This document shows positions 1 through 51,943 of a DNA stretch of 51,943 nt, in pieces; within the stretch, counting starts at the first letter, position 1; every line of letters starts with the position of its first letter. The stretch covers positions 1 through 51,943 of the forward strand of contig PLTZ01000066.1 in assembly GCA_003164715.1 (NCBI GenBank), read 5' to 3'. The notes beneath the pieces are model-generated. The model was not told the origin of the DNA and made no database searches. It saw nothing but the letters and a program-made list of their open reading frames with translations. This DNA is from Opitutaceae bacterium. GTDB lineage: Bacteria; Verrucomicrobiota; Verrucomicrobiia; Opitutales; Opitutaceae. A program made the translations under genes and the position numbers.

Positions 1-1
1 C

Positions 2-175
2 GATGTTGTCCGCGAGGGCAGCTTCGCGAGCGTCGCAGAGCTGATCACGGCCATTAACGTTCATCTCACCCACCACAACCTCAGTCCCACTCCCTACCGA
101 TGGAAAGCTGAGGGGGCGGCGATCCTCGAACGGATCCACCGAGCTCGAGAGGCCCAGGCAAAGGTTGCGGTGTAA
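2..175 (+). CDS. IS630-family transposase, C-terminal fragment (cut by window edge)
   Basis: The frame opens at base 2 and encodes 57 residues before a TAA. The sequence reads ...REGSFASVAELITAIN, then HNLSPTPYRWK and ILERIHRAR, which is the usual tail of IS630/Tc1-mariner-like DDE transposases (the segment after the last catalytic acidic residue). The catalytic DDE residues lie outside the window. The stop is only 12 bp from the point where the coding frame of the downstream sigma-factor gene becomes open, so the right end of the insertion sequence must fall between about 176 and 194. IS630 elements insert at TA, and several TA dinucleotides lie in that interval; I cannot choose the terminal base without the left end. 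Family assignment is by recognition of the tail only. Confidence 0.75.
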   Translation, partial: DVVREGSFASVAELITAINVHLTHHNLSPTPYRWKAEGAAILERIHRAREAQAKVAV

Positions 176-187
176 CGCCATTAATGA

Positions 188-1612
188 GACACTACACTAG
201 CAAAGAAGGCCCGGTCGCTTGCGCACCGGACGGTTCTAGATTGCTGGCTTTACACCAGCACCCATTTTTCGGCGGCGAAAGCAGTCAGAGAGGAGCAGCG
301 CCGAAGAGTCCGCGAAACTGGGGCCTATGAAATGAATAACCTATTGTCTTCCTGCTCCACGCGAGATCCTGACTGGAATCAACTTTGGCCGATCCTCGAT
401 GAGGTCATGCATGAGCTTGCTGAAGAGGATCGGGAAATTGTCCTGCTGCGGTTTTTCGAGAAGGTTCCGCTGGCCAGCGTAGGCGAAAGGCTTGGCCTGT
501 CCGCCAATACCACGGCGAAAAGGGTCGAGCGAGTTCTCGAAAAGTTACGAACCCTTCTTATCAAGCGCGGTATCACTTCAACCGGCGAAGCGCTCGCGCT
601 CCTCTTGGCTGATCAGGCGATTGCGGCGGCGCCAGTCGATCTAGGAACGACAATCACCGTCGCCGCTCTGACCTCCGCTTCAAAGAGCGGCGGGGCCGCC
701 GCAGGACTCCTACAAATTTTGGGTACCCAAACAACGTTAGGGACCATGGCCGTCCTCGGCCTTGCCGGTTTTCTGGTCATCGGGAGCGTCGGAACCGCCG
801 TCTACGAACTCCAGGCGAACCGACACGCGCAAGCGGAGCTGCTTGACGTACAGCAAGCATACCAAGCGGAGCAGGCCCGGGTCAAAAAATTGGTGAACAG
901 CGCTAACGAGGCCGAAGAGCGCGTTGCAGAAATCCAGCGAAATCTTGATCGGATGCCCGCCAGTGCGGTCCACGCTAACGTCGCAGAAGCCACGGCAGCC
1001 GCCTCTACTGCGAAAAGGGGAAAGGCGAAAATCGACGGTAAGAATTTCTTGGCGACCTTTGGCCAGGCCCGAAGCATGTTGATGGCGGTGCAGAAGGCTC
1101 AGCTGTCCCGTGGATATGCCGCTTTCTACCGCTCCGCTGGCTTAACGCCGGAGCAAATCGGGCAATTCGAGGACCAGACCACAGCCTTTATGGTCGACAA
1201 TACGGTGGTGACCCCGACCGGCTTGAGCTCCAGCGTTAGACAACTTCCTGACGACCAGCTTAATCAAATACTTGGAGATCAGCTCCTTCAGCAGTTTCAG
1301 GATTACCAGCGGATGCTGTTCGCGGAGGATTTCGCGCAGCGGACCACGATCACGGTCGGTTATACGGCGGAGCCCTTCTCCGCCGATCAGGAGGCAAAGC
1401 TGGCACAGATCGTGGCGAATAACAGCAGCTCCTTCCAGAGTGGAGGCAACGCGGATTCAAGCAGTGTGGATTGGAATGCCGTGGCCGACCAGGCCCGAAG
1501 TCTGTTTTCGCCTGCACAATGGCAAGCGGCGGAATCCATTTTTCTTCGACAGCAATTTTCGCAGGGCGTGGCCCAGGCTCAGATAAGCACGCACCCTGCC
1601 ACCAATCCTTAG
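188..1612 (+). pseudogene. 5'-truncated ECF sigma factor with C-terminal membrane-anchored domain, interrupted by IS630 element
   Basis: The first ATG is at 332, but the same frame is open back to 188 and those 48 codons (ending ...CWLYTSTHFSAAKAV, then REEQRRRVRETGAYE) read as the end of sigma region 2 and the region 2-4 linker of Opitutaceae-type ECF factors. From 332 on: region 4 helix-turn-helix (EEDREIVLLRFFEKV...LGLSANTTAKRVERVLEKL, residues about 30-80), an Ala-rich linker, one membrane segment (about 137-158), a coiled coil (about 160-210) and a C-terminal helical domain. Region 2, which binds core polymerase and the -10 element, is therefore mostly missing, consistent with disruption by the IS just upstream. 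A shorter protein could still start at 332. The C-terminal domain is shared with the next gene. Confidence 0.7.
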
Positions 1613-1618
1613 AAGCCC

Positions 1619-2533
1619 GTGCCAAACTCACCGCGGAAAAGAACTTTGATGTGGACGATGGAGTTGCTCCTTGTCGCTATCTCGTTTGCTCTGGCCTCGG
1701 TTTGGTACCGTTCCGCTCAACGGGCCAAAAACTCTGTTGCCGAAATTGAAAAAGAACGAATCGGGGTGGAGGAGGATATCCGGGCAGCGCTGGAGCGGAT
1801 CGCGGCCGCAGCCAAGAGCAAGGACGATTTGAAAGGGGCTCTCAAAGAAGCCCAAACGAGGCTGACCGCCGAATCGCTGGATCGGAACGGAGCGCGGCAG
1901 CCAAATTTGGCAGTTTTGCTGGAGAACAACCCGAAGCTGCGGGACCTCTATCGGAGGTCATTGCGATCGCAACTAGCCCTGAAGTACGTGCCGCTCTATC
2001 ACAAGCTTGGGCTTCTGCCAGCGCAGACCGAAAAGTTCGAGGACTTGATAACGGAGCGCGATGAGGAAAAGATGGATCTCCAAGCGACGGCGCAGTCCCA
2101 AAGTATGGTGGAATCCGATCCGGCGATCACTTCCATCCAAGAGCGGCAGGATGCAGACCTTAGCAAAGCCGAAATCGGACTCCTTGGTGATACCGGTTAC
2201 CAGCAGTTGCAGCAGTTTGACCGCATGCAGCCCCTGGAGGATTTCGTGGACCGCTACGTGGCAGACTTTATCCCTCCGACATCAACTCCTCTTACCGAAG
2301 GGCAAAGGGAACAATTGCTCAATGTTTTCGCCAATGCCGTCAATCCGAGTCGTTCCCCCGAGCCCGGCGACGTGATCGCCTGGGCGGCTGCAATCGACTG
2401 GAACACGGCTTTACCGCAGGCCGGCAATTTTCTCTCCCCAAGTCAATTAGCGACATTGCAAATTAATGCGCAGCAGGCGCAAGTAGGCGGCCTCCTTAAG
2501 CAGTTCTTCCAGTTACAGGCCGCGACGAAATAA
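1619..2533 (+). CDS. Membrane-anchored coiled-coil protein, paralogue of the sigma-factor C-terminal domain
   Basis: Begins 6 bp after the sigma gene stop, with a GTG at 1619 or an ATG at 1649 (the latter puts the membrane helix WTMELLLVAISFALASVWY at the very N-terminus). About 295-304 residues. After the single membrane segment there is a charged coiled coil (about 35-85) and a helical domain. This domain aligns by eye with the tail of the upstream sigma gene: both have a Y..FY/LYHKLGL.P.Q...FED stretch, then GD.GYQQLQQF..M...EDF and a Q..QL..VFANA segment. Function is unknown. Tandem placement and domain sharing suggest a partner or anti-sigma-like companion that may pair with the sigma C-terminal part; that is inference. 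Confidence 0.6.
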   Translation: MPNSPRKRTLMWTMELLLVAISFALASVWYRSAQRAKNSVAEIEKERIGVEEDIRAALERIAAAAKSKDDLKGALKEAQTRLTAESLDRNGARQPNLAVLLENNPKLRDLYRRSLRSQLALKYVPLYHKLGLLPAQTEKFEDLITERDEEKMDLQATAQSQSMVESDPAITSIQERQDADLSKAEIGLLGDTGYQQLQQFDRMQPLEDFVDRYVADFIPPTSTPLTEGQREQLLNVFANAVNPSRSPEPGDVIAWAAAIDWNTALPQAGNFLSPSQLATLQINAQQAQVGGLLKQFFQLQAATK

Positions 2534-2669
2534 TGGGTGAGCTATGCCCGCGTCGCTTCCCGTTATCTTTTGGTAAGACAACGACGAGGTCGGCCGTTGA
2601 CCAGAGTGTTCCAAAAAGGGTCCCTTTCGAAGCGGCACAACAACTGAGCTGTGGCCTAAAGCTCTTCCC

Positions 2670-2712
2670 TCGACATTCGATGGGAAGCTCGCTCCTATCG
2701 ACATTCGAGGGG
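2670..2712. promoter_or_regulatory. Direct repeat of a small palindrome upstream of padR (candidate operator)
   Basis: TCGACATTCGATGGG at 2670-2684 and TCGACATTCGAGGGG at 2698-2712 are 28 bp apart start to start. Each copy contains the palindromic half-site pair TCGA-N3-TCGA. The second copy ends 7 bp before the padR start codon, so a bound protein would block translation initiation or transcription. PadR-family genes are often autoregulated; binding of this PadR here is inference. Confidence 0.5.
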
Positions 2713-2719
2713 ATGCACA

Positions 2720-3046
2720 ATGGCCAATGTCGACATACTCCAGGGAACTTTGGACATGCTCATCCTCCGGGTGCTGGACCGGGGTGAAATGCACGGCTGG
2801 GGCATAGCCGAACGAATCGCGCAGCTATCGACCAAGGATCTTCTGGTTGGCGAAGGTTCGCTGTACCCGGCCCTATACCGGATGCAGGACAAGGGCTGGA
2901 TAGAGTCGGAATGGGGCCAGTCGGATAACAATCGCCGGGCAAAATATTACCGCCTGACAAAGGCCGGCCGTAGGCAGCTAGACGAAGAGAAAGAGAACTG
3001 GAGCCGACTGGTTACGGCCGTGGCGAAGGTCATGGCATCGGCATAG
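2720..3046 (+). CDS. PadR-family transcriptional regulator
   Basis: A 108-residue protein with the PadR winged helix: LQGTLDMLILRVLDRGEMHGWGIAERI at the N-terminus, then EGSLYPALYRMQDKGWIESEWG (recognition helix and start of the wing) and KYYRLTKAGRRQL. Length is typical for the short PadR-s1 class that lacks the long C-terminal dimerisation domain. The stop is 8 bp before the start of an ADOP permease, a pairing very common in Acidobacteria and Verrucomicrobia. It probably represses itself and the permease; twin palindromes sit just before its start codon. The inducer is unknown. Confidence 0.9.
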   Translation: MANVDILQGTLDMLILRVLDRGEMHGWGIAERIAQLSTKDLLVGEGSLYPALYRMQDKGWIESEWGQSDNNRRAKYYRLTKAGRRQLDEEKENWSRLVTAVAKVMASA

Positions 3047-3054
3047 GAATACCT

Positions 3055-5739
3055 ATGATCGGGTTCAGGCAGATACTCAGTCGCACCCGGGCGCTATTCC
3101 GCACGGATAGATTGGAGCGTGATATGGCGGAGGAGATGCGTCTTCACATCGAACATTTGGCGAGGGAGAACGCCGCAAATGGCCTTCCTCCTGACGAAGC
3201 TCGGTTCGCGGCCCTGCGCCGATTTGGCGGTGCCGACCAATTTAAGGAGCGCTGTCGCGATGGAAGAGGCTGGAGGTTGATCGAGAATGTTCTTCGCGAT
3301 CTTCGCTATGGCGCGCGCGCGTTGCGGAAAAGCCCAGGGTTCAGCCTGACGGCGGTGCTCACACTGGCTCTATCTGTTGGCGCCAACACTGCGATCTTCT
3401 CAGTGATCTACGCCTTGCTGCTGAAGCCACTGCCGTTTCCGGCACCGAGCAAGATTGTGGAGATATACAACGTCTTTCCGAAGGCCGGGCTACCCAAGGA
3501 GCCCTGCAGCATAATCCAATATCTGGAATACAAGGATCAGACCGTCTCCTATGACGCCGTGGGATTGTGGGGCTCGACCACCGTTATGCTGGGCGAGGAA
3601 GGGTCCGCGGACCGGATCACCGAGGCCTATTGCACCCCCGAGATGTTCGACATTCTTGGCGTGAAGCCGGTGATCGGCCGTTTCTTCACGCTGGAGAACA
3701 GTCATAAGGGCCAGGATAAGGTACTCGTTCTGACACAGTCTTTCTGGGAATCGCATTTCGCTGAGGACCCGAGCGTGATCTCGAAGACGATGCGGGTCGA
3801 CGGCGAGACCTATCGAATCATAGGGGTCTCTCCGCGCACCATGGAGGCATTTGACGCCCGCGCAAAATTCGTAAAGCCGATCGCATGGGGCCAGAGTTCG
3901 GTCTCCCCGTACGCAAGGTTTAACCTCGATACACCGCTCTATGCGCGGCTCAAGGAGGGCCATTCATCAAACAGCGCCCTCTCCGAGGCGGCAGCGGTTG
4001 AGCGCCGATACTACGAGGTGGCGCCCGGGAACATGAAGGCCTTCCTTGACAATTCCGGCCACGCAATGGCCGTCGTACCCATACAGCCCGAGCGCACGCG
4101 TCCGGTCACCTCTTCACTGATTCTTCTGCAAGGAGCTGCCGTGTTTGTGCTGCTGGTTGGATGCGTGAATATCGCCAATCTGCTCCTTGCGCGGACGAAT
4201 AGCCGGCAACATGAGATCACGATCCGGTCTGCTCTCGGCGCAAACCGCGGGGCCATCGTCCTTCAATTCATGACCGAGTACCTGCTACTGACAATACTCG
4301 GCATCGGGCTGGGCATTGGAATTGCGCTGGGCTGCCTTCCGTTTGCCAACCATTTCGTCGCCAAGGTGCTCCCGAATACGCTGCCGGTCGTGCTCGATGC
4401 TGGCGCTATCATGATCGCCACCGGCCTCTTTGTCCTGGTGGGCCTGGCGGTCGGGTTTCTGCCGGTGCTCAACATCCTTCGCACGAAGCTGGCGGGCGGG
4501 CTCCCGGTCAATTCGAGGGGCGCGTCGGGCGGTCCGGGCGTCCGGCTTTTCAGCAGCATCATGATTCCCGGACAGATCGCCGCCGCTCTTGTCCTCTTGA
4601 GCGGCGCCGGCCTTCTTGCCCGCAGCTTCGTGAAGGCAATCTCAGTGGACCCGGGATTCGACCCGGCGAATGTTCTCGTGGCAAACATAGCGGTGCCCGG
4701 CGCATATCGCGATGAGGCACGGGGGGCTGCGTTTCAGGAGCGACTCTTGCGGGCGATAAGGGAAATCCCGGGCGTTGAGTCCGCCGCGGTGGCGACGAGC
4801 GTCCCGTTTCGGGGCGTGGACAACAGCAACCCGTTCACGCTCAAGGGCAGCGCACTTCCGCCTGGTTCACCGCAGCCGGTGGCCCAGTTCATCGGCGTGT
4901 CCAAGGAGTACTTCAACACCCTTCACATACCGCTCCTGGAGGGGCGATACTTCGATCAATCGGACACGACCGCGGGCAGGAATGCCCACGTGGTCGATGA
5001 GCGCTTTGCCCGGAAGTACTTCCCCGGGCGCTCGGCAGTGGGGGGACGGTTCTCCTACGATCGGCCGCCGGGAGCGCCGCCAGAGAAAGACTCCGAAGTG
5101 CCCGTAATCGTCGGCGTCGTGCGATGGGTTCCTCACAACGGTGTCGAGGATAGAAGCAATAACCCCTTCATCTATTACCCCCTCGGTTCGAAGGTCCAAG
5201 GAGGACTGAGCATCCTGGTGCGCTCGGCAAGGCATCCAAACGACTTCGTGCCCGCTCTTCGTGAGAAGATTCGAAGCATCGACGCCACAATTCCGTTGTT
5301 CGACATCGGCACCCTGCAGGGCGCCATGGACGAATCCTTTGAGAACCGAAAAGCGATAATGGTCGTCCTTGGTGGCTTCGCGGCACTGGCGCTTTTCCTC
5401 TCCGGGATCGGGATCTACGGCGTCCTCGCGTACGACGTTTCCCTGAGGACTCGAGAGATCGGTATCCGCGGGGCGATTGGTGCATCGCGCCCGCAAATTG
5501 TAGGGCTAATCATGCGCCAGGCAGCCTGGAAGATTGTAGCGGGTTCCGTGGTGGGCTTGGTCAGCGCCGTAATGTTAAGCCGCTACATTGCTGACTTGCT
5601 CTACGAATTGAGTCCTACCGATCCACTGGCGTACGCCTCGGTGTCTATTCTGCTTGTGGCGGTCGCACTGCTGGCAAGCTATCTGCCCGCGCGCCATGCA
5701 GCAGGCATTGACCCAATCTTGGCGCTGCGAGCGGAGTAG
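3055..5739 (+). CDS. ADOP-type (MacB/FtsX-like) ABC transporter permease with N-terminal prefix domain
   Basis: 894 residues. Residues 1-80 form the charged prefix domain found in ADOP proteins (RLERDMAEEMRLHIEH...DEARFAALRRFGG). Then comes a duplicated MacB architecture: first membrane helix about 97-120, periplasmic domain about 120-345, FtsX helices about 350-475 (including VGCVNIANLLLARTN and the EITIRSALGANRG coupling segment), a repeat helix about 502-525, second periplasmic domain about 530-760, and final FtsX helices about 765-890 ending LPARHAAGIDPILALRAE. No ATPase gene is nearby, as is usual for these duplicated orphan permeases; it would have to borrow a MacB/LolD-type ATPase encoded elsewhere. 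Substrate unknown. Likely co-transcribed with padR. Confidence 0.9.
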   Translation: MIGFRQILSRTRALFRTDRLERDMAEEMRLHIEHLARENAANGLPPDEARFAALRRFGGADQFKERCRDGRGWRLIENVLRDLRYGARALRKSPGFSLTAVLTLALSVGANTAIFSVIYALLLKPLPFPAPSKIVEIYNVFPKAGLPKEPCSIIQYLEYKDQTVSYDAVGLWGSTTVMLGEEGSADRITEAYCTPEMFDILGVKPVIGRFFTLENSHKGQDKVLVLTQSFWESHFAEDPSVISKTMRVDGETYRIIGVSPRTMEAFDARAKFVKPIAWGQSSVSPYARFNLDTPLYARLKEGHSSNSALSEAAAVERRYYEVAPGNMKAFLDNSGHAMAVVPIQPERTRPVTSSLILLQGAAVFVLLVGCVNIANLLLARTNSRQHEITIRSALGANRGAIVLQFMTEYLLLTILGIGLGIGIALGCLPFANHFVAKVLPNTLPVVLDAGAIMIATGLFVLVGLAVGFLPVLNILRTKLAGGLPVNSRGASGGPGVRLFSSIMIPGQIAAALVLLSGAGLLARSFVKAISVDPGFDPANVLVANIAVPGAYRDEARGAAFQERLLRAIREIPGVESAAVATSVPFRGVDNSNPFTLKGSALPPGSPQPVAQFIGVSKEYFNTLHIPLLEGRYFDQSDTTAGRNAHVVDERFARKYFPGRSAVGGRFSYDRPPGAPPEKDSEVPVIVGVVRWVPHNGVEDRSNNPFIYYPLGSKVQGGLSILVRSARHPNDFVPALREKIRSIDATIPLFDIGTLQGAMDESFENRKAIMVVLGGFAALALFLSGIGIYGVLAYDVSLRTREIGIRGAIGASRPQIVGLIMRQAAWKIVAGSVVGLVSAVMLSRYIADLLYELSPTDPLAYASVSILLVAVALLASYLPARHAAGIDPILALRAE

Positions 5740-5746
5740 CGATTTC

Positions 5747-5785
5747 GTGCTTGGAGCACCAAGGGACGCCTACTTTCAGGTGTCC
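5747..5785. terminator. Two adjacent hairpins after the first ADOP gene
   Basis: GTGCT/AGCAC (5747-5751 with 5755-5759) overlaps the alternative stem CTTGG/CCAAG (5750-5754 with 5759-5763). It is followed by GGACGCCT/AGGTGTCC (5764-5771 with 5778-5785, one G-T pair, 6-nt loop). No T-run follows, so factor-independent termination is uncertain. The pair lies between the permease stop and the next gene start and could also be an operator. Confidence 0.35.
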
Positions 5786-5885
5786 AATAATGGGCCCTAT
5801 TGTGTATGGTAGCGGTTGGGAGGGTCCCAATGGACCGTTCCAGAGACGCACATTTGCAAATGCCAAGGGAGCGGGAGACCGAAAA

Positions 5886-7391
5886 ATGAAAGCCTTGATC
5901 GAGAGCCGTGGGCCGGACGTAAGGGACCGCTCGGCCGCGTTTGCGCGGCTCGTTCTACAGGGGGTTCTCTGCGCGGCGATTCTCGCTGGAACCGCAAGCT
6001 CCGTACCCGCCCCGACCCCGAGTGGGCCCGAGGGGATCCGCCCGAGCGACGCGATACTGCTTCCCCCCATGTTCGTCACCCCGCTGCGCCCCCCGCCGCT
6101 CTATGGGCACGCGTTGCTGCGCAACTGGGTGGCGCCCGACTATCCGAAGGACGCATTGAAGCAATGGCTGGGCGGAACGGTGAAGCTGCGACTCGTTATC
6201 GACAAGAAGGGCAATGTCGTGTCCTCCCGGGTTCTCGACGCGACCGACCCAAGATTCGTCAAGGCGGCGCAGGATGCGGTGAAGGAGTGGACGTTTTCGC
6301 CGGCGCTAAGCGCCAGCATGCCCGTCGCCTGTTCCATGGACACGTCCGCGGTCTTCTCGCCCGAGGAGGCGACCCGGCACAGGAGCTACGGCTCAACCAT
6401 ACCTCCTGAGGCGGAGCTGCCCGTGCTGGCGCCCACGATCGAAGCCACGCTCGCCTCGGCCCCGGACATCGATTATCCCGACGTGCTGTATGACCGCAGG
6501 CTGTCCGGAAGGGCGCATTACATCTGCACGGTCCTTGCGAACGGGCGCGTCGCCAATCCCCGGATCATCGCGGCCTCCAACGTGGACTTCGTGGTGCCCG
6601 CCCTGAACGCGATCGCGAACCTGCGCTACAATCCCAGGATGCAGGGCGACGAGCCGATCGAAGCGGAGGTTGAAGGCGACCTCAAGTTCGACCTGACGAT
6701 GGGGAGCACCTCTGGGGCTCTCGCCGTCAACGGGATCACGGCGCCGGACGGCAGCTCGCCCACGGCGGCCGTGGAGCCGCGCACGGTCGTCGATCCCATC
6801 TATCCCTACGCTCTGCTCCAGAAGGGGGAGAAGGGCTCGGCGGCCGTTGCCTTCACCGTAGGCACGAACGGCTCTCCGACCGAGATACACGTGATCGCGG
6901 CCAGCGAGCCGGAGTTTGGGGTGGCGCTCGCGGCGGCGGTCGCGATGTCCACGTTCTCTCCCCCTGCGGTCAAGGGCCACTCCGCGCCGGTGCCGCTCGT
7001 GCGGCGGGCTGATTTTGCCCCGGCCGCCTCGGGGGCGGACTCCGGGAAGGAGGACCCCGTGGCCCGGCTCTGGGCCGCACTTCAGGCCGGTCAGGTGGGC
7101 AACGGCACCGGTCTGGACGCACGACTGACGCCGCGGTATCAGGTGGCTCCCCGGTATCCCGACGTGCTCAGGCTGGGGGACCGGCCCGCGGGCCAGGCCG
7201 TCGTCGAGTTCATCGTCGATCGGGACGGCAGGGCGCGGCTGCCTCAGGTGTTCACCTGCAGCGACCCCGCGTTCGGGTGGGCTGCCGCGACGGCGGTCTC
7301 GCAGTGGGTCTTTGACCCGCCCCGTCGGGACGGGCGGTCTGCGGACGTAAGGGCCCGTGTCCCGTTCGAATTCAAGGCGCCCAAGGATTAG
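5886..7391 (+). CDS. Exported protein with four TonB C-terminal domains
   Basis: I place the start at ATG 5886, preceded by a purine-rich GGGAG site, because it gives an N-terminal export signal (LVLQGVLCAAILAGTA, about residues 20-40); an upstream TTG would add 45 residues before it. The 501-residue product has four TonB_C-like repeats at about 79-140, 195-255, 300-360 and 419-480, each with the YP...G-V...V-G-V......F..A...A...W.F.P pattern. Classical TonB has one such domain after a proline-rich spacer; here there is no spacer and no clear membrane anchor after cleavage, so it is not an energy transducer in the usual sense. It probably acts in the periplasm, possibly contacting several TonB boxes or peptidoglycan; that is inference. 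It lies between two ADOP permeases. Confidence 0.75.
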   Translation: MKALIESRGPDVRDRSAAFARLVLQGVLCAAILAGTASSVPAPTPSGPEGIRPSDAILLPPMFVTPLRPPPLYGHALLRNWVAPDYPKDALKQWLGGTVKLRLVIDKKGNVVSSRVLDATDPRFVKAAQDAVKEWTFSPALSASMPVACSMDTSAVFSPEEATRHRSYGSTIPPEAELPVLAPTIEATLASAPDIDYPDVLYDRRLSGRAHYICTVLANGRVANPRIIAASNVDFVVPALNAIANLRYNPRMQGDEPIEAEVEGDLKFDLTMGSTSGALAVNGITAPDGSSPTAAVEPRTVVDPIYPYALLQKGEKGSAAVAFTVGTNGSPTEIHVIAASEPEFGVALAAAVAMSTFSPPAVKGHSAPVPLVRRADFAPAASGADSGKEDPVARLWAALQAGQVGNGTGLDARLTPRYQVAPRYPDVLRLGDRPAGQAVVEFIVDRDGRARLPQVFTCSDPAFGWAAATAVSQWVFDPPRRDGRSADVRARVPFEFKAPKD

Positions 7392-7673
7392 CTTCGCGTG
7401 GATCCGGGCCGCCCCCAGGGCGCTTCCCAATAGTGGGACGCACGGGTCTCGGTTTCGGTCCGTCCCCACCGGAGCCAATCGGGCGTGGCATTCCTTAGCA
7501 ATGGAATGCCAGTGACTAGCGCATCTTGGATGGACTGGCATGCTTCGTGCCATCCATGGCTGTGCGCATCGCCCTAAAATGGTCCGCCAAACGCCCATCG
7601 CCAGCCCGCGAAGGGACCCCTCGCATTCCTGCCGCCACGGTCACCCTGCCCGTGAATCCTCCCTGAGCCGCCC
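7392..7673. other. Intergenic region between TonB-repeat gene and second ADOP permease
   Basis: 282 bp without a convincing gene. It contains a CCCAATAGTGGGAC sequence near 7428 resembling CCAATAATGGGCCC near 5785 (both roughly 100-250 bp upstream of a gene start), two strong hairpins (listed separately), and no clear ribosome-binding site before 7674 beyond a weak CCTGAGCCG. The 5' region of the permease mRNA would include both hairpins if transcription starts near the CCAATARTGGG element. Confidence 0.4.
7486..7557. promoter_or_regulatory. Tandem hairpins upstream of the second ADOP permease
   Basis: Hairpin 1 is a perfect 9-bp stem, TGGCATTCC (7486-7494) with GGAATGCCA (7503-7511), loop 8 nt. 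Hairpin 2 pairs ATGGACTGGCA (7530-7540) with TGCCATCCAT (7548-7557), 10 bp with one bulged C and a 7-nt loop. Both stems contain TGGCA/TGCCA, so the arms could also pair crosswise and form alternative structures. Neither is followed by a T-run. They may be a terminator pair for the TonB-repeat gene or a leader structure or operator for the permease. Confidence 0.4.
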
Positions 7674-10115
7674 ATGATCTTCGAATCCCTCCTCCAGGAC
7701 TTGCGTGTCGGCCTGCGGATGGTGATCCGCCGTCCGGCCTTCAGCCTCATGGCGGCCGCGTCGCTGGCCCTTGGCATCGGCCTGGTGGCTACGCAGTTCA
7801 GCCTAATCGACGGCATTATGTTGCGTGGGCTGCCGATCTCGGGCGCGGAGCGCCTGATGCACGTCTCGCGCGCCGATCCGCAGCAGGGCGGGGCGTTCGG
7901 ATGGCAGGTGGTGGCTTACCGCGATTACCTCGCGCTTGCTGAGCGCCAGGCGAGCTTCGAGTCGCTGGCCGCGGTGAACCAGATGAACGTCAATCTCAGC
8001 GGCCCCGGCAGGGTGCCGTCCACGCACTTTGGGGCGCTCAGCAGCGCGAACCTGCTCGACGTGCTGGGCGTGCAGCCGATGCTCGGCCGTTGGTTCACCG
8101 CCGCGGAGGACAGGCCGGGCCGGCCGCTCATGATCGTCCTCTCGCACGCGGTCTGGCGGGACGAGTTTGGCTCCGACCCGGGTGTCCTCGGCAGGGCGCT
8201 CAATGCCAACGGGGAACCCGGAACCGTGATCGGCGTCATGCCCCCGCGCTTCGGGTTTCCGACCACCGAGCAGGTCTGGACGAACCTGCGGGCCGCGCCC
8301 GGCGATCCGCGCCTCAGGCTGGCGGACCGCGTGGAGATGGTCGGCAAACTGAAGCCCGGCGTCACCCCCGACCAGGCGCGCGCCGAGTTCAATATGCTGG
8401 CCGCCGGGATGGCGAAGACGTGGCCGGAGACCAACAAGGGCCTCGACCGGATGAACATCGAGAAGTTCGCACTCGCCTATGCTGGCGGCGGCACGCAGTC
8501 CATCCTCTATCTCATGCTCGCGATGACGCTCTTCATCCTCGTGCTCGCCTGCGTGAACGTCGCAAGCATGCTCCTCGGGCGCGCGACCCAGCGGACGCGC
8601 GAACTCGCCGTCAGGGCCGCCGTCGGGGCGGGACGCGCCCGCCTTGTCCGCCAGCTCCTGGCGGAGGCCCTCGTGATCGCGGCCCTGGGCTCGGTGGGCG
8701 GCCTCCTGCTCACCGTGGAGGGCGTAAGGCTCTTGCAGGTCAATCTGGTGGAGAAGATGGAGGTGCCCACATGGTTTGACTTCCGGGTCGACGGGCGCTT
8801 GGTCGCCGTCGCCGTCCTCGCGACGCTCGCCGCGGGATTTCTCGCCGGCATCGTGCCGGCGCTGCAGGCCTCCCGCGTCGACCTCAACACGGCGCTCAAG
8901 GACGACTCGCGCACAGCCGCGGGCATGGGCGGCAGCCGGCTGGGCCGCTGGCTGGTCGGCGCCCAGATCGCCTTCTCGACCATGCTACTTGTGGCCGCGG
9001 GCGTCCTGGCCCTGACCATCTACCGGACCCGCACGGCCAACCTGCGCTACGATCCGGACCGGCTTCTCACCGGCCGGATCGAGGTCCAGGAGGCCACACA
9101 GCCCACCCCCGAGGCCCGGGCGCTCTTCTACCGGAAGCTCGTCGAGCGCCTGCAGTCCGAGCCCGGCGTTGAGTCGGTGGCCGTCACCAGCCGCAATTTC
9201 ATAGGCCCGGGAGTCGCCACCCAGGTGTCGCCCGAGGGCGCGGTCTATGCCCATGACAACGAACGGCCGAACGTCTGGCTGGACGTCGTGTCGGCCGAAT
9301 ACTTTAGGCTTATCTCGGTGAAGCCCGCGGCCGGGCGGGTGTTCGACGCCCGCGAGCAGTCCCGGGAGCGCCTGAGCGCGGTCGTCAACGAGTCGTTCGC
9401 TCGAAAGTTCTGGCCGGGCGCCGACCCGGTGGGACGGCGCTTCCGCAGCAACCAGACGCAGGAGGGGTGGGCCACGGTGATCGGCGTCGTGCCCGACCTC
9501 CAGATGCAGGGCGTGTTCGCCCCGCCGGGCCGCGACGAGGCCGGCTTCTACCTTGCCGAGGACCAGATGGGCTGGGGCTGGCTCGATCTGCTTGTCCGCA
9601 CGAAGTCCGACCCGCTCCAGCTGGTGGCCCCCGTGCGAAAGGCCATCGCCGGGATCGACCCGAACCAGCCCATCCACTCGGTCGGCACGCTCACGAGCCA
9701 GACGGCCCTGGCGGTGCGCGGGTTCAGCATCGTCGGGCTGATGGCGGTGATCTTCGGGGCGATCACGGTGTTCCTCGGGGCTCTCGGTGTCTACGGGGTG
9801 ACCTCGCAGGCGGTGAGCCGGCGCACGCGAGAATTCGGCACGCGCATGGCCCTCGGCGCAACGATAGGGCAGGTGCTGGGGCAGGTGCTCCTGCAGGGCG
9901 GCCGCCAGATCGCTGCGGGGATCGGCGTGGGGCTCGTAGCGGGCTACCTCCTCACCCGGCCGCTCGAGTCCATCTTCGGCTCGCGGATGGCCAACAACCC
10001 AGGAATCTACCTGTTTGTCTCGGCCCTGATTGGCCTTGTTGGGCTCGCGGCGCTGTGGATACCCGCCCGGCGCGCCGCCCGCATCGACCCGATGGCCGCA
10101 TTGAGGTCCGAATAG
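7674..10115 (+). CDS. ADOP-type (MacB/FtsX-like) ABC transporter permease without prefix domain
   Basis: 813 residues starting MIFESLLQDLRVGLRMVIRR. It has the same duplicated MacB layout as the first permease but without the N-terminal prefix domain: helix about 24-45, periplasmic domain to about 275, FtsX helices about 280-400 (LACVNVASMLLGRATQ, ELAVRAAVGAGRAR), a second module from about 420, and final helices about 680-805 ending PARRAARIDPMAALRSE. No ATPase or PadR gene is adjacent on its own side, so regulation is probably separate from the 2.7 kb permease. GC is clearly higher than in the first permease, suggesting the two did not arise here by recent duplication. Substrate unknown. 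Confidence 0.9.
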   Translation: MIFESLLQDLRVGLRMVIRRPAFSLMAAASLALGIGLVATQFSLIDGIMLRGLPISGAERLMHVSRADPQQGGAFGWQVVAYRDYLALAERQASFESLAAVNQMNVNLSGPGRVPSTHFGALSSANLLDVLGVQPMLGRWFTAAEDRPGRPLMIVLSHAVWRDEFGSDPGVLGRALNANGEPGTVIGVMPPRFGFPTTEQVWTNLRAAPGDPRLRLADRVEMVGKLKPGVTPDQARAEFNMLAAGMAKTWPETNKGLDRMNIEKFALAYAGGGTQSILYLMLAMTLFILVLACVNVASMLLGRATQRTRELAVRAAVGAGRARLVRQLLAEALVIAALGSVGGLLLTVEGVRLLQVNLVEKMEVPTWFDFRVDGRLVAVAVLATLAAGFLAGIVPALQASRVDLNTALKDDSRTAAGMGGSRLGRWLVGAQIAFSTMLLVAAGVLALTIYRTRTANLRYDPDRLLTGRIEVQEATQPTPEARALFYRKLVERLQSEPGVESVAVTSRNFIGPGVATQVSPEGAVYAHDNERPNVWLDVVSAEYFRLISVKPAAGRVFDAREQSRERLSAVVNESFARKFWPGADPVGRRFRSNQTQEGWATVIGVVPDLQMQGVFAPPGRDEAGFYLAEDQMGWGWLDLLVRTKSDPLQLVAPVRKAIAGIDPNQPIHSVGTLTSQTALAVRGFSIVGLMAVIFGAITVFLGALGVYGVTSQAVSRRTREFGTRMALGATIGQVLGQVLLQGGRQIAAGIGVGLVAGYLLTRPLESIFGSRMANNPGIYLFVSALIGLVGLAALWIPARRAARIDPMAALRSE

Positions 10116-10377
10116 CTCCTGTCACTTGGGCCCGATGGGCGCGCCGCCCGCGGGCGCGCACTTGGGCAGGTCGCCGCTCGGTATGATCTGGGTCGTGGAA
10201 AGGAAGTTGGCCACGGCCTGCGGGTCGACAGGCGATCGGCTTGAGCGCGTCCCGATCCAGGGAAAGCCATGGCTTCGCTCCGGTACGAGCAAGCCCGCCG
10301 GCCGGATGCCGGGGGGCGTCGGTTCGGCATGCGTCCCCAGGGCTAACGCCTGTAGGGCGCGGGCTCCGAGGGCCTAA
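10116..10377. other. Intergenic region with possible minus-strand gene remnant
   Basis: 262 bp. On the minus strand one frame ending with a TGA at 10122-10124 reads VDPQAVANFLSTTQIIP, then SGDLPKCAPAGGAPIGPK, a plausible protein tail with low-complexity Gly/Pro/Ala, and remains open for about 60 codons upstream. I find no credible start or domain, so it may be a decayed C-terminal fragment or chance. Nothing else recognisable. Confidence 0.25.
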
Positions 10378-10797
10378 TCACTTCGGCGGGCCGCCGGCGT
10401 CCTTCACCCGCCCTGCCTTCCACGCGGTCTTGACCGGGTCGCCGCCGTCGGGGCTGGGACGCTCAACCGTGCCCGTGATGGCGTCGGCATCGAGCTTGCC
10501 CGCATATTTCACCGTGAAGGCGTTGTCATTGAATGTGCGGGTGACGGTGAACGAGATCGAATCGTCCTTGAACGTGGCGTCGCCGATCGCCGTGTCGCCA
10601 TTTCGCCCGGTGACGGAGCCGGTCAAGGTGCCGCCCTTAAGCTGGAGCGTCAACTTGACGGGCCGGCCCGGATTCCCGTCGCGGCCGGGAGCCGTCCAGG
10701 TCCACGTGCCGGTTGGATCGCCGGCAAACGCGGCGACGGCAAATAGGAACGTTGCGCATAGGGTTGCGGCGAGTGCACGGAGGGACTTTGTCTTCAT
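10378..10797 (-). CDS. Small exported beta-rich protein of unknown function
   Basis: 139 residues with a clear Sec signal (KSLRALAATLCATFLFAVAAFAG, cleavage after about residue 25). The mature part is a run of short beta strands: GTWTWT, KLTLQLKGGTLTGSVTG, ISFTVTRTFNDNAFTVKYAGKL, AITGTVE, ending in a basic WKAGRVKDAGGPPK tail. This pattern recurs in short exported proteins of Verrucomicrobia and Planctomycetes and looks like a small beta sandwich or barrel; no catalytic motif is visible. A run of nine C residues abuts the ATG on the coding strand, so there is no normal ribosome-binding site at the expected distance. It follows the nitrilase gene on the same strand after 197 bp. Confidence 0.6.
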   Translation of the reverse strand: MKTKSLRALAATLCATFLFAVAAFAGDPTGTWTWTAPGRDGNPGRPVKLTLQLKGGTLTGSVTGRNGDTAIGDATFKDDSISFTVTRTFNDNAFTVKYAGKLDADAITGTVERPSPDGGDPVKTAWKAGRVKDAGGPPK

Positions 10798-10806
10798 GGG
10801 GGGGGG
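10798..10806. repeat. Homopolymeric G9 (C9 on coding strand) directly before a start codon
   Basis: Nine G residues on the plus strand lie immediately upstream (in coding sense) of the ATG of the small exported protein gene. Such tracts are prone to slippage and occupy the Shine-Dalgarno position. Confidence 0.8.
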
Positions 10807-10879
10807 TATTGGGTGGGTTGCGAGCTTAGAACGAGAGCCTGACGGGGCGCAAAGGGTTTAGTTTCCCTCTTTGACCTGC

Positions 10880-10900
10880 CGGACGCTTCAAGGGCGTCCG
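10880..10900. terminator. Hairpin downstream of the nitrilase gene
   Basis: CGGACGC (10880-10886) pairs perfectly with GCGTCCG (10894-10900) around a 7-nt loop. It lies 95 bp after the minus-strand nitrilase stop. No T-run follows in that direction, so the terminator call is tentative. Confidence 0.35.
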
Positions 10901-10994
10901 CATTGCCTGCAGACCGGCGTCCGTGGCGGGTGTAACCGCATGGCCAGTCGCGGCGAAGCCGGATCTTGCCGCCGGTCCCGCAATCCCCCCGGAT

Positions 10995-11780
10995 TCAGGC
11001 GTCTTTGCAGCGCGCCGCGAGGAAGCCCGTGGCGGCCGCGATGTCGATGTCCGCGACGAGAAGTCCCGGTTTGCCGTAGGGCTGGTAGGCGAGCAGCGAT
11101 CCGTCGGGCCGCGCCACGGCCGACGTCGTCGATGCCCCGGCGCCGGCACAGTTCACGCTCGCGAAATAGCAGGTGTTTTCCGCGGCCCGGCAGAGGATCG
11201 CCTTCTCGTGGAACGAGTTCGCGGGGTCGGCGAAGGCCGCCCTGTAGTTGATGGGTGGGTCCTCGTCGAAATGGGGGTGGAACACGACATGGGCGCCGCG
11301 GCGCGCCGCCCAGCGGACGGTCTCCAGATAGCGCCAGCCCTCATGGCAGATCACGATGCCGAAGGTCAGGGGCCCCGCCTGGAATATGCGCCTTCCCGAG
11401 CCGTGCGAATAGGTCCCCTCCTCGGAGGGATCGAGCTGCACCTTGTCCTGGAATCCGGCGAACGTCCCGTCCCGGTTGATGACGAGCGCCGTGAGCAGCC
11501 GGGAGTTATTGGCCGCGCGCTCGGCCCCGAGGATGACCGCGACGCCCGCCTGAGCCGCCGCGGCCGCGAGGCTCGACCACGCGCGCTCAAGAAACGCCGG
11601 ATCCAGCGGGAGTGCCGGCCTTCTCGCCACCCGGTACCCGGGCACGAAGCATTCCGGGAAGCAGAGGATCCCCGCCCGCTCGCCGGCCGCCTGGGCAATG
11701 GCCTCCCGGGCCAGGGCGACGGATTCCTCGGGAGTGTCCGGGATCCGGAGATTGGCAAGAGCGATGCGAAAAGGGTTCAT
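10995..11780 (-). CDS. Nitrilase-superfamily carbon-nitrogen hydrolase
   Basis: 261 residues from ATG at 11780 (MNPFRIALANLRIP, a normal N-terminal strand of this fold; an upstream extension to 11885 reads as noise). The catalytic triad is visible: Glu43 in CFPECF, Lys113 in FQDKVQL and Cys145 in GIVICHEG, followed by VVFHPH and a C-terminal DGSLLAYQPYGKPGLLVADID segment. Family members hydrolyse amides, carbamoyl groups or nitriles. The residue after Cys (HEG...) and the short length point to an omega-amidase or carbamoylase-like amidase rather than a true nitrilase; the substrate cannot be told. Cytoplasmic. It follows the YXWGXW gene after 114 bp on the same strand. Confidence 0.85.
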   Translation of the reverse strand: MNPFRIALANLRIPDTPEESVALAREAIAQAAGERAGILCFPECFVPGYRVARRPALPLDPAFLERAWSSLAAAAAQAGVAVILGAERAANNSRLLTALVINRDGTFAGFQDKVQLDPSEEGTYSHGSGRRIFQAGPLTFGIVICHEGWRYLETVRWAARRGAHVVFHPHFDEDPPINYRAAFADPANSFHEKAILCRAAENTCYFASVNCAGAGASTTSAVARPDGSLLAYQPYGKPGLLVADIDIAAATGFLAARCKDA

Positions 11781-11894
11781 GTGCCGGTCCTGATTCTCAA
11801 TTCCGTGGTCTCCGAACCTCCCAAAGCGAGACGCGTTTGTCCAAGACATAGGCGCACAGCCCGTGCTGGGCCGCCCCGACGCCAAGCGGCCTTC

Positions 11895-12314
11895 CTAAGG
11901 GATCCGCCAGTAGCCCCCGACGTAGATCGTGGTGCTTCCGCTGTCCTCGAAGTGGGGGGCCATCCACTCGGCACCGGGCCTGGGCGGGTACTCGTAGTGG
12001 CCCTTGAACCAGACCCAGTGGTAGCCGCCGCGGCTTGCCGTCCACCGGTAGTAGCCGGGGACCCAGGCGTACGCCCACCCTGGCGAAACCCCGACAGTCT
12101 CATCCGGGAACGGCGGCAGGACGTCGCTTGACTCGACGTAGACGGCCGGCGCGTGGCGCACCGCCACGGCCGCCTTGCGGGAGAAGGCCCTCGCAAGCGA
12201 ATCCACCTGCACGGAGGTACCCGGTCCCACAGGCAGTCCGAGCATCGCGGCCGCCGCGACGAACATCAGAACCTGCCCGTGGAATGGCCTACCCGTGTGG
12301 GTTGGGTTATTCAT
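11895..12314 (-). CDS. YXWGXW-repeat exported protein
   Basis: 139 residues with a signal-like hydrophobic stretch (VLMFVAAAAMLGLPVG, about 16-31). The C-terminal half is rich in Trp/Tyr/Gly/Pro and carries degenerate copies of the aromatic repeat: WAYAWVPGYYRW, YHWVWFKGHYEYPP and TIYVGGYWR, typical of YXWGXW proteins in Bacteria with complex outer envelopes. Such proteins are usually exported; their role is unknown and may involve the cell surface. The gene is divergent from the TRASH-domain gene at 12466, with a 151-bp shared upstream region. Confidence 0.7.
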   Translation of the reverse strand: MNNPTHTGRPFHGQVLMFVAAAAMLGLPVGPGTSVQVDSLARAFSRKAAVAVRHAPAVYVESSDVLPPFPDETVGVSPGWAYAWVPGYYRWTASRGGYHWVWFKGHYEYPPRPGAEWMAPHFEDSGSTTIYVGGYWRIP

Positions 12315-12465
12315 GGGGTGGGGTAACCTGAGAAGAAGATCGGCACGGGCGCCAGTCCGCTCAACGGAAATCGGAACGATTTACGAAATCCTGACGGGCC
12401 CGAGAAGGAGTGTTGATGGGAGGATCCCAGCGGTGATAGGATATCCCCCGTATCCCCTCACTCAC

Positions 12466-12825
12466 ATGACAACGACCCCACTCCGCCACGTCCTTCCCCT
12501 GATCGCGATCGCCCTCGGCCTCCTCGTGCCCGGCATCGCGAGAGCAAGCGGCGCCCCCGCCGGCCAGCTCGTCCCCGTCGATGACAAGACGGACGCGGCC
12601 TGGCTCGAGGGCGCCCGTGCCGCGTACCCGCTGGACACCTGCGTCGTGTCCGGGGAGAGCCTCGGGCTCCACGGCCACGGGAGGCAGAAGGACATGATCT
12701 ACCGCGAGCCGGGCAAGCCCGACCGCCTGGTGCGCTTCTGCTGCAAGGGCTGCATCGACGATTTCAACAAGGACCCGGAGAAGTTCCTGAAGGCGCTGGA
12801 CGCGGCGGCCGCCAAGAAGGCCTAG
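12466..12825 (+). CDS. Exported protein with YHS/TRASH-like metal-binding domain
   Basis: I choose ATG 12466 because it gives a signal peptide (HVLPLIAIALGLLVPGIARA); an upstream frame without this start is unsupported. The 119-residue product has a C-terminal Cys-rich unit: YPLDTCVVSGESLG, then RLVRFCCKGCIDDFNKDPEKFLKALD. The C..SGE..G....V.FCC.GC...F..DP..FL pattern is that of the treble-clef TRASH/YHS families that bind or sense metals such as copper. It is probably periplasmic. TAGGATATCCCCCGTATC at about 12437-12454 lies just upstream and resembles the stress-block motif noted at 32.7-40.3 kb, possibly by chance. Confidence 0.65.
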   Translation: MTTTPLRHVLPLIAIALGLLVPGIARASGAPAGQLVPVDDKTDAAWLEGARAAYPLDTCVVSGESLGLHGHGRQKDMIYREPGKPDRLVRFCCKGCIDDFNKDPEKFLKALDAAAAKKA

Positions 12826-12827
12826 TC

Positions 12828-12850
12828 AGGGCCGGGGCGTCCCGGGCCCT
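12828..12850. terminator. Bidirectional hairpin between convergent genes
   Basis: AGGGCC-GGG with CCC-GGGCCCT around GCGT, a 9-bp GC stem with one bulge, lies between the stop of the TRASH-domain gene (plus) and the stop of the phosphorylase gene (minus). It is well placed to terminate both; T-runs are absent. Confidence 0.5.
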
Positions 12851-12861
12851 CCGCAGGGGTG

Positions 12862-15363
<2,502 letters not shown>

Positions 15364-15588
15364 GCGTGGAGGGGCGGGGTGCCTTTGGGGGTTCTTAGGG
15401 TGGAGTCAGCCGGGGCTTGCGCGGCGCCGCCCCGGGGGTGATCGCTTTGTAATCCGCCGGGAAGGTCCCGCCAAGGAGAAAGGGCCGCGCCCTGCTGGCC
15501 GCCATCGGACCTGCCTCTGAGAAATGGTTCGATCTTCTCCCAGCACCGTCTACGATCGTACTCCGCGTTCGACCCCAATCTCCCAGGC

Positions 15589-15990
15589 GTGTCCATAGAC
15601 TACAGAATCGACCGGGCCCGGCGCTGTGTCCTGAGCACAGGGAGCGGTGAGCTTTCCTACAAGGATGGCTTGGGGCACATGGACCGACTCTCGGCGGACC
15701 CGGATTTCGACCCCACCTTCTCGCAGCTGATCGACTTCGCCGGCTTCACCAAGGTGACGCTTTCCCACGATGAGATCTACGACCTCGCATCGCGGCATGT
15801 GTTCGCGCCCGATGCCAGGCGGGCCTTTGTCACGACCACGATGGAGCAGTTCGGGCTCGCCCGGATGTTCCAGTCGTACCGGTCCGTGAAGGGCGAGACG
15901 GGGATCCGTGTCTTCATGAGTATGGAGGAAGCCATTGCCTGGCTGGGGCTTAATGAAGATGGTCCCCCTGGAGCGACCCCCGAAGGATAG
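15589..15990 (+). CDS. Small conserved protein of STAS/SpoIIAA-like type, function unknown
   Basis: 133 residues beginning at a GTG (MSIDYRIDRARRCVLSTGSGELSYKD). The pattern is an N-terminal strand pair, helix, strand (DPTFSQLIDFAG), helix around DEIYDLASRHVFAPDARRAF, another strand (FVTTTMEQFGLARMFQSY) and a final helix MEEAIAWLGL. This matches short SpoIIAA/STAS-like proteins common in environmental genomes, usually encoded near signalling genes. Here it precedes a membrane histidine kinase by 78 bp on the same strand, so a role in the same signalling unit is possible. No catalytic residues are recognisable. Confidence 0.55.
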   Translation: MSIDYRIDRARRCVLSTGSGELSYKDGLGHMDRLSADPDFDPTFSQLIDFAGFTKVTLSHDEIYDLASRHVFAPDARRAFVTTTMEQFGLARMFQSYRSVKGETGIRVFMSMEEAIAWLGLNEDGPPGATPEG

Positions 15991-16068
15991 GCCGGGCCCG
16001 CCCCTGGCAGGCTCTTTTCCCCGGCTATTGGCGCCCGATGGGCCGATTAGTCGAGGATCGCCCTCATT

Positions 16069-18210
16069 ATGAAACAGATATCCAGCCTCCTTTCCACATT
16101 ACCGGCGAGGAGCCGCCGTCTCGTCACGGGATTCCAGGCCTGGGTGGCGCTGTGCGCCCTGCTGCTGCTCTGGCTGCTGAGCGCCCCGGAGCACACGAAG
16201 TTCAACCGACGTCTGGGCGTCCTTCTGGTCACGCTGCTCTTCCTCGTGGCGGCGCTGGCCCTCGCGCGTTCGTCGAGGAGGCGCGACCTTCCGCCTGCGT
16301 TCCGGAAGGGACTGCACGGGATCGCGCTCGGCCTGTGCCTGGTGGGCTTCGGCGGCCTGTACGTCCTTGTGGACGCGTACTTGGATCCGGACAGCAAGGC
16401 CGCGTTCAACCTCTCGGACCTGCTGTTCCTCTCAAGCTACCCCGTCATCCTGGCGGGCCTCTTCCGGATGCCGCGGGTCGAGCGCCTCTCCATCAGCGTC
16501 GGGCGCCTGCTGGTCGACAGCGCGGTGTTCATCGTCGGCGTGGGCCTCCCCCTTTGGTTCTTCGCCGTGATGCCCGGTTTGGCGTCGTCGTCCGGCTACG
16601 GGGCGGCGATGGTCGTCGCCTATCCGCTCGTGACCTTCGTTGGGATATCGCTCCTCAACATCGTCCTGCTGACGCGGATGCCGCTGCCCTCCCAGCGCGC
16701 GTTCCGGCTCCTCGTGGCGGCCGTGGGCGTCTGCTGGCTCGCCGACCTCCTGTACCTCCTGGACGGCGTCTACGGGTTCGTGGAGAGCGGACAGGTCAAC
16801 TGGGCCAACGTCCTGAACACGGTGTCGATCAGCTTGTTTCTCCTGGCCGCCGGCCGGATCGGGGCCGACAGGCTGGCGAGGCCCCAGTCCGCGCAGCCCT
16901 CCGCCTCGAGCCCCCTGCCGGTCACCACGATCGTCGTGGTGAGCGTGTGGCTGCTCGTGTTCGCGGTCCGGGGGCATCCGGCGCCCGACGTGATGGAGCG
17001 CATCCTTGTCTGCCTCGGGCTCCTGTTCGTGATCCTGTCGGCGCGCGAGGCCTACGTGTTACGCGACAGCGCGCGGTGGCTCGCTTCCGAGGTCGAGCGC
17101 GAGAGCCGCGAGCGCTTCGAGGTGCTGGTCAGGCACTCCTCCGACGTCATCATGGTCGTCGACGCCGCGCGCACGATCCGTTTCGCAAGCCCGGCGGTTG
17201 CGTCCGCGCTCGGCATCCCCGCGGACGAGGTCGTGGGGCGGCCGCTCCTCGAGCTCGCCCATGCGGACGACCTCGCCAGGGGCGGGCAGTTCCTCGACCG
17301 CGTCCTCGGCGCCCCGGGTACGCCCCAGACCGTCCAATGGCGCCTGCGGCATGCGGACGGGACCTACCGCAACTTCGAGACCGTCGGCAGCAACGCGGTC
17401 AACGAGTCGGCGGTGGAGGGCCTGGTGATCAACTTGCGCGACGTCACGGACCGGGACGCCCTGGAGGAGAGGCTCCGGCAGGCGCAGAAGCTCGAGGCGA
17501 TCGGCCAGCTGGTGGGCGGCATCGCGCACAATTTCAACAACATCCTCACCTCGACGATGATGCGGCTGAGCTTCCTCAAGGAGAAACGGAGCCTGCCGTC
17601 GGAGGTGGTCCAGGAGGTGCTGGCGCTCGACAAGGAGGCACGCCGCTCGGCCGACCTCACGAAGAAGCTCGTGATGTTCGGGCAGCGGCAGTTCCTGCGG
17701 AAGGAGCCGATGGACCTGAGGGAAACGGTCGCAAGGATGCAGCCCGAGATCGCGAAACTCCTGGGCAAGGGCATCCAGCTCTACATGACGGGCGGCTCGG
17801 CCCCGCAGTGGGTCGAGGCGGACCCGGAGCTGATCGAGCAGATGATCCTGGCCGTGTGCGCCAACGCGCGCGACGCGATGCCCGCCGGCGGGTGTCTGAT
17901 CATCGAGGTCACCGACCTGGACGGGGCCTCGCTGGCGCGGGACCCGAACGGCGGCGTGCGGCCCCCGGCGGCCGTCCGCCTCAGCTTCCAGGACACCGGG
18001 TGCGGGATGGACAGCTCCGTCCGGCAGCGCCTGTTCGAGCCGTTCTTTACGACCAAGGGCATCGACGGCGGCGGCCTCGGGCTTGGGCTCGCCGCGGTGC
18101 ACGGCATCGTGAAGCAGCACCGGGGCTGGATGGAGGTGGAGAGCACGCCCGGGCTCGGCAGCACCTTCCGAGCCTTTTTCCCGAAGGCGCCGGCGCCGGC
18201 CGCCGCGTAG
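16069..18210 (+). CDS. Membrane-bound PAS-domain sensor histidine kinase
   Basis: 713 residues. The N-terminal third (about 20-330) holds roughly nine to ten hydrophobic helices with little periplasmic sequence, a multi-spanning input domain. A PAS domain follows (about 345-465: RFEVLVRHSSDVIMVVDAAR...GIPADEVVGRPLLEL), then the phosphorylation box GGIAHNFNNIL (His near 485) and the ATPase domain with N box ANARDAMP, G1 DTGCGM, F box FEPFFTTKG and G2 GGGLGLGLAAVHGI, ending at about 708. HNFNN-type H boxes are typical of PAS hybrid kinases; here no receiver domain is attached and no response regulator gene is adjacent, so its output partner is elsewhere. Signal unknown, possibly membrane-borne. 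Confidence 0.9.
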   Translation: MKQISSLLSTLPARSRRLVTGFQAWVALCALLLLWLLSAPEHTKFNRRLGVLLVTLLFLVAALALARSSRRRDLPPAFRKGLHGIALGLCLVGFGGLYVLVDAYLDPDSKAAFNLSDLLFLSSYPVILAGLFRMPRVERLSISVGRLLVDSAVFIVGVGLPLWFFAVMPGLASSSGYGAAMVVAYPLVTFVGISLLNIVLLTRMPLPSQRAFRLLVAAVGVCWLADLLYLLDGVYGFVESGQVNWANVLNTVSISLFLLAAGRIGADRLARPQSAQPSASSPLPVTTIVVVSVWLLVFAVRGHPAPDVMERILVCLGLLFVILSAREAYVLRDSARWLASEVERESRERFEVLVRHSSDVIMVVDAARTIRFASPAVASALGIPADEVVGRPLLELAHADDLARGGQFLDRVLGAPGTPQTVQWRLRHADGTYRNFETVGSNAVNESAVEGLVINLRDVTDRDALEERLRQAQKLEAIGQLVGGIAHNFNNILTSTMMRLSFLKEKRSLPSEVVQEVLALDKEARRSADLTKKLVMFGQRQFLRKEPMDLRETVARMQPEIAKLLGKGIQLYMTGGSAPQWVEADPELIEQMILAVCANARDAMPAGGCLIIEVTDLDGASLARDPNGGVRPPAAVRLSFQDTGCGMDSSVRQRLFEPFFTTKGIDGGGLGLGLAAVHGIVKQHRGWMEVESTPGLGSTFRAFFPKAPAPAAA

Positions 18211-18321
18211 GCGCGTCCAGCACCGGCGCATGACCACCGGGTCCCGGTCTTGGAAGGAATGCCGGCAGCCCGAAGAATCGGGTGGCCCATGGCGGTCCCA
18301 TGCGGTATCTTTCCGACGTCC

Positions 18322-21300
18322 ATGACCGAAACGCCCAACACCGCGGAGCGAGCGAGGCTGCAGCAGGCCATCAACCTGCGGCTGACCGTCCTCGGCTTTG
18401 CGCCGCTCGGCGACCCGGCGAGCATGGCCTGGGCAAGGCTTTCCGCGCCCCTGCTGGCGAGGCAGCAGGAGCAGGCGCGCCTGCAGCCCGTGCGCCTGTG
18501 CCCCGTCGACGAGCGGATCCAGGCCTACCTGGACAGGATCTGCGCTTGTGGCGGGCCGGCGCCCCGGCTGCCGGCGCGCTCCTTTGTGCTCGACCTTCCG
18601 GGCCTTGCGCGCGAGCTCTCGCTTCCGCCCTTGGGCGACACGGCCTCGTCGCCCTTTCTCAAGAGCTACCGCCTGCGAAACGGCATCCTGCACAATCCGG
18701 CGAGCGACCGGCGCACGACCAAGGGCGTGTTCCACATCGCCGAGGGCGGCCTGCCGGTCCCCGACGACAAGCTGGCGGTCCCGGCCGCTGCGTTCGCCCG
18801 CCTGCTCGCGCTCGCGCTTCGTCCGGACCCGGAGCTCCTCAAGCTTCCGTTCACCGCGGGGAGCGCGGACGAGGCTGCCTGCTTTGCGTCGCTCTTGCTG
18901 CGGCCGCTCGTCGTGCCGGCCGTGCCGGGCTTTATCGTGGAGAAGCGGATGGAGGTCCGCTTTTTCGCGCCGGGCTCGCTCGTCTCGAACCTCGACTTCG
19001 TGGAGGGGATCTTCGGCAACGCGGGCGACCCGTGGCTGCCCGAGCACGACGCCGCGCTCGACCCGGCCGGATGGACCGGGCACACGGGCTGCGTCATCCT
19101 GGCCCCGCACCTAGTCTCCGTGACCAAGCGCGAGCTCGGGCTTCCCTCCCATGCCGAGGCCACGGAGCGCCAGCGCCGCGACGCCATGTGCTGGACGAAG
19201 CCGGACGAGCGCTACAACGGCGGCTCGGCCTTCAAGGTCTGCGCCCGCGACGCCGGGGGCGTCATCGTGACAGTCATCGCCGACAACTACTACGGCTACT
19301 GCAAGAAGGAGGTGAAGGCGATGATCAGCTACTCGGCCAACCTCTTCGGCCTGGCCGAGGAGGAGCACTCGGGCGGCGCGCTCGTATACCCGGCGTACGA
19401 CCTCGGCGAGGAGTTCTCGGGGAACCTCCACGTGCAGCAGCGGGGTCATTCCTTCGCGGAGATGGCCGGGCGCTACGGCGCGCTGATCGACGTGAAGCCG
19501 GAGGGCTACGCCGTGGACCGCGAGTACCCCGACATCGTCTACGTGCCGGAGGACGTCTCGTTCGACCTGAACCGCCAGCAGCTCTCATGGCCCCATGGCG
19601 GCGCGACCCAGACGCTGCCGTTCCTCGCCTCGCGCACGTATGTGCGCCCGTCGGGCTACAAGGTGAACCTCGAGCAGCCCCCGGGCCACAAGGCCTGGCA
19701 CATCGTGGGCACGGTCGCCGAGGGCACGCTCTGCCACAAACCGAGCACCGTGTCAGGCGGCGGCAAGTCGGAGATATCGAAAGCCATCTCCGACGCGATC
19801 CTGCCCGGGCCCGTCTTCGTGGCGGACTTCGAGCGCGACATGGACCGCGTGGAGGAGCTCATCAACCGCGACTACTCGGGCCGGTTCCGCGACCCCGCCA
19901 AGCGGGGCAGGGACCAGCGTCCGATCCTGAGCCCGGAGCGCTCGCTCGGCTCGGTGATCAAGCTGCTGACGCCGGCCGATAGGGAGTACGCCGACGAGTA
20001 CAACGCGTGGCTGCGGTCGATCCCGCAGTACATCCGGGAGATCGTCTTCGTCGTGAAGCGGCATTTCCGCGCGGACTGGGACGGCCGCTGGCGCGGGCAT
20101 TTCTCGGTCGACATCCTGAACGGCAACCCAGGCAACGAGCTCAAGTGCGACAACCGCAGGCTCGCGGCAAGCTACCTGCGCGTGGGCTTCGAAGCCGACG
20201 GCTCGTGGCGGGTGTTCGGCCTGCGGGAGGACTTCCACCCGGCGGCGAAGGTGCAGATGGAGGACGACATCACGGCCTCGGTCGTCGTCCCGGCCGGGGC
20301 GCTCGACCCGGGCGCCGGCCCTTCGTTCCCCGCGTTCAAGTTCGTCGAGAACTGCGAGCGCCTCCTGTTCCAGCGCCCGGACGACGCCATCCACCGGGGC
20401 TACGACAGGCTGACTGAGCGGGAGCTCGCGCAGCCCGGAAACTTCATCTCGAACTTCGAGCCGCTCACCCAGGCGGACGCCCAGGCGCTCGTGGACGAGG
20501 CGGTCGGCTTCTCCAAGTACACGGCGCCGATGCAGGCGCTCGTGCGCGCCGCGGCCAAGGGGGGCGACGGGCCGGCCTACTTCGTCTCGTCAGCGCACCC
20601 GAGGCTGGTCGACGGCGTGCCGTCCAAGAACCCGCGCTACCTGCAGCTGCGACCCGACATCGTCGACGCGCGCGGGGTGCACCTGGCCCGGATGGCGACC
20701 CGCCTTTTCCGTAGGCTTCCCGCGGACGCGCCGGTCTACACGCCCGTCGACGCGCTGGTGCCGGGCCGGCGCAACAACCCGCCGGAGCCCCAGGCCCACA
20801 TCCGTTCGCTGGCGGTCTTCAACCCGATCCACCACCTCGAGCTGCCGGAGCTCTTCGTTGAGTTCATCAGCTCTATGACCGGCAAGTCGCCCTCGACCAC
20901 GGGCGCCGGCTCTGAGGGCGCGCTGACGAAGGGCCCGTTCAACGCGCTTCCCGCGATCATCGACCTGAACGCCGCCTTGGTGTCGCTGGTGCTCACGGGG
21001 CTCCAGGCGTTCGTCTCCTGCGCGGGCTACGTCGGGCCGAAGTTCCGCGTGAACCACGACATCAGCCTCCTGGTGCCCGAGCTGTGGTGCCGGATGTCCG
21101 CCGAGGAGCGGACGCCAAAGTTCCTGCGGGAGCACGGCTACCTCGAGAAGTGCGAGGACTTCGAGTCCGGCGGCAGGAAGGTGCTCGCGAGCCGGCTCGG
21201 CTACCGGATCACCGCAAAGTTCGGCCGCGTGTTCATGGGCAGGCTCTTCACGCACCCGCACTCGATCTTCACGGAGGAGATGCTCCAGCCCGAGAGGCAG

Positions 21301-21741
21301 GATCCGGAGGGCTTCGCCGACGGCATGGACAACATCTGCGCGACGCACGAGCGCGTGGCGAAGAGCTACTTTGCCGACGGCTCTATCGAAATGGCCTGCC
21401 CGCCGCTTAAGGCGCTGCTTGAGATCATGGCGCACGGCGCGACCCCCGACGGCCACGAGCTCGATGCGCCGCAGGTCCGTTCGCTCTTCACCCGCGAGCA
21501 CCTCCTGGCCAGCGGCTGGTACACCGAGCGGCTCGAGGCGAAGCAGAAGGGCGACATCGCGCTCTGGGGGCGGCACGTGCGGACGCTGGAGGAGTTCTGC
21601 GCGAACCCGGCGAACGCGGGGGTCGTGGAGCGGCTCGGCCTGCAGGCGCGGCTGGCGGCGGCCAGGACCGAGGCGGCGCGGGTGGCCACGAACGAGTACC
21701 GCTCCTTCCTGTTCGGAACCCTGGGAGTCCAGCCGCTGTAG
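18322..21741 (+). CDS. Conserved 1139-residue protein, candidate PPi-dependent PEP carboxykinase
   Basis: Start at ATG 18322 (MTETPNTAERARLQQAINLR). No small-domain architecture is visible. Conserved-looking blocks are YNGGSAFKVCARD (about 300), VTVIADNYYGYCKKEVK (about 315), AEEEHSGGALVYPAYDLGEEF (about 350), a P-loop-like TVSGGGKSEISKAI (about 476-489), HFSVDILNGNPGNELKCDNR (about 593) and MTGKSPSTTGAGSEGALTKG (about 852). Size and the Gly-rich loops match, from memory, the unusual about-130-kDa PPi-PEP carboxykinases described from Entamoeba and Propionibacterium, which make oxaloacetate and PPi from PEP, CO2 and Pi and are only distantly like GTP-PEPCK. I cannot align it here, so the enzyme name is a hypothesis. 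It lies 22 bp upstream of the Gfo/Idh/MocA operon and probably heads it. Confidence 0.5.
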   Translation: MTETPNTAERARLQQAINLRLTVLGFAPLGDPASMAWARLSAPLLARQQEQARLQPVRLCPVDERIQAYLDRICACGGPAPRLPARSFVLDLPGLARELSLPPLGDTASSPFLKSYRLRNGILHNPASDRRTTKGVFHIAEGGLPVPDDKLAVPAAAFARLLALALRPDPELLKLPFTAGSADEAACFASLLLRPLVVPAVPGFIVEKRMEVRFFAPGSLVSNLDFVEGIFGNAGDPWLPEHDAALDPAGWTGHTGCVILAPHLVSVTKRELGLPSHAEATERQRRDAMCWTKPDERYNGGSAFKVCARDAGGVIVTVIADNYYGYCKKEVKAMISYSANLFGLAEEEHSGGALVYPAYDLGEEFSGNLHVQQRGHSFAEMAGRYGALIDVKPEGYAVDREYPDIVYVPEDVSFDLNRQQLSWPHGGATQTLPFLASRTYVRPSGYKVNLEQPPGHKAWHIVGTVAEGTLCHKPSTVSGGGKSEISKAISDAILPGPVFVADFERDMDRVEELINRDYSGRFRDPAKRGRDQRPILSPERSLGSVIKLLTPADREYADEYNAWLRSIPQYIREIVFVVKRHFRADWDGRWRGHFSVDILNGNPGNELKCDNRRLAASYLRVGFEADGSWRVFGLREDFHPAAKVQMEDDITASVVVPAGALDPGAGPSFPAFKFVENCERLLFQRPDDAIHRGYDRLTERELAQPGNFISNFEPLTQADAQALVDEAVGFSKYTAPMQALVRAAAKGGDGPAYFVSSAHPRLVDGVPSKNPRYLQLRPDIVDARGVHLARMATRLFRRLPADAPVYTPVDALVPGRRNNPPEPQAHIRSLAVFNPIHHLELPELFVEFISSMTGKSPSTTGAGSEGALTKGPFNALPAIIDLNAALVSLVLTGLQAFVSCAGYVGPKFRVNHDISLLVPELWCRMSAEERTPKFLREHGYLEKCEDFESGGRKVLASRLGYRITAKFGRVFMGRLFTHPHSIFTEEMLQPERQDPEGFADGMDNICATHERVAKSYFADGSIEMACPPLKALLEIMAHGATPDGHELDAPQVRSLFTREHLLASGWYTERLEAKQKGDIALWGRHVRTLEEFCANPANAGVVERLGLQARLAAARTEAARVATNEYRSFLFGTLGVQPL

Positions 21742-21763
21742 CCGCGCGCGTAACCTTCCCGCC

Positions 21764-22834
21764 ATGAGAAGACTGAGGGTGGCCGGCCTGAACTTCGACC
21801 ACATGCACATGGGCGACCTCCTGCGCCTGTGCCACGAGAATCCCGGCGTCGAGATCGTCGGCATCTGCGACGAGCGGCGCGAGCGCATGCGGGCGGCCGC
21901 CGCGAGTTTCAATCTACCCAAGGGGCGCGTCTTCACCGACCCCGACCGCTGCCTGCGGGAGACGGAGCCCGATTTCGTGATCCTTTGCCCGGCGACGGCC
22001 CGGCACGCCGACTACGTCGAGAGGGTGGCGCCCTACGGCGTGCACATCCTGGTGGAGAAGCCGTTCGCCGCCTCGCTTCGGGAGGCGGACCGCATGATCG
22101 CGGCGACCCGCAGGACCGGCCGGCTCCTCGCCATCAACTGGCCGCTCCGGTGGTATCCCTGCCATGTGACGGCGCACCGCCTGTTGCGCGAGGGCCGGAT
22201 CGGGGCGCTCCAGGAGGTGCACTACTACGACGGGAACCGGGGGCCGCTCTGGCACCTGGCCGACAAGGTCGAGGTCACGCCGACCGAGGCGATAAAGCGC
22301 CGGAGCTGGTTCTACCGCAGCGACTGCGGCGGCGGATCGCTCCTGGACTACCTGGGCTACGGGGCGACGCTCGGGACCTGGTACCACGCCGGGGCGAAGC
22401 CGGCCGAGGTGACGGCCGTCGCGGACCAGCCCCACGGGCTCGAGGTGGACGAGCACAGCGTGACGATCGCCCGCTATGCGGTCGGCCTTTCGACATTCGA
22501 GACGAGATGGGGCACCTTCACCGATCCCTGGACCCTGCAGCCGCAGCCCAAGTGCGGCTTCGTGCTCAAGGGGGAGGACGGCACGATAAGCTCCTACGAC
22601 TACGAACGGACGGTCAGGGTGCAGACGCGCCGCCGGCCCGCGGCGCGGGATGTGCCGGTCGACACGCTGCGGCCGCCCGGGCGGGACCCGATCTCCTACT
22701 TCGCGCACTGCATCCGCGAGGGGCTTCCGGTGGAGGGCCCGCTGGCGCCCGAGATCGCGCGGATCGGCCAGCAGATCGTCGACAGCGCGATGAAGAGCTC
22801 GCGGCTGCGCCGGACGGTGAAGCTCCTCGAATAA
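21764..22834 (+). CDS. Gfo/Idh/MocA-family NAD(P)-dependent oxidoreductase
   Basis: 356 residues from ATG 21764. N-terminal Rossmann-like fold (RRLRVAGLNFDHMHMGDLLRL...VEIVGICDERRERM) in which the usual GxGxxG loop is replaced by AGLNFDHMH, a variant also seen in GFO_IDH relatives. Then DFVILCPATARHADYVERVA, the family motif ILVEKPFAAS, and the C-terminal substrate domain with FYRSDCGGGSLLDYLGYGA. Members oxidise or reduce sugars and cyclitols at one carbon. It is the first of three tightly spaced genes (1-bp gap to the next) with a second oxidoreductase and a TIM-barrel isomerase, typical of pathways that oxidise, isomerise and re-reduce a sugar or inositol. Substrate unknown. Confidence 0.88.
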   Translation: MRRLRVAGLNFDHMHMGDLLRLCHENPGVEIVGICDERRERMRAAAASFNLPKGRVFTDPDRCLRETEPDFVILCPATARHADYVERVAPYGVHILVEKPFAASLREADRMIAATRRTGRLLAINWPLRWYPCHVTAHRLLREGRIGALQEVHYYDGNRGPLWHLADKVEVTPTEAIKRRSWFYRSDCGGGSLLDYLGYGATLGTWYHAGAKPAEVTAVADQPHGLEVDEHSVTIARYAVGLSTFETRWGTFTDPWTLQPQPKCGFVLKGEDGTISSYDYERTVRVQTRRRPAARDVPVDTLRPPGRDPISYFAHCIREGLPVEGPLAPEIARIGQQIVDSAMKSSRLRRTVKLLE

Positions 22835-22835
22835 G

Positions 22836-23963
22836 ATGATGCAAGAGTCGGTTCCCGGCGGCGGCTACGGACTAAGCGCGGTCTCGGCAGCGGGGGCCGC
22901 CGCCGCACCGGCGCTCGGCTACCTTCCGCCGAGGCCGGCCAGGTACCGGCCGTCCATCGCGCTGATCGGCTGCGGCGGGATTTCCGAACACCATCTCAGG
23001 GCCTACCGGGAGATGGGGCTCGACGTGGTGGCGCTGTGCGACCTTGACGGGGGCCGGGCGGAAAGGCGCCGCGTCGAGTTCTTCCCAAATGCGGCGGTGT
23101 TCACCGACTACCGGAAGGTCCTTTCGCTCGGTGGCGTCGAGGTGGTCGACGTGGCGCTGCATCCGGTCCCGAGGGTGCGGGTCATCGAGGCGGCTCTGCG
23201 GGCGCGCAAGCACGTCCTCAGCCAGAAGCCGTTCGTGCTCGACCTCGGCGCCGGGGAGAGGCTCGCGGCGCTCGCAGAGAGGAACGGGCTCAAGCTTGCG
23301 GTCAACCAGAACGGCCGTTGGGCGCCGCACTTCAGCTACCTTACGGCGGCCGTCCGCGCCGGGGTCGTCGGCGAGGTGGCGAGCATCGACTTCACCCTGC
23401 AGTGGGACCATACGTGGACGGCCGGCACGCCGTTTGAGGACATGCGCCACCTCCTGCTGATAGACTTCGGGGTCCACTGGTTCGACATGGCGGCCCGGCT
23501 GATGCGCGGCCGCAGGCCGGACCGGGTCTGGGCCTCGGCGGTGCGCACCTCGTTCCAGACGCTCAAGCCGCCAATGCTGGCGCAGGCGGTCGTGGACTAT
23601 CCGGGGGCGCAGGTGCGCATCTGCTTCAACGGCCACGTGAAGTTCGGCCAGGAGGACCGCACCGTAATCGCGGGGAGCCTCGGCACGCTGCGCAGCTTTG
23701 GGCCGAGCCTCTCGGAGCAGTCGGTGGAAGTGTGCACCCACGTAGGGCGGGCGACGCCAAAGCTCGAGGGCACATGGTTCACGAGCGGATTCGCGGGCGC
23801 CATGGGCGAGCTGCTGTGCTCCATCGAGGAGGGGCGCGAGCCCGAGAACTCGGCGTCCGAGAACCTCCACAGCCTTGAGCTCGCGTTTGCGGCGGCGCGC
23901 TCGGCCGGCGACGGCCGCCCCAGGGTTCCCGGCACGGTCCGCAGGATCTCCCTCCACCGATGA
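22836..23963 (+). CDS. Gfo/Idh/MocA-family oxidoreductase, second copy
   Basis: 375 residues from ATG 22836 (a second ATG follows one codon later). The Rossmann motif is standard here: IALIGCGGISEHHLRAYREMGLDVVALCDLD, followed by a DVALHPVPRVRVIEAAL stretch and VLSQKPFVLDLGAGERL (EKP motif changed to QKP), then the C-terminal beta sheet with LLIDFGVHWFDMAARLM. The first 35 residues are low-complexity Gly/Ala before the fold begins. It begins one base after the stop of the first oxidoreductase, so the two are translationally coupled, and is followed after 13 bp by an isomerase-like gene. It is divergent enough from the first copy that they are not a recent tandem duplication. Confidence 0.88.
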   Translation: MMQESVPGGGYGLSAVSAAGAAAAPALGYLPPRPARYRPSIALIGCGGISEHHLRAYREMGLDVVALCDLDGGRAERRRVEFFPNAAVFTDYRKVLSLGGVEVVDVALHPVPRVRVIEAALRARKHVLSQKPFVLDLGAGERLAALAERNGLKLAVNQNGRWAPHFSYLTAAVRAGVVGEVASIDFTLQWDHTWTAGTPFEDMRHLLLIDFGVHWFDMAARLMRGRRPDRVWASAVRTSFQTLKPPMLAQAVVDYPGAQVRICFNGHVKFGQEDRTVIAGSLGTLRSFGPSLSEQSVEVCTHVGRATPKLEGTWFTSGFAGAMGELLCSIEEGREPENSASENLHSLELAFAAARSAGDGRPRVPGTVRRISLHR

Positions 23964-23976
23964 GAGTCTTTTCGCC

Positions 23977-24822
23977 ATGAGGAACGTAATCTCGTTCATG
24001 GGCGCCAACTATGTCGCCCGGGAGGTGCGCTGGAACATGCCGGACGGATGGATGCAGGGCCAGAACGCGGTCCACGCCTGGTTCTCGCCGGTCGAAACGT
24101 TTCCGGAGCGGTTCGACGCCCTGCTGCGAGCGGTGAAAGAGCTCGGCTTCGACGCGTTCGACATCTGGGACGCCCAGCTGCACTGGTCGTGGGCGACGGA
24201 AAGGCATCTTGAGGCGGCGCGCGACCTTCTGGGAAGGCGCGGCCTCGCGGTGCCGAGCCTGGCCGGCCATTTCGGCGCGACGCCCGAGGAACTCCGCTCC
24301 GTCTGCCGCGTGGCGCGGGCGGTTGGGGCCTCGATCCTGAGCGGAGGCACCCCGCTCCTCTCGGAGTGGTGCTCCGGGCTCGTCTCAGAGCTGCGCGGCC
24401 AGGGTCTAAAGCTGGCAGTCGAGAACCACGCCGAGAAGACCCCGGAGGAGCTCCTCGGCAGACTGGGGAAGGGCGACGAGGACGTCGTCGGCGCCGCGGT
24501 CGACACCGGCTGGTTCGGGACCCAGGGCTACGATGCGGCGCGCGCGCTCGAGCAGCTCGCGCCGAGGCTATTCCACGTCCACCTTAAGGACGTTAAGGCG
24601 CGGCGGGCCGAGAAGACCGGCTTTCAGCTGATCGACATGGGCCACGAGACCTGCGGGCTGGGCGCGGGGATCGTCCCGGTCGCGGGATGCGTGAACGCCC
24701 TCGGGCGGTGCGGGTACGCCGGGCCGATTGCGATCGAGCATGAGCCGGAGGATTTCGACCCGAGCGACGACTGCCGCAGGAGCCTCCTGTACCTGAGGCA
24801 ACTTATTGAGAAACTGCCATGA
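23977..24822 (+). CDS. Sugar phosphate isomerase/epimerase-like TIM-barrel protein
   Basis: 281 residues from ATG 23977 (RNVISFMGANYVAREV). AP_endonuc_2 / xylose-isomerase-like barrel: ERFDALLRAVKELGFDAFDIWDAQL, GLKLAVENHAEKTPEELL (metal-ligand Glu), VVGAAVDTGWFGTQGYD (Asp), LFHVHLKDVKA (His) and IAIEHEPED (Glu). These are the four expected metal ligands. The fold covers inosose dehydratases, hydroxypyruvate isomerases and ketose epimerases. Paired with two Gfo/Idh/MocA enzymes, a dehydratase or epimerase acting on an oxidised sugar or inosose is the most likely role; the exact substrate is not evident. It ends the operon; a hairpin follows at 24864. Confidence 0.85.
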   Translation: MRNVISFMGANYVAREVRWNMPDGWMQGQNAVHAWFSPVETFPERFDALLRAVKELGFDAFDIWDAQLHWSWATERHLEAARDLLGRRGLAVPSLAGHFGATPEELRSVCRVARAVGASILSGGTPLLSEWCSGLVSELRGQGLKLAVENHAEKTPEELLGRLGKGDEDVVGAAVDTGWFGTQGYDAARALEQLAPRLFHVHLKDVKARRAEKTGFQLIDMGHETCGLGAGIVPVAGCVNALGRCGYAGPIAIEHEPEDFDPSDDCRRSLLYLRQLIEKLP

Positions 24823-24863
24823 GTGCGAACCCTTTCGCAGTGGCTTGCCTGAGGAGGCTGCTT

Positions 24864-24902
24864 GCCTGCCGTTCGCTAACCGACGGCGGCTGACCGGCAG
24901 GC
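24864..24902 (+). terminator. Hairpin after the sugar-oxidoreductase operon
   Basis: GCCTGCCG (24864-24871) pairs perfectly with CGGCAGGC (24895-24902). The loop itself holds a GCCG...CGGC pairing. It lies 41 bp after the last stop of the operon; no T-run, so efficiency is uncertain. Confidence 0.45.
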
Positions 24903-25051
24903 GCCACGGCATCGCCTGTGGGCCTGATGCGGGGCTCGACAGCCTGCTCCAAAGCGCTATTTGATTCATTCCTTGCGTCGGGGCGAGGGGCCTTGGACAA
25001 GATAAGATCGGGATCGAGGCGTACTCTCGCACCGGTTCTATTGGTTTGGAT

Positions 25052-25127
25052 GTCCCTGTAGCTCAAGTGGATAGAGCATCGGTTTCCTAAACCGAGTATT
25101 CCGGTTCGAGTCCGGGCGGGGATACCA
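25052..25127 (+). tRNA. tRNA-Arg (anticodon CCT)
   Basis: Acceptor stem GTCCCTG pairs with CGGGGAT (one G-T at position 1-72 and one at 6-67), discriminator A, and CCA is encoded (25125-25127). D arm GCTC...GAGC, anticodon stem TCGGT/ACCGA with loop TTCCTAA giving anticodon CCT, T arm TCCGG-TTCGAGT-CCGGG. All arms have normal length. It decodes AGG (Arg). Its 3' end is the likely landmark used by the Tn7/Tn5053-like element that starts 27 bp downstream. No other tRNA is in the window. Confidence 0.95.
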
Positions 25128-25164
25128 ACTTTTGGCGGCTTCCGACTCCTGGTTTGTCGTTCGG

Positions 25165-25276
25165 ACCAATTCTCTGACCAGAAGTAAGCGAATTGGTTCA
25201 GATTCTATGGTTGTCGAATTGCTTCCGGAATGCGGCGTTAGTTTGGAGAGCACGTTAAGGGCAGCGAATTGCTTCC
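25165..25276. repeat. Repeated motif array in transposon end (candidate TniA/TnsB-binding sites)
   Basis: CGAATTGGTTC at 25189, CGAATTGCTTC at 25215 and CGAATTGCTTC at 25265 are the same element (CGAATTGSTTC) in direct orientation, starts 26 and 50 bp apart. The 25215 copy is preceded by TGT (TGTCGAATTGCTTCC), like the proposed terminus at 25155. ACCAATTC (25165-25172) is the inverse of GAATTGGT (25190-25197). Several short repeats inside each end is the arrangement bound by TnsB-family transposases in Tn7 and Tn5053 relatives. Confidence 0.6.
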
Positions 25277-25319
25277 TCGAATTTTACAATGCCTAGACTT
25301 TCAGTCTGGGTTCAAAACG

Positions 25320-25342
25320 AAGGGCGGCTTTTGGCCGCCCTT
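25320..25342 (-). terminator. Intrinsic terminator after tniQ
   Basis: AAGGGCGGC (25320-25328) pairs with GCCGCCCTT (25334-25342), 9 bp with a 5-nt loop. On the minus strand the stem is followed by CGTTTTG, a short T-run. It lies 2 bp past the tniQ stop codon, so it should end the tni operon transcript before the tRNA. Confidence 0.75.
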
Positions 25343-25344
25343 CT

Positions 25345-26802
25345 TCAGTCTTGGGCCTCTTCAAGGCTCCAAAATGCTCTTACGTCAACGGGTATGCGTT
25401 TTGGTCTCAGGACCGATTGATCGCCCGTCCGATACCGCCGTTTCAGCCACTTGATGTAAGACCTCGCCGTCGCTCCGCTAAGTGAACCCGGGGAATTCAT
25501 ATGCGGACGCACGGCTCCTTGCCCCGGTCTCCTGTTTATGCTGATCGCCTTGATGGCGGCGGCGTGAACATCACCCACGATCCGCCACACAAGTTCCTTT
25601 TTAAGGAAGCGACGCTCCTTTTCCCGTAGCAGTGCGATGAGCCGTACGAATTCAGCGTCCTTCCATGAAGGATGCTTGGCGTGGGTTCCCGAGGCTAGTT
25701 CCAGGTCTCGAACTCGCGGTGCGAGGAATGGGTTTGCGGCCGAGAGCTTTAACGTGGATAAGTAGAGCGCAGTGGTATCGTTGGGGACCGGCGTTCGCCT
25801 TTTAGGCTTCGTCCGTCGCGTCAATTCCTCGGGTAATGGCCTGAAACGGAGTTCGCTCAGAGTCAGCTTTTCAGAGAAGAGACGCGGCAATTCTGCACCA
25901 ACTATCCAGGCCCACTTGAGTGCCGAATCCAATGGCATCCTTCCCCCTTGCCCAATCCATGTCCGAGCTGTGGATCTTCCGAGTCCAAGTTTGGTCGACA
26001 GGCTGACCACCCCGCCGATCCCCGGGATCTGACTAGACAGCCTGAGGTTATGAGTTCGGACATCGATATGCCGTGTTTCTAGTTCGCCTCTTGAAGCCCA
26101 GCGCAATAACTCTCCTGTCTGTTTGCTACTCCAATAGGCGAAATCGTCATTTTGTGGGATGATTCCGAGCTCTGGGTCGCTGAATATGTTTCGTGGGCTG
26201 CCGCACCACATGCATTTGAGGATGTCGGATCTGCCGGAAAAGAGCCGCTGAGGTTTCCCGCAATCACGGCACAGTGTATCTAAAGGCGTCCCATGCTTTG
26301 GGCAGTGAGTGACACCGGCGATCGTCCAAATGAGACGGGCGAAGGGATCGGAGTCCTCGGCAAGGCAGACACGGCACCATGCCAAATCTTTTCTTAACCG
26401 CACTTCGAGGCCTGCAGTTCGGCAAACAGGTACCAACGTGAGACGCTCAAGACCCTTTCGGCCAGTCAATCGCTCCAGGAGGCGCGAAACCCGAGTCCCA
26501 AATGTAACGCCGTGAACGGCTTCAACGAGGTTTTGCCAGTCGCCACGACTTTCTCCGGCTCGCCGGCTACTCCCAAGAAGCTCTCGAACGTACTGACTAA
26601 GATGCTCCGTCAATAGGCATTTGAAGCGGACTGAATGAGCATCGGCTAGTCGATGCAGATAGCTCCAAAGAGATTCGACGTCGCCGGTGTCAAGGCCGTG
26701 CGGAACCAGGCTCATGAGTTGGCTCCGCACTGGTATTTTAACTGGCGACAAATCGATTTCAGGTAAAGTCCGGTCCGGCACCAGAAGCTCTGGAGTGTTC
26801 AT
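25345..26802 (-). CDS. tniQ: TniQ/TnsD-like transposon target-selection protein
   Basis: 485 residues. Residues about 30-60 match the TniQ start (MSLVPHGLDTGDVESLWSYLHRLA). Two Cys-type zinc sites follow: C143-C146...C167-H170 and C178-C181...C197-C200. Residues about 240-310 contain a helix-turn-helix-like stretch (LSTKLGLGRSTARTWIGQGG). The basic C-terminal half (about 320-480) resembles the DNA-reading extension of TnsD-type proteins rather than the short TniQ of CRISPR-associated transposons. TniQ family members bind target DNA and recruit the AAA+ regulator TniB/TnsC. Its length and position next to the tRNA-proximal end suggest it reads the tRNA-Arg site itself. It starts 1 bp after the tniB stop, so it is translationally coupled. 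Confidence 0.85.
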   Translation of the reverse strand: MNTPELLVPDRTLPEIDLSPVKIPVRSQLMSLVPHGLDTGDVESLWSYLHRLADAHSVRFKCLLTEHLSQYVRELLGSSRRAGESRGDWQNLVEAVHGVTFGTRVSRLLERLTGRKGLERLTLVPVCRTAGLEVRLRKDLAWCRVCLAEDSDPFARLIWTIAGVTHCPKHGTPLDTLCRDCGKPQRLFSGRSDILKCMWCGSPRNIFSDPELGIIPQNDDFAYWSSKQTGELLRWASRGELETRHIDVRTHNLRLSSQIPGIGGVVSLSTKLGLGRSTARTWIGQGGRMPLDSALKWAWIVGAELPRLFSEKLTLSELRFRPLPEELTRRTKPKRRTPVPNDTTALYLSTLKLSAANPFLAPRVRDLELASGTHAKHPSWKDAEFVRLIALLREKERRFLKKELVWRIVGDVHAAAIKAISINRRPGQGAVRPHMNSPGSLSGATARSYIKWLKRRYRTGDQSVLRPKRIPVDVRAFWSLEEAQD

Positions 26803-26803
26803 C

Positions 26804-27769
26804 TCAACGTCCTCCTTCTGGTTTTGTCAGACCGTCGAAGAAAATCCTTAGGTTCTCGTGGCCATTGGCTATTTCCGCACGCCACTTGCTAACGGAGCCC
26901 GCAGGAAAACGTGTCGATTCGAGAACTTTCCGGTCAATGGTTCGACCGGTACCTCGCTCGGCTATCCACGCGCTCTCAAGCCACCGTTTTAGCAGGCCCA
27001 CGCAGCCACTCGTTTCATCGAACAATAGGTCCGATGCGCCGCTGAGGTCGGCGGGTACATTTTGGCCGCGAAGCCGTTTCTCAAATGTGCCAACGACCAA
27101 ATCAAATTGGTCTTTATATCCCACTGGGTAATTCGAGAAGTGCATAATATGGCAGCGGCGATTTAGCTGAGCATTGAGGGTACTCATCTTCGCCAGTCGA
27201 TAATCGCCGAATATCACGAGATGTGTGTGTGAGCGGTTCCCAATCGACTTTAGAAACCCGAGAACCCGATCGAGACTTTCGTCTGAATCGGATTCCACAA
27301 ATGAGCCCCCTTCGTCGATAATAGCTGCGGGTGGCGCATGTCTCAGCAGCATGGTATTCACTGCGGAAGCCAAGCCCTTCAGGTTGGGCTTTTCTGGTGG
27401 CCATTCTTTGGCCACTTTTCGGTTTAGCAGAATTTCATTGGCGTCGCTGAGGAGACCAGTGAAAAGGCCTTCCCAATCGAAACCGCGGGTCGGAACATAT
27501 ACGGCTTCAGCGTAGACCTTATGGAGCCGTGATGGATCGTCCTTCATCGCGCTCGCCATCCAGATCGCGAGCTGCGAAATGAGGTGCTGGATCAGGGTGG
27601 TTTTTCCCGCGCCTGTTGGCCCAATTACGAGGAGAACAGCTGATTCGCTGAGGCAAAAGATGCGTTCCATAATCCATTGGAATACACGCTCATAGAACGC
27701 ATGACTGCATGCCCAATTGGCGAATGGTGAGCGTTGGCCATTCGCCTCTGACGATTGAATGTTGTCCAT
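26804..27769 (-). CDS. tniB: TniB/TnsC-like AAA+ ATPase, transposition regulator
   Basis: 321 residues. Walker A is IGPTGAGKTTL (residues 49-59), Walker B AAIIDEGG (148-155), followed by a sensor-1 region HLVIFGDYRLA and an arginine-rich stretch NAQLNRRCHI. This is the usual TniB layout, with AAA_22-type fold. The family forms ATP-dependent filaments or rings on target DNA and activates the DDE transposase TniA at sites marked by TniQ. The gene sits 10 bp after the tniA remnant and 1 bp before tniQ, the normal operon order. Sequence looks intact. Confidence 0.88.
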   Translation of the reverse strand: MDNIQSSEANGQRSPFANWACSHAFYERVFQWIMERIFCLSESAVLLVIGPTGAGKTTLIQHLISQLAIWMASAMKDDPSRLHKVYAEAVYVPTRGFDWEGLFTGLLSDANEILLNRKVAKEWPPEKPNLKGLASAVNTMLLRHAPPAAIIDEGGSFVESDSDESLDRVLGFLKSIGNRSHTHLVIFGDYRLAKMSTLNAQLNRRCHIMHFSNYPVGYKDQFDLVVGTFEKRLRGQNVPADLSGASDLLFDETSGCVGLLKRWLESAWIAERGTGRTIDRKVLESTRFPAGSVSKWRAEIANGHENLRIFFDGLTKPEGGR

Positions 27770-27779
27770 GGTGGCACCT

Positions 27780-28310
27780 CTAGCTCACGCTTACTGCCGT
27801 GTTGGAGAAGCCAGGAATCGGCGTCCGGGGTGAAGGATCGCCGCTGGATGTGGACTTGGGCTCGTCATCATCGTCAAGCTTCGGAGGCCTGATCGAGTCT
27901 AGGAACTGTTTGGCCGATTCCTTGGTCCTGAGGAGTTGGGCAAGAGCTTCGCCCGACTTCTGCTGCGTATCGAGAAATGCGTCCACTTTCTCGAGGGTTG
28001 CCTCACGAGCCCGATTGTAGTCGGAGCGCCCCTTACGGATATTTAGGCTCGCCGCGGCAAGATCGACTTCCGAAAGCCTGCGAAGTTTTAGGAGCTTAAT
28101 GCAGTCACACTGCACCCACTCGTCCCGAACGAATGCGTAGACCTTTGTGATGTCGAGCGGATGGGGTAGAAGGGTTTCGCGACAAGACATGTGCCCCCGG
28201 TCTGCCGTGTTCCATATTTCATTAAACCCGTTAGGGCGAATATTAGAAGTCCCAAGTACAACGAATGGCGCGGAACGTTGCACTTGATGTGGGGTGGCTT
28301 GGAATCGGAG
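27780..28310 (-). pseudogene. tniA: tniA (DDE transposase) C-terminal fragment
   Basis: Open from about 28310 to the stop at 27780, about 175 codons. It has the post-catalytic beta-barrel signature of Mu/TniA transposases (TSNIRPNGFNEIWN, then LDITKVYAFVRDEWVQCDC) followed by a helical C-terminal tail (SLNIRKGRSDYNRAREATLEK) and an acidic PPKLDDDDEP end that in relatives contacts TniB. The catalytic DDE core and N-terminal DNA-binding domains are missing; an in-frame stop lies at 28311-28313 and no other frame upstream continues the protein. A GTG at 28283 could start a non-catalytic peptide. Truncation makes the element non-autonomous. Confidence 0.75.
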
Positions 28311-28406
28311 TCATTAGGCCGAGTTGGGTAAATTCTGCGCAAGAAACATATATTGTTTCCGTGTCGCCTGTGGGGCATTCGGAACCAGACTGATGGGACT
28401 AATGTT

Positions 28407-28928
28407 ATGAAAAGCCCGCGAAGCTTCGTTGTCTTTCTCGTGTTTAGCTTCTGCTTTGGCAGTTGCTCGCGTCAGCCGGCTCCGCCGACTGAGAGAGAAG
28501 CCAGGGCCACATTGTTGATGGAGCAAACCTTCAAGGGTTCAAAGGAGTATTGGTTCGCGGCGAATAGGCTGTCTGGAGGGAAGAGATTCCAACTGGTCGA
28601 ACTGCACAACCCAAGCACGTCGCTATATTCGGTTCCAGTCAGCGAGACGGACCGAATGAACGGCTTATCGGACCGGTTCAAGCTCGTCGTCGAATGCGAT
28701 CAGTGGCGTACCTGGGACGGAAAGTGGACTCCCTGGAAGGAAGGGACTGGTGGCAAGGCAGCTCTGACCAATACGATGTTCCCTAGTGCAGCGGTGGGCT
28801 TCTGGGTAATTCAATTCGAAGCCGTGAACGGAGAGTGGCATACAAGGAATACCTTCGGGATTAGTGATCTTGCGCAGGACAAAGTGGCGCTCGATTCGCT
28901 CATGCGGGACGCTAATGTCACGCCTTAG
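28407..28928 (+). CDS. Putative lipoprotein of unknown function
   Basis: 173 residues from ATG 28407. The N-terminus (KSPRSFVVFLVFSFCFGSC followed by SRQPAPPTE) is a lipoprotein signal with lipobox FGSC, and a Pro-rich linker follows, so the mature protein is probably anchored to a membrane by Cys. The rest (about 30-170) is a compact mixed fold with several Trp (WRTWDGKW, VGFWVIQFEAVNGEW) and no motif I recognise. It lies between the broken tniA and the IS66 remnant, divergent from tniA, with AT-richer composition than the host blocks. It may be cargo of the transposon or a separate acquisition. Confidence 0.5.
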   Translation: MKSPRSFVVFLVFSFCFGSCSRQPAPPTEREARATLLMEQTFKGSKEYWFAANRLSGGKRFQLVELHNPSTSLYSVPVSETDRMNGLSDRFKLVVECDQWRTWDGKWTPWKEGTGGKAALTNTMFPSAAVGFWVIQFEAVNGEWHTRNTFGISDLAQDKVALDSLMRDANVTP

Positions 28929-29085
28929 GGCATTTTGGTTCCGGATAGCCGCACCAAAATTGAGGAAATGGTGCGTTTAACTTAATCGGGGCCTCGACTG
29001 TTCGTAAGATTTCTCCCTTTAACACCTGGAGCTGCGCTCTATTCTGCGGAACTACGGGTCCCAAAATGAATTTCTCCCTCAAACC

Positions 29086-29736
29086 TCACCACATAATTGC
29101 CCATTGGATTCCAGGGTTTTTTGTTGTCCTGCTGTCGACGCTTATTTGCTTCCTTTTCTTGGGCCTTCCACTAGCCGAGCTAGGCGCAACCAGCCCGCTC
29201 ATTCTCTTCATCATTTCCGGGGTGACCAGCCCCGCCGAGGCGTAGCCTCCCACGAACGGGCGCTTCAGTGCCGGCGCCACCAGCGGCGGCCGGCTCCGGT
29301 CCAAAAGGTGCCGGTATTTCGGGCGAACGATCATCCGCTTGTACAGCTGCGGATGGACGATATCGACCTCGAAGGTCGTTTCCTCCCCGATCCGCTCGTA
29401 CAGGTCCGGGTCCGCCTTCACTTCCGGAGGGATGATCTCGATCGTCTCCCTGACCGGAAGCTTATCAAATATTTCTCCCGGCGGCTGCCGCGGCGCCCCG
29501 GGCTTCTGCCGCTCGTAGCTCACCCGCTCCGTCGTCGCCTCCGCAATCCTGGCCTCGAGCTGGCCCAGCGTGAGGAGAAGCTGCGCCTTGTCCTGCTTCT
29601 CGTTCTTGCCCGATCCGAAGACTTGTTTCTTAAAGATCGCCAGCTCGGCCTTCAGGTCCGCCACTTCCTCCGTGAGGCTGTTCACCTTGCCCTTCAGGGC
29701 CTGGTTCTCCTCGAGGACTAGTTCGATCGGAGGCAT
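29086..29736 (-). pseudogene. tnpC: IS66 transposase TnpC, N-terminal part only
   Basis: 216 codons. The start is typical for TnpC: a leucine-zipper-like coiled coil (residues about 8-40, ENQALKGKVNSLTEEVADLKAEL), KKQVFGSGKNEK, a zinc-binding/IS66 central region with PPEVKADPDLYERIGEETTFEVD and PKYRHLLDRSRPPLVAPALKRPFVGGYASAGLV. After that point, where the catalytic DDE domain should begin, the sequence turns into an unrelated basic tail (PKKRKQISVDSRTT) and stops. All catalytic residues are absent. Confidence 0.85.
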
Positions 29737-29775
29737 TGTATAAGTGCTTAGGATACAGCATAATACGTGCCATGT

Positions 29776-30120
29776 TCACCGCTCGTACCATGCCTTCTGA
29801 CAACCGTCTTTCAGATCAATTCCGCCGATCAACATCGTCAAGGCCTCGGTCGTGAGCGACAGCTTTTTCTGGTCACTGCCCACCGGCCAGGTGAACCGAC
29901 CCTTCTCCAGCCGCTTCGCCATTACCCACACCCCCGTCCCGTCCCAATAGAGCATCTTAAGCCGGTTGCGCTCCTTGTTCGCAAAAACGAACAACGCTCC
30001 CGTCCGTGGGTTTTCACCGAGGTGGAGCTCCGCCTCGGCCCACAGCCCGTCAAAATGCTTTCGCATGTCCACCGGCTCCACGCCCAGGTAGATCCTCCAC
30101 GTCCCGGGGAAGCCAAACAT
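29776..30120 (-). CDS. tnpB: IS66 accessory protein TnpB
   Basis: 114 residues. Family signature from the start: FGFPGTWRIYLGVEPVDMRKHFDGLWA, then LFVFANKERNRLKMLYWDGTGVWVMAKRLEKGRFTWP. TnpB (IS66 Orf2) is required for IS66 transposition but has no known catalytic site. Its start codon shares bases with the stop of tnpA at 30120, the usual translational coupling. Intact. Confidence 0.93.
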   Translation of the reverse strand: MFGFPGTWRIYLGVEPVDMRKHFDGLWAEAELHLGENPRTGALFVFANKERNRLKMLYWDGTGVWVMAKRLEKGRFTWPVGSDQKKLSLTTEALTMLIGGIDLKDGCQKAWYER

Positions 30121-30482
30121 CAGCGCAGCCCCCGCACGAGCGCCGCCAACGGCCTTGCCTCGCTGCCCCTCACGATCAATCCGTCAGGCAACACCACCTC
30201 CAGGCAATACCCGGTCGCCACCCTCGGGAACCCCAGCTCCACGAACCGCGGCCCACCGATCGGCGGCTCCTTCGCCTGCGCCTGCGCCAGGCGCTTCTGG
30301 CGCAGCCAGCCCGCAAACGTGAACGGATTGATCCCTTCCCTTTGCGCGAACGCACGCTGCGTCATCCCGCTCGCCGCGTACCCCGTCAGCAGCGCCTCCT
30401 TTTCCTGCGCGTCCGCAATCCGCCGCCCCCTCTCGTCGTGCTTCGCGAGTTGCAGCGTCTCGACGACGGCGGAGGATTTCAT
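30120..30482 (-). CDS. tnpA: IS66 protein TnpA (helix-turn-helix)
   Basis: 120 residues. After a short leader, DAQEKEALLTGYAASGMTQRAFAQREGINPFTFAGWLRQKR is the IS66 OrfA helix-turn-helix, likely binding the element's ends; a C-terminal FVELGFPRV...LEVVLPDGLIVRGSEARPLAALVRGLR segment is also typical. Intact and coupled to tnpB by overlapping stop/start. Confidence 0.9.
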   Translation of the reverse strand: MKSSAVVETLQLAKHDERGRRIADAQEKEALLTGYAASGMTQRAFAQREGINPFTFAGWLRQKRLAQAQAKEPPIGGPRFVELGFPRVATGYCLEVVLPDGLIVRGSEARPLAALVRGLR

Positions 30483-30520
30483 CCCCCAAGATTATCCGGT
30501 TTCAGCGTCGCCGACTAGGA

Positions 30521-30541
30521 GGTCGCCCGCCGGACGGATAC
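30521..30541. repeat. Probable IS66 terminal inverted repeat (tnpA side)
   Basis: Read inward on the minus strand this is GTATCCGTCCGGCGGGCGAC followed by C, close to the GTAAGCG-C-GCCGGGCGA style of IS66 ends. It lies 39-59 bp upstream of the tnpA start. IS66 makes 8-bp target duplications, but the partner end is missing so this cannot be verified. Confidence 0.5.
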
Positions 30542-30680
30542 TGTCGGTCCTTTGCAAACTGACCAGATGCCTCCACATGGAGCGCACTTGCCCTCCACAT
30601 TGTCAGGAGACAGGAGGTGGAGGAATCATTCAGGCATTCAACCGCTGGATGGCGCGGGCACCGCGCATTCGGCGGTGCTG

Positions 30681-32633
30681 CTACGTCGCCTGCTTTTCAT
30701 CCACCAACTCAGCGTCGATGACCGGTTCTTCGTCTTTCTTGCTGAAATCATGGTCGTGATCCGCGTCCGGTGGATTGCCGGGTCCCGGGCCATCAGGACC
30801 TTGGTCCGCGCGGGTCTTCTCTGCTGGCGCTTTATGCAGGTCCGTCGAAACCGCCTGGCAGGCTTCGTTGAGCTTTCCGCTGGCCGCCTTGATGGCTGCC
30901 GCGTCCATGCCCTTCAGCGCGGCCTTCACCTCGTTGGCGGCGGCCTCGAGCTTGCCCTTGTCGTCTGCGGAGAGCTTTTCCGCGTTGTCCTTCATCATCT
31001 TCTCCGTGCGATAGACCGCGCTGTCGGCCTCGTTGCGTGTCTCAAGCTCCTCCTTGTGCTGCCGATCCTCGTCGGCATGGAGTTCGCCGTCCTTGCGCAT
31101 CCTCTCGATCTCATCCTTTGAGAGGCCGCTGCTGGCCGTGATGGTGATCTTCCGCTCCTTGCTGGTGCCGAGGTCCTTGGCGCTCACGTGGAGGATGCCA
31201 TTGGCATCAATGTCAAAGCTCACCTCGATTTGCGGCACGCCGCGCGGGGCAGGCGGAATGTCATCGAGGTTGAAATTGCCGATGGTCTTGCTGTCCTTGG
31301 AGAACTGGCGTTCACCCTGCAAGACATGGATTTCCACGCCGGATTGATTGTCCGCTGCGGTTGAAAACGTCTGGGTTTTGCGGGTCGGGACCGTCGTATT
31401 GCGCTCGATCAGCTTGGTGAATACCCCGCCCAGGGTTTCAATGCCGAGCGACAGCGGCGTCACGTCGAGCAACAGCACGTCCTTGACCTCGCCCTTGAGC
31501 ACACCGGCCTGGATGGCGGCGCCAATCGCAACGACTTCGTCCGGATTAACGCCTTGGTGAGGAGCCTTGTCGACCAGCGTGCGCGCGGTTTCGACGACGC
31601 GCGGCATGCGGGTCATGCCACCAACGAGCACGAGCTCGTCGATCTTCGCCGCCTCTATGCCGGCATCCTTCAAGCACGCCTTCACCGGCGCGAGGGTGCG
31701 CTCAAAGAGCTTGTCGGTGAGCTGCTCCATCTTGGCGCGGGTGAGTGTCTTCTGGATGTGCTTCGGCCCGCTCGCGTCCGCCGTGACAAAGGGCAGGTTG
31801 ATGTCGTAGGTCGTGGCGCTGGACAGGGCGATCTTGGCCTTTTCAGCCTCTTCCTTGATGCGCTGGAGCGCCTCAGGCTGCTTGCGAAGATCCATCCCCG
31901 ATTCCTTTTTGAACTCATCGAGGATCCAGTCCATCAGCAGATTGTCCCAGTCGTCGCCGCCGAGGTGCGTGTCGCCGTTGGTGGCCTTTACCTGGAAAAC
32001 GCCGTCGCCGATTTCGAGTACCGAAATGTCAAACGTGCCGCCGCCCAGGTCGTAAACCGCGATCTTCTCGTCCTTTTTCTTGTCAAGGCCGTAGGCGAGC
32101 GAGGCTGCAGTCGGTTCGTTGATGATCCGGAGGACTTCCAGGCCTGCGATGCGTCCGGCGTCTTTCGTGGCCTGGCGCTGCGAGTCGTTGAAATAGGCTG
32201 GAACCGTTATGACTGCTTGCGTGATCTTCTCGCCCAGCCGCGTTTCTGCGTCGGCCTTCAGCTTGGACAGGATTATCGCGGAAATCTCCGGCGGCGAGAA
32301 CCGCTTGGCCTTGCCGTTCACTTCGACTTCGACCGCGACGTCTCCGTTGCTCGCCCTCACGACCTTGTAAGGCACCCGTTTGATCTCTTCCTGCACCTCG
32401 TCAAACTTGCGGCCCATGAAACGCTTGATGGAATAGACCGTGTTGCGCGAATTCGTGACGGCCTGGCGCTTGGCGGCGTCACCGACGATTCGCTCCCCGG
32501 ATTTGGTGAAAGCCACCACCGAAGGCGTTGTGCGCTTGCCCTCGGAATTTTCCAGCACTGCAGGCTCCCCGCCTTCAATGACTGCCATGCAAGAATTTGT
32601 GGTGCCTAAATCAATGCCGAGTATTTTTGCCAT
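30681..32633 (-). CDS. dnaK: Chaperone DnaK (Hsp70)
   Basis: 650 residues, full length. ATPase domain (about 1-380) with [65 protein letters not shown] and [14 protein letters not shown]; substrate domain (about 390-505) with [16 protein letters not shown] and QGER; helical lid after that. The tail is atypical: an acidic/His stretch ([17 protein letters not shown]) precedes [12 protein letters not shown], so the C-terminal EEVK-like motif is not conserved. Last gene of grpE-dnaJ-dnaK on this strand, but 195 bp separate it from dnaJ and a TTAGG-N6-CCCCATAG motif lies 90 bp upstream, implying its own promoter. Probably a second, island-borne DnaK rather than the housekeeping copy. Confidence 0.97.
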
Positions 32634-32722
32634 AAAATCGTTACCCCGTGGTGATATTCCGAGTCTGCTGTCGCGAATGACCGCTTCTTTGGATGTACGA
32701 TACGCCCGCGGCTGGTTTCTCT

Positions 32723-32744
32723 CTATGGGGTAATAACCTAAGGG
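32723..32744 (-). promoter_or_regulatory. Stress-block motif copy 1, upstream of dnaK
   Basis: Minus strand CCCTTAGG-N6-CCCCATAG (32744 to 32723; spacer TTATTA), 90 bp upstream of the dnaK ATG. The CCCCATAG part resembles a sigma-32 -10 element, but no CTTGAA lies 13-17 bp before it, so it may be a promoter for another sigma factor or an operator. Confidence 0.55.
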
Positions 32745-32828
32745 CGTTCGCCGTGAATTCTGCTCGGAACACCCGGTGGGGGCTGCGACGGCCGTTGATT
32801 GAATCGGCCGCCCAAACGGGAACCCCTT

Positions 32829-33827
32829 TCAAGCGGTTTTCCGCGGATTGAAGGTGGATGAGGCCGCCAGCTCTTTCCACAAGCGCTCATCCTCCTTGCC
32901 AATTTGCGAGGGGACTTGGACGGATGCCTCGATGTAAAGGTCCCCGTGTTTGCCGGCGCCTGCGGGCAACCCCCTTCCCCGAACGCGCAGCTTTTGACCT
33001 TGTTGAAAACCGGCAGGAATCTTGATGGAAACGTGCCCTTCGAGCGTCTGCACTCTAACTGTCGCCCCCAGGACCGCCTCCCACGGCGCCAACTCCAGAT
33101 GGCCGATTAAATCGAAGCCGCGCACCTGCCAATCAGGATGCTGGGCATATCGCACCCGCAAATAGATGTCCCCTGCACTGCCCCCGTTCGAGCCCTCTCC
33201 CCCTTTGCCCGGCAGTCGAATGGACTGACCGGCATGGACACCTTTCGGGACTCGGACTTGGTAGGTTTCCGTCTCTTCCCGGCCGGTGCTGGCATTGGTC
33301 CGCCGCACCGAAATGGCGCGCACGGCCCCGTTCAGCACCTCATCAAGCGTGATGAGAATGTCGCCTTGAATGTCGTGGCCCCGCCGTGCTCTCGCCGCCT
33401 CCCCTTGGCCGTTGGAGAACTCTTGTGAATCAAACGGTGATGCTCCGCGAGGCTGGCCAGAGCGTCCGCCAAAAAACTGCTCAAAAAAGTCGCTGAAGCC
33501 CGTCCCCCCAAATTGAAAATCCTCCCCTCCGCTCCGCGCCCCGCGTCCGGTGAATTGCGCTCCGGAACGACCCGGCGGTGGCCGCGACTCCGCTCCCGTT
33601 TTCCAATCGGCGCCCAGCTGATCAAACTTCCTGCGGCTCTCCGGGTCGCTCAAGACCTCATTGGCTTCGTTGATCTCCTTGAATTTCTCCTCCGCCGATT
33701 TCTTGTCCTTGGCGACATCGGGGTGATACTTGCGCGCGAGTGTGCGGAAAGCCTTCTTGATTTCATCGTCGGTCGCCTTGGGCGTCACCCCAAGCACGCG
33801 GTAATAGTCTTTGAATTCAACGGGCAT
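32829..33827 (-). CDS. cbpA: DnaJ-class co-chaperone without zinc finger (CbpA-like)
   Basis: 332 residues. J domain at about 6-70 with the HPD motif (His35-Asp37 in LARKYHPDVAKDKK), a Gly/Phe-rich linker to about 140 (FGGTGFSDFFEQFFGGRSGQ), then the two C-terminal substrate-binding barrels (DIQGDILITLDEVLNGA, VRVPKGVHAGQSIRLPGKG, GDIYLRVRY, VSIKIPAGFQQGQKLRVRGRG). The CxxCxGxG zinc-finger repeats of class A DnaJ are absent, so this is class B/CbpA-like. It stimulates DnaK ATPase through HPD. Its start overlaps the grpE stop by 11 bp, so both are one transcript. Confidence 0.92.
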   Translation of the reverse strand: MPVEFKDYYRVLGVTPKATDDEIKKAFRTLARKYHPDVAKDKKSAEEKFKEINEANEVLSDPESRRKFDQLGADWKTGAESRPPPGRSGAQFTGRGARSGGEDFQFGGTGFSDFFEQFFGGRSGQPRGASPFDSQEFSNGQGEAARARRGHDIQGDILITLDEVLNGAVRAISVRRTNASTGREETETYQVRVPKGVHAGQSIRLPGKGGEGSNGGSAGDIYLRVRYAQHPDWQVRGFDLIGHLELAPWEAVLGATVRVQTLEGHVSIKIPAGFQQGQKLRVRGRGLPAGAGKHGDLYIEASVQVPSQIGKEDERLWKELAASSTFNPRKTA

Positions 33828-34362
33828 CGTGACCTTGCTTGGAAGCCGTCAGGTCGTTGACCTGCACCTTTGCAGGTCGGATTGCTTTCTCACCCCGGCG
33901 GTAGCCGCGCTGGAGAACCTTTAGAATGGCGTGGTCGGGCTGGGCCGGATCATGGCCTTGCGAAAGCGCTTCATGCCGATGCGGATCGAACGGCTTGCCG
34001 ACGATTTCGTCACTCTCGACACCGTGCCGCCCGAGCAACTGCCGAAGTTGCCTCAACGTCATCTCAACACCCTGATGAAACTGCGCTGAGTCGCACGAGG
34101 AGCCAGAAGCCAGGGCTCGTTCGAGATTGTCGATGACTGGCAACAGTTCAGCGATGAACGCCTCCTTTTGCGCGACCGCGCGGGTTTCAGCCTCCTGGCG
34201 GCTGCGCCGCTTGAAGTTCTCAAAGTCTGCAGCCAGGCGCAGATGCAAATCTTTTTGTTCGGCGAGATCCTTGATGAGGGCTTCTGATTCTGTGGTCGTC
34301 GGCTCGGCAATTTCTTTGGCTTCCGGTGTGGCCGATGGCCGTGTTGTTGACTCGGTTTTCAT
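33817..34362 (-). CDS. grpE: Nucleotide exchange factor GrpE
   Basis: I place the start at ATG 34362 (MKTESTTRPSATPEAKE), which has an AGGA 11 bp upstream; ATG 34374 in the same frame overlaps the stop of the upstream gene (ATGA) and is the alternative. About 181 residues: acidic disordered N-terminus, long coiled-coil helix (LIKDLAEQKDLHLRLAADFENFKRRSRQE), the four-helix region (ELLPVIDNLERAL) and the beta-wing (GVESDEIVGKPFDPHRHEAL, AILKVLQRGYRRGEKAIRPAKVQV). It releases ADP from DnaK. It lacks the usual DP.H..A spacing only slightly (PFDPHRHEA). First chaperone gene of the minus-strand block. Confidence 0.93.
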   Translation of the reverse strand: MKTESTTRPSATPEAKEIAEPTTTESEALIKDLAEQKDLHLRLAADFENFKRRSRQEAETRAVAQKEAFIAELLPVIDNLERALASGSSCDSAQFHQGVEMTLRQLRQLLGRHGVESDEIVGKPFDPHRHEALSQGHDPAQPDHAILKVLQRGYRRGEKAIRPAKVQVNDLTASKQGHDAR

Positions 34363-34370
34363 AGATAGCG

Positions 34371-34559
34371 TCATCCTGGTTTGGGATGCTTTCTGCCGGA
34401 GCCGCTCCTTTTGCCGCCACCGGAGAGCTTGTTCACGGTGGCCCATGCCTGCGCTTCTGCAGTTTTCATGCTGACACCTTTCTTCTCGTAGCCGGCTTCG
34501 ATGTATGCCGCCTGTCGTCTCTGCTTGTCAGTATAGCTGGATTTGTCGCCCTGGGGCAT
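34371..34559 (-). CDS. Small basic hydrophilic protein, stress-associated, function unknown
   Basis: 62 residues: MPQGDKSSYTDKQRRQAAYI, then EAGYEKKGVSMKTAEAQAWA and TVNKLSGGGKRSGSGRKHP. This Lys/Gly-rich short protein is widespread in Proteobacteria and soil bacteria and is sometimes labelled plasmid stabilisation protein without real evidence. It resembles small disordered stress proteins. Its TGA overlaps an in-frame ATG of grpE at 34371-34374, so it leads the chaperone transcript. The motif GCCTTAGG-N6-CCCCATAG lies 42 bp upstream of its start, a good promoter distance. Confidence 0.75.
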   Translation of the reverse strand: MPQGDKSSYTDKQRRQAAYIEAGYEKKGVSMKTAEAQAWATVNKLSGGGKRSGSGRKHPKPG

Positions 34560-34927
34560 CGTCGTATGCAGCCAAGCATGTGCTCATTCCGGGGCGTTCA
34601 CTATGGGGTATAGGCCTAAGGCCCACCAAATGAGACGGCCCACAATCGCGGCATGACGGCTCCATTGGCCGGAAGCCGGTTGCGCTTCGGTCAGTCCGGG
34701 GCAAATGGAGCGAAGATGGCGTGAGCAGGCGACATCGAATTTTAAGCCGAGCCGATCGAGCGGGACGCAGTACGTCCATGCCGATCGTAGCCTTGATGTG
34801 GCCAATGCAAAGTTCCATGGCCGCGCCGCCGATAAGTGTCCCCGATTATGGGGCGAATACCCCCTTATTGCCTGCGCGTGGTTAGGGTAGGGTCGGGTAA
34901 GGGGCAGATGACCTGCAATTATCAATC
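34560..34927. promoter_or_regulatory. Divergent intergenic region between chaperone block and aldehyde dehydrogenase
   Basis: 368 bp with no credible gene. It holds motif copy 2 on the minus strand (34622 to 34601, GCCTTAGG-N6-CCCCATAG) facing the chaperones, and a near-palindromic copy 3 at 34846-34863 (TTATGGGG-N6-CCCCC), 65 bp before the plus-strand dehydrogenase start. Copy 3 reads GG-N6-CCCC in both directions and could serve the dehydrogenase. The middle part shows nothing recognisable. Confidence 0.55.
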
Positions 34928-36361
34928 ATGACGACATTAACCGCATCCCAACCCACGGTCTCGAAGGCCAAGAAAGCTCCGGCCTACCAAAGCGTTAATC
35001 CCTACAACGGTAAGACTATTAAGACTTTTAAGACCCTGTCCAACAAGCAGCTCGAGGGGAAGCTCGATTTGGCGGCGCGCTGTTTCGAGACCTGGCGGCA
35101 CGCCTCCTATGCGGAGCGGGCGGTCATCATGGCCAAAGCGGCGGCGATCCTGCACGCAAAGGCCGACGAGTTCGCTCACACGATGACACTCGAGATGGGC
35201 AAGCGCATCAACGAGGCTCGCGGGGAGGTGGAATTCAGCTCCGACATCCTCGGCTATTACGCTAAGAATGCCGAGCGCTTCCTAGCCCCGCTCAAGCTCA
35301 ATCCTACGATTGGCGAAGCCCACATAGAGAGCAGCCCGCTCGGCGTGATCTTTTGCGTCGAGCCTTGGAACTTTCCCTACTACCAGCTCGCCCGAGTCGC
35401 CGGCCCTCACCTTATGGCGGGCAATGTCGTGGTGGTAAAACACGCCGGCTGCGTTCCGCAGTGCGCAATCGCCTTCGAGAAACTCTGGATCGAGGCCGGG
35501 GCGCCGGTCGGCCTGTACACGAATTTATTGATCTCGCACAGGCAGTCCGACCACGTGGTCGACGATCCGCGCATCAAAGGCGTGGCACTGACCGGCAGCG
35601 TCGCGGCGGGCCGAAGCATTGCGGCCCGGGCCGGAAAGAATCTCAAGATATCGTCTATGGAACTCGGCGGCAGCGACGCGTTCATCGTTCTGGAGGACGC
35701 CGATCTCGAACATACCGTGAAATGGGCCGTCTGGGGCCGGATGTACAACACAGGACAAACATGCTGCGCAGCGAAGCGCTTCATCGTCATCGATAAGCTT
35801 GCCGACAAATTCCTGGAGAAGTTCACAGCTGCGCTGGCGGCGCTCAAACCCGGCGATCCGATGGACGAGAAAACGACGCTCGGGCCCCTGTCCACGGAAT
35901 CGGCCTTGGTCGACCTGCTTAAGCAGGTCGATGTTGCGGTCGCCAAGGGGGCCAAAGTGCTGCTGGGCGGCAAGCGCATCGAACGCCCTGGAGCGTTCAT
36001 GGAGCCTACGATCCTCACCGACATCAAACCGGAGAATCCGGCCTTCCGTGACGAATTCTTCGGCCCGGTCGCGATGTTCTTTCGCGTCAAGGATGAGGAC
36101 GCGGCCGTCGCGCTCGCCAACGACTCCGATTTTGGATTGGGCGGTTCCGTCTTCACTCAGGACGTCGCGCGCGGCAAGCGTGTGGCGAGCCGGATTGAAA
36201 CGGGCATGATGTTCGTCAACAACATCAGTTGGTCCGATGCCGAGCTGCCGTTTGGCGGCATCAAAAACTCCGGTTACGGACGCGAACTGGGCGACATGGG
36301 GATTCAGGAGTTTGTGAACAAGAAGCTGGTTCGCTCCGGCGTTATCGAGGCGCCGGTCTGA
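34928..36361 (+). CDS. NAD(P)-dependent aldehyde dehydrogenase, succinate-semialdehyde type
   Basis: 477 residues. Typical ALDH layout: VNPYNGKTIKTFK N-terminus, YYAKNAERFL, PLGVIFCVEPWNFPYYQLAR (coenzyme region), GVALTGSVAAGR, catalytic Glu in MELGGSD (about 246), catalytic Cys in NTGQTCCAAKRF (about 278-279), FRDEFFGPVAMFF, and PFGGIKNSGYGRELGDMGI at the end. The N-terminal motifs and overall length are those of the succinate-semialdehyde dehydrogenase (GabD/Sad) branch, but in stress islands such enzymes act on varied short and semi-aldehydes, so the substrate is open. Cytoplasmic. Divergent from the chaperone genes and the first plus-strand gene of the block. Confidence 0.92.
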   Translation: MTTLTASQPTVSKAKKAPAYQSVNPYNGKTIKTFKTLSNKQLEGKLDLAARCFETWRHASYAERAVIMAKAAAILHAKADEFAHTMTLEMGKRINEARGEVEFSSDILGYYAKNAERFLAPLKLNPTIGEAHIESSPLGVIFCVEPWNFPYYQLARVAGPHLMAGNVVVVKHAGCVPQCAIAFEKLWIEAGAPVGLYTNLLISHRQSDHVVDDPRIKGVALTGSVAAGRSIAARAGKNLKISSMELGGSDAFIVLEDADLEHTVKWAVWGRMYNTGQTCCAAKRFIVIDKLADKFLEKFTAALAALKPGDPMDEKTTLGPLSTESALVDLLKQVDVAVAKGAKVLLGGKRIERPGAFMEPTILTDIKPENPAFRDEFFGPVAMFFRVKDEDAAVALANDSDFGLGGSVFTQDVARGKRVASRIETGMMFVNNISWSDAELPFGGIKNSGYGRELGDMGIQEFVNKKLVRSGVIEAPV

Positions 36362-36471
36362 ACGTAAACTCATGTGTGTGCAGATTGAAGAGCTGAAAGA
36401 AACGCGGCTGCACGAGCGACGCTTGGCGAGCCTTGCTAGGTGCCCAGCGAGATCTTCAGGCGCCGTCAAAA

Positions 36472-36487
36472 GGGTTGCCGGCAACCC
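36472..36487. promoter_or_regulatory. Perfect 16-bp palindrome upstream of the 96-residue gene
   Basis: GGGTTGCCGGCAACCC is exactly self-complementary. It lies 110 bp after the aldehyde dehydrogenase stop and 43 bp before the next start. It could be a dimeric repressor operator or a hairpin; no T-run follows. Confidence 0.5.
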
Positions 36488-36529
36488 CTCCAACCAAATG
36501 TGAAGAACGAAACCAACAAGGAACGAACC

Positions 36530-36820
36530 ATGAAGAATATACCACGAAGCACCTACGTAACCCGTGAGAGTGTCTTGATGCTGCTTTCCGACGACGAAGT
36601 CGCTGCCGTGGCCACCGCCGAGACGGCGGCCCACCTAACGGACGGCGACGAGTACCTCGACATGGAGCACCTTGATCAAGGCATGCAGCGGGCCGATCGG
36701 AAGAAATCGCCCATGGGGCGCGTGCTTCCGAAAAAGTCCGTGCATGAGGATACATGGAAGAAGATCCTCAAGCAACTGCCGGCGCACTCCGGCGTGAAGG
36801 CGCACGCAGGGGATCGATGA
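36530..36820 (+). CDS. Small hydrophilic protein of unknown function, coupled to VIT1-type transporter
   Basis: 96 residues from ATG 36530 (NIPRSTYVTRESVLMLLSDD), preceded by AAGGAACG. The N-terminal half is acidic with a helix-forming SDDEVAAVATAETAA; then DGDEYLDMEHLDQG, and the C-terminus is basic (KKSPMGRVLPKKSVHEDTWKK). YL.LEHL...Q-like and L..KAV.E.TW..I patterns suggest a short DNA- or protein-binding adaptor, but I recognise no family. Its TGA overlaps the ATG of the transporter gene (36817-36820), so the two are co-translated and probably act together. Confidence 0.65.
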   Translation: MKNIPRSTYVTRESVLMLLSDDEVAAVATAETAAHLTDGDEYLDMEHLDQGMQRADRKKSPMGRVLPKKSVHEDTWKKILKQLPAHSGVKAHAGDR

Positions 36821-37530
36821 TAGAGCCTGCCCTTCGCCAGGGACAGGTGGAAATGCACCGCAGCGGGCGCGTTGGGTGGTTGCGCGCCGCGGTGCTGGGC
36901 TCGGACGACGCGATCGTATCGACCGCGAGCCTCATGATTGGCGTCGCCGCATCCTCCGCCTCGAAAGAGGCCATCCTTGTTGCCGGCGTCGCAGGCTTGG
37001 TGGCCGGGGCAATGTCGATGGCCGTAGGCGAGTATGTCTCGGTCAGCTCGCAGCGCGATGCGGAGCGGGCGGACATTGGGCGTGAAAGTAAGGAGCTGCT
37101 GGAGCAGCCCCAAGCCGAGCTGGAAGAGCTCGCTGCCATCTATGTGAAGCGAGGGGTGGAGCAGGGCCTCGCGATGAAAGTCGCGGAACAACTGAGCGCG
37201 CGAAACCGGCTCGGCGCCCACCTGCTCGATGAACTTGGCATCAAGGAGGGAGCCCTCGCGCGTCCGATGCAGGCGGCCTGGATATCGGCGGCGAGCTTTG
37301 CCTCTTTCGCCGTGGTTCCGATAGTGGCCCTTCTCGTCGCCCCAGCGACTCTGCGCATGCCGGTGATTGCCGCGCTTTCGCTGGTCAGCCTGGCGGTTCT
37401 CGGCGGGTTTGGCGGTTACCTCGGCGGCGCACCACTCGGCCGGGCATCATTGCGAGTCACGATCGGGGGCGCCCTCGCGATGGCCGTAACCGCCGCGATC
37501 GGCCATCTCCTCGGTGTTTCTTTAGGATAG
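36817..37530 (+). CDS. VIT1/CCC1-family Fe2+/Mn2+ transporter
   Basis: 237 residues. N-terminal signature LRAAVLGSDDAIVSTASLMIGVA, then helix 2 with LVAGVAGLVAGAMSMAVGEYVSVSSQRD, a cytoplasmic Glu-rich metal-binding loop (RESKELLEQPQAELEELAAIY...) and three C-terminal helices from about 150. These features match the VIT family, which moves ferrous iron or manganese out of the cytoplasm; export or detoxification is the likely role in a stress setting. Overlaps the upstream 96-residue gene by 4 bp and lies 5 bp from the next gene. Confidence 0.88.
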   Translation: MIEPALRQGQVEMHRSGRVGWLRAAVLGSDDAIVSTASLMIGVAASSASKEAILVAGVAGLVAGAMSMAVGEYVSVSSQRDAERADIGRESKELLEQPQAELEELAAIYVKRGVEQGLAMKVAEQLSARNRLGAHLLDELGIKEGALARPMQAAWISAASFASFAVVPIVALLVAPATLRMPVIAALSLVSLAVLGGFGGYLGGAPLGRASLRVTIGGALAMAVTAAIGHLLGVSLG

Positions 37531-37535
37531 CTACA

Positions 37536-39107
37536 ATGGACCTTAAGAACGCATTGCTCGATGTCCGCCAGATGAGCGAAGCCGACCGCCTGACGGTGGC
37601 GGCCGGGATACCGTCTACTGATCTGATGGAGAATGCTGGTAAGGCGGTTGCACGGGAAATTGGACAGCGCTGGAGTCAACGCCGCGTTACGGTGCTCTGC
37701 GGAACCGGCGGCAACGGCGGCGACGGATTCGTCGCCGCCCGGCACCTTTCCGAGGCAGGCTGGGCCGTTCGGCTCGCACTCTTAGGGACGGTTGACCAAC
37801 TTTCCGGCGCCGCCTGCCATCACGCCGGGCAGTGGAGGGGGATGGTCGAGCCATTGACCTGCGCCGCGCTCGACGGAGCGGAACTGGTGGTGGATGCACT
37901 CTTTGGTGCCGGACTCGACCGGGCGCTGGAAGGATCGAGCTTGGCGGTCCTGACTGCTGCCGACCGCAGGGGAATACCCATCGTCGCCATCGATGTCCCA
38001 AGCGGAGTGATGGGAGATACCGGCGGGGCGTTGGGCGCCGTGGCAGCCGTCCTGACCGTCACCTTTCTGCGCAAGAAACCGGGTCACCTGTTGCTGCCCG
38101 GCAGGCGGCTGTGTGGTGAGGTGGTGGTTGCCGACATTGGAACCCCCGCGTCCGTGCTGGAGCAGGTTGCCCCTGACATCTTCGAGAACGGCCCGGAGCT
38201 TTGGCTGGGAGAGTTGCCGCGAGCCCAGGATGACGGCAACAAATACAACCGGGGACATGCGCTTATATCCGGGGGCTATCCCATGACCGGCGCCACCCGA
38301 ATGGCTGCACGCGCTGCTGCCCGCGCCGGCGCGGGCCTGACGACCATCGCGGTGCCTCAGGTCGCTTTGCCCATCTATGCCGCGGCCCTGACAAGCGTCA
38401 TGGTTCGACCGCTCATGGTGACCGAGCAATTCGGGAGCTTGCTGGAGGATCGCCGCCTGACCGCCTTGCTGATCGGGCCCGGGGCGGGCGTCGGCGACGA
38501 GACGCGGGGACGGGCGCTGGCCATGCTGGCGACCGGGCGGCCGACGCTACTCGACGCGGATGCGCTTACGTCCTTTCAGGAGAACCCGGCATCCCTCGAC
38601 CGGGCCATCACCGGGCCCTGCGTGCTGACACCGCACGAGGGAGAGTTCTCCCGTCTCTTTGACCCGCGTGGGGACAAACTCACGCGCTCGCGCGTGGCGG
38701 CGCGCCGCAGCGGCGCCATCATTGTCCTCAAGGGTAGCGATACGGTCATCGCGGCTCCTGACGGGCGCGCCATCATCAACGCTAACGCGCCGTCCACCTT
38801 GGCCACGGCGGGGGCGGGCGATGTCCTGAGCGGGATCATTCTCGGACTCCTAGCGCAAGGGATGGAGCCGTTCCTCGCCGCCGCAGCAGCAGTGTGGATG
38901 CACGGTGCGGCGGCCACCGTATTTGGCCCGGGCCTCATTGCCGAGGATTTGCCGGACTTGCTCCCCGGGGTTTTCCGCCATCTCGATAACCTCAAGCAAC
39001 GTGGTTGCCAGGCGGCGGATGCCCGCTCGCTTCAGCAAGACCGCCGCTGCGGAACCGCTCAAGGAGCCAGAAAGCATTATGCATGCGATGGTGCTAAAGA
39101 GGCTTAG
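37536..39107 (+). CDS. nnr: Bifunctional NAD(P)HX epimerase / ADP-dependent NAD(P)HX dehydratase
   Basis: 523 residues. YjeF N-terminal epimerase half (about 1-215): MSEADRLTVAAGIPSTDLMENAGKAVA, VLCGTGGNGGDGFVAARHL, VDALFGAGLDRAL, AIDVPSGVMGDTG. Ribokinase-like C-terminal dehydratase half (about 225-500): HALISGGYPMTGATRMAARAAARAGAGL, LTPHEGEFSRLF, VLKGSDTVIAAPDGRAIINANAPSTLATAGAGDVLSGIILGLL. It repairs hydrated NADH/NADPH, damage favoured by heat and acid, which fits the stress block. The last about 25 residues look unrelated to the family and overlap the next gene by 29 bp, so a small frameshift near the end is possible. Confidence 0.95.
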   Translation: MDLKNALLDVRQMSEADRLTVAAGIPSTDLMENAGKAVAREIGQRWSQRRVTVLCGTGGNGGDGFVAARHLSEAGWAVRLALLGTVDQLSGAACHHAGQWRGMVEPLTCAALDGAELVVDALFGAGLDRALEGSSLAVLTAADRRGIPIVAIDVPSGVMGDTGGALGAVAAVLTVTFLRKKPGHLLLPGRRLCGEVVVADIGTPASVLEQVAPDIFENGPELWLGELPRAQDDGNKYNRGHALISGGYPMTGATRMAARAAARAGAGLTTIAVPQVALPIYAAALTSVMVRPLMVTEQFGSLLEDRRLTALLIGPGAGVGDETRGRALAMLATGRPTLLDADALTSFQENPASLDRAITGPCVLTPHEGEFSRLFDPRGDKLTRSRVAARRSGAIIVLKGSDTVIAAPDGRAIINANAPSTLATAGAGDVLSGIILGLLAQGMEPFLAAAAAVWMHGAAATVFGPGLIAEDLPDLLPGVFRHLDNLKQRGCQAADARSLQQDRRCGTAQGARKHYACDGAKEA

Positions 39108-40062
39108 GTCTGCATTGGAATGGACGGAGCTTTCCGACCGCTATCCCGGTTCGGGCGAGATTCGCGTCAAGGTGTCCGCTTGCGGTGTTTGCCGCACGGA
39201 CCTGCATGTTGTCGACGGCGAGTTGCCCGATCCGCAGGTGCCGATCATTCCCGGCCACGAAATCGTCGGTCGGATCGACCTGCTCGGCGCGGGGGTCGAT
39301 GGACTCACCGTAGGGCAGCGCGTGGGGATTCCGTGGCTCGGACATACCTGCGGCGTCTGTCCGTACTGCGCCGAGCACCGCGAGAACCTCTGCGATCGGC
39401 CGCTTTTCACCGGATACACGCGCGATGGTGGTTTCGCCACGGCGGTGATCGCCGATGCGCGTTTTGCGTTCCCCCTTGGCGAGGTTGGCAGCGACGTGGC
39501 GCTCGCCCCTTTGCTCTGCGCCGGCCTCATCGGCTGGCGTTCGCTCGTGATCGCCGGCCCGGGCAGGAAACTGGGGCTCTATGGCTTTGGCGCCGCAGCT
39601 CATATCGTGGCGCAAGTTGCCAGGTGGCAGGGGCGATCCGTCTTCGCCTTCACGCGTCCGGCAGATGTGCCGACGCAAACGTTCGCCCGCGGCCTGGGCG
39701 CAGCATGGGCCGGCGGGTCCGACGAGATGCCGCCGGAGCCGCTCGACGCGGCGATCATCTTTGCGACCGCGGGCAGCCTCGTGCCGCTGGCGCTCAAGGC
39801 GGTCCGCAAGGGCGGTCGTGTTGTATGCGCGGGCATCCACATGAGCGACATCCCAGGCTTTCCATATCGGTTGCTTTGGGAAGAACGGCAGCTTGTCTCG
39901 GTAGCCAATCTCACGCGGCAGGACGGCCTCGATTTCCTGGGCGCGGCACCGCAGATGGGCATCATCACGAAGACCACGAGCTATCCGCTCACCCAGGCAA
40001 ATCAGGCCCTGGCGGACCTCCGCGCCGGCCGTTTCGAAGGCGCCGCGGTCCTTGTCCCATAG
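39079..40062 (+). CDS. Zinc-dependent alcohol dehydrogenase
   Basis: 327 residues from ATG 39079 (MHAMVLKRLRSALEWTELSD). Catalytic zinc ligands: Cys38 in CGVCRTDLH, His60-Glu61 in IIPGHEIVG, and a Cys in ALAPLLCAGLIGW. Structural zinc lobe: HTCGVCPYCAEHRENLC. Coenzyme loop LGLYGFGAAAHIVAQVA. This is the class of AdhA/AdhP-like enzymes that interconvert primary alcohols and aldehydes with NAD(H), and it resembles the alcohol dehydrogenases found beside aldehyde dehydrogenases in horizontally spread stress islands. Its start lies inside the 3' end of nnr (29-bp overlap), so translation is probably coupled. Confidence 0.92.
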   Translation: MHAMVLKRLRSALEWTELSDRYPGSGEIRVKVSACGVCRTDLHVVDGELPDPQVPIIPGHEIVGRIDLLGAGVDGLTVGQRVGIPWLGHTCGVCPYCAEHRENLCDRPLFTGYTRDGGFATAVIADARFAFPLGEVGSDVALAPLLCAGLIGWRSLVIAGPGRKLGLYGFGAAAHIVAQVARWQGRSVFAFTRPADVPTQTFARGLGAAWAGGSDEMPPEPLDAAIIFATAGSLVPLALKAVRKGGRVVCAGIHMSDIPGFPYRLLWEERQLVSVANLTRQDGLDFLGAAPQMGIITKTTSYPLTQANQALADLRAGRFEGAAVLVP

Positions 40063-40509
40063 GCCGGCCCACGCAGGGTCATGACATCCCCCCGACTGCG
40101 CGCCAACCCATTGCGCACGGTGATACGTGGCCTTACAGTGAGAAGTCTTCTTTGGGCTCCCTTGGCGATCCGCGTTCGAGTGACATCCAGATCGTAGCAG
40201 ATCCTTTGATGCAAATCTGGCCTGGATCCGACCGCAGAATCGCGCGTTTGCTCGTGATTCTTCAGGTAGGCTGACACCCCATATCCACGCTCTCGCATTG
40301 AGCGCATTGTCTTTGGGTCATGTGAAACGGCCATGTCATACATTGCTTGTTCTTTCGGCTTCCATGCATGTCGGAGGCGGGGAAAACAGGTATCACGACT
40401 TCTCAACCCAACAAAGTCTGACAGGCATGCGCGGAATCGAATGCTATGGCCGCGCGGGCTCGAAACGTGAATGCCGCCAAATAAACCACAGCATCAGCGA
40501 AATTCTCTT
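40063..40509. promoter_or_regulatory. Intergenic region with motif copy 4 upstream of the Old Yellow Enzyme gene
   Basis: 447 bp. Contains GTAGG-N6-CCCCATAT on the plus strand (TAGG 40267-40270, spacer CTGACA, CCCCATAT 40277-40284), 226 bp before the next start. Remaining short open frames on either strand lack codon bias and conserved-looking sequence. The long leader after the motif shows no obvious terminator or riboswitch fold that I recognise. Confidence 0.5.
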
Positions 40510-41610
40510 ATGACCGCCAACCAACTCTTTCGGCCCTTCTGCCTGAAGTCTCTCAAGCTCAAGAACCGGATCGTCATGGCTCCGATGACACGCTCGTTCT
40601 CACCCGGAGGCATCCCCGCCGCGAACGTGGCGGACTATTATGATCGCCGCGCGTCGGGGAAAGTCGGACTGATCATCTCGGAAGGCACCGTGGTCAATCG
40701 ACCGGCGTCATCCAATGATCCGGATATTCCTCATTTTTATGGAGATAAGCCGCTCCTTGGATGGAAAGCTGTGATTGACAAGGTGCATTCGGACGACGGG
40801 GTCATGGCTCCGCAGCTCTGGCATATGGGCGTGGTCGCCCCCAAGAGCACCGGCTGGCTGCCACCCGCTCCATTTGAAGGCCCCTCGGGCTACGTCGCGC
40901 CAGGCAAAGTCGGCGGCATCGCTATGACGGAGCACGATATTGCCGACACGATCGGCGCCTTTGCGCAGGCTGCCTCGGAGGCCAAGAAGCTGGGATTCGA
41001 TGCGGTGGAGATTCACGGTGCGCATGGCTATCTGATCGACCAGTTTTTTTGGCACCCCACCAATCAGCGCACAGATCGTTACGGCGGGAATACGCTGGCT
41101 GAGCGCGCTCGGTTCGCCGTGGAGATCATCCAGGCCGTTCGCCGCGCCACGGGCCCAGAATTCCCTATTTGCCTCCGGATCTCGCAATGGAAGCTTCAGG
41201 ACTATGCGGCGAAGCTCGCGACGACGCCCGCGGAGATGGAGACCTGGCTCGTTCCATTGGCGCAGGCGGGTGTCGATATCTTCCATTGCTCGCAGCGCCG
41301 ATTCTGGGAGCCAGAATTCACCGGTTCTGATTTGAACTTTGCCGGGTGGGCCAAAAAGTTGACGAGTAAGGCGGCGATCACCGTGGGTTCGGTTGGGCTT
41401 TCCGGGGATTTTCTGGCTGCCTTCAAGGGCGAAGCCTCGACGCCAAGTTCTCTGGACGAACTCCTCCGCCGTTTCGACCGGGGAGACTTTGACTTGGTTG
41501 CCGTAGGCCGCGCGCTGCTCTCTGACGCAGGCTGGGCTAGCAAGATCCACGAAGGACGTTCGTCCGAATTGCGCGGCTTCAGCAAAGAGGCTCTGGCCAC
41601 GCTCTCCTGA
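40510..41610 (+). CDS. Old Yellow Enzyme-family NADH:flavin oxidoreductase
   Basis: 366 residues. OYE barrel start LFRPFCLKSLKLKNRIVMAPMTRS, substrate-anion binding HGAHGYLIDQFFWHPTNQRTDRYGG (about 171-195), then RARFAVEIIQAVRRATG and the FMN phosphate site near AAITVGSVGL and DLVAVGRALLSDAGW. FMN-dependent ene-reductases of this family reduce alpha,beta-unsaturated aldehydes and other electrophiles, and so detoxify the same class of compounds as the neighbouring dehydrogenases. Cytoplasmic. Followed after 10 bp by a MarC-type gene. Confidence 0.93.
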   Translation: MTANQLFRPFCLKSLKLKNRIVMAPMTRSFSPGGIPAANVADYYDRRASGKVGLIISEGTVVNRPASSNDPDIPHFYGDKPLLGWKAVIDKVHSDDGVMAPQLWHMGVVAPKSTGWLPPAPFEGPSGYVAPGKVGGIAMTEHDIADTIGAFAQAASEAKKLGFDAVEIHGAHGYLIDQFFWHPTNQRTDRYGGNTLAERARFAVEIIQAVRRATGPEFPICLRISQWKLQDYAAKLATTPAEMETWLVPLAQAGVDIFHCSQRRFWEPEFTGSDLNFAGWAKKLTSKAAITVGSVGLSGDFLAAFKGEASTPSSLDELLRRFDRGDFDLVAVGRALLSDAGWASKIHEGRSSELRGFSKEALATLS

Positions 41611-41620
41611 GCATCGTACG

Positions 41621-42295
41621 ATGATCTCGTCCGACCTCGGCCAGCTCACCAGTGCGGTCCTGCTGATGGTCGGGGCGTTGCTGCCGGTCGTAAATCCACT
41701 GGGAGACGCCCCAATCTTTCTCAGAATGACGCCTGGCTGCGATGAATCAACGCGCGCCGATCTTGCGAAACGCATCGCGGTCTACTCGTTCATTCTGCTG
41801 CTGGGTGCGATGTTGCTCGGCTCGTTCGTCCTTCGGTTGTTCGGCATATCGATCCCCTTGGTGCAGGTGGCGGGCGGCGCGGTGGTGTGCGCGCTGGGCT
41901 GGAAACTCTTGTCCGACAGCCCCAAACCGGCCGATGTGACCGTCGACCCGATCCACGCGAATCTCATCGCGCTGGGGCGGGCATTCTCGCCGCTGACCAT
42001 GCCGCTGACGATTGATGCTGGGGTTATCTCGGTTGCGATCACGGTCGGCGCAAATCACGCACACACGTTCAAGCACGTTGTGATTCAGGTTTTCGCGGCC
42101 GTCATCGGGGCCGGTATCATCGCCTTGTCAATTCTGCTGACGTATCGTTACGCCCAGCGGGTCGGCGGGCGGATCGGGCATACGGGCATGGTGGCGGTAG
42201 TGCGGCTCACTGCCTTTATCATGGTATGTATCGGTGTTGGGATCGTTTGGAACGGCATCAAGGCGCTGCTGGCGGAGGCTGGCGCGCCGAGTTGA
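41621..42295 (+). CDS. MarC-family integral membrane protein
   Basis: 224 residues with six hydrophobic helices. Family signatures: LMVGALLPVVNPLGDAPIFLRMTPG, RLFGISIPLVQVAGGAVVCALGWKLL, FSPLTMPLTIDAGVISVAITVGAN and the C-terminal RLTAFIMVCIGVGIVWNGIKALL. MarC/UPF0056 proteins are inner-membrane; despite the name no drug-efflux role is established. Located 10 bp after the ene-reductase gene, so in the same operon and the last intact gene of the stress block. Confidence 0.92.
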   Translation: MISSDLGQLTSAVLLMVGALLPVVNPLGDAPIFLRMTPGCDESTRADLAKRIAVYSFILLLGAMLLGSFVLRLFGISIPLVQVAGGAVVCALGWKLLSDSPKPADVTVDPIHANLIALGRAFSPLTMPLTIDAGVISVAITVGANHAHTFKHVVIQVFAAVIGAGIIALSILLTYRYAQRVGGRIGHTGMVAVVRLTAFIMVCIGVGIVWNGIKALLAEAGAPS

Positions 42296-42489
42296 TGGAC
42301 TGGAGCGAGCACCGGCACCACGTCGCGGGGTCGCTTGGCGAGGCGATCCTGTGCCTTGCCGTCCGCAGGTAATGGCTGATCCGCGACATGGACGGCCGGG
42401 GGCTCGCGCTGACCGTCTTTGGCTGGAGGGAATTGCGCCGCTGCCTCGGTGTAGGCTCGCCTGCGTGACGGACCAAAGCCGCTCCCTCG
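42296..42489. other. Gap between MarC and kinase remnant
   Basis: 194 bp with no credible coding sequence on either strand and no strong hairpin. It marks the border between the stress block and a stretch of broken genes. Confidence 0.4.
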
Positions 42490-43020
42490 TCATCCCGCGG
42501 CGGTGGCGGCCAGGCTTGTGATCTCCTCGAGGCTCGGCGGGTCGTAGGCCATGGGAAAACGCAGGCAGGCGCACGCCGCCGTCGCTGCCGCGAAGCGAAC
42601 GATCGCCTCGTCCTCCATCCCTCGGACGACTCCGTGGACCACGCCCCCGCGGAAAACGTCGCCGGCGCCGAGCGTGGATTTGGGCGCCACCTTGAAGGGC
42701 TTCAGGTGCCGGATCGTGCCGCGCCCACGGCAATACAGGATGTCCTCGCTGCCAAAGGTGAAGATCACGAGGCCCGGGCCCTTCCCGGTATAGGATCGCA
42801 GAAGCTCCTCCGGCGCGGCCTCCGGATGGCGGCTGCGGATGTATTCGCTCGAGACGATTGTCGCGCTCGCGCCCGCGTGCAGGGCGCTGTCCGGCCCGCA
42901 GTCGATGGTCACGTACGGCCGGCCGGCCTCGCGGCTGAGCCGGGCGACCTCGAGGGACTCGGCGCCGAAGAACTGTACTTGGCGGTCCGCGAACTGGAGC
43001 AACTTGTTGGATAAACCCAG
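42490..43020 (-). pseudogene. PfkB-family carbohydrate kinase, C-terminal half only
   Basis: About 177 codons ending in a normal PfkB tail: FFGAESLEVARLSREAGRPYVTIDCGPDS, VSSEYIRSRHPEAAPEE, GLVIFTFGSEDILYCRGRGTI, the anion-hole/catalytic-base motif STLGAGDVFRGGVVHG (catalytic Asp), and a closing helix. The N-terminal half, which carries the substrate site and lid, is missing: the frame reads into unrelated sequence near 43020 and meets a stop at 43045-43047. A TTG at 43002 is the only start-like codon. Non-functional by appearance. Confidence 0.75.
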
Positions 43021-43115
43021 GTGAATTGGCCAAAGGGAGTGCCCTTAATAGGGGAGGGGAATACGCGCCGGATTATGGTTTCAACAGCCGCCGATCATTT
43101 TCAATGGCTTTCAAC

Positions 43116-43149
43116 GGGCGATAACGGGATTAAGCCCGTTCAATCGCCC
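43116..43149. repeat. Long near-perfect hairpin in noncoding DNA
   Basis: GGGCGAT+AACGGG (43116-43128) pairs with CCCGTT+ATCGCCC (43135-43140, 43143-43149), 13 bp interrupted only by a 2-nt CA bulge, with a 6-nt loop. It lies 75 bp before the 43224 gene. No T-run on either side. Confidence 0.55.
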
Positions 43150-43223
43150 CGCGACATCAAGGGTTCTTCTGGATGAACCGGTAGGTTTGTCGGCGGCGGT
43201 CGGGCCGTCGCAGGCTTTGGCCG

Positions 43224-43541
43224 ATGCATATCGACGGCGAACGCAAGTGTCTTTGCTGCGAGAAGTTTTTCCTGCCGGACGCGCGCAATCGGCGCAGGCA
43301 ACGGTACTGTAGGGAGCGGGCGTGCCGGAAGGCGAGCAAGGCGGAAAGCCAGCGGCGCTGGCTAAAGCAGGCGGAGAACCGTGATTACTTCAAGGGGCCG
43401 GAGAACGCGGCACGGGTACGGGCGTGGCAAGCGGCACATCCTGACTACTGGAAGGTCCGGAGCAAAAGAGGCAGGCGAGTCTTACAAGATATCTTGATTG
43501 GGCAAGATGCTGATCGACAGAGCGAAGCGGTACAAGAGTAA
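43224..43541 (+). CDS. Short Cys-rich putative zinc-binding protein, probably 3'-truncated
   Basis: 105 residues. The N-terminus has two Cys pairs, C9-x2-C12 and C29-x4-C34 (RKCLCCEKFF ... RYCRERACRKASK), followed by QRRWLKQAENRDYFKGPENAARVRAWQAAHPDYW. This matches a conserved uncharacterised family in Proteobacteria and Verrucomicrobia that lives among phage and transposon genes; from memory, relatives continue well past the LQDIL segment, whereas this one stops after about 20 more residues. Function unknown; nucleic-acid binding is likely from its basic character. Confidence 0.6.
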   Translation: MHIDGERKCLCCEKFFLPDARNRRRQRYCRERACRKASKAESQRRWLKQAENRDYFKGPENAARVRAWQAAHPDYWKVRSKRGRRVLQDILIGQDADRQSEAVQE

Positions 43542-43653
43542 ACGTCCAATTTTCACGTCAACCTGCTGGAATTGAACGCATACGGTTCAGAGATGCCCTG
43601 ATCGCTGTCCGGCGACGCGCAATGCCGATCAGACGGGTTCTTGAGGTAAGGTT

Positions 43654-44088
43654 CTAAATAAATGTCGGGCGGCCGATCCATCCATCCTTGCCAACGGTGT
43701 GACGCACTGGGGCTGGAGCCGGTTCGGCGAGCACATCGGCTACGGTTCGCAGCAAGACATCAGGTGAGACTGGCTTGGCAAGGATTCGCTCTGCTCCGAG
43801 GCGTTTCGTGGTCGGCAGGTAGACCTCCTGGCTAAACCTATGGCCGCCAGATATCGCGATAACACGGGGCCTGGGCTCCGTTTGCCGTAGTTCGTCGATC
43901 GGCTTCAGACCATCCATGTCGGCCATCACGAGGTCCGTGATGCCCAGGTCGTGCAGCCTCGCATTGTAAAGCGCGATGCCTGGCTCGCCGTCATCAGCAG
44001 TGTCCACCGTGTGACCGGCTGACCGCAACAGCTCGGCTGTTACCTATTGGAAATTCCTGTCATCGTCAATCAACAGGATGAGGGCCAT
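43654..44088 (-). pseudogene. Response regulator receiver gene with in-frame amber codon
   Basis: From ATG 44088 the frame reads MALILLIDDDRNFQ, then TAG (44046-44044), then VTAELLRSAGHTVDTADDGE and continues to 43654. The receiver fold is complete apart from the stop: acidic triad in LLIDDD, phospho-acceptor in GITDLVMADMDG, Thr/Ser in VIAISGG and Lys in RILAKPVS. One nucleotide change (CAG or similar to TAG) would explain the break. Re-initiation downstream would lack the first strand and two acidic residues, so it cannot bind Mg2+ normally. Last gene of the chemosensory operon, 8 bp after the hybrid kinase stop. Confidence 0.8.
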
Positions 44089-44096
44089 AAGAGGAA

Positions 44097-46427
44097 TCAG
44101 GTTCTAGGCGGGGTCCGGAGGGGGGCTTCAAGCGCGTGATGAACGATCGACAGCAGTGTTTCGCTTTCAAAGGGCTTGGCGAGAAACGCCGTCGCGAACT
44201 GCTTGTGCACTTCGTCGCTCGGGCTGTTCCCGCCGCTCATCGCGACGATGGAAAGGTCGGGCTTCAGCCGGCGGAGCGCGGCAGCAAGCGCCAGACCGTT
44301 CACGATGGGCATCTCCATGTCGGTGATTAGAAGTCGCACTTCCTCGGAGCGGGGAACGAAAGCTGCAATCGCCTCCACTCCGTCGCTCGCCGTCATCACC
44401 TTGTAGCCGAAGCGGGTAAGAATCTTGCTGGTGAGCTCGCACACCGGTTTCTCGTCATCGACAACGAGGATCAGTTCGCCATTGCCCAATTGTGATTCGA
44501 AGAGATGGGCACTCGCCTCACTCTTTCTCTCACCATTCGCAGCCGGTAAATAGACTGTGAACGTTGAGCCGTGGGAGCTCTTCAGTGTGTGGGAAGTCTG
44601 CAAGGTCACAAAGCCATTATGCTGGCGCACGATGCTGCGCACCGTGGATAGTCCGAGACCGGTGCCCTTGCCCTCGCGCTTCGTCGTGAAAAACGGTTCC
44701 CATATCTTCTCCATTACCTCGGGCGCGATTCCTGTGCCAGTATCGCGCACTTCGACCGCAAGAAAATCGCCTGGGCGTGCCTCCGGAGAAATTTTTACGG
44801 CCTCGGCGGCATCGAGCGTACGGTTCGCCGCGCTTAGGGTGAGTTCGCCGCCGTCCGGCATCGCATCGCGTGCGTTGACGAGAAGATTCACGAAGACCTG
44901 CTCGAGTTTCGTCGGATCGCTCATGACAGGCCACAGATCATTGGGCAGGCGCGACTCGATCTGGATCGATTTTGAGAAGGTGCTCTTGCCAAGATCGATC
45001 ACCTCCCGCAGCACGCGGCTGGCCTGCACCAGCTGCATCTCCGTGCCACTCCCACGGGCGAACGAAACCATCTGGCGGACGAGGGCGGCGCCACGCATGG
45101 ACGATTGCTCAATTATTCCGAGCATGCGTTGTGCGGAGGGGTCGCTCACGTATTGATGAAGCAGCGGGCCCGCCATGATGATCGGCGCGAGCGCGTTGTT
45201 CAAATCGTGAGCGATACCGCCAGCAAGCAACCCAAGGTTTTCCAGTCGTTGCGCACGCAACGCCTGCTCCTCAAGCTGCCTTTTCTCGGTGATGTCACGT
45301 GAGATGCCGACTATCCCAGTGATGCAGCCCTGCGCGTCGCGCAGGGGCATCTTGGTTGTGGAAACCCAAGTGATGTGGCCATCAGGCCATGTTTCCTTCT
45401 CCTCGACGGCGATCATCGGTTCGCCGGTCCTAATGATCTGCTGCTCATCGGCATAAGCTTTTTGCGCGTGCTCCTTGCTGAATATCTCGGAGTCGGTCTT
45501 GCCGACCGCCTCGGCGGCATCGCCGAGTCCGAAGCTTCGTGTCATGGCTTCGTTAATGCGGACAAAGCGGCTCTGCCGATCCTTGAAATAGATGTGGTCG
45601 GGTATCGTGTTGGCTAGGTCCTTGAAAAAGGCCTGTTCCCGTCGGAGCTCTTCGTCCGCAAGGCGGCGCGCTGTGATGTCGCGGATGTTGCACTGCATCA
45701 CCCTGTGGCCGTTCACCCGATAGACATTGCTGACGAACTCCACGTCGATCCGGCGCCCATCGGCAGTTTCCAGCGGCTTGTCCTCGTAGCGTACGTATTC
45801 GTTCCGCTGCAATTCCGCGAAACGGGCCTTATTGCCGACGATATCCTTAAAGAATTCCAAGTCCCAGATCTTCTTTCCTAGAAACTGCTCGCGCGAGAAA
45901 CTCAACGCCTCGATTAGGAATGGATTCACATCCACCACCATCCCTGTCTCGGCATTGAGGATTAGAATGCCGTCTTTGGTCGACTCGAAGAGCCGGCGAT
46001 ACCGGGCTTCCGAGGCAATCATATCCGCCTCCATCCGTTGACGGTCTCGACGCATGGCCGCCTCGATCAGCTCGCGCTCCACGGCTGGAACTAAGCGTGC
46101 CAACTTGCCTTTCATTATGTAATCATGGGCTCCAGCTTTCATAGCCTCCACAGCTACCTCCTCGCCTATCGTGCCGGACACGATGATGAAAGGAAGGTCC
46201 ATGCCGCTCGCTTGGAGCAGTTCCAAAGCGGCAAGTCCGCTAAAGTGAGGCATGCTATAGTCGGAGATTACAATGTCCCAGTTCTGGCGACCTAGCGCGG
46301 CGCGCATTGCCTCGGCCGTTTCCACGCGCTCGCTGGTCACGGTATAGGCGCCCCGCAACTGACGCAACACCAGCAATGCGTCATCTTCCGAATCCTCCAC
46401 CAACAAACAGCTCAGTGGCTTGTTCAT
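44097..46427 (-). CDS. Hybrid histidine kinase REC-PAS-PAS-HisKA-HATPase-REC
   Basis: 776 residues. N-terminal receiver (about 5-122) with Asp56 in [13 protein letters not shown] (about 142-258, [21 protein letters not shown]); second PAS with PAC (about 265-390); H box [14 protein letters not shown] (about 411); ATPase domain with [38 protein letters not shown]-terminal receiver (about 648-770) with the acceptor in [13 protein letters not shown]. Receivers at both ends make it both a target and a phosphorelay hub. Its ATG overlaps the TGA of the upstream receiver gene, so the two are coupled. Likely a downstream partner of the CheA-like kinase. Confidence 0.93.
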
Positions 46428-46879
46428 GGCAGCCCTCCGATCGCGGGCGGCGGTTCGTTGATCAACAGCCAGTAGAAGCCAAGCTGTCGGACGGACACCG
46501 CAAACTGTTCAAAGTCCACGGGCTTGCGTACGAAGCTGTTGGCGCCCAAAGCGTACCCGCTCACAATATCCTTCTCCTCATCCGACGACGTGAGGATGAC
46601 CACCGGCAGTAGCCTTGTTCTCTGATCGTTGCGTATCCGGCGTAGCACTTCCAGACCGTCCACCTTCGGAAGCTTAAGGTCCAATAGGATGAGCTGAGGC
46701 TGTTGACGTGTGTCGCGACCGGCGTGCGCGCCGGTGCAAAACAAGTAATCGAGCGCCTCGACACCGTCATGTGCTTCCACAATCTTGTTGGCGACGTTGT
46801 GGTTCTTTAGCGCCCGAAGAGTAAGCGCCAAGTCGTCCGGGTTGTCTTCGACCAGCAGGATTGTTTTGAGGTTGTTCAT
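46424..46879 (-). CDS. Single-domain response regulator (Rcp1-like)
   Basis: 151 residues: [21 protein letters not shown], acidic pocket plus Asp67 in [25 protein letters not shown] and Lys in [11 protein letters not shown]. The DNPDD pocket and long loop after strand 2 are typical of Rcp1/CheY-like regulators paired with bacteriophytochrome or hybrid kinases. No output domain. It starts 3 bp after the upstream kinase stop and overlaps the next kinase by ATGA. Confidence 0.92.
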
Positions 46880-46882
46880 GAG

Positions 46883-48253
46883 TCAGTCCCCTTTTTCTTC
46901 CAATGTGAAATAGAATGTGGCGCCCTGTCCGACGGCGCCCTCGGCCCGTACGCAGCCCCCATGCCGGTGAATGATCCGCTGAACAAGCGCCAGCCCGATG
47001 CCCGTGCCTTCGAACTCCTGGGCGCTGTGCAGCCGCTGGAAGGCGCCGAAGAGCTTGCCGACGTATGCCATGTCGAACCCCGCCCCGTTGTCGCGCACAA
47101 AGAAGACACGCTTGCCGTCCTGTTCCTGCGCACCGACCTCGATGCGCGCCTGCGCGCAACGAGCCGTGTACTTCCAAGCATTGCCTAGCAGGTTGTTCAG
47201 CACCACTCGTAACATTGGCCCGTCTGCGCGGACCACCATGGCCCGGGTCACGACCAGCTCGACCTGCCGATCCGGGCACGACACCTTAAATTCCGCGCCA
47301 ATTTCCTCCGCCATCGCCGTCAGATCCACGCGTTCGCGCCGCATCTCCGCCCGCGTTATCCGGGATAAGTTCAGCAGATCGTCGATCAGCTCCGCCATCC
47401 GCTGGCTGCCGGCCCGGATGCGGCGCAGGTAGCCCTGGGCCGTCTCGTCCAGCTTGCCAGCACTGTCTTCCAACAACGCCATGCTGAAGCCGTCCATAGC
47501 TCTCAACGGTGCTCGCAAATCGTGCGACACCGAGTAGGAAAACGCCTCAAGTTCTTTGTTGGCCGCCAGCAGTTCGGCCGTGCGGTCGTTCACGCGCTGT
47601 TCGAGACTCACGTTGAGCTCGCGGAGCGCTGCCTCGGCCTGCCGGCGTTCAGTCATTTCATCCATCAGGCTGCTCGTCCGCTCCCGCACTCGCAGCTCGA
47701 GACTCTCGTTCAGTGCGACCAGTTCGTCGCGCGTCTGCACCAGTTCCTGATACTGCCCCACGGCCACCTCGTAAGTCGACAGCAGCAGGCCCAACGTCTT
47801 TTCGCGGGACGCCGAGATCCGATAGGTGACCCCGTTGACGGACACAGGCTCCACTTTCACGGGACCCGCCCGCCCGGCTTCGCTGCGGTGTGCGAGGGCC
47901 TCGGCGATCTTCCGCAGCAGATGGTCGTCGTGGTAGGGTTTTGGGACGTGAAAATCCGCCCCGGCCTCCAGGGCGGAGAGCAGGTCGCGCGGCGCCGATA
48001 ATGACGTCAGCAGAATCACCGGAATATGACACAGCCTCGGATCCTGCTTGACCGCGAGGCAGAGCTGAAAACCGTTCATGACCGGCATTGTGACATCGCT
48101 GATGATCAGGGCCGGCGGGCGCCGCCGCGCTGCCTCCAAAGCCCGCTGGCCGTCGACCGCGGTTTGCGTCTCGTAGCCGTGGGAGCGCAGCAATTCCTCA
48201 AGCATGGCCGCCTGCGTGGGACTGTCTTCGACGATCATTATATCGGTCGGCAT
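46883..48253 (-). CDS. Receiver-histidine kinase (REC-coiled coil-HisKA-HATPase)
   Basis: I choose ATG 48253 (MPTDIMIVEDSPTQ); the frame is open further upstream but overlaps cheB and lacks family sequence. 456 residues: receiver with Asp53 in LIISDVTMP, long coiled coil (about 165-240, repeated VRERTSSLMDEM / VNDRTAELLAANKELEAF), H box SYSVSHDLRAPLRAMDGF (about 247), and ATPase domain with NLLGNAWKYT, VRDNGAGFDMAYVGKLF, EGTGIGLALVQRIIHRHGG. Soluble. The receiver lets a CheA-like kinase switch this kinase by phosphorylation, and it can pass phosphate to the next single-domain regulator. Confidence 0.92.
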   Translation of the reverse strand: MPTDIMIVEDSPTQAAMLEELLRSHGYETQTAVDGQRALEAARRRPPALIISDVTMPVMNGFQLCLAVKQDPRLCHIPVILLTSLSAPRDLLSALEAGADFHVPKPYHDDHLLRKIAEALAHRSEAGRAGPVKVEPVSVNGVTYRISASREKTLGLLLSTYEVAVGQYQELVQTRDELVALNESLELRVRERTSSLMDEMTERRQAEAALRELNVSLEQRVNDRTAELLAANKELEAFSYSVSHDLRAPLRAMDGFSMALLEDSAGKLDETAQGYLRRIRAGSQRMAELIDDLLNLSRITRAEMRRERVDLTAMAEEIGAEFKVSCPDRQVELVVTRAMVVRADGPMLRVVLNNLLGNAWKYTARCAQARIEVGAQEQDGKRVFFVRDNGAGFDMAYVGKLFGAFQRLHSAQEFEGTGIGLALVQRIIHRHGGCVRAEGAVGQGATFYFTLEEKGD

Positions 48254-48266
48254 TGGGGCGGTTCTT

Positions 48267-49349
48267 TCACTTTCCACTGAGGTTGCGTACAAAGGCGCCA
48301 ATGGATTCAGGCGACAGGACGTGCATGGCGGCGCCCCGGCGAATCGCTTCGCCCGGCATGCCGTGCACGACCGAACTGGCGGCGTCCTGGGCAATCGTCA
48401 GCCCACCCCGGCTCCGAATGAGACCGAGCGCATCGGCGCCATCGGTGCCCATGCCGGTCAGCAGAACGCCGACGGCGGACTTGCCATATGCCGCGGCGAC
48501 TGAACGGAAAAGATACCCGACCGATGGCCGCAAACCGTCTTCGGGCGGACTGGCCTCAAGTGTGATTCGCAATGAGCCATTGACGCCCAGGTGGGTGCCG
48601 CTCCCGGCGACGTAGACGTGACCAGGCAACGGCAGCTCACCGCCGGTGGCAATGTGCACCGGCAGTCCGGTCGCCTGGATCAGCCATTCGCAGAATCCGG
48701 CCGTAAATCCGTCGCAGATGTGCTGGACGATGAGGATCGGGAACGGCAGATCCTTCGGCAACGCCGCCAGGATAGTGGCGATGGCTCCCGGTCCGCCCGT
48801 CGAGGCGCCGATGGCGACGATCCGGATTTCCGATCGAGTCGGCGCCGGCATAACCAGTGAAATCCCTCCTGTTCCGCCTTCACGCTTTGGCCAGCGCCTG
48901 ACCATCGGGACCCCAGCCATCGTGCGCACGGTCTCGACGAGTTTCGCCGCACTCGCCTCAAACTTCGGGTGCCCGATTCCGTGCGGCCGAGGCACGGCGG
49001 CCAGCGCGCCGGCTTCGAGTGCGCGGAAGGCCGTCACGGACTCCGTTACCGTGGAACTCCCGCTGACGATCACAATCGGGGTCGCACGGGTCTCCATGAT
49101 CCGGCGGGTCGCCTCGAACCCGTCCAGCTTGGGCATGTGAATGTCCATGGTGATGACATCGGGCCGGCAATCACATGCCATGGCGACAGCCTGTTCGCCG
49201 TCGTGCGCCAGACCCACGACCTGAAAGTCCGGCACTAGATTCAGGATGTGCGTCAGAAAATCGCGTATCACGGGAGAGTCCTCGGCCACCAGCACACGGA
49301 TCCGGCAGTTGGCGGACAGAGGAGGCGGAACGGTGACAGTGGTGTTCAT
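48267..49349 (-). CDS. cheB: Chemotaxis-type protein-glutamate methylesterase CheB
   Basis: 360 residues. Receiver domain (about 15-130, Asp69 in VITMDIHMPKLDG), linker, and methylesterase domain from about 168: catalytic Ser in IVAIGASTGGPGA, His in ILIVQHICDGFTAGF, Asp in LLTGMGTDGADAL. It removes methyl groups from MCP glutamates when phosphorylated by CheA. Gene order after CheA-REC is that of wspF. CheR is not in the window and may lie beyond its right edge. Confidence 0.95.
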   Translation of the reverse strand: MNTTVTVPPPLSANCRIRVLVAEDSPVIRDFLTHILNLVPDFQVVGLAHDGEQAVAMACDCRPDVITMDIHMPKLDGFEATRRIMETRATPIVIVSGSSTVTESVTAFRALEAGALAAVPRPHGIGHPKFEASAAKLVETVRTMAGVPMVRRWPKREGGTGGISLVMPAPTRSEIRIVAIGASTGGPGAIATILAALPKDLPFPILIVQHICDGFTAGFCEWLIQATGLPVHIATGGELPLPGHVYVAGSGTHLGVNGSLRITLEASPPEDGLRPSVGYLFRSVAAAYGKSAVGVLLTGMGTDGADALGLIRSRGGLTIAQDAASSVVHGMPGEAIRRGAAMHVLSPESIGAFVRNLSGK

Positions 49350-49378
49350 CGGAGATTTTTCCTCGCTGGCGCGCGGAA

Positions 49379-49394
49379 GGTCGTTGTCACGACC
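49379..49394. terminator. Hairpin between cheA and cheB
   Basis: GGTCGT (49379-49384) pairs perfectly with ACGACC (49389-49394) around TGTC. It could attenuate the operon between cheA and cheB. No T-run. Confidence 0.35.
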
Positions 49395-49458
49395 CGGAAG
49401 ATATCTGGCTTCAGCTGGCTCGGTGATTGGCGCGTTTTCATCCCGGTGGCGTTCGTGT

Positions 49459-51672
49459 TCAGATGAGTTTTCCGATTACCGCCAGCAGATCGCTTTGGTC
49501 AAAGCTGCTCTTGACGATGTAGGCGTTGGCGCCGGCTTCCAAACCGCGCTCGCGGTCGTCCTTGGTTTCGCGCGCAGTCACCAGCACCACCGGCAACTCC
49601 GCCAGCGCGGGTTGGCCGCGGATCCTTTTCGTCAACTCAAACCCGTCCATGCGGGGCATCTCGATGTCGGAGATCACTAGATCGAACGACCCGGTCTGCA
49701 GTGCATCGAAGGCGGCGGCGCCGTCGGGCGCGGTCCTGACCGAGTAACCTGATGATTCGAGGATGTTCTGCAGCAGGGTCCGGACGGTGATCGAGTCGTC
49801 CACCACGAGGAGTCGGTTGGCCTGAATGGTCGCCGCCGCGGCGACCGAACTGGTGGCCGGCGTGCATCCCGCCGCGGTCTGCAGCAGATCCGCCGTGTTG
49901 AGGATGGGCACCACCCGGCCCGTGCCCAGCACCGTGGCGCCCGCCAGATTTCGCACGCGGGGCAGTAGGCGGCCCAGCGGCTTGGCCAGCACCTCCTGTT
50001 CGCCCACGACCCGGTCGACCACAAAAGCCATGCTTAGTTGGCCCTGACCAAGGACCAGCGCGGTCAGCGGAGCCGCGTTTTCGACGGTAATGGGGCCTGA
50101 TACCAGGCCTAGCACATCCGCCAGCCAGACGAGAGCCAGCGTCGTGCCGTCCAGGTTGATGCTATCGCGGTTTTCCACCCGCCGGATGCTAGCGCGCGGA
50201 ACACGGATCACGCGGATCACATTGGCCGTTGGGACGACGAAATCGCGATTGACCGCGCGCACGAGGGTACCGCGCAACGTCGCCAGCGTCGAGGGCAGCC
50301 CAAGCCGCACCGTGGTCCCGGCGCCGGCCTTTGACTCGATGCCCACTGTCCCGCCCAGATTCGTCACGCGATCCTCAACAATCGCCATTCCCAGCCCTCG
50401 CCCGGAGACTGCCGTCACCTGCCGGCTCGTGGTGAGGCCGGACCGGAAGACCATTTGCCGCACCTCGTGCTCCCCCAGCGCCGCCGCTTCACCCGCGGCT
50501 ATCAGCCCGGACTCCACGGCCGCGGCCTTTACGGCCGCCAGATCAATTCCGGCCCCGTCGTCGGTGACTGTAATCTCAACGCGGCCCCCGGTCTGGGTGA
50601 TGACCAGCGACACGATGGCGGGCACCGGCTTGTTCCGGCGCAGCCGTTCGGCGGTCGGCTCGATGCCGTGGTCCACGCTGTTCCGGATCAAGTGCACCAG
50701 CGGGTCCTTGATCTGCTCAAGAATGCGCTTGTCGATTTCGATCCCGGCGCCGCGCAACTGAAACTCGATTTCCTTACCCGCCTCGTGGGCCATGTCTCGC
50801 ACCATCTTGGGAAAACCAGCTAAGATGTTCTCGAATGGCAGCATCAGGGCCTTCTTGATTTCCTCGAGTAGGCAGCCGGCCACCGCATCAAGCCGTCGCT
50901 GGTCGTTGGCAATGCTGCGCGTCAGGTCGGTGACGCGGGTGCTGATGGCTTCGGCCTGCTCCCGACCCCGATCCAGGAGCTCCAGCAGTCGAGCCGGCAG
51001 CGCCAGCGACCCCGCATCTGTCCCCTCGCCGAGTCCGGGTGCGTCCGCCCCGGCATCAACCTGCTGTCGCAGGCTCCGCATCAGCGGCATCGTTTCGACC
51101 CAAAGGCGATCGTGGTCGGTCACCATTCCTGCCAGGCTGCGAAGCTCGAGGCCGCGTTCGGCCTGGTCCAGCCTGACACCGCGCAACTCCTCGGCTTGCA
51201 CGAAGATGGCATCGAGCTTGGTCGTGACGATCCGGACCGTGTTCGCGTTTTCGTTTCGCATGGCGGGCGGCGTAGGAGGCATGGGTGATGCGACGACCGC
51301 GCCAGGCCCGGCGCCTTCCGCACCCGGCGGGCCCGCCTCCAGTGCATCGATCATTCGCCCCACGGCGGTGACGGCCTGGTGCAACCCATCAAGGGCCGCC
51401 GGCGAGAGCGTGCTCTGGCCGGACTTGAGACCGGCGAACGTGCCCTCGATCTCCTGACAGGCGCGTTCGATCGCACCCGCATTGACCGCGCGGGCCGCGC
51501 CCTTGAGGCTGTGGGCTTCGCGGAAAAGCGTTTCCACCAACGGCAGTTGAGCGTCACGGTTCCCCGCCTTTTCGAGTTCGATCAGGCTGGAGCCGAGTGC
51601 TAGCACATGCTCCCGCGCCTCGATCAGGAACGTCGCCGTGAGCTTCTTCAGAAAATCTGCGCTGGCTTGCAT
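49459..51672 (-). CDS. cheA: Hybrid CheA histidine kinase with C-terminal receiver (WspE-like)
   Basis: 737 residues. HPt domain (about 5-110) with phospho-acceptor His54 in FREAHSLKGAARA; no obvious CheY/CheB-docking P2 domain; dimerisation helices (about 145-300); ATPase with HLIRNSVDHGIEP, VTDDGAGID and GRGLGMAIV; CheW-like domain (about 465-600); and receiver (about 610-737) with the acceptor Asp in LVISDIEMPRMDG. Attached receivers are found in WspE and other non-flagellar chemosensory kinases, where they act as a phosphate sink or alternative output. Preceded by an MCP end, followed by cheB, then receiver and kinase genes. Cytoplasmic, on the receptor array. Confidence 0.95.
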   Translation of the reverse strand: MQASADFLKKLTATFLIEAREHVLALGSSLIELEKAGNRDAQLPLVETLFREAHSLKGAARAVNAGAIERACQEIEGTFAGLKSGQSTLSPAALDGLHQAVTAVGRMIDALEAGPPGAEGAGPGAVVASPMPPTPPAMRNENANTVRIVTTKLDAIFVQAEELRGVRLDQAERGLELRSLAGMVTDHDRLWVETMPLMRSLRQQVDAGADAPGLGEGTDAGSLALPARLLELLDRGREQAEAISTRVTDLTRSIANDQRRLDAVAGCLLEEIKKALMLPFENILAGFPKMVRDMAHEAGKEIEFQLRGAGIEIDKRILEQIKDPLVHLIRNSVDHGIEPTAERLRRNKPVPAIVSLVITQTGGRVEITVTDDGAGIDLAAVKAAAVESGLIAAGEAAALGEHEVRQMVFRSGLTTSRQVTAVSGRGLGMAIVEDRVTNLGGTVGIESKAGAGTTVRLGLPSTLATLRGTLVRAVNRDFVVPTANVIRVIRVPRASIRRVENRDSINLDGTTLALVWLADVLGLVSGPITVENAAPLTALVLGQGQLSMAFVVDRVVGEQEVLAKPLGRLLPRVRNLAGATVLGTGRVVPILNTADLLQTAAGCTPATSSVAAAATIQANRLLVVDDSITVRTLLQNILESSGYSVRTAPDGAAAFDALQTGSFDLVISDIEMPRMDGFELTKRIRGQPALAELPVVLVTARETKDDRERGLEAGANAYIVKSSFDQSDLLAVIGKLI

Positions 51673-51699
51673 GCCCGTGGTTGTCGTTGACGTGGGCCG

Positions 51700-51943
51700 C
51701 TATCTTCCCGCGGACGCGGGAGCTGCGCCGTGGTCGGAATCGACCAGCGCCTTTAGGCGCGCGCCGACATCCTGCAGACTGCGCGCCGCCGTCGCCAGTT
51801 GCCGGGCGCCCTCGGCGTTCTGGGAAGTGGCCTGCTTAATATTCTCCATGGCGCGCCCCACCTGCTCCATCCCGGCCAGTTGTTGCTGACTCGAGGCGGC
51901 AATCTGCACCGCGGCCCGCGTCGCTTCCTGCACTGTGGTCGTC
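51700..51943 (-). CDS. Methyl-accepting chemotaxis protein, C-terminal end (cut by window edge)
   Basis: Last about 80 residues of an MCP signalling coiled coil: QEATRAAVQIAASSQQQLAG, MEQVGRAMENIKQATSQNAEGARQL and AARSLQDVGARLKALVD. The IAASSQQQ..GM.Q...AM..I..A..QN methylation-helix pattern is characteristic. The N-terminal sensory part lies outside the window. The stop is 27 bp upstream of the cheA start, as in wspA-type operons without intervening cheW/cheR. Confidence 0.85.
   Translation of the reverse strand, partial: TTTVQEATRAAVQIAASSQQQLAGMEQVGRAMENIKQATSQNAEGARQLATAARSLQDVGARLKALVDSDHGAAPASAGR

Follow-up and report, generated by a model that had tools for sequence, protein, structure and literature searches.

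The stretch of DNA analyzed here (the window) is the whole of contig G000:C59 of a draft genome, 51,943 bases in length, and holds a single tRNA gene as found by ARAGORN, a tRNA-Arg(CCT) with an encoded CCA. Beyond its 3' end lie a transposon end and a short run of transposition genes on the opposite strand, which together with their surroundings comprise the following features:

25052..25127, plus strand: tRNA-Arg(CCT), the attachment gene (ARAGORN; Rfam RF00005, 57.7 bits)
25128..25154, no strand: 27-bp spacer from CCA to the transposon end; its closing TGGTT would count as the 5-bp target duplication, given a far end
25155..25333, plus strand: target-proximal transposon end, TGTCG... (repeats and the homologous end in genome G006)
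25320..25342, minus strand: hairpin AAGGGCGGC..GCCGCCCTT, a probable terminator for the tniQ-side operon
25345..26802, minus strand: TniQ/TnsD target selector, 485 aa, open (Pfam TniQ; PDB 8v32/9bw1 TnsD; fold)
26804..27769, minus strand: TnsC-type AAA+ regulator, 321 aa, open (PDB TnsC; TnsC of relative L092)
about 27780..28226, minus strand: C-terminal stub of a TnsAB transposase (tblastn with L092 TnsAB)
28353..28928, plus strand: small ORF matching no known family, either cargo or flank (within the same low-GC stretch)
29086..30482, minus strand: IS66-type remnant with truncated tnpC (Pfam LZ_Tnp_IS66 for 29086-29736; two smaller ORFs by position alone)

The TGT at 25155 opens the transposon end 27 bp beyond the CCA of the tRNA, just where the initial annotation had placed a TGT-type end, which confirms that observation. 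The motif GCGAATTGSTTC, allowing at most one mismatch, occurs as direct sites at 25188, 25214 and 25264, with a single further copy at 48339, while GGACCAATTC, an inverted relative of this motif, occupies an outer site at 25163-25172. A mean of 0.8 copies is expected and none of 100 shuffles gave the four that are observed, so the clustered repeats mark the end above chance. In G006, which belongs to another species of the same genus, the homologous end is 83% identical to that of the window over 178 bp and begins 26 bp beyond the CCA of a tRNA-Arg(CCT) gene. A DNA match covers window positions 25049-25333. That the two genomes share this end, yet show DNA similarity beginning only at the tRNA, suggests that G006 and the window represent separate insertions; the end in a further genome, G005, may stem from the same insertion as that of the window, since upstream DNA is common to both. 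Neither G005 nor G006 gave a TniQ match, and it is the end alone that is homologous. Next to its solo end, G005 also has a 6.4-kb region (L047 9308-15646) that contains a tRNA-Arg-like fragment of 45 bp and two tRNA-Arg(CCT) genes.

The GC content of positions 25155-28990 is 54%, vs. 69% for 22000-25051 and 60% for 30700-34450, and the contrast is therefore mainly with the left flank. More broadly, GC ranges from 54 to 66% rightwards of the tRNA (24001-50000) vs. 66-70% between 6 and 24 kb, and the first 6 kb of the window are likewise low (57-61%). The right half of the window could be cargo or an island.

The target selector is a long TniQ protein (Pfam E 5.3e-14). Its cysteines at 143, 146, 167, 178, 181, 197 and 200 and histidines at 166 and 170 fit the two zinc sites that had been proposed on first reading; seven of these residues do not vary among four aligned sequences. 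Its best PDB match is the TnsD of 8v32/9bw1 (E 2.8e-20, residues 18-442), structures which we take to be of the element of Peltigera membranacea cyanobiont 210A (PmcCAST). The second-best match, to the small TniQ of 8fcu, covers residues 17-189 only. A fold model of the protein, built from 7 sequences with a mean pLDDT of 62.9 and thus of low confidence and used as support only, has 8v32_J as its sole match with E <0.001 (E 1.4e-9). The adjacent TnsC matches the TnsC common to 8fcu, 8v32 and 9bw1 (E 6e-19) and is 41% identical over 307 aa to the TnsC of relative L092.

Of the transposase, roughly the last 150 aa remain. The stub is a 167-aa ORF without a Pfam match, in which positions 28226-28011 match residues 758-827 of the L092 TnsAB by tblastn (43% over 72, E 6e-10); a search with the same protein found no nuclease or DDE domain of TnsAB in the window. 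The L092 protein itself is long and of the TnsAB-fusion type, matching the 898-residue chain of 9bw1 over residues 25-821 (E 4.6e-89). On the other side of the balance, the L092 TniQ matches the TnsD of the same PDB entries over residues 33-188 only (E 3.3e-15). Judged by these homologies, the locus is best classed as what is left of a Tn7-like transposon belonging to the TnsAB-fusion branch, akin to the type I-B2 and I-D CASTs but without CRISPR-Cas: the TniQ/TnsD selector and the AAA+ regulator are both present. Of the fused transposase the window keeps only the C-terminus, the long fusion-type protein being that of L092, and of the TGT...ACA ends it shows one, both ends being seen in two relatives (G228 and G015, described below).

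What remains is a relic, a point that the initial annotation did not make. Scans for end motifs and for the TSD reached the end of the contig without revealing a far end, with no ACA+TGGTT, and with the far end missing its own 5-bp duplication, which the initial annotation had proposed to look for, is not demonstrable; such duplications were found instead in G228 and G015. The window copy is very probably immobile, given that most of its transposase is lost and no far end is seen, and it presumably once had a full TnsAB. Beyond the stub lie the IS66 remnant and then a dnaK operon. This dnaK-dnaJ-grpE operon (30681-34446) is a second copy, with the other dnaK match on contig C18 of the same genome; among 12 other members of the genus, G004 alone has two long dnaK matches.

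We compared ten Opitutaceae ends, which lie beside tRNA-Arg(CCT) in three genomes, tRNA-Gly in two (one gene decayed) and tmRNA in five, with the following distances from CCA to the end:

tRNA-Arg(CCT): window, 27 bp; G006, 26 bp (with GGT in the corresponding position); G005, 27 bp (TAT)
tRNA-Gly(TCC): G035 (L060), 24 or 26 bp (TGT in two registers)
tRNA-Gly-like 3' remnant: G057, 26 or 28 bp
tmRNA: G057, 23 or 25 bp; G296, 27 bp; G228, 27 bp; G033, 28 bp; G015, 28 bp

All ten ends, which were picked because an RNA gene was near, fall 23-28 bp beyond the CCA, a short and nearly fixed distance as in the tRNA-homing TnsD group, and eight of them begin with a literal TGT. As TGT by itself is weak evidence for the position of an end, it is important to consider what else supports each one. 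Homology backs the window together with G006 and G005, G035 together with the tRNA-Gly copy of G057, and (by eye) G033 together with G228; duplications back G228 and G015; and G296 and the tmRNA copy of G057 are placed by TGT alone. Of the 29 bases at the G035 tRNA-Gly end, 25 recur in the decayed tRNA-Gly gene of G057; this match scores 38, whereas the best of 500 shuffles scored 24. From CCA to the end the sequence is unlike in most of the genomes compared, and all ten targets share by eye a T-arm of the form GGYTCRANTCC and the CCA, features of tRNAs in general.

Both ends and a perfect 5-bp duplication were recovered for two tmRNA elements. The element in G228 (L095 6917-11306; 4,390 bp) begins 27 bp past the tmRNA and has its far end at 11306, with TCCTC on both sides. 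The repeat AATGACAGCTGATGCTTC is found exactly once in each of its ends and, with up to five mismatches, gives 5 matches in the 13.7-kb locus, all of them inside the two ends. Its content is a TniQ and small ORFs with no TnsC or TnsAB recognized, and it is possibly non-autonomous or internally deleted. The second element lies in G015, a genome in one contig of 5,957,605 bases (L143/L144, G015:C1:632932-666826), and spans 33,895 bp with the duplication CGGTT. ACA+CGGTT by itself occurs three times in 93 kb of G015, so it is the end repeats that make this duplication credible: GTTTTGCCAACTAGGGGCT, with up to four mismatches, has 2 matches in the same 93 kb, one per end, vs. a shuffle mean of 0.05 (20 shuffles of 35 kb). 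Besides TnsAB and TnsC, a pair of TniQs and the Wadjet genes JetA, JetB and JetC are encoded in the G015 element (two further cargo proteins that were scanned gave no match), and it is the other operon side, not the TniQ side, that faces the RNA gene. In G228 as in G015, the inner repeats have one orientation at the two ends and are not mirrored, while the outermost sites of these elements look mirrored by eye; Tn7-like ends usually have mirrored sites, according to a passage of PMC8649781.

No convincing far end of the G296 element appeared within 45 kb and 80 kb of the tmRNA, and an ACA+TSD match at 9.9 kb was rejected as such an end, having no 8-mer in common with the near end. TSD scans gave no match for the far ends of the G033, G035 (L060) and G057 tmRNA elements, and the genes downstream of tmRNA in relatives (14 of 18 loci usable) did not place far ends. 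No empty site emerged: with the joined G015 flanks as query in 29 genomes, relatives match the tmRNA portion and run no more than 9 bases past it, and for G228 vs. G018 homology ends 4 bp past the tmRNA. The tmRNA 3' end recurs exactly, in the manner left by integrase islands, in G298:C62 (29 bp, at a distance of about 43 kb from the tmRNA gene) and in G297:C185 (23 bp, about 7 kb).

The window protein, used as query, detected TniQ relatives in 12 out of 189 related genomes. With alignments as queries the tally was 15 of 252 genomes for the family, 11 of 372 for the order and 11 of 387 for the phylum; the genome sets overlap and those of the order and phylum are samples. A contig scan gave no relative with the single-protein query and 6 loci with the alignment query. 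In 6 of the 26 TniQ loci the 3' end of an RNA gene faces the TniQ stop codon at 217-564 bp; in 3 a tRNA-Met lies in the opposite polarity, with its 5' end towards TniQ (153, 320 and 7101 bp); and for the other 17 the available stretch shows no RNA gene on the side of the stop codon. These 17 include L055, cut by the contig end past a decayed tRNA-Gly, and the two TniQs of G015, which reach tmRNA by the other side, so that 14 of 26 loci, with more distant TniQs, have no link to an RNA gene. Weak partial matches in G092, G141, G176, G675 and G691 were left out of this count and of the tree, and ARAGORN found no RNA gene in their stretches. Two other elements have, by eye, a TGT-like end on the TniQ side that precedes the 5' end of a tRNA-Met, by 7 bp at L062 7424 and by about 20 bp at L139 10020; no TSD was found at either, and both were excluded from the count of 3' insertions.

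In the TniQ tree (n = 24, with L097 and L091 left out) one group (97/99) is made up of the window, L055, L056 and L092, each located at an RNA 3' end, that of L055 being decayed. A second group (100/100) unites L095 and L138 with both G015 TniQs, and its three elements are all at tmRNA. The G035 TniQ, at tRNA-Gly, sits on a long branch and its place is unsure. The RNA-gene rule is thus limited to part of the TniQ tree, given the 17 of 26 loci without a stop-side RNA gene and the three of opposite polarity. It had been suggested that the flanking genes of TniQ relatives be recorded as a check on tRNA targeting, and the outcome is divided: related TniQs at other sites, named there as the refuting case, were found among the distant TniQs only.

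These observations are best explained by protein-guided homing, and we hold with high confidence that the window contains the remnant of a Tn7-like element that was guided by its TniQ protein past the tRNA-Arg(CCT) gene. The large TniQ, of the TnsD type, would have bound the 3' part of the gene, TnsC would have bridged it to TnsAB, and the element would have inserted about 27 bp beyond the CCA, leaving the tRNA intact. Presumably TniQ itself reads the RNA gene, near the T-arm and acceptor end. Counting against this reading are the missing far end and duplication of the window copy, the many TniQ loci away from RNA genes, the choice of the ten ends by a nearby RNA gene, the ends of G005 and G006 without a TniQ match, the short TnsD match of the L092 TniQ, the unsure place of the G035 TniQ, the reversed operon of G015, the inner repeats of like direction in G228 and G015, and the failure to find an empty site. 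Because close relatives sit at nearly the same distance past other tRNA genes and tmRNA, the targeting protein very probably recognizes the ends of tRNA-like genes. A broader reading, in which one TniQ/TnsD subfamily reads the tRNA-like 3' end (T-arm and acceptor, in tRNAs and tmRNA) as a class rather than as one gene, we put forward tentatively and think somewhat doubtful.

It is also possible to suppose that TniQ reads nothing and that regions downstream of RNA genes are merely tolerated. Many unrelated elements do gather at RNA genes, and 14 of the 26 TniQ loci lack any such link. Within the clade of the window, however, the 23-28 bp spacing and a single polarity hold although the sequence from CCA to the end is not conserved, and the homologous TnsD has been described as tRNA-targeting, which leaves opportunistic insertion very improbable. 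Nor does a tyrosine-integrase island with the Tn7-like genes as passengers, which we regard as highly unlikely, agree with the locus. tRNA and tmRNA genes are common integrase sites, and a tyrosine integrase gene starts at 11332, just outside the G228 element, but the window has no second copy of the 28-nt tRNA 3' end (up to three mismatches), none of the six tyrosine integrase matches of the genome is on contig C59, and the contig thus shows neither mark of a tRNA island. Moreover, the end sits 27 bp outside the tRNA gene, and the TGT...ACA ends of two relatives are flanked by 5-bp duplications.

There is similarly little to recommend homing by a short or trans-encoded guide RNA matching the tRNA, as in type V-K elements, which mostly use tRNA genes via separate truncated crRNAs (as stated in part of PMC11406308). 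A simple exact-repeat test found no array-like repeats in the window, in keeping with the absence of CRISPR noted at the outset, or in 18 other loci, and the array that, with a Cas effector, defines a CAST was thus not found in the window. When four window ORFs were scanned with PADLOC models, TniQ matched TniQ models only and TnsC gave weak ATPase-type matches (best mad8, 5.6e-6; Cas3d, 0.008). In four of four elements the longest word shared with the target measures 9-11 nt, at or below shuffle means (for G296 over an arbitrary 9-kb stretch), and the window TniQ is of the large TnsD type with a near full-length match to a protein-guided TnsD. We consider such a guide scarcely probable, and chance was rejected as an explanation alongside it and the integrase island. 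Protein-guided recognition of a tRNA gene, as first proposed for this locus, is what the TnsD match over residues 18-442, the spacing in relatives and the lack of an array, of a guide-like match and, on this contig, of an integrase all favor.

The arrangement invites comparison with known systems. In Tn7, the large TniQ-family protein TnsD inserts the element about 25 bp beyond glmS, and the tnsA side faces the target gene. The window element is alike in its site-specific insertion past a conserved gene and differs from Tn7, with its separate tnsA and tnsB and its glmS target; in the clade of the window it is the TniQ side that faces the target gene. The Tn5053 family (TniABQ) likewise has one TniQ and a three-gene core; it is without TnsA and targets plasmid resolution sites, as outlined in a section of PMC11406308, whereas the relatives here have TnsAB fusions and lie at RNA genes.

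The closest likeness is to PmcCAST (Tn7744, type I-B2), whose TnsD, TnsC and fused TnsAB are the best PDB matches (for TnsAB via relative L092). In contrast to PmcCAST, neither Cas genes nor a second small TniQ were seen in the window element, the host belongs to Verrucomicrobiota, and the targets are tRNA-Arg(CCT), tRNA-Gly and tmRNA rather than tRNA-Val; the PmcCAST TnsD is described as tRNA-Val-targeting in a passage of PMC12719977. For the type I-B CAST of Peltigera membranacea cyanobiont 210A, PMC12585508 reports that the att DNA is bent and that an arginine of TnsD intercalates at a CC/GG step in it. CyCAST (type I-D, from Cyanothece sp. PCC 7425) shows TnsD-dependent homing 30-33 nt downstream of tRNA-Leu in E. 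coli, by the portion of PMC10293859 consulted, and is alike in TnsD homing past a tRNA gene, but here the spacing is 23-28 bp and there is no CRISPR array.

Protein-guided tRNA homing is therefore already published for I-B2 and I-D elements, which are TnsAB fusions with a tRNA-targeting TnsD (a passage of PMC11406308), and what is new here is the host and the targets. The suggestion of a tRNA-targeting transposon family at this locus stands as far as tRNA targeting goes, although the family is not confined to tRNA-Arg(CCT) and is of a kind already known. Integration of Tn7-like elements downstream of tRNAs, with five Verrucomicrobia host species listed, is also found in part of PMC8649781. Among the matches listed in the open-access literature, none reported a Tn7-like element homing on tmRNA, an absence that carries little weight. 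The E. coli tmRNA hotspot is said to hold 'transposons' among others in an extract of PMC10121019, ssrA serves as a qPCR reference gene in the relevant passage of PMC12452197, tmRNA appears only in a reference in the portion of PMC10315504 consulted, and the main text of PMC10293859 has no 'tmRNA'.

The locus and its relatives extend CRISPR-free, protein-guided tRNA homing to Verrucomicrobiota and add tmRNA as an attachment gene, and the G015 element is a case of such a transposon carrying Wadjet defense genes. Natural TniQs, 31-41% identical to that of the window, with different tRNA-like targets and nearly one spacing provide good material on how TnsD chooses its DNA, a choice that bears on insertion tools free of guide RNA. 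If the tRNA-like 3' end is indeed read as a class, close relatives could hop among tRNA-Arg(CCT), tRNA-Gly and tmRNA with the ruler of about 27 bp unchanged, and the attachment genes of Tn7-like elements would newly include tmRNA.
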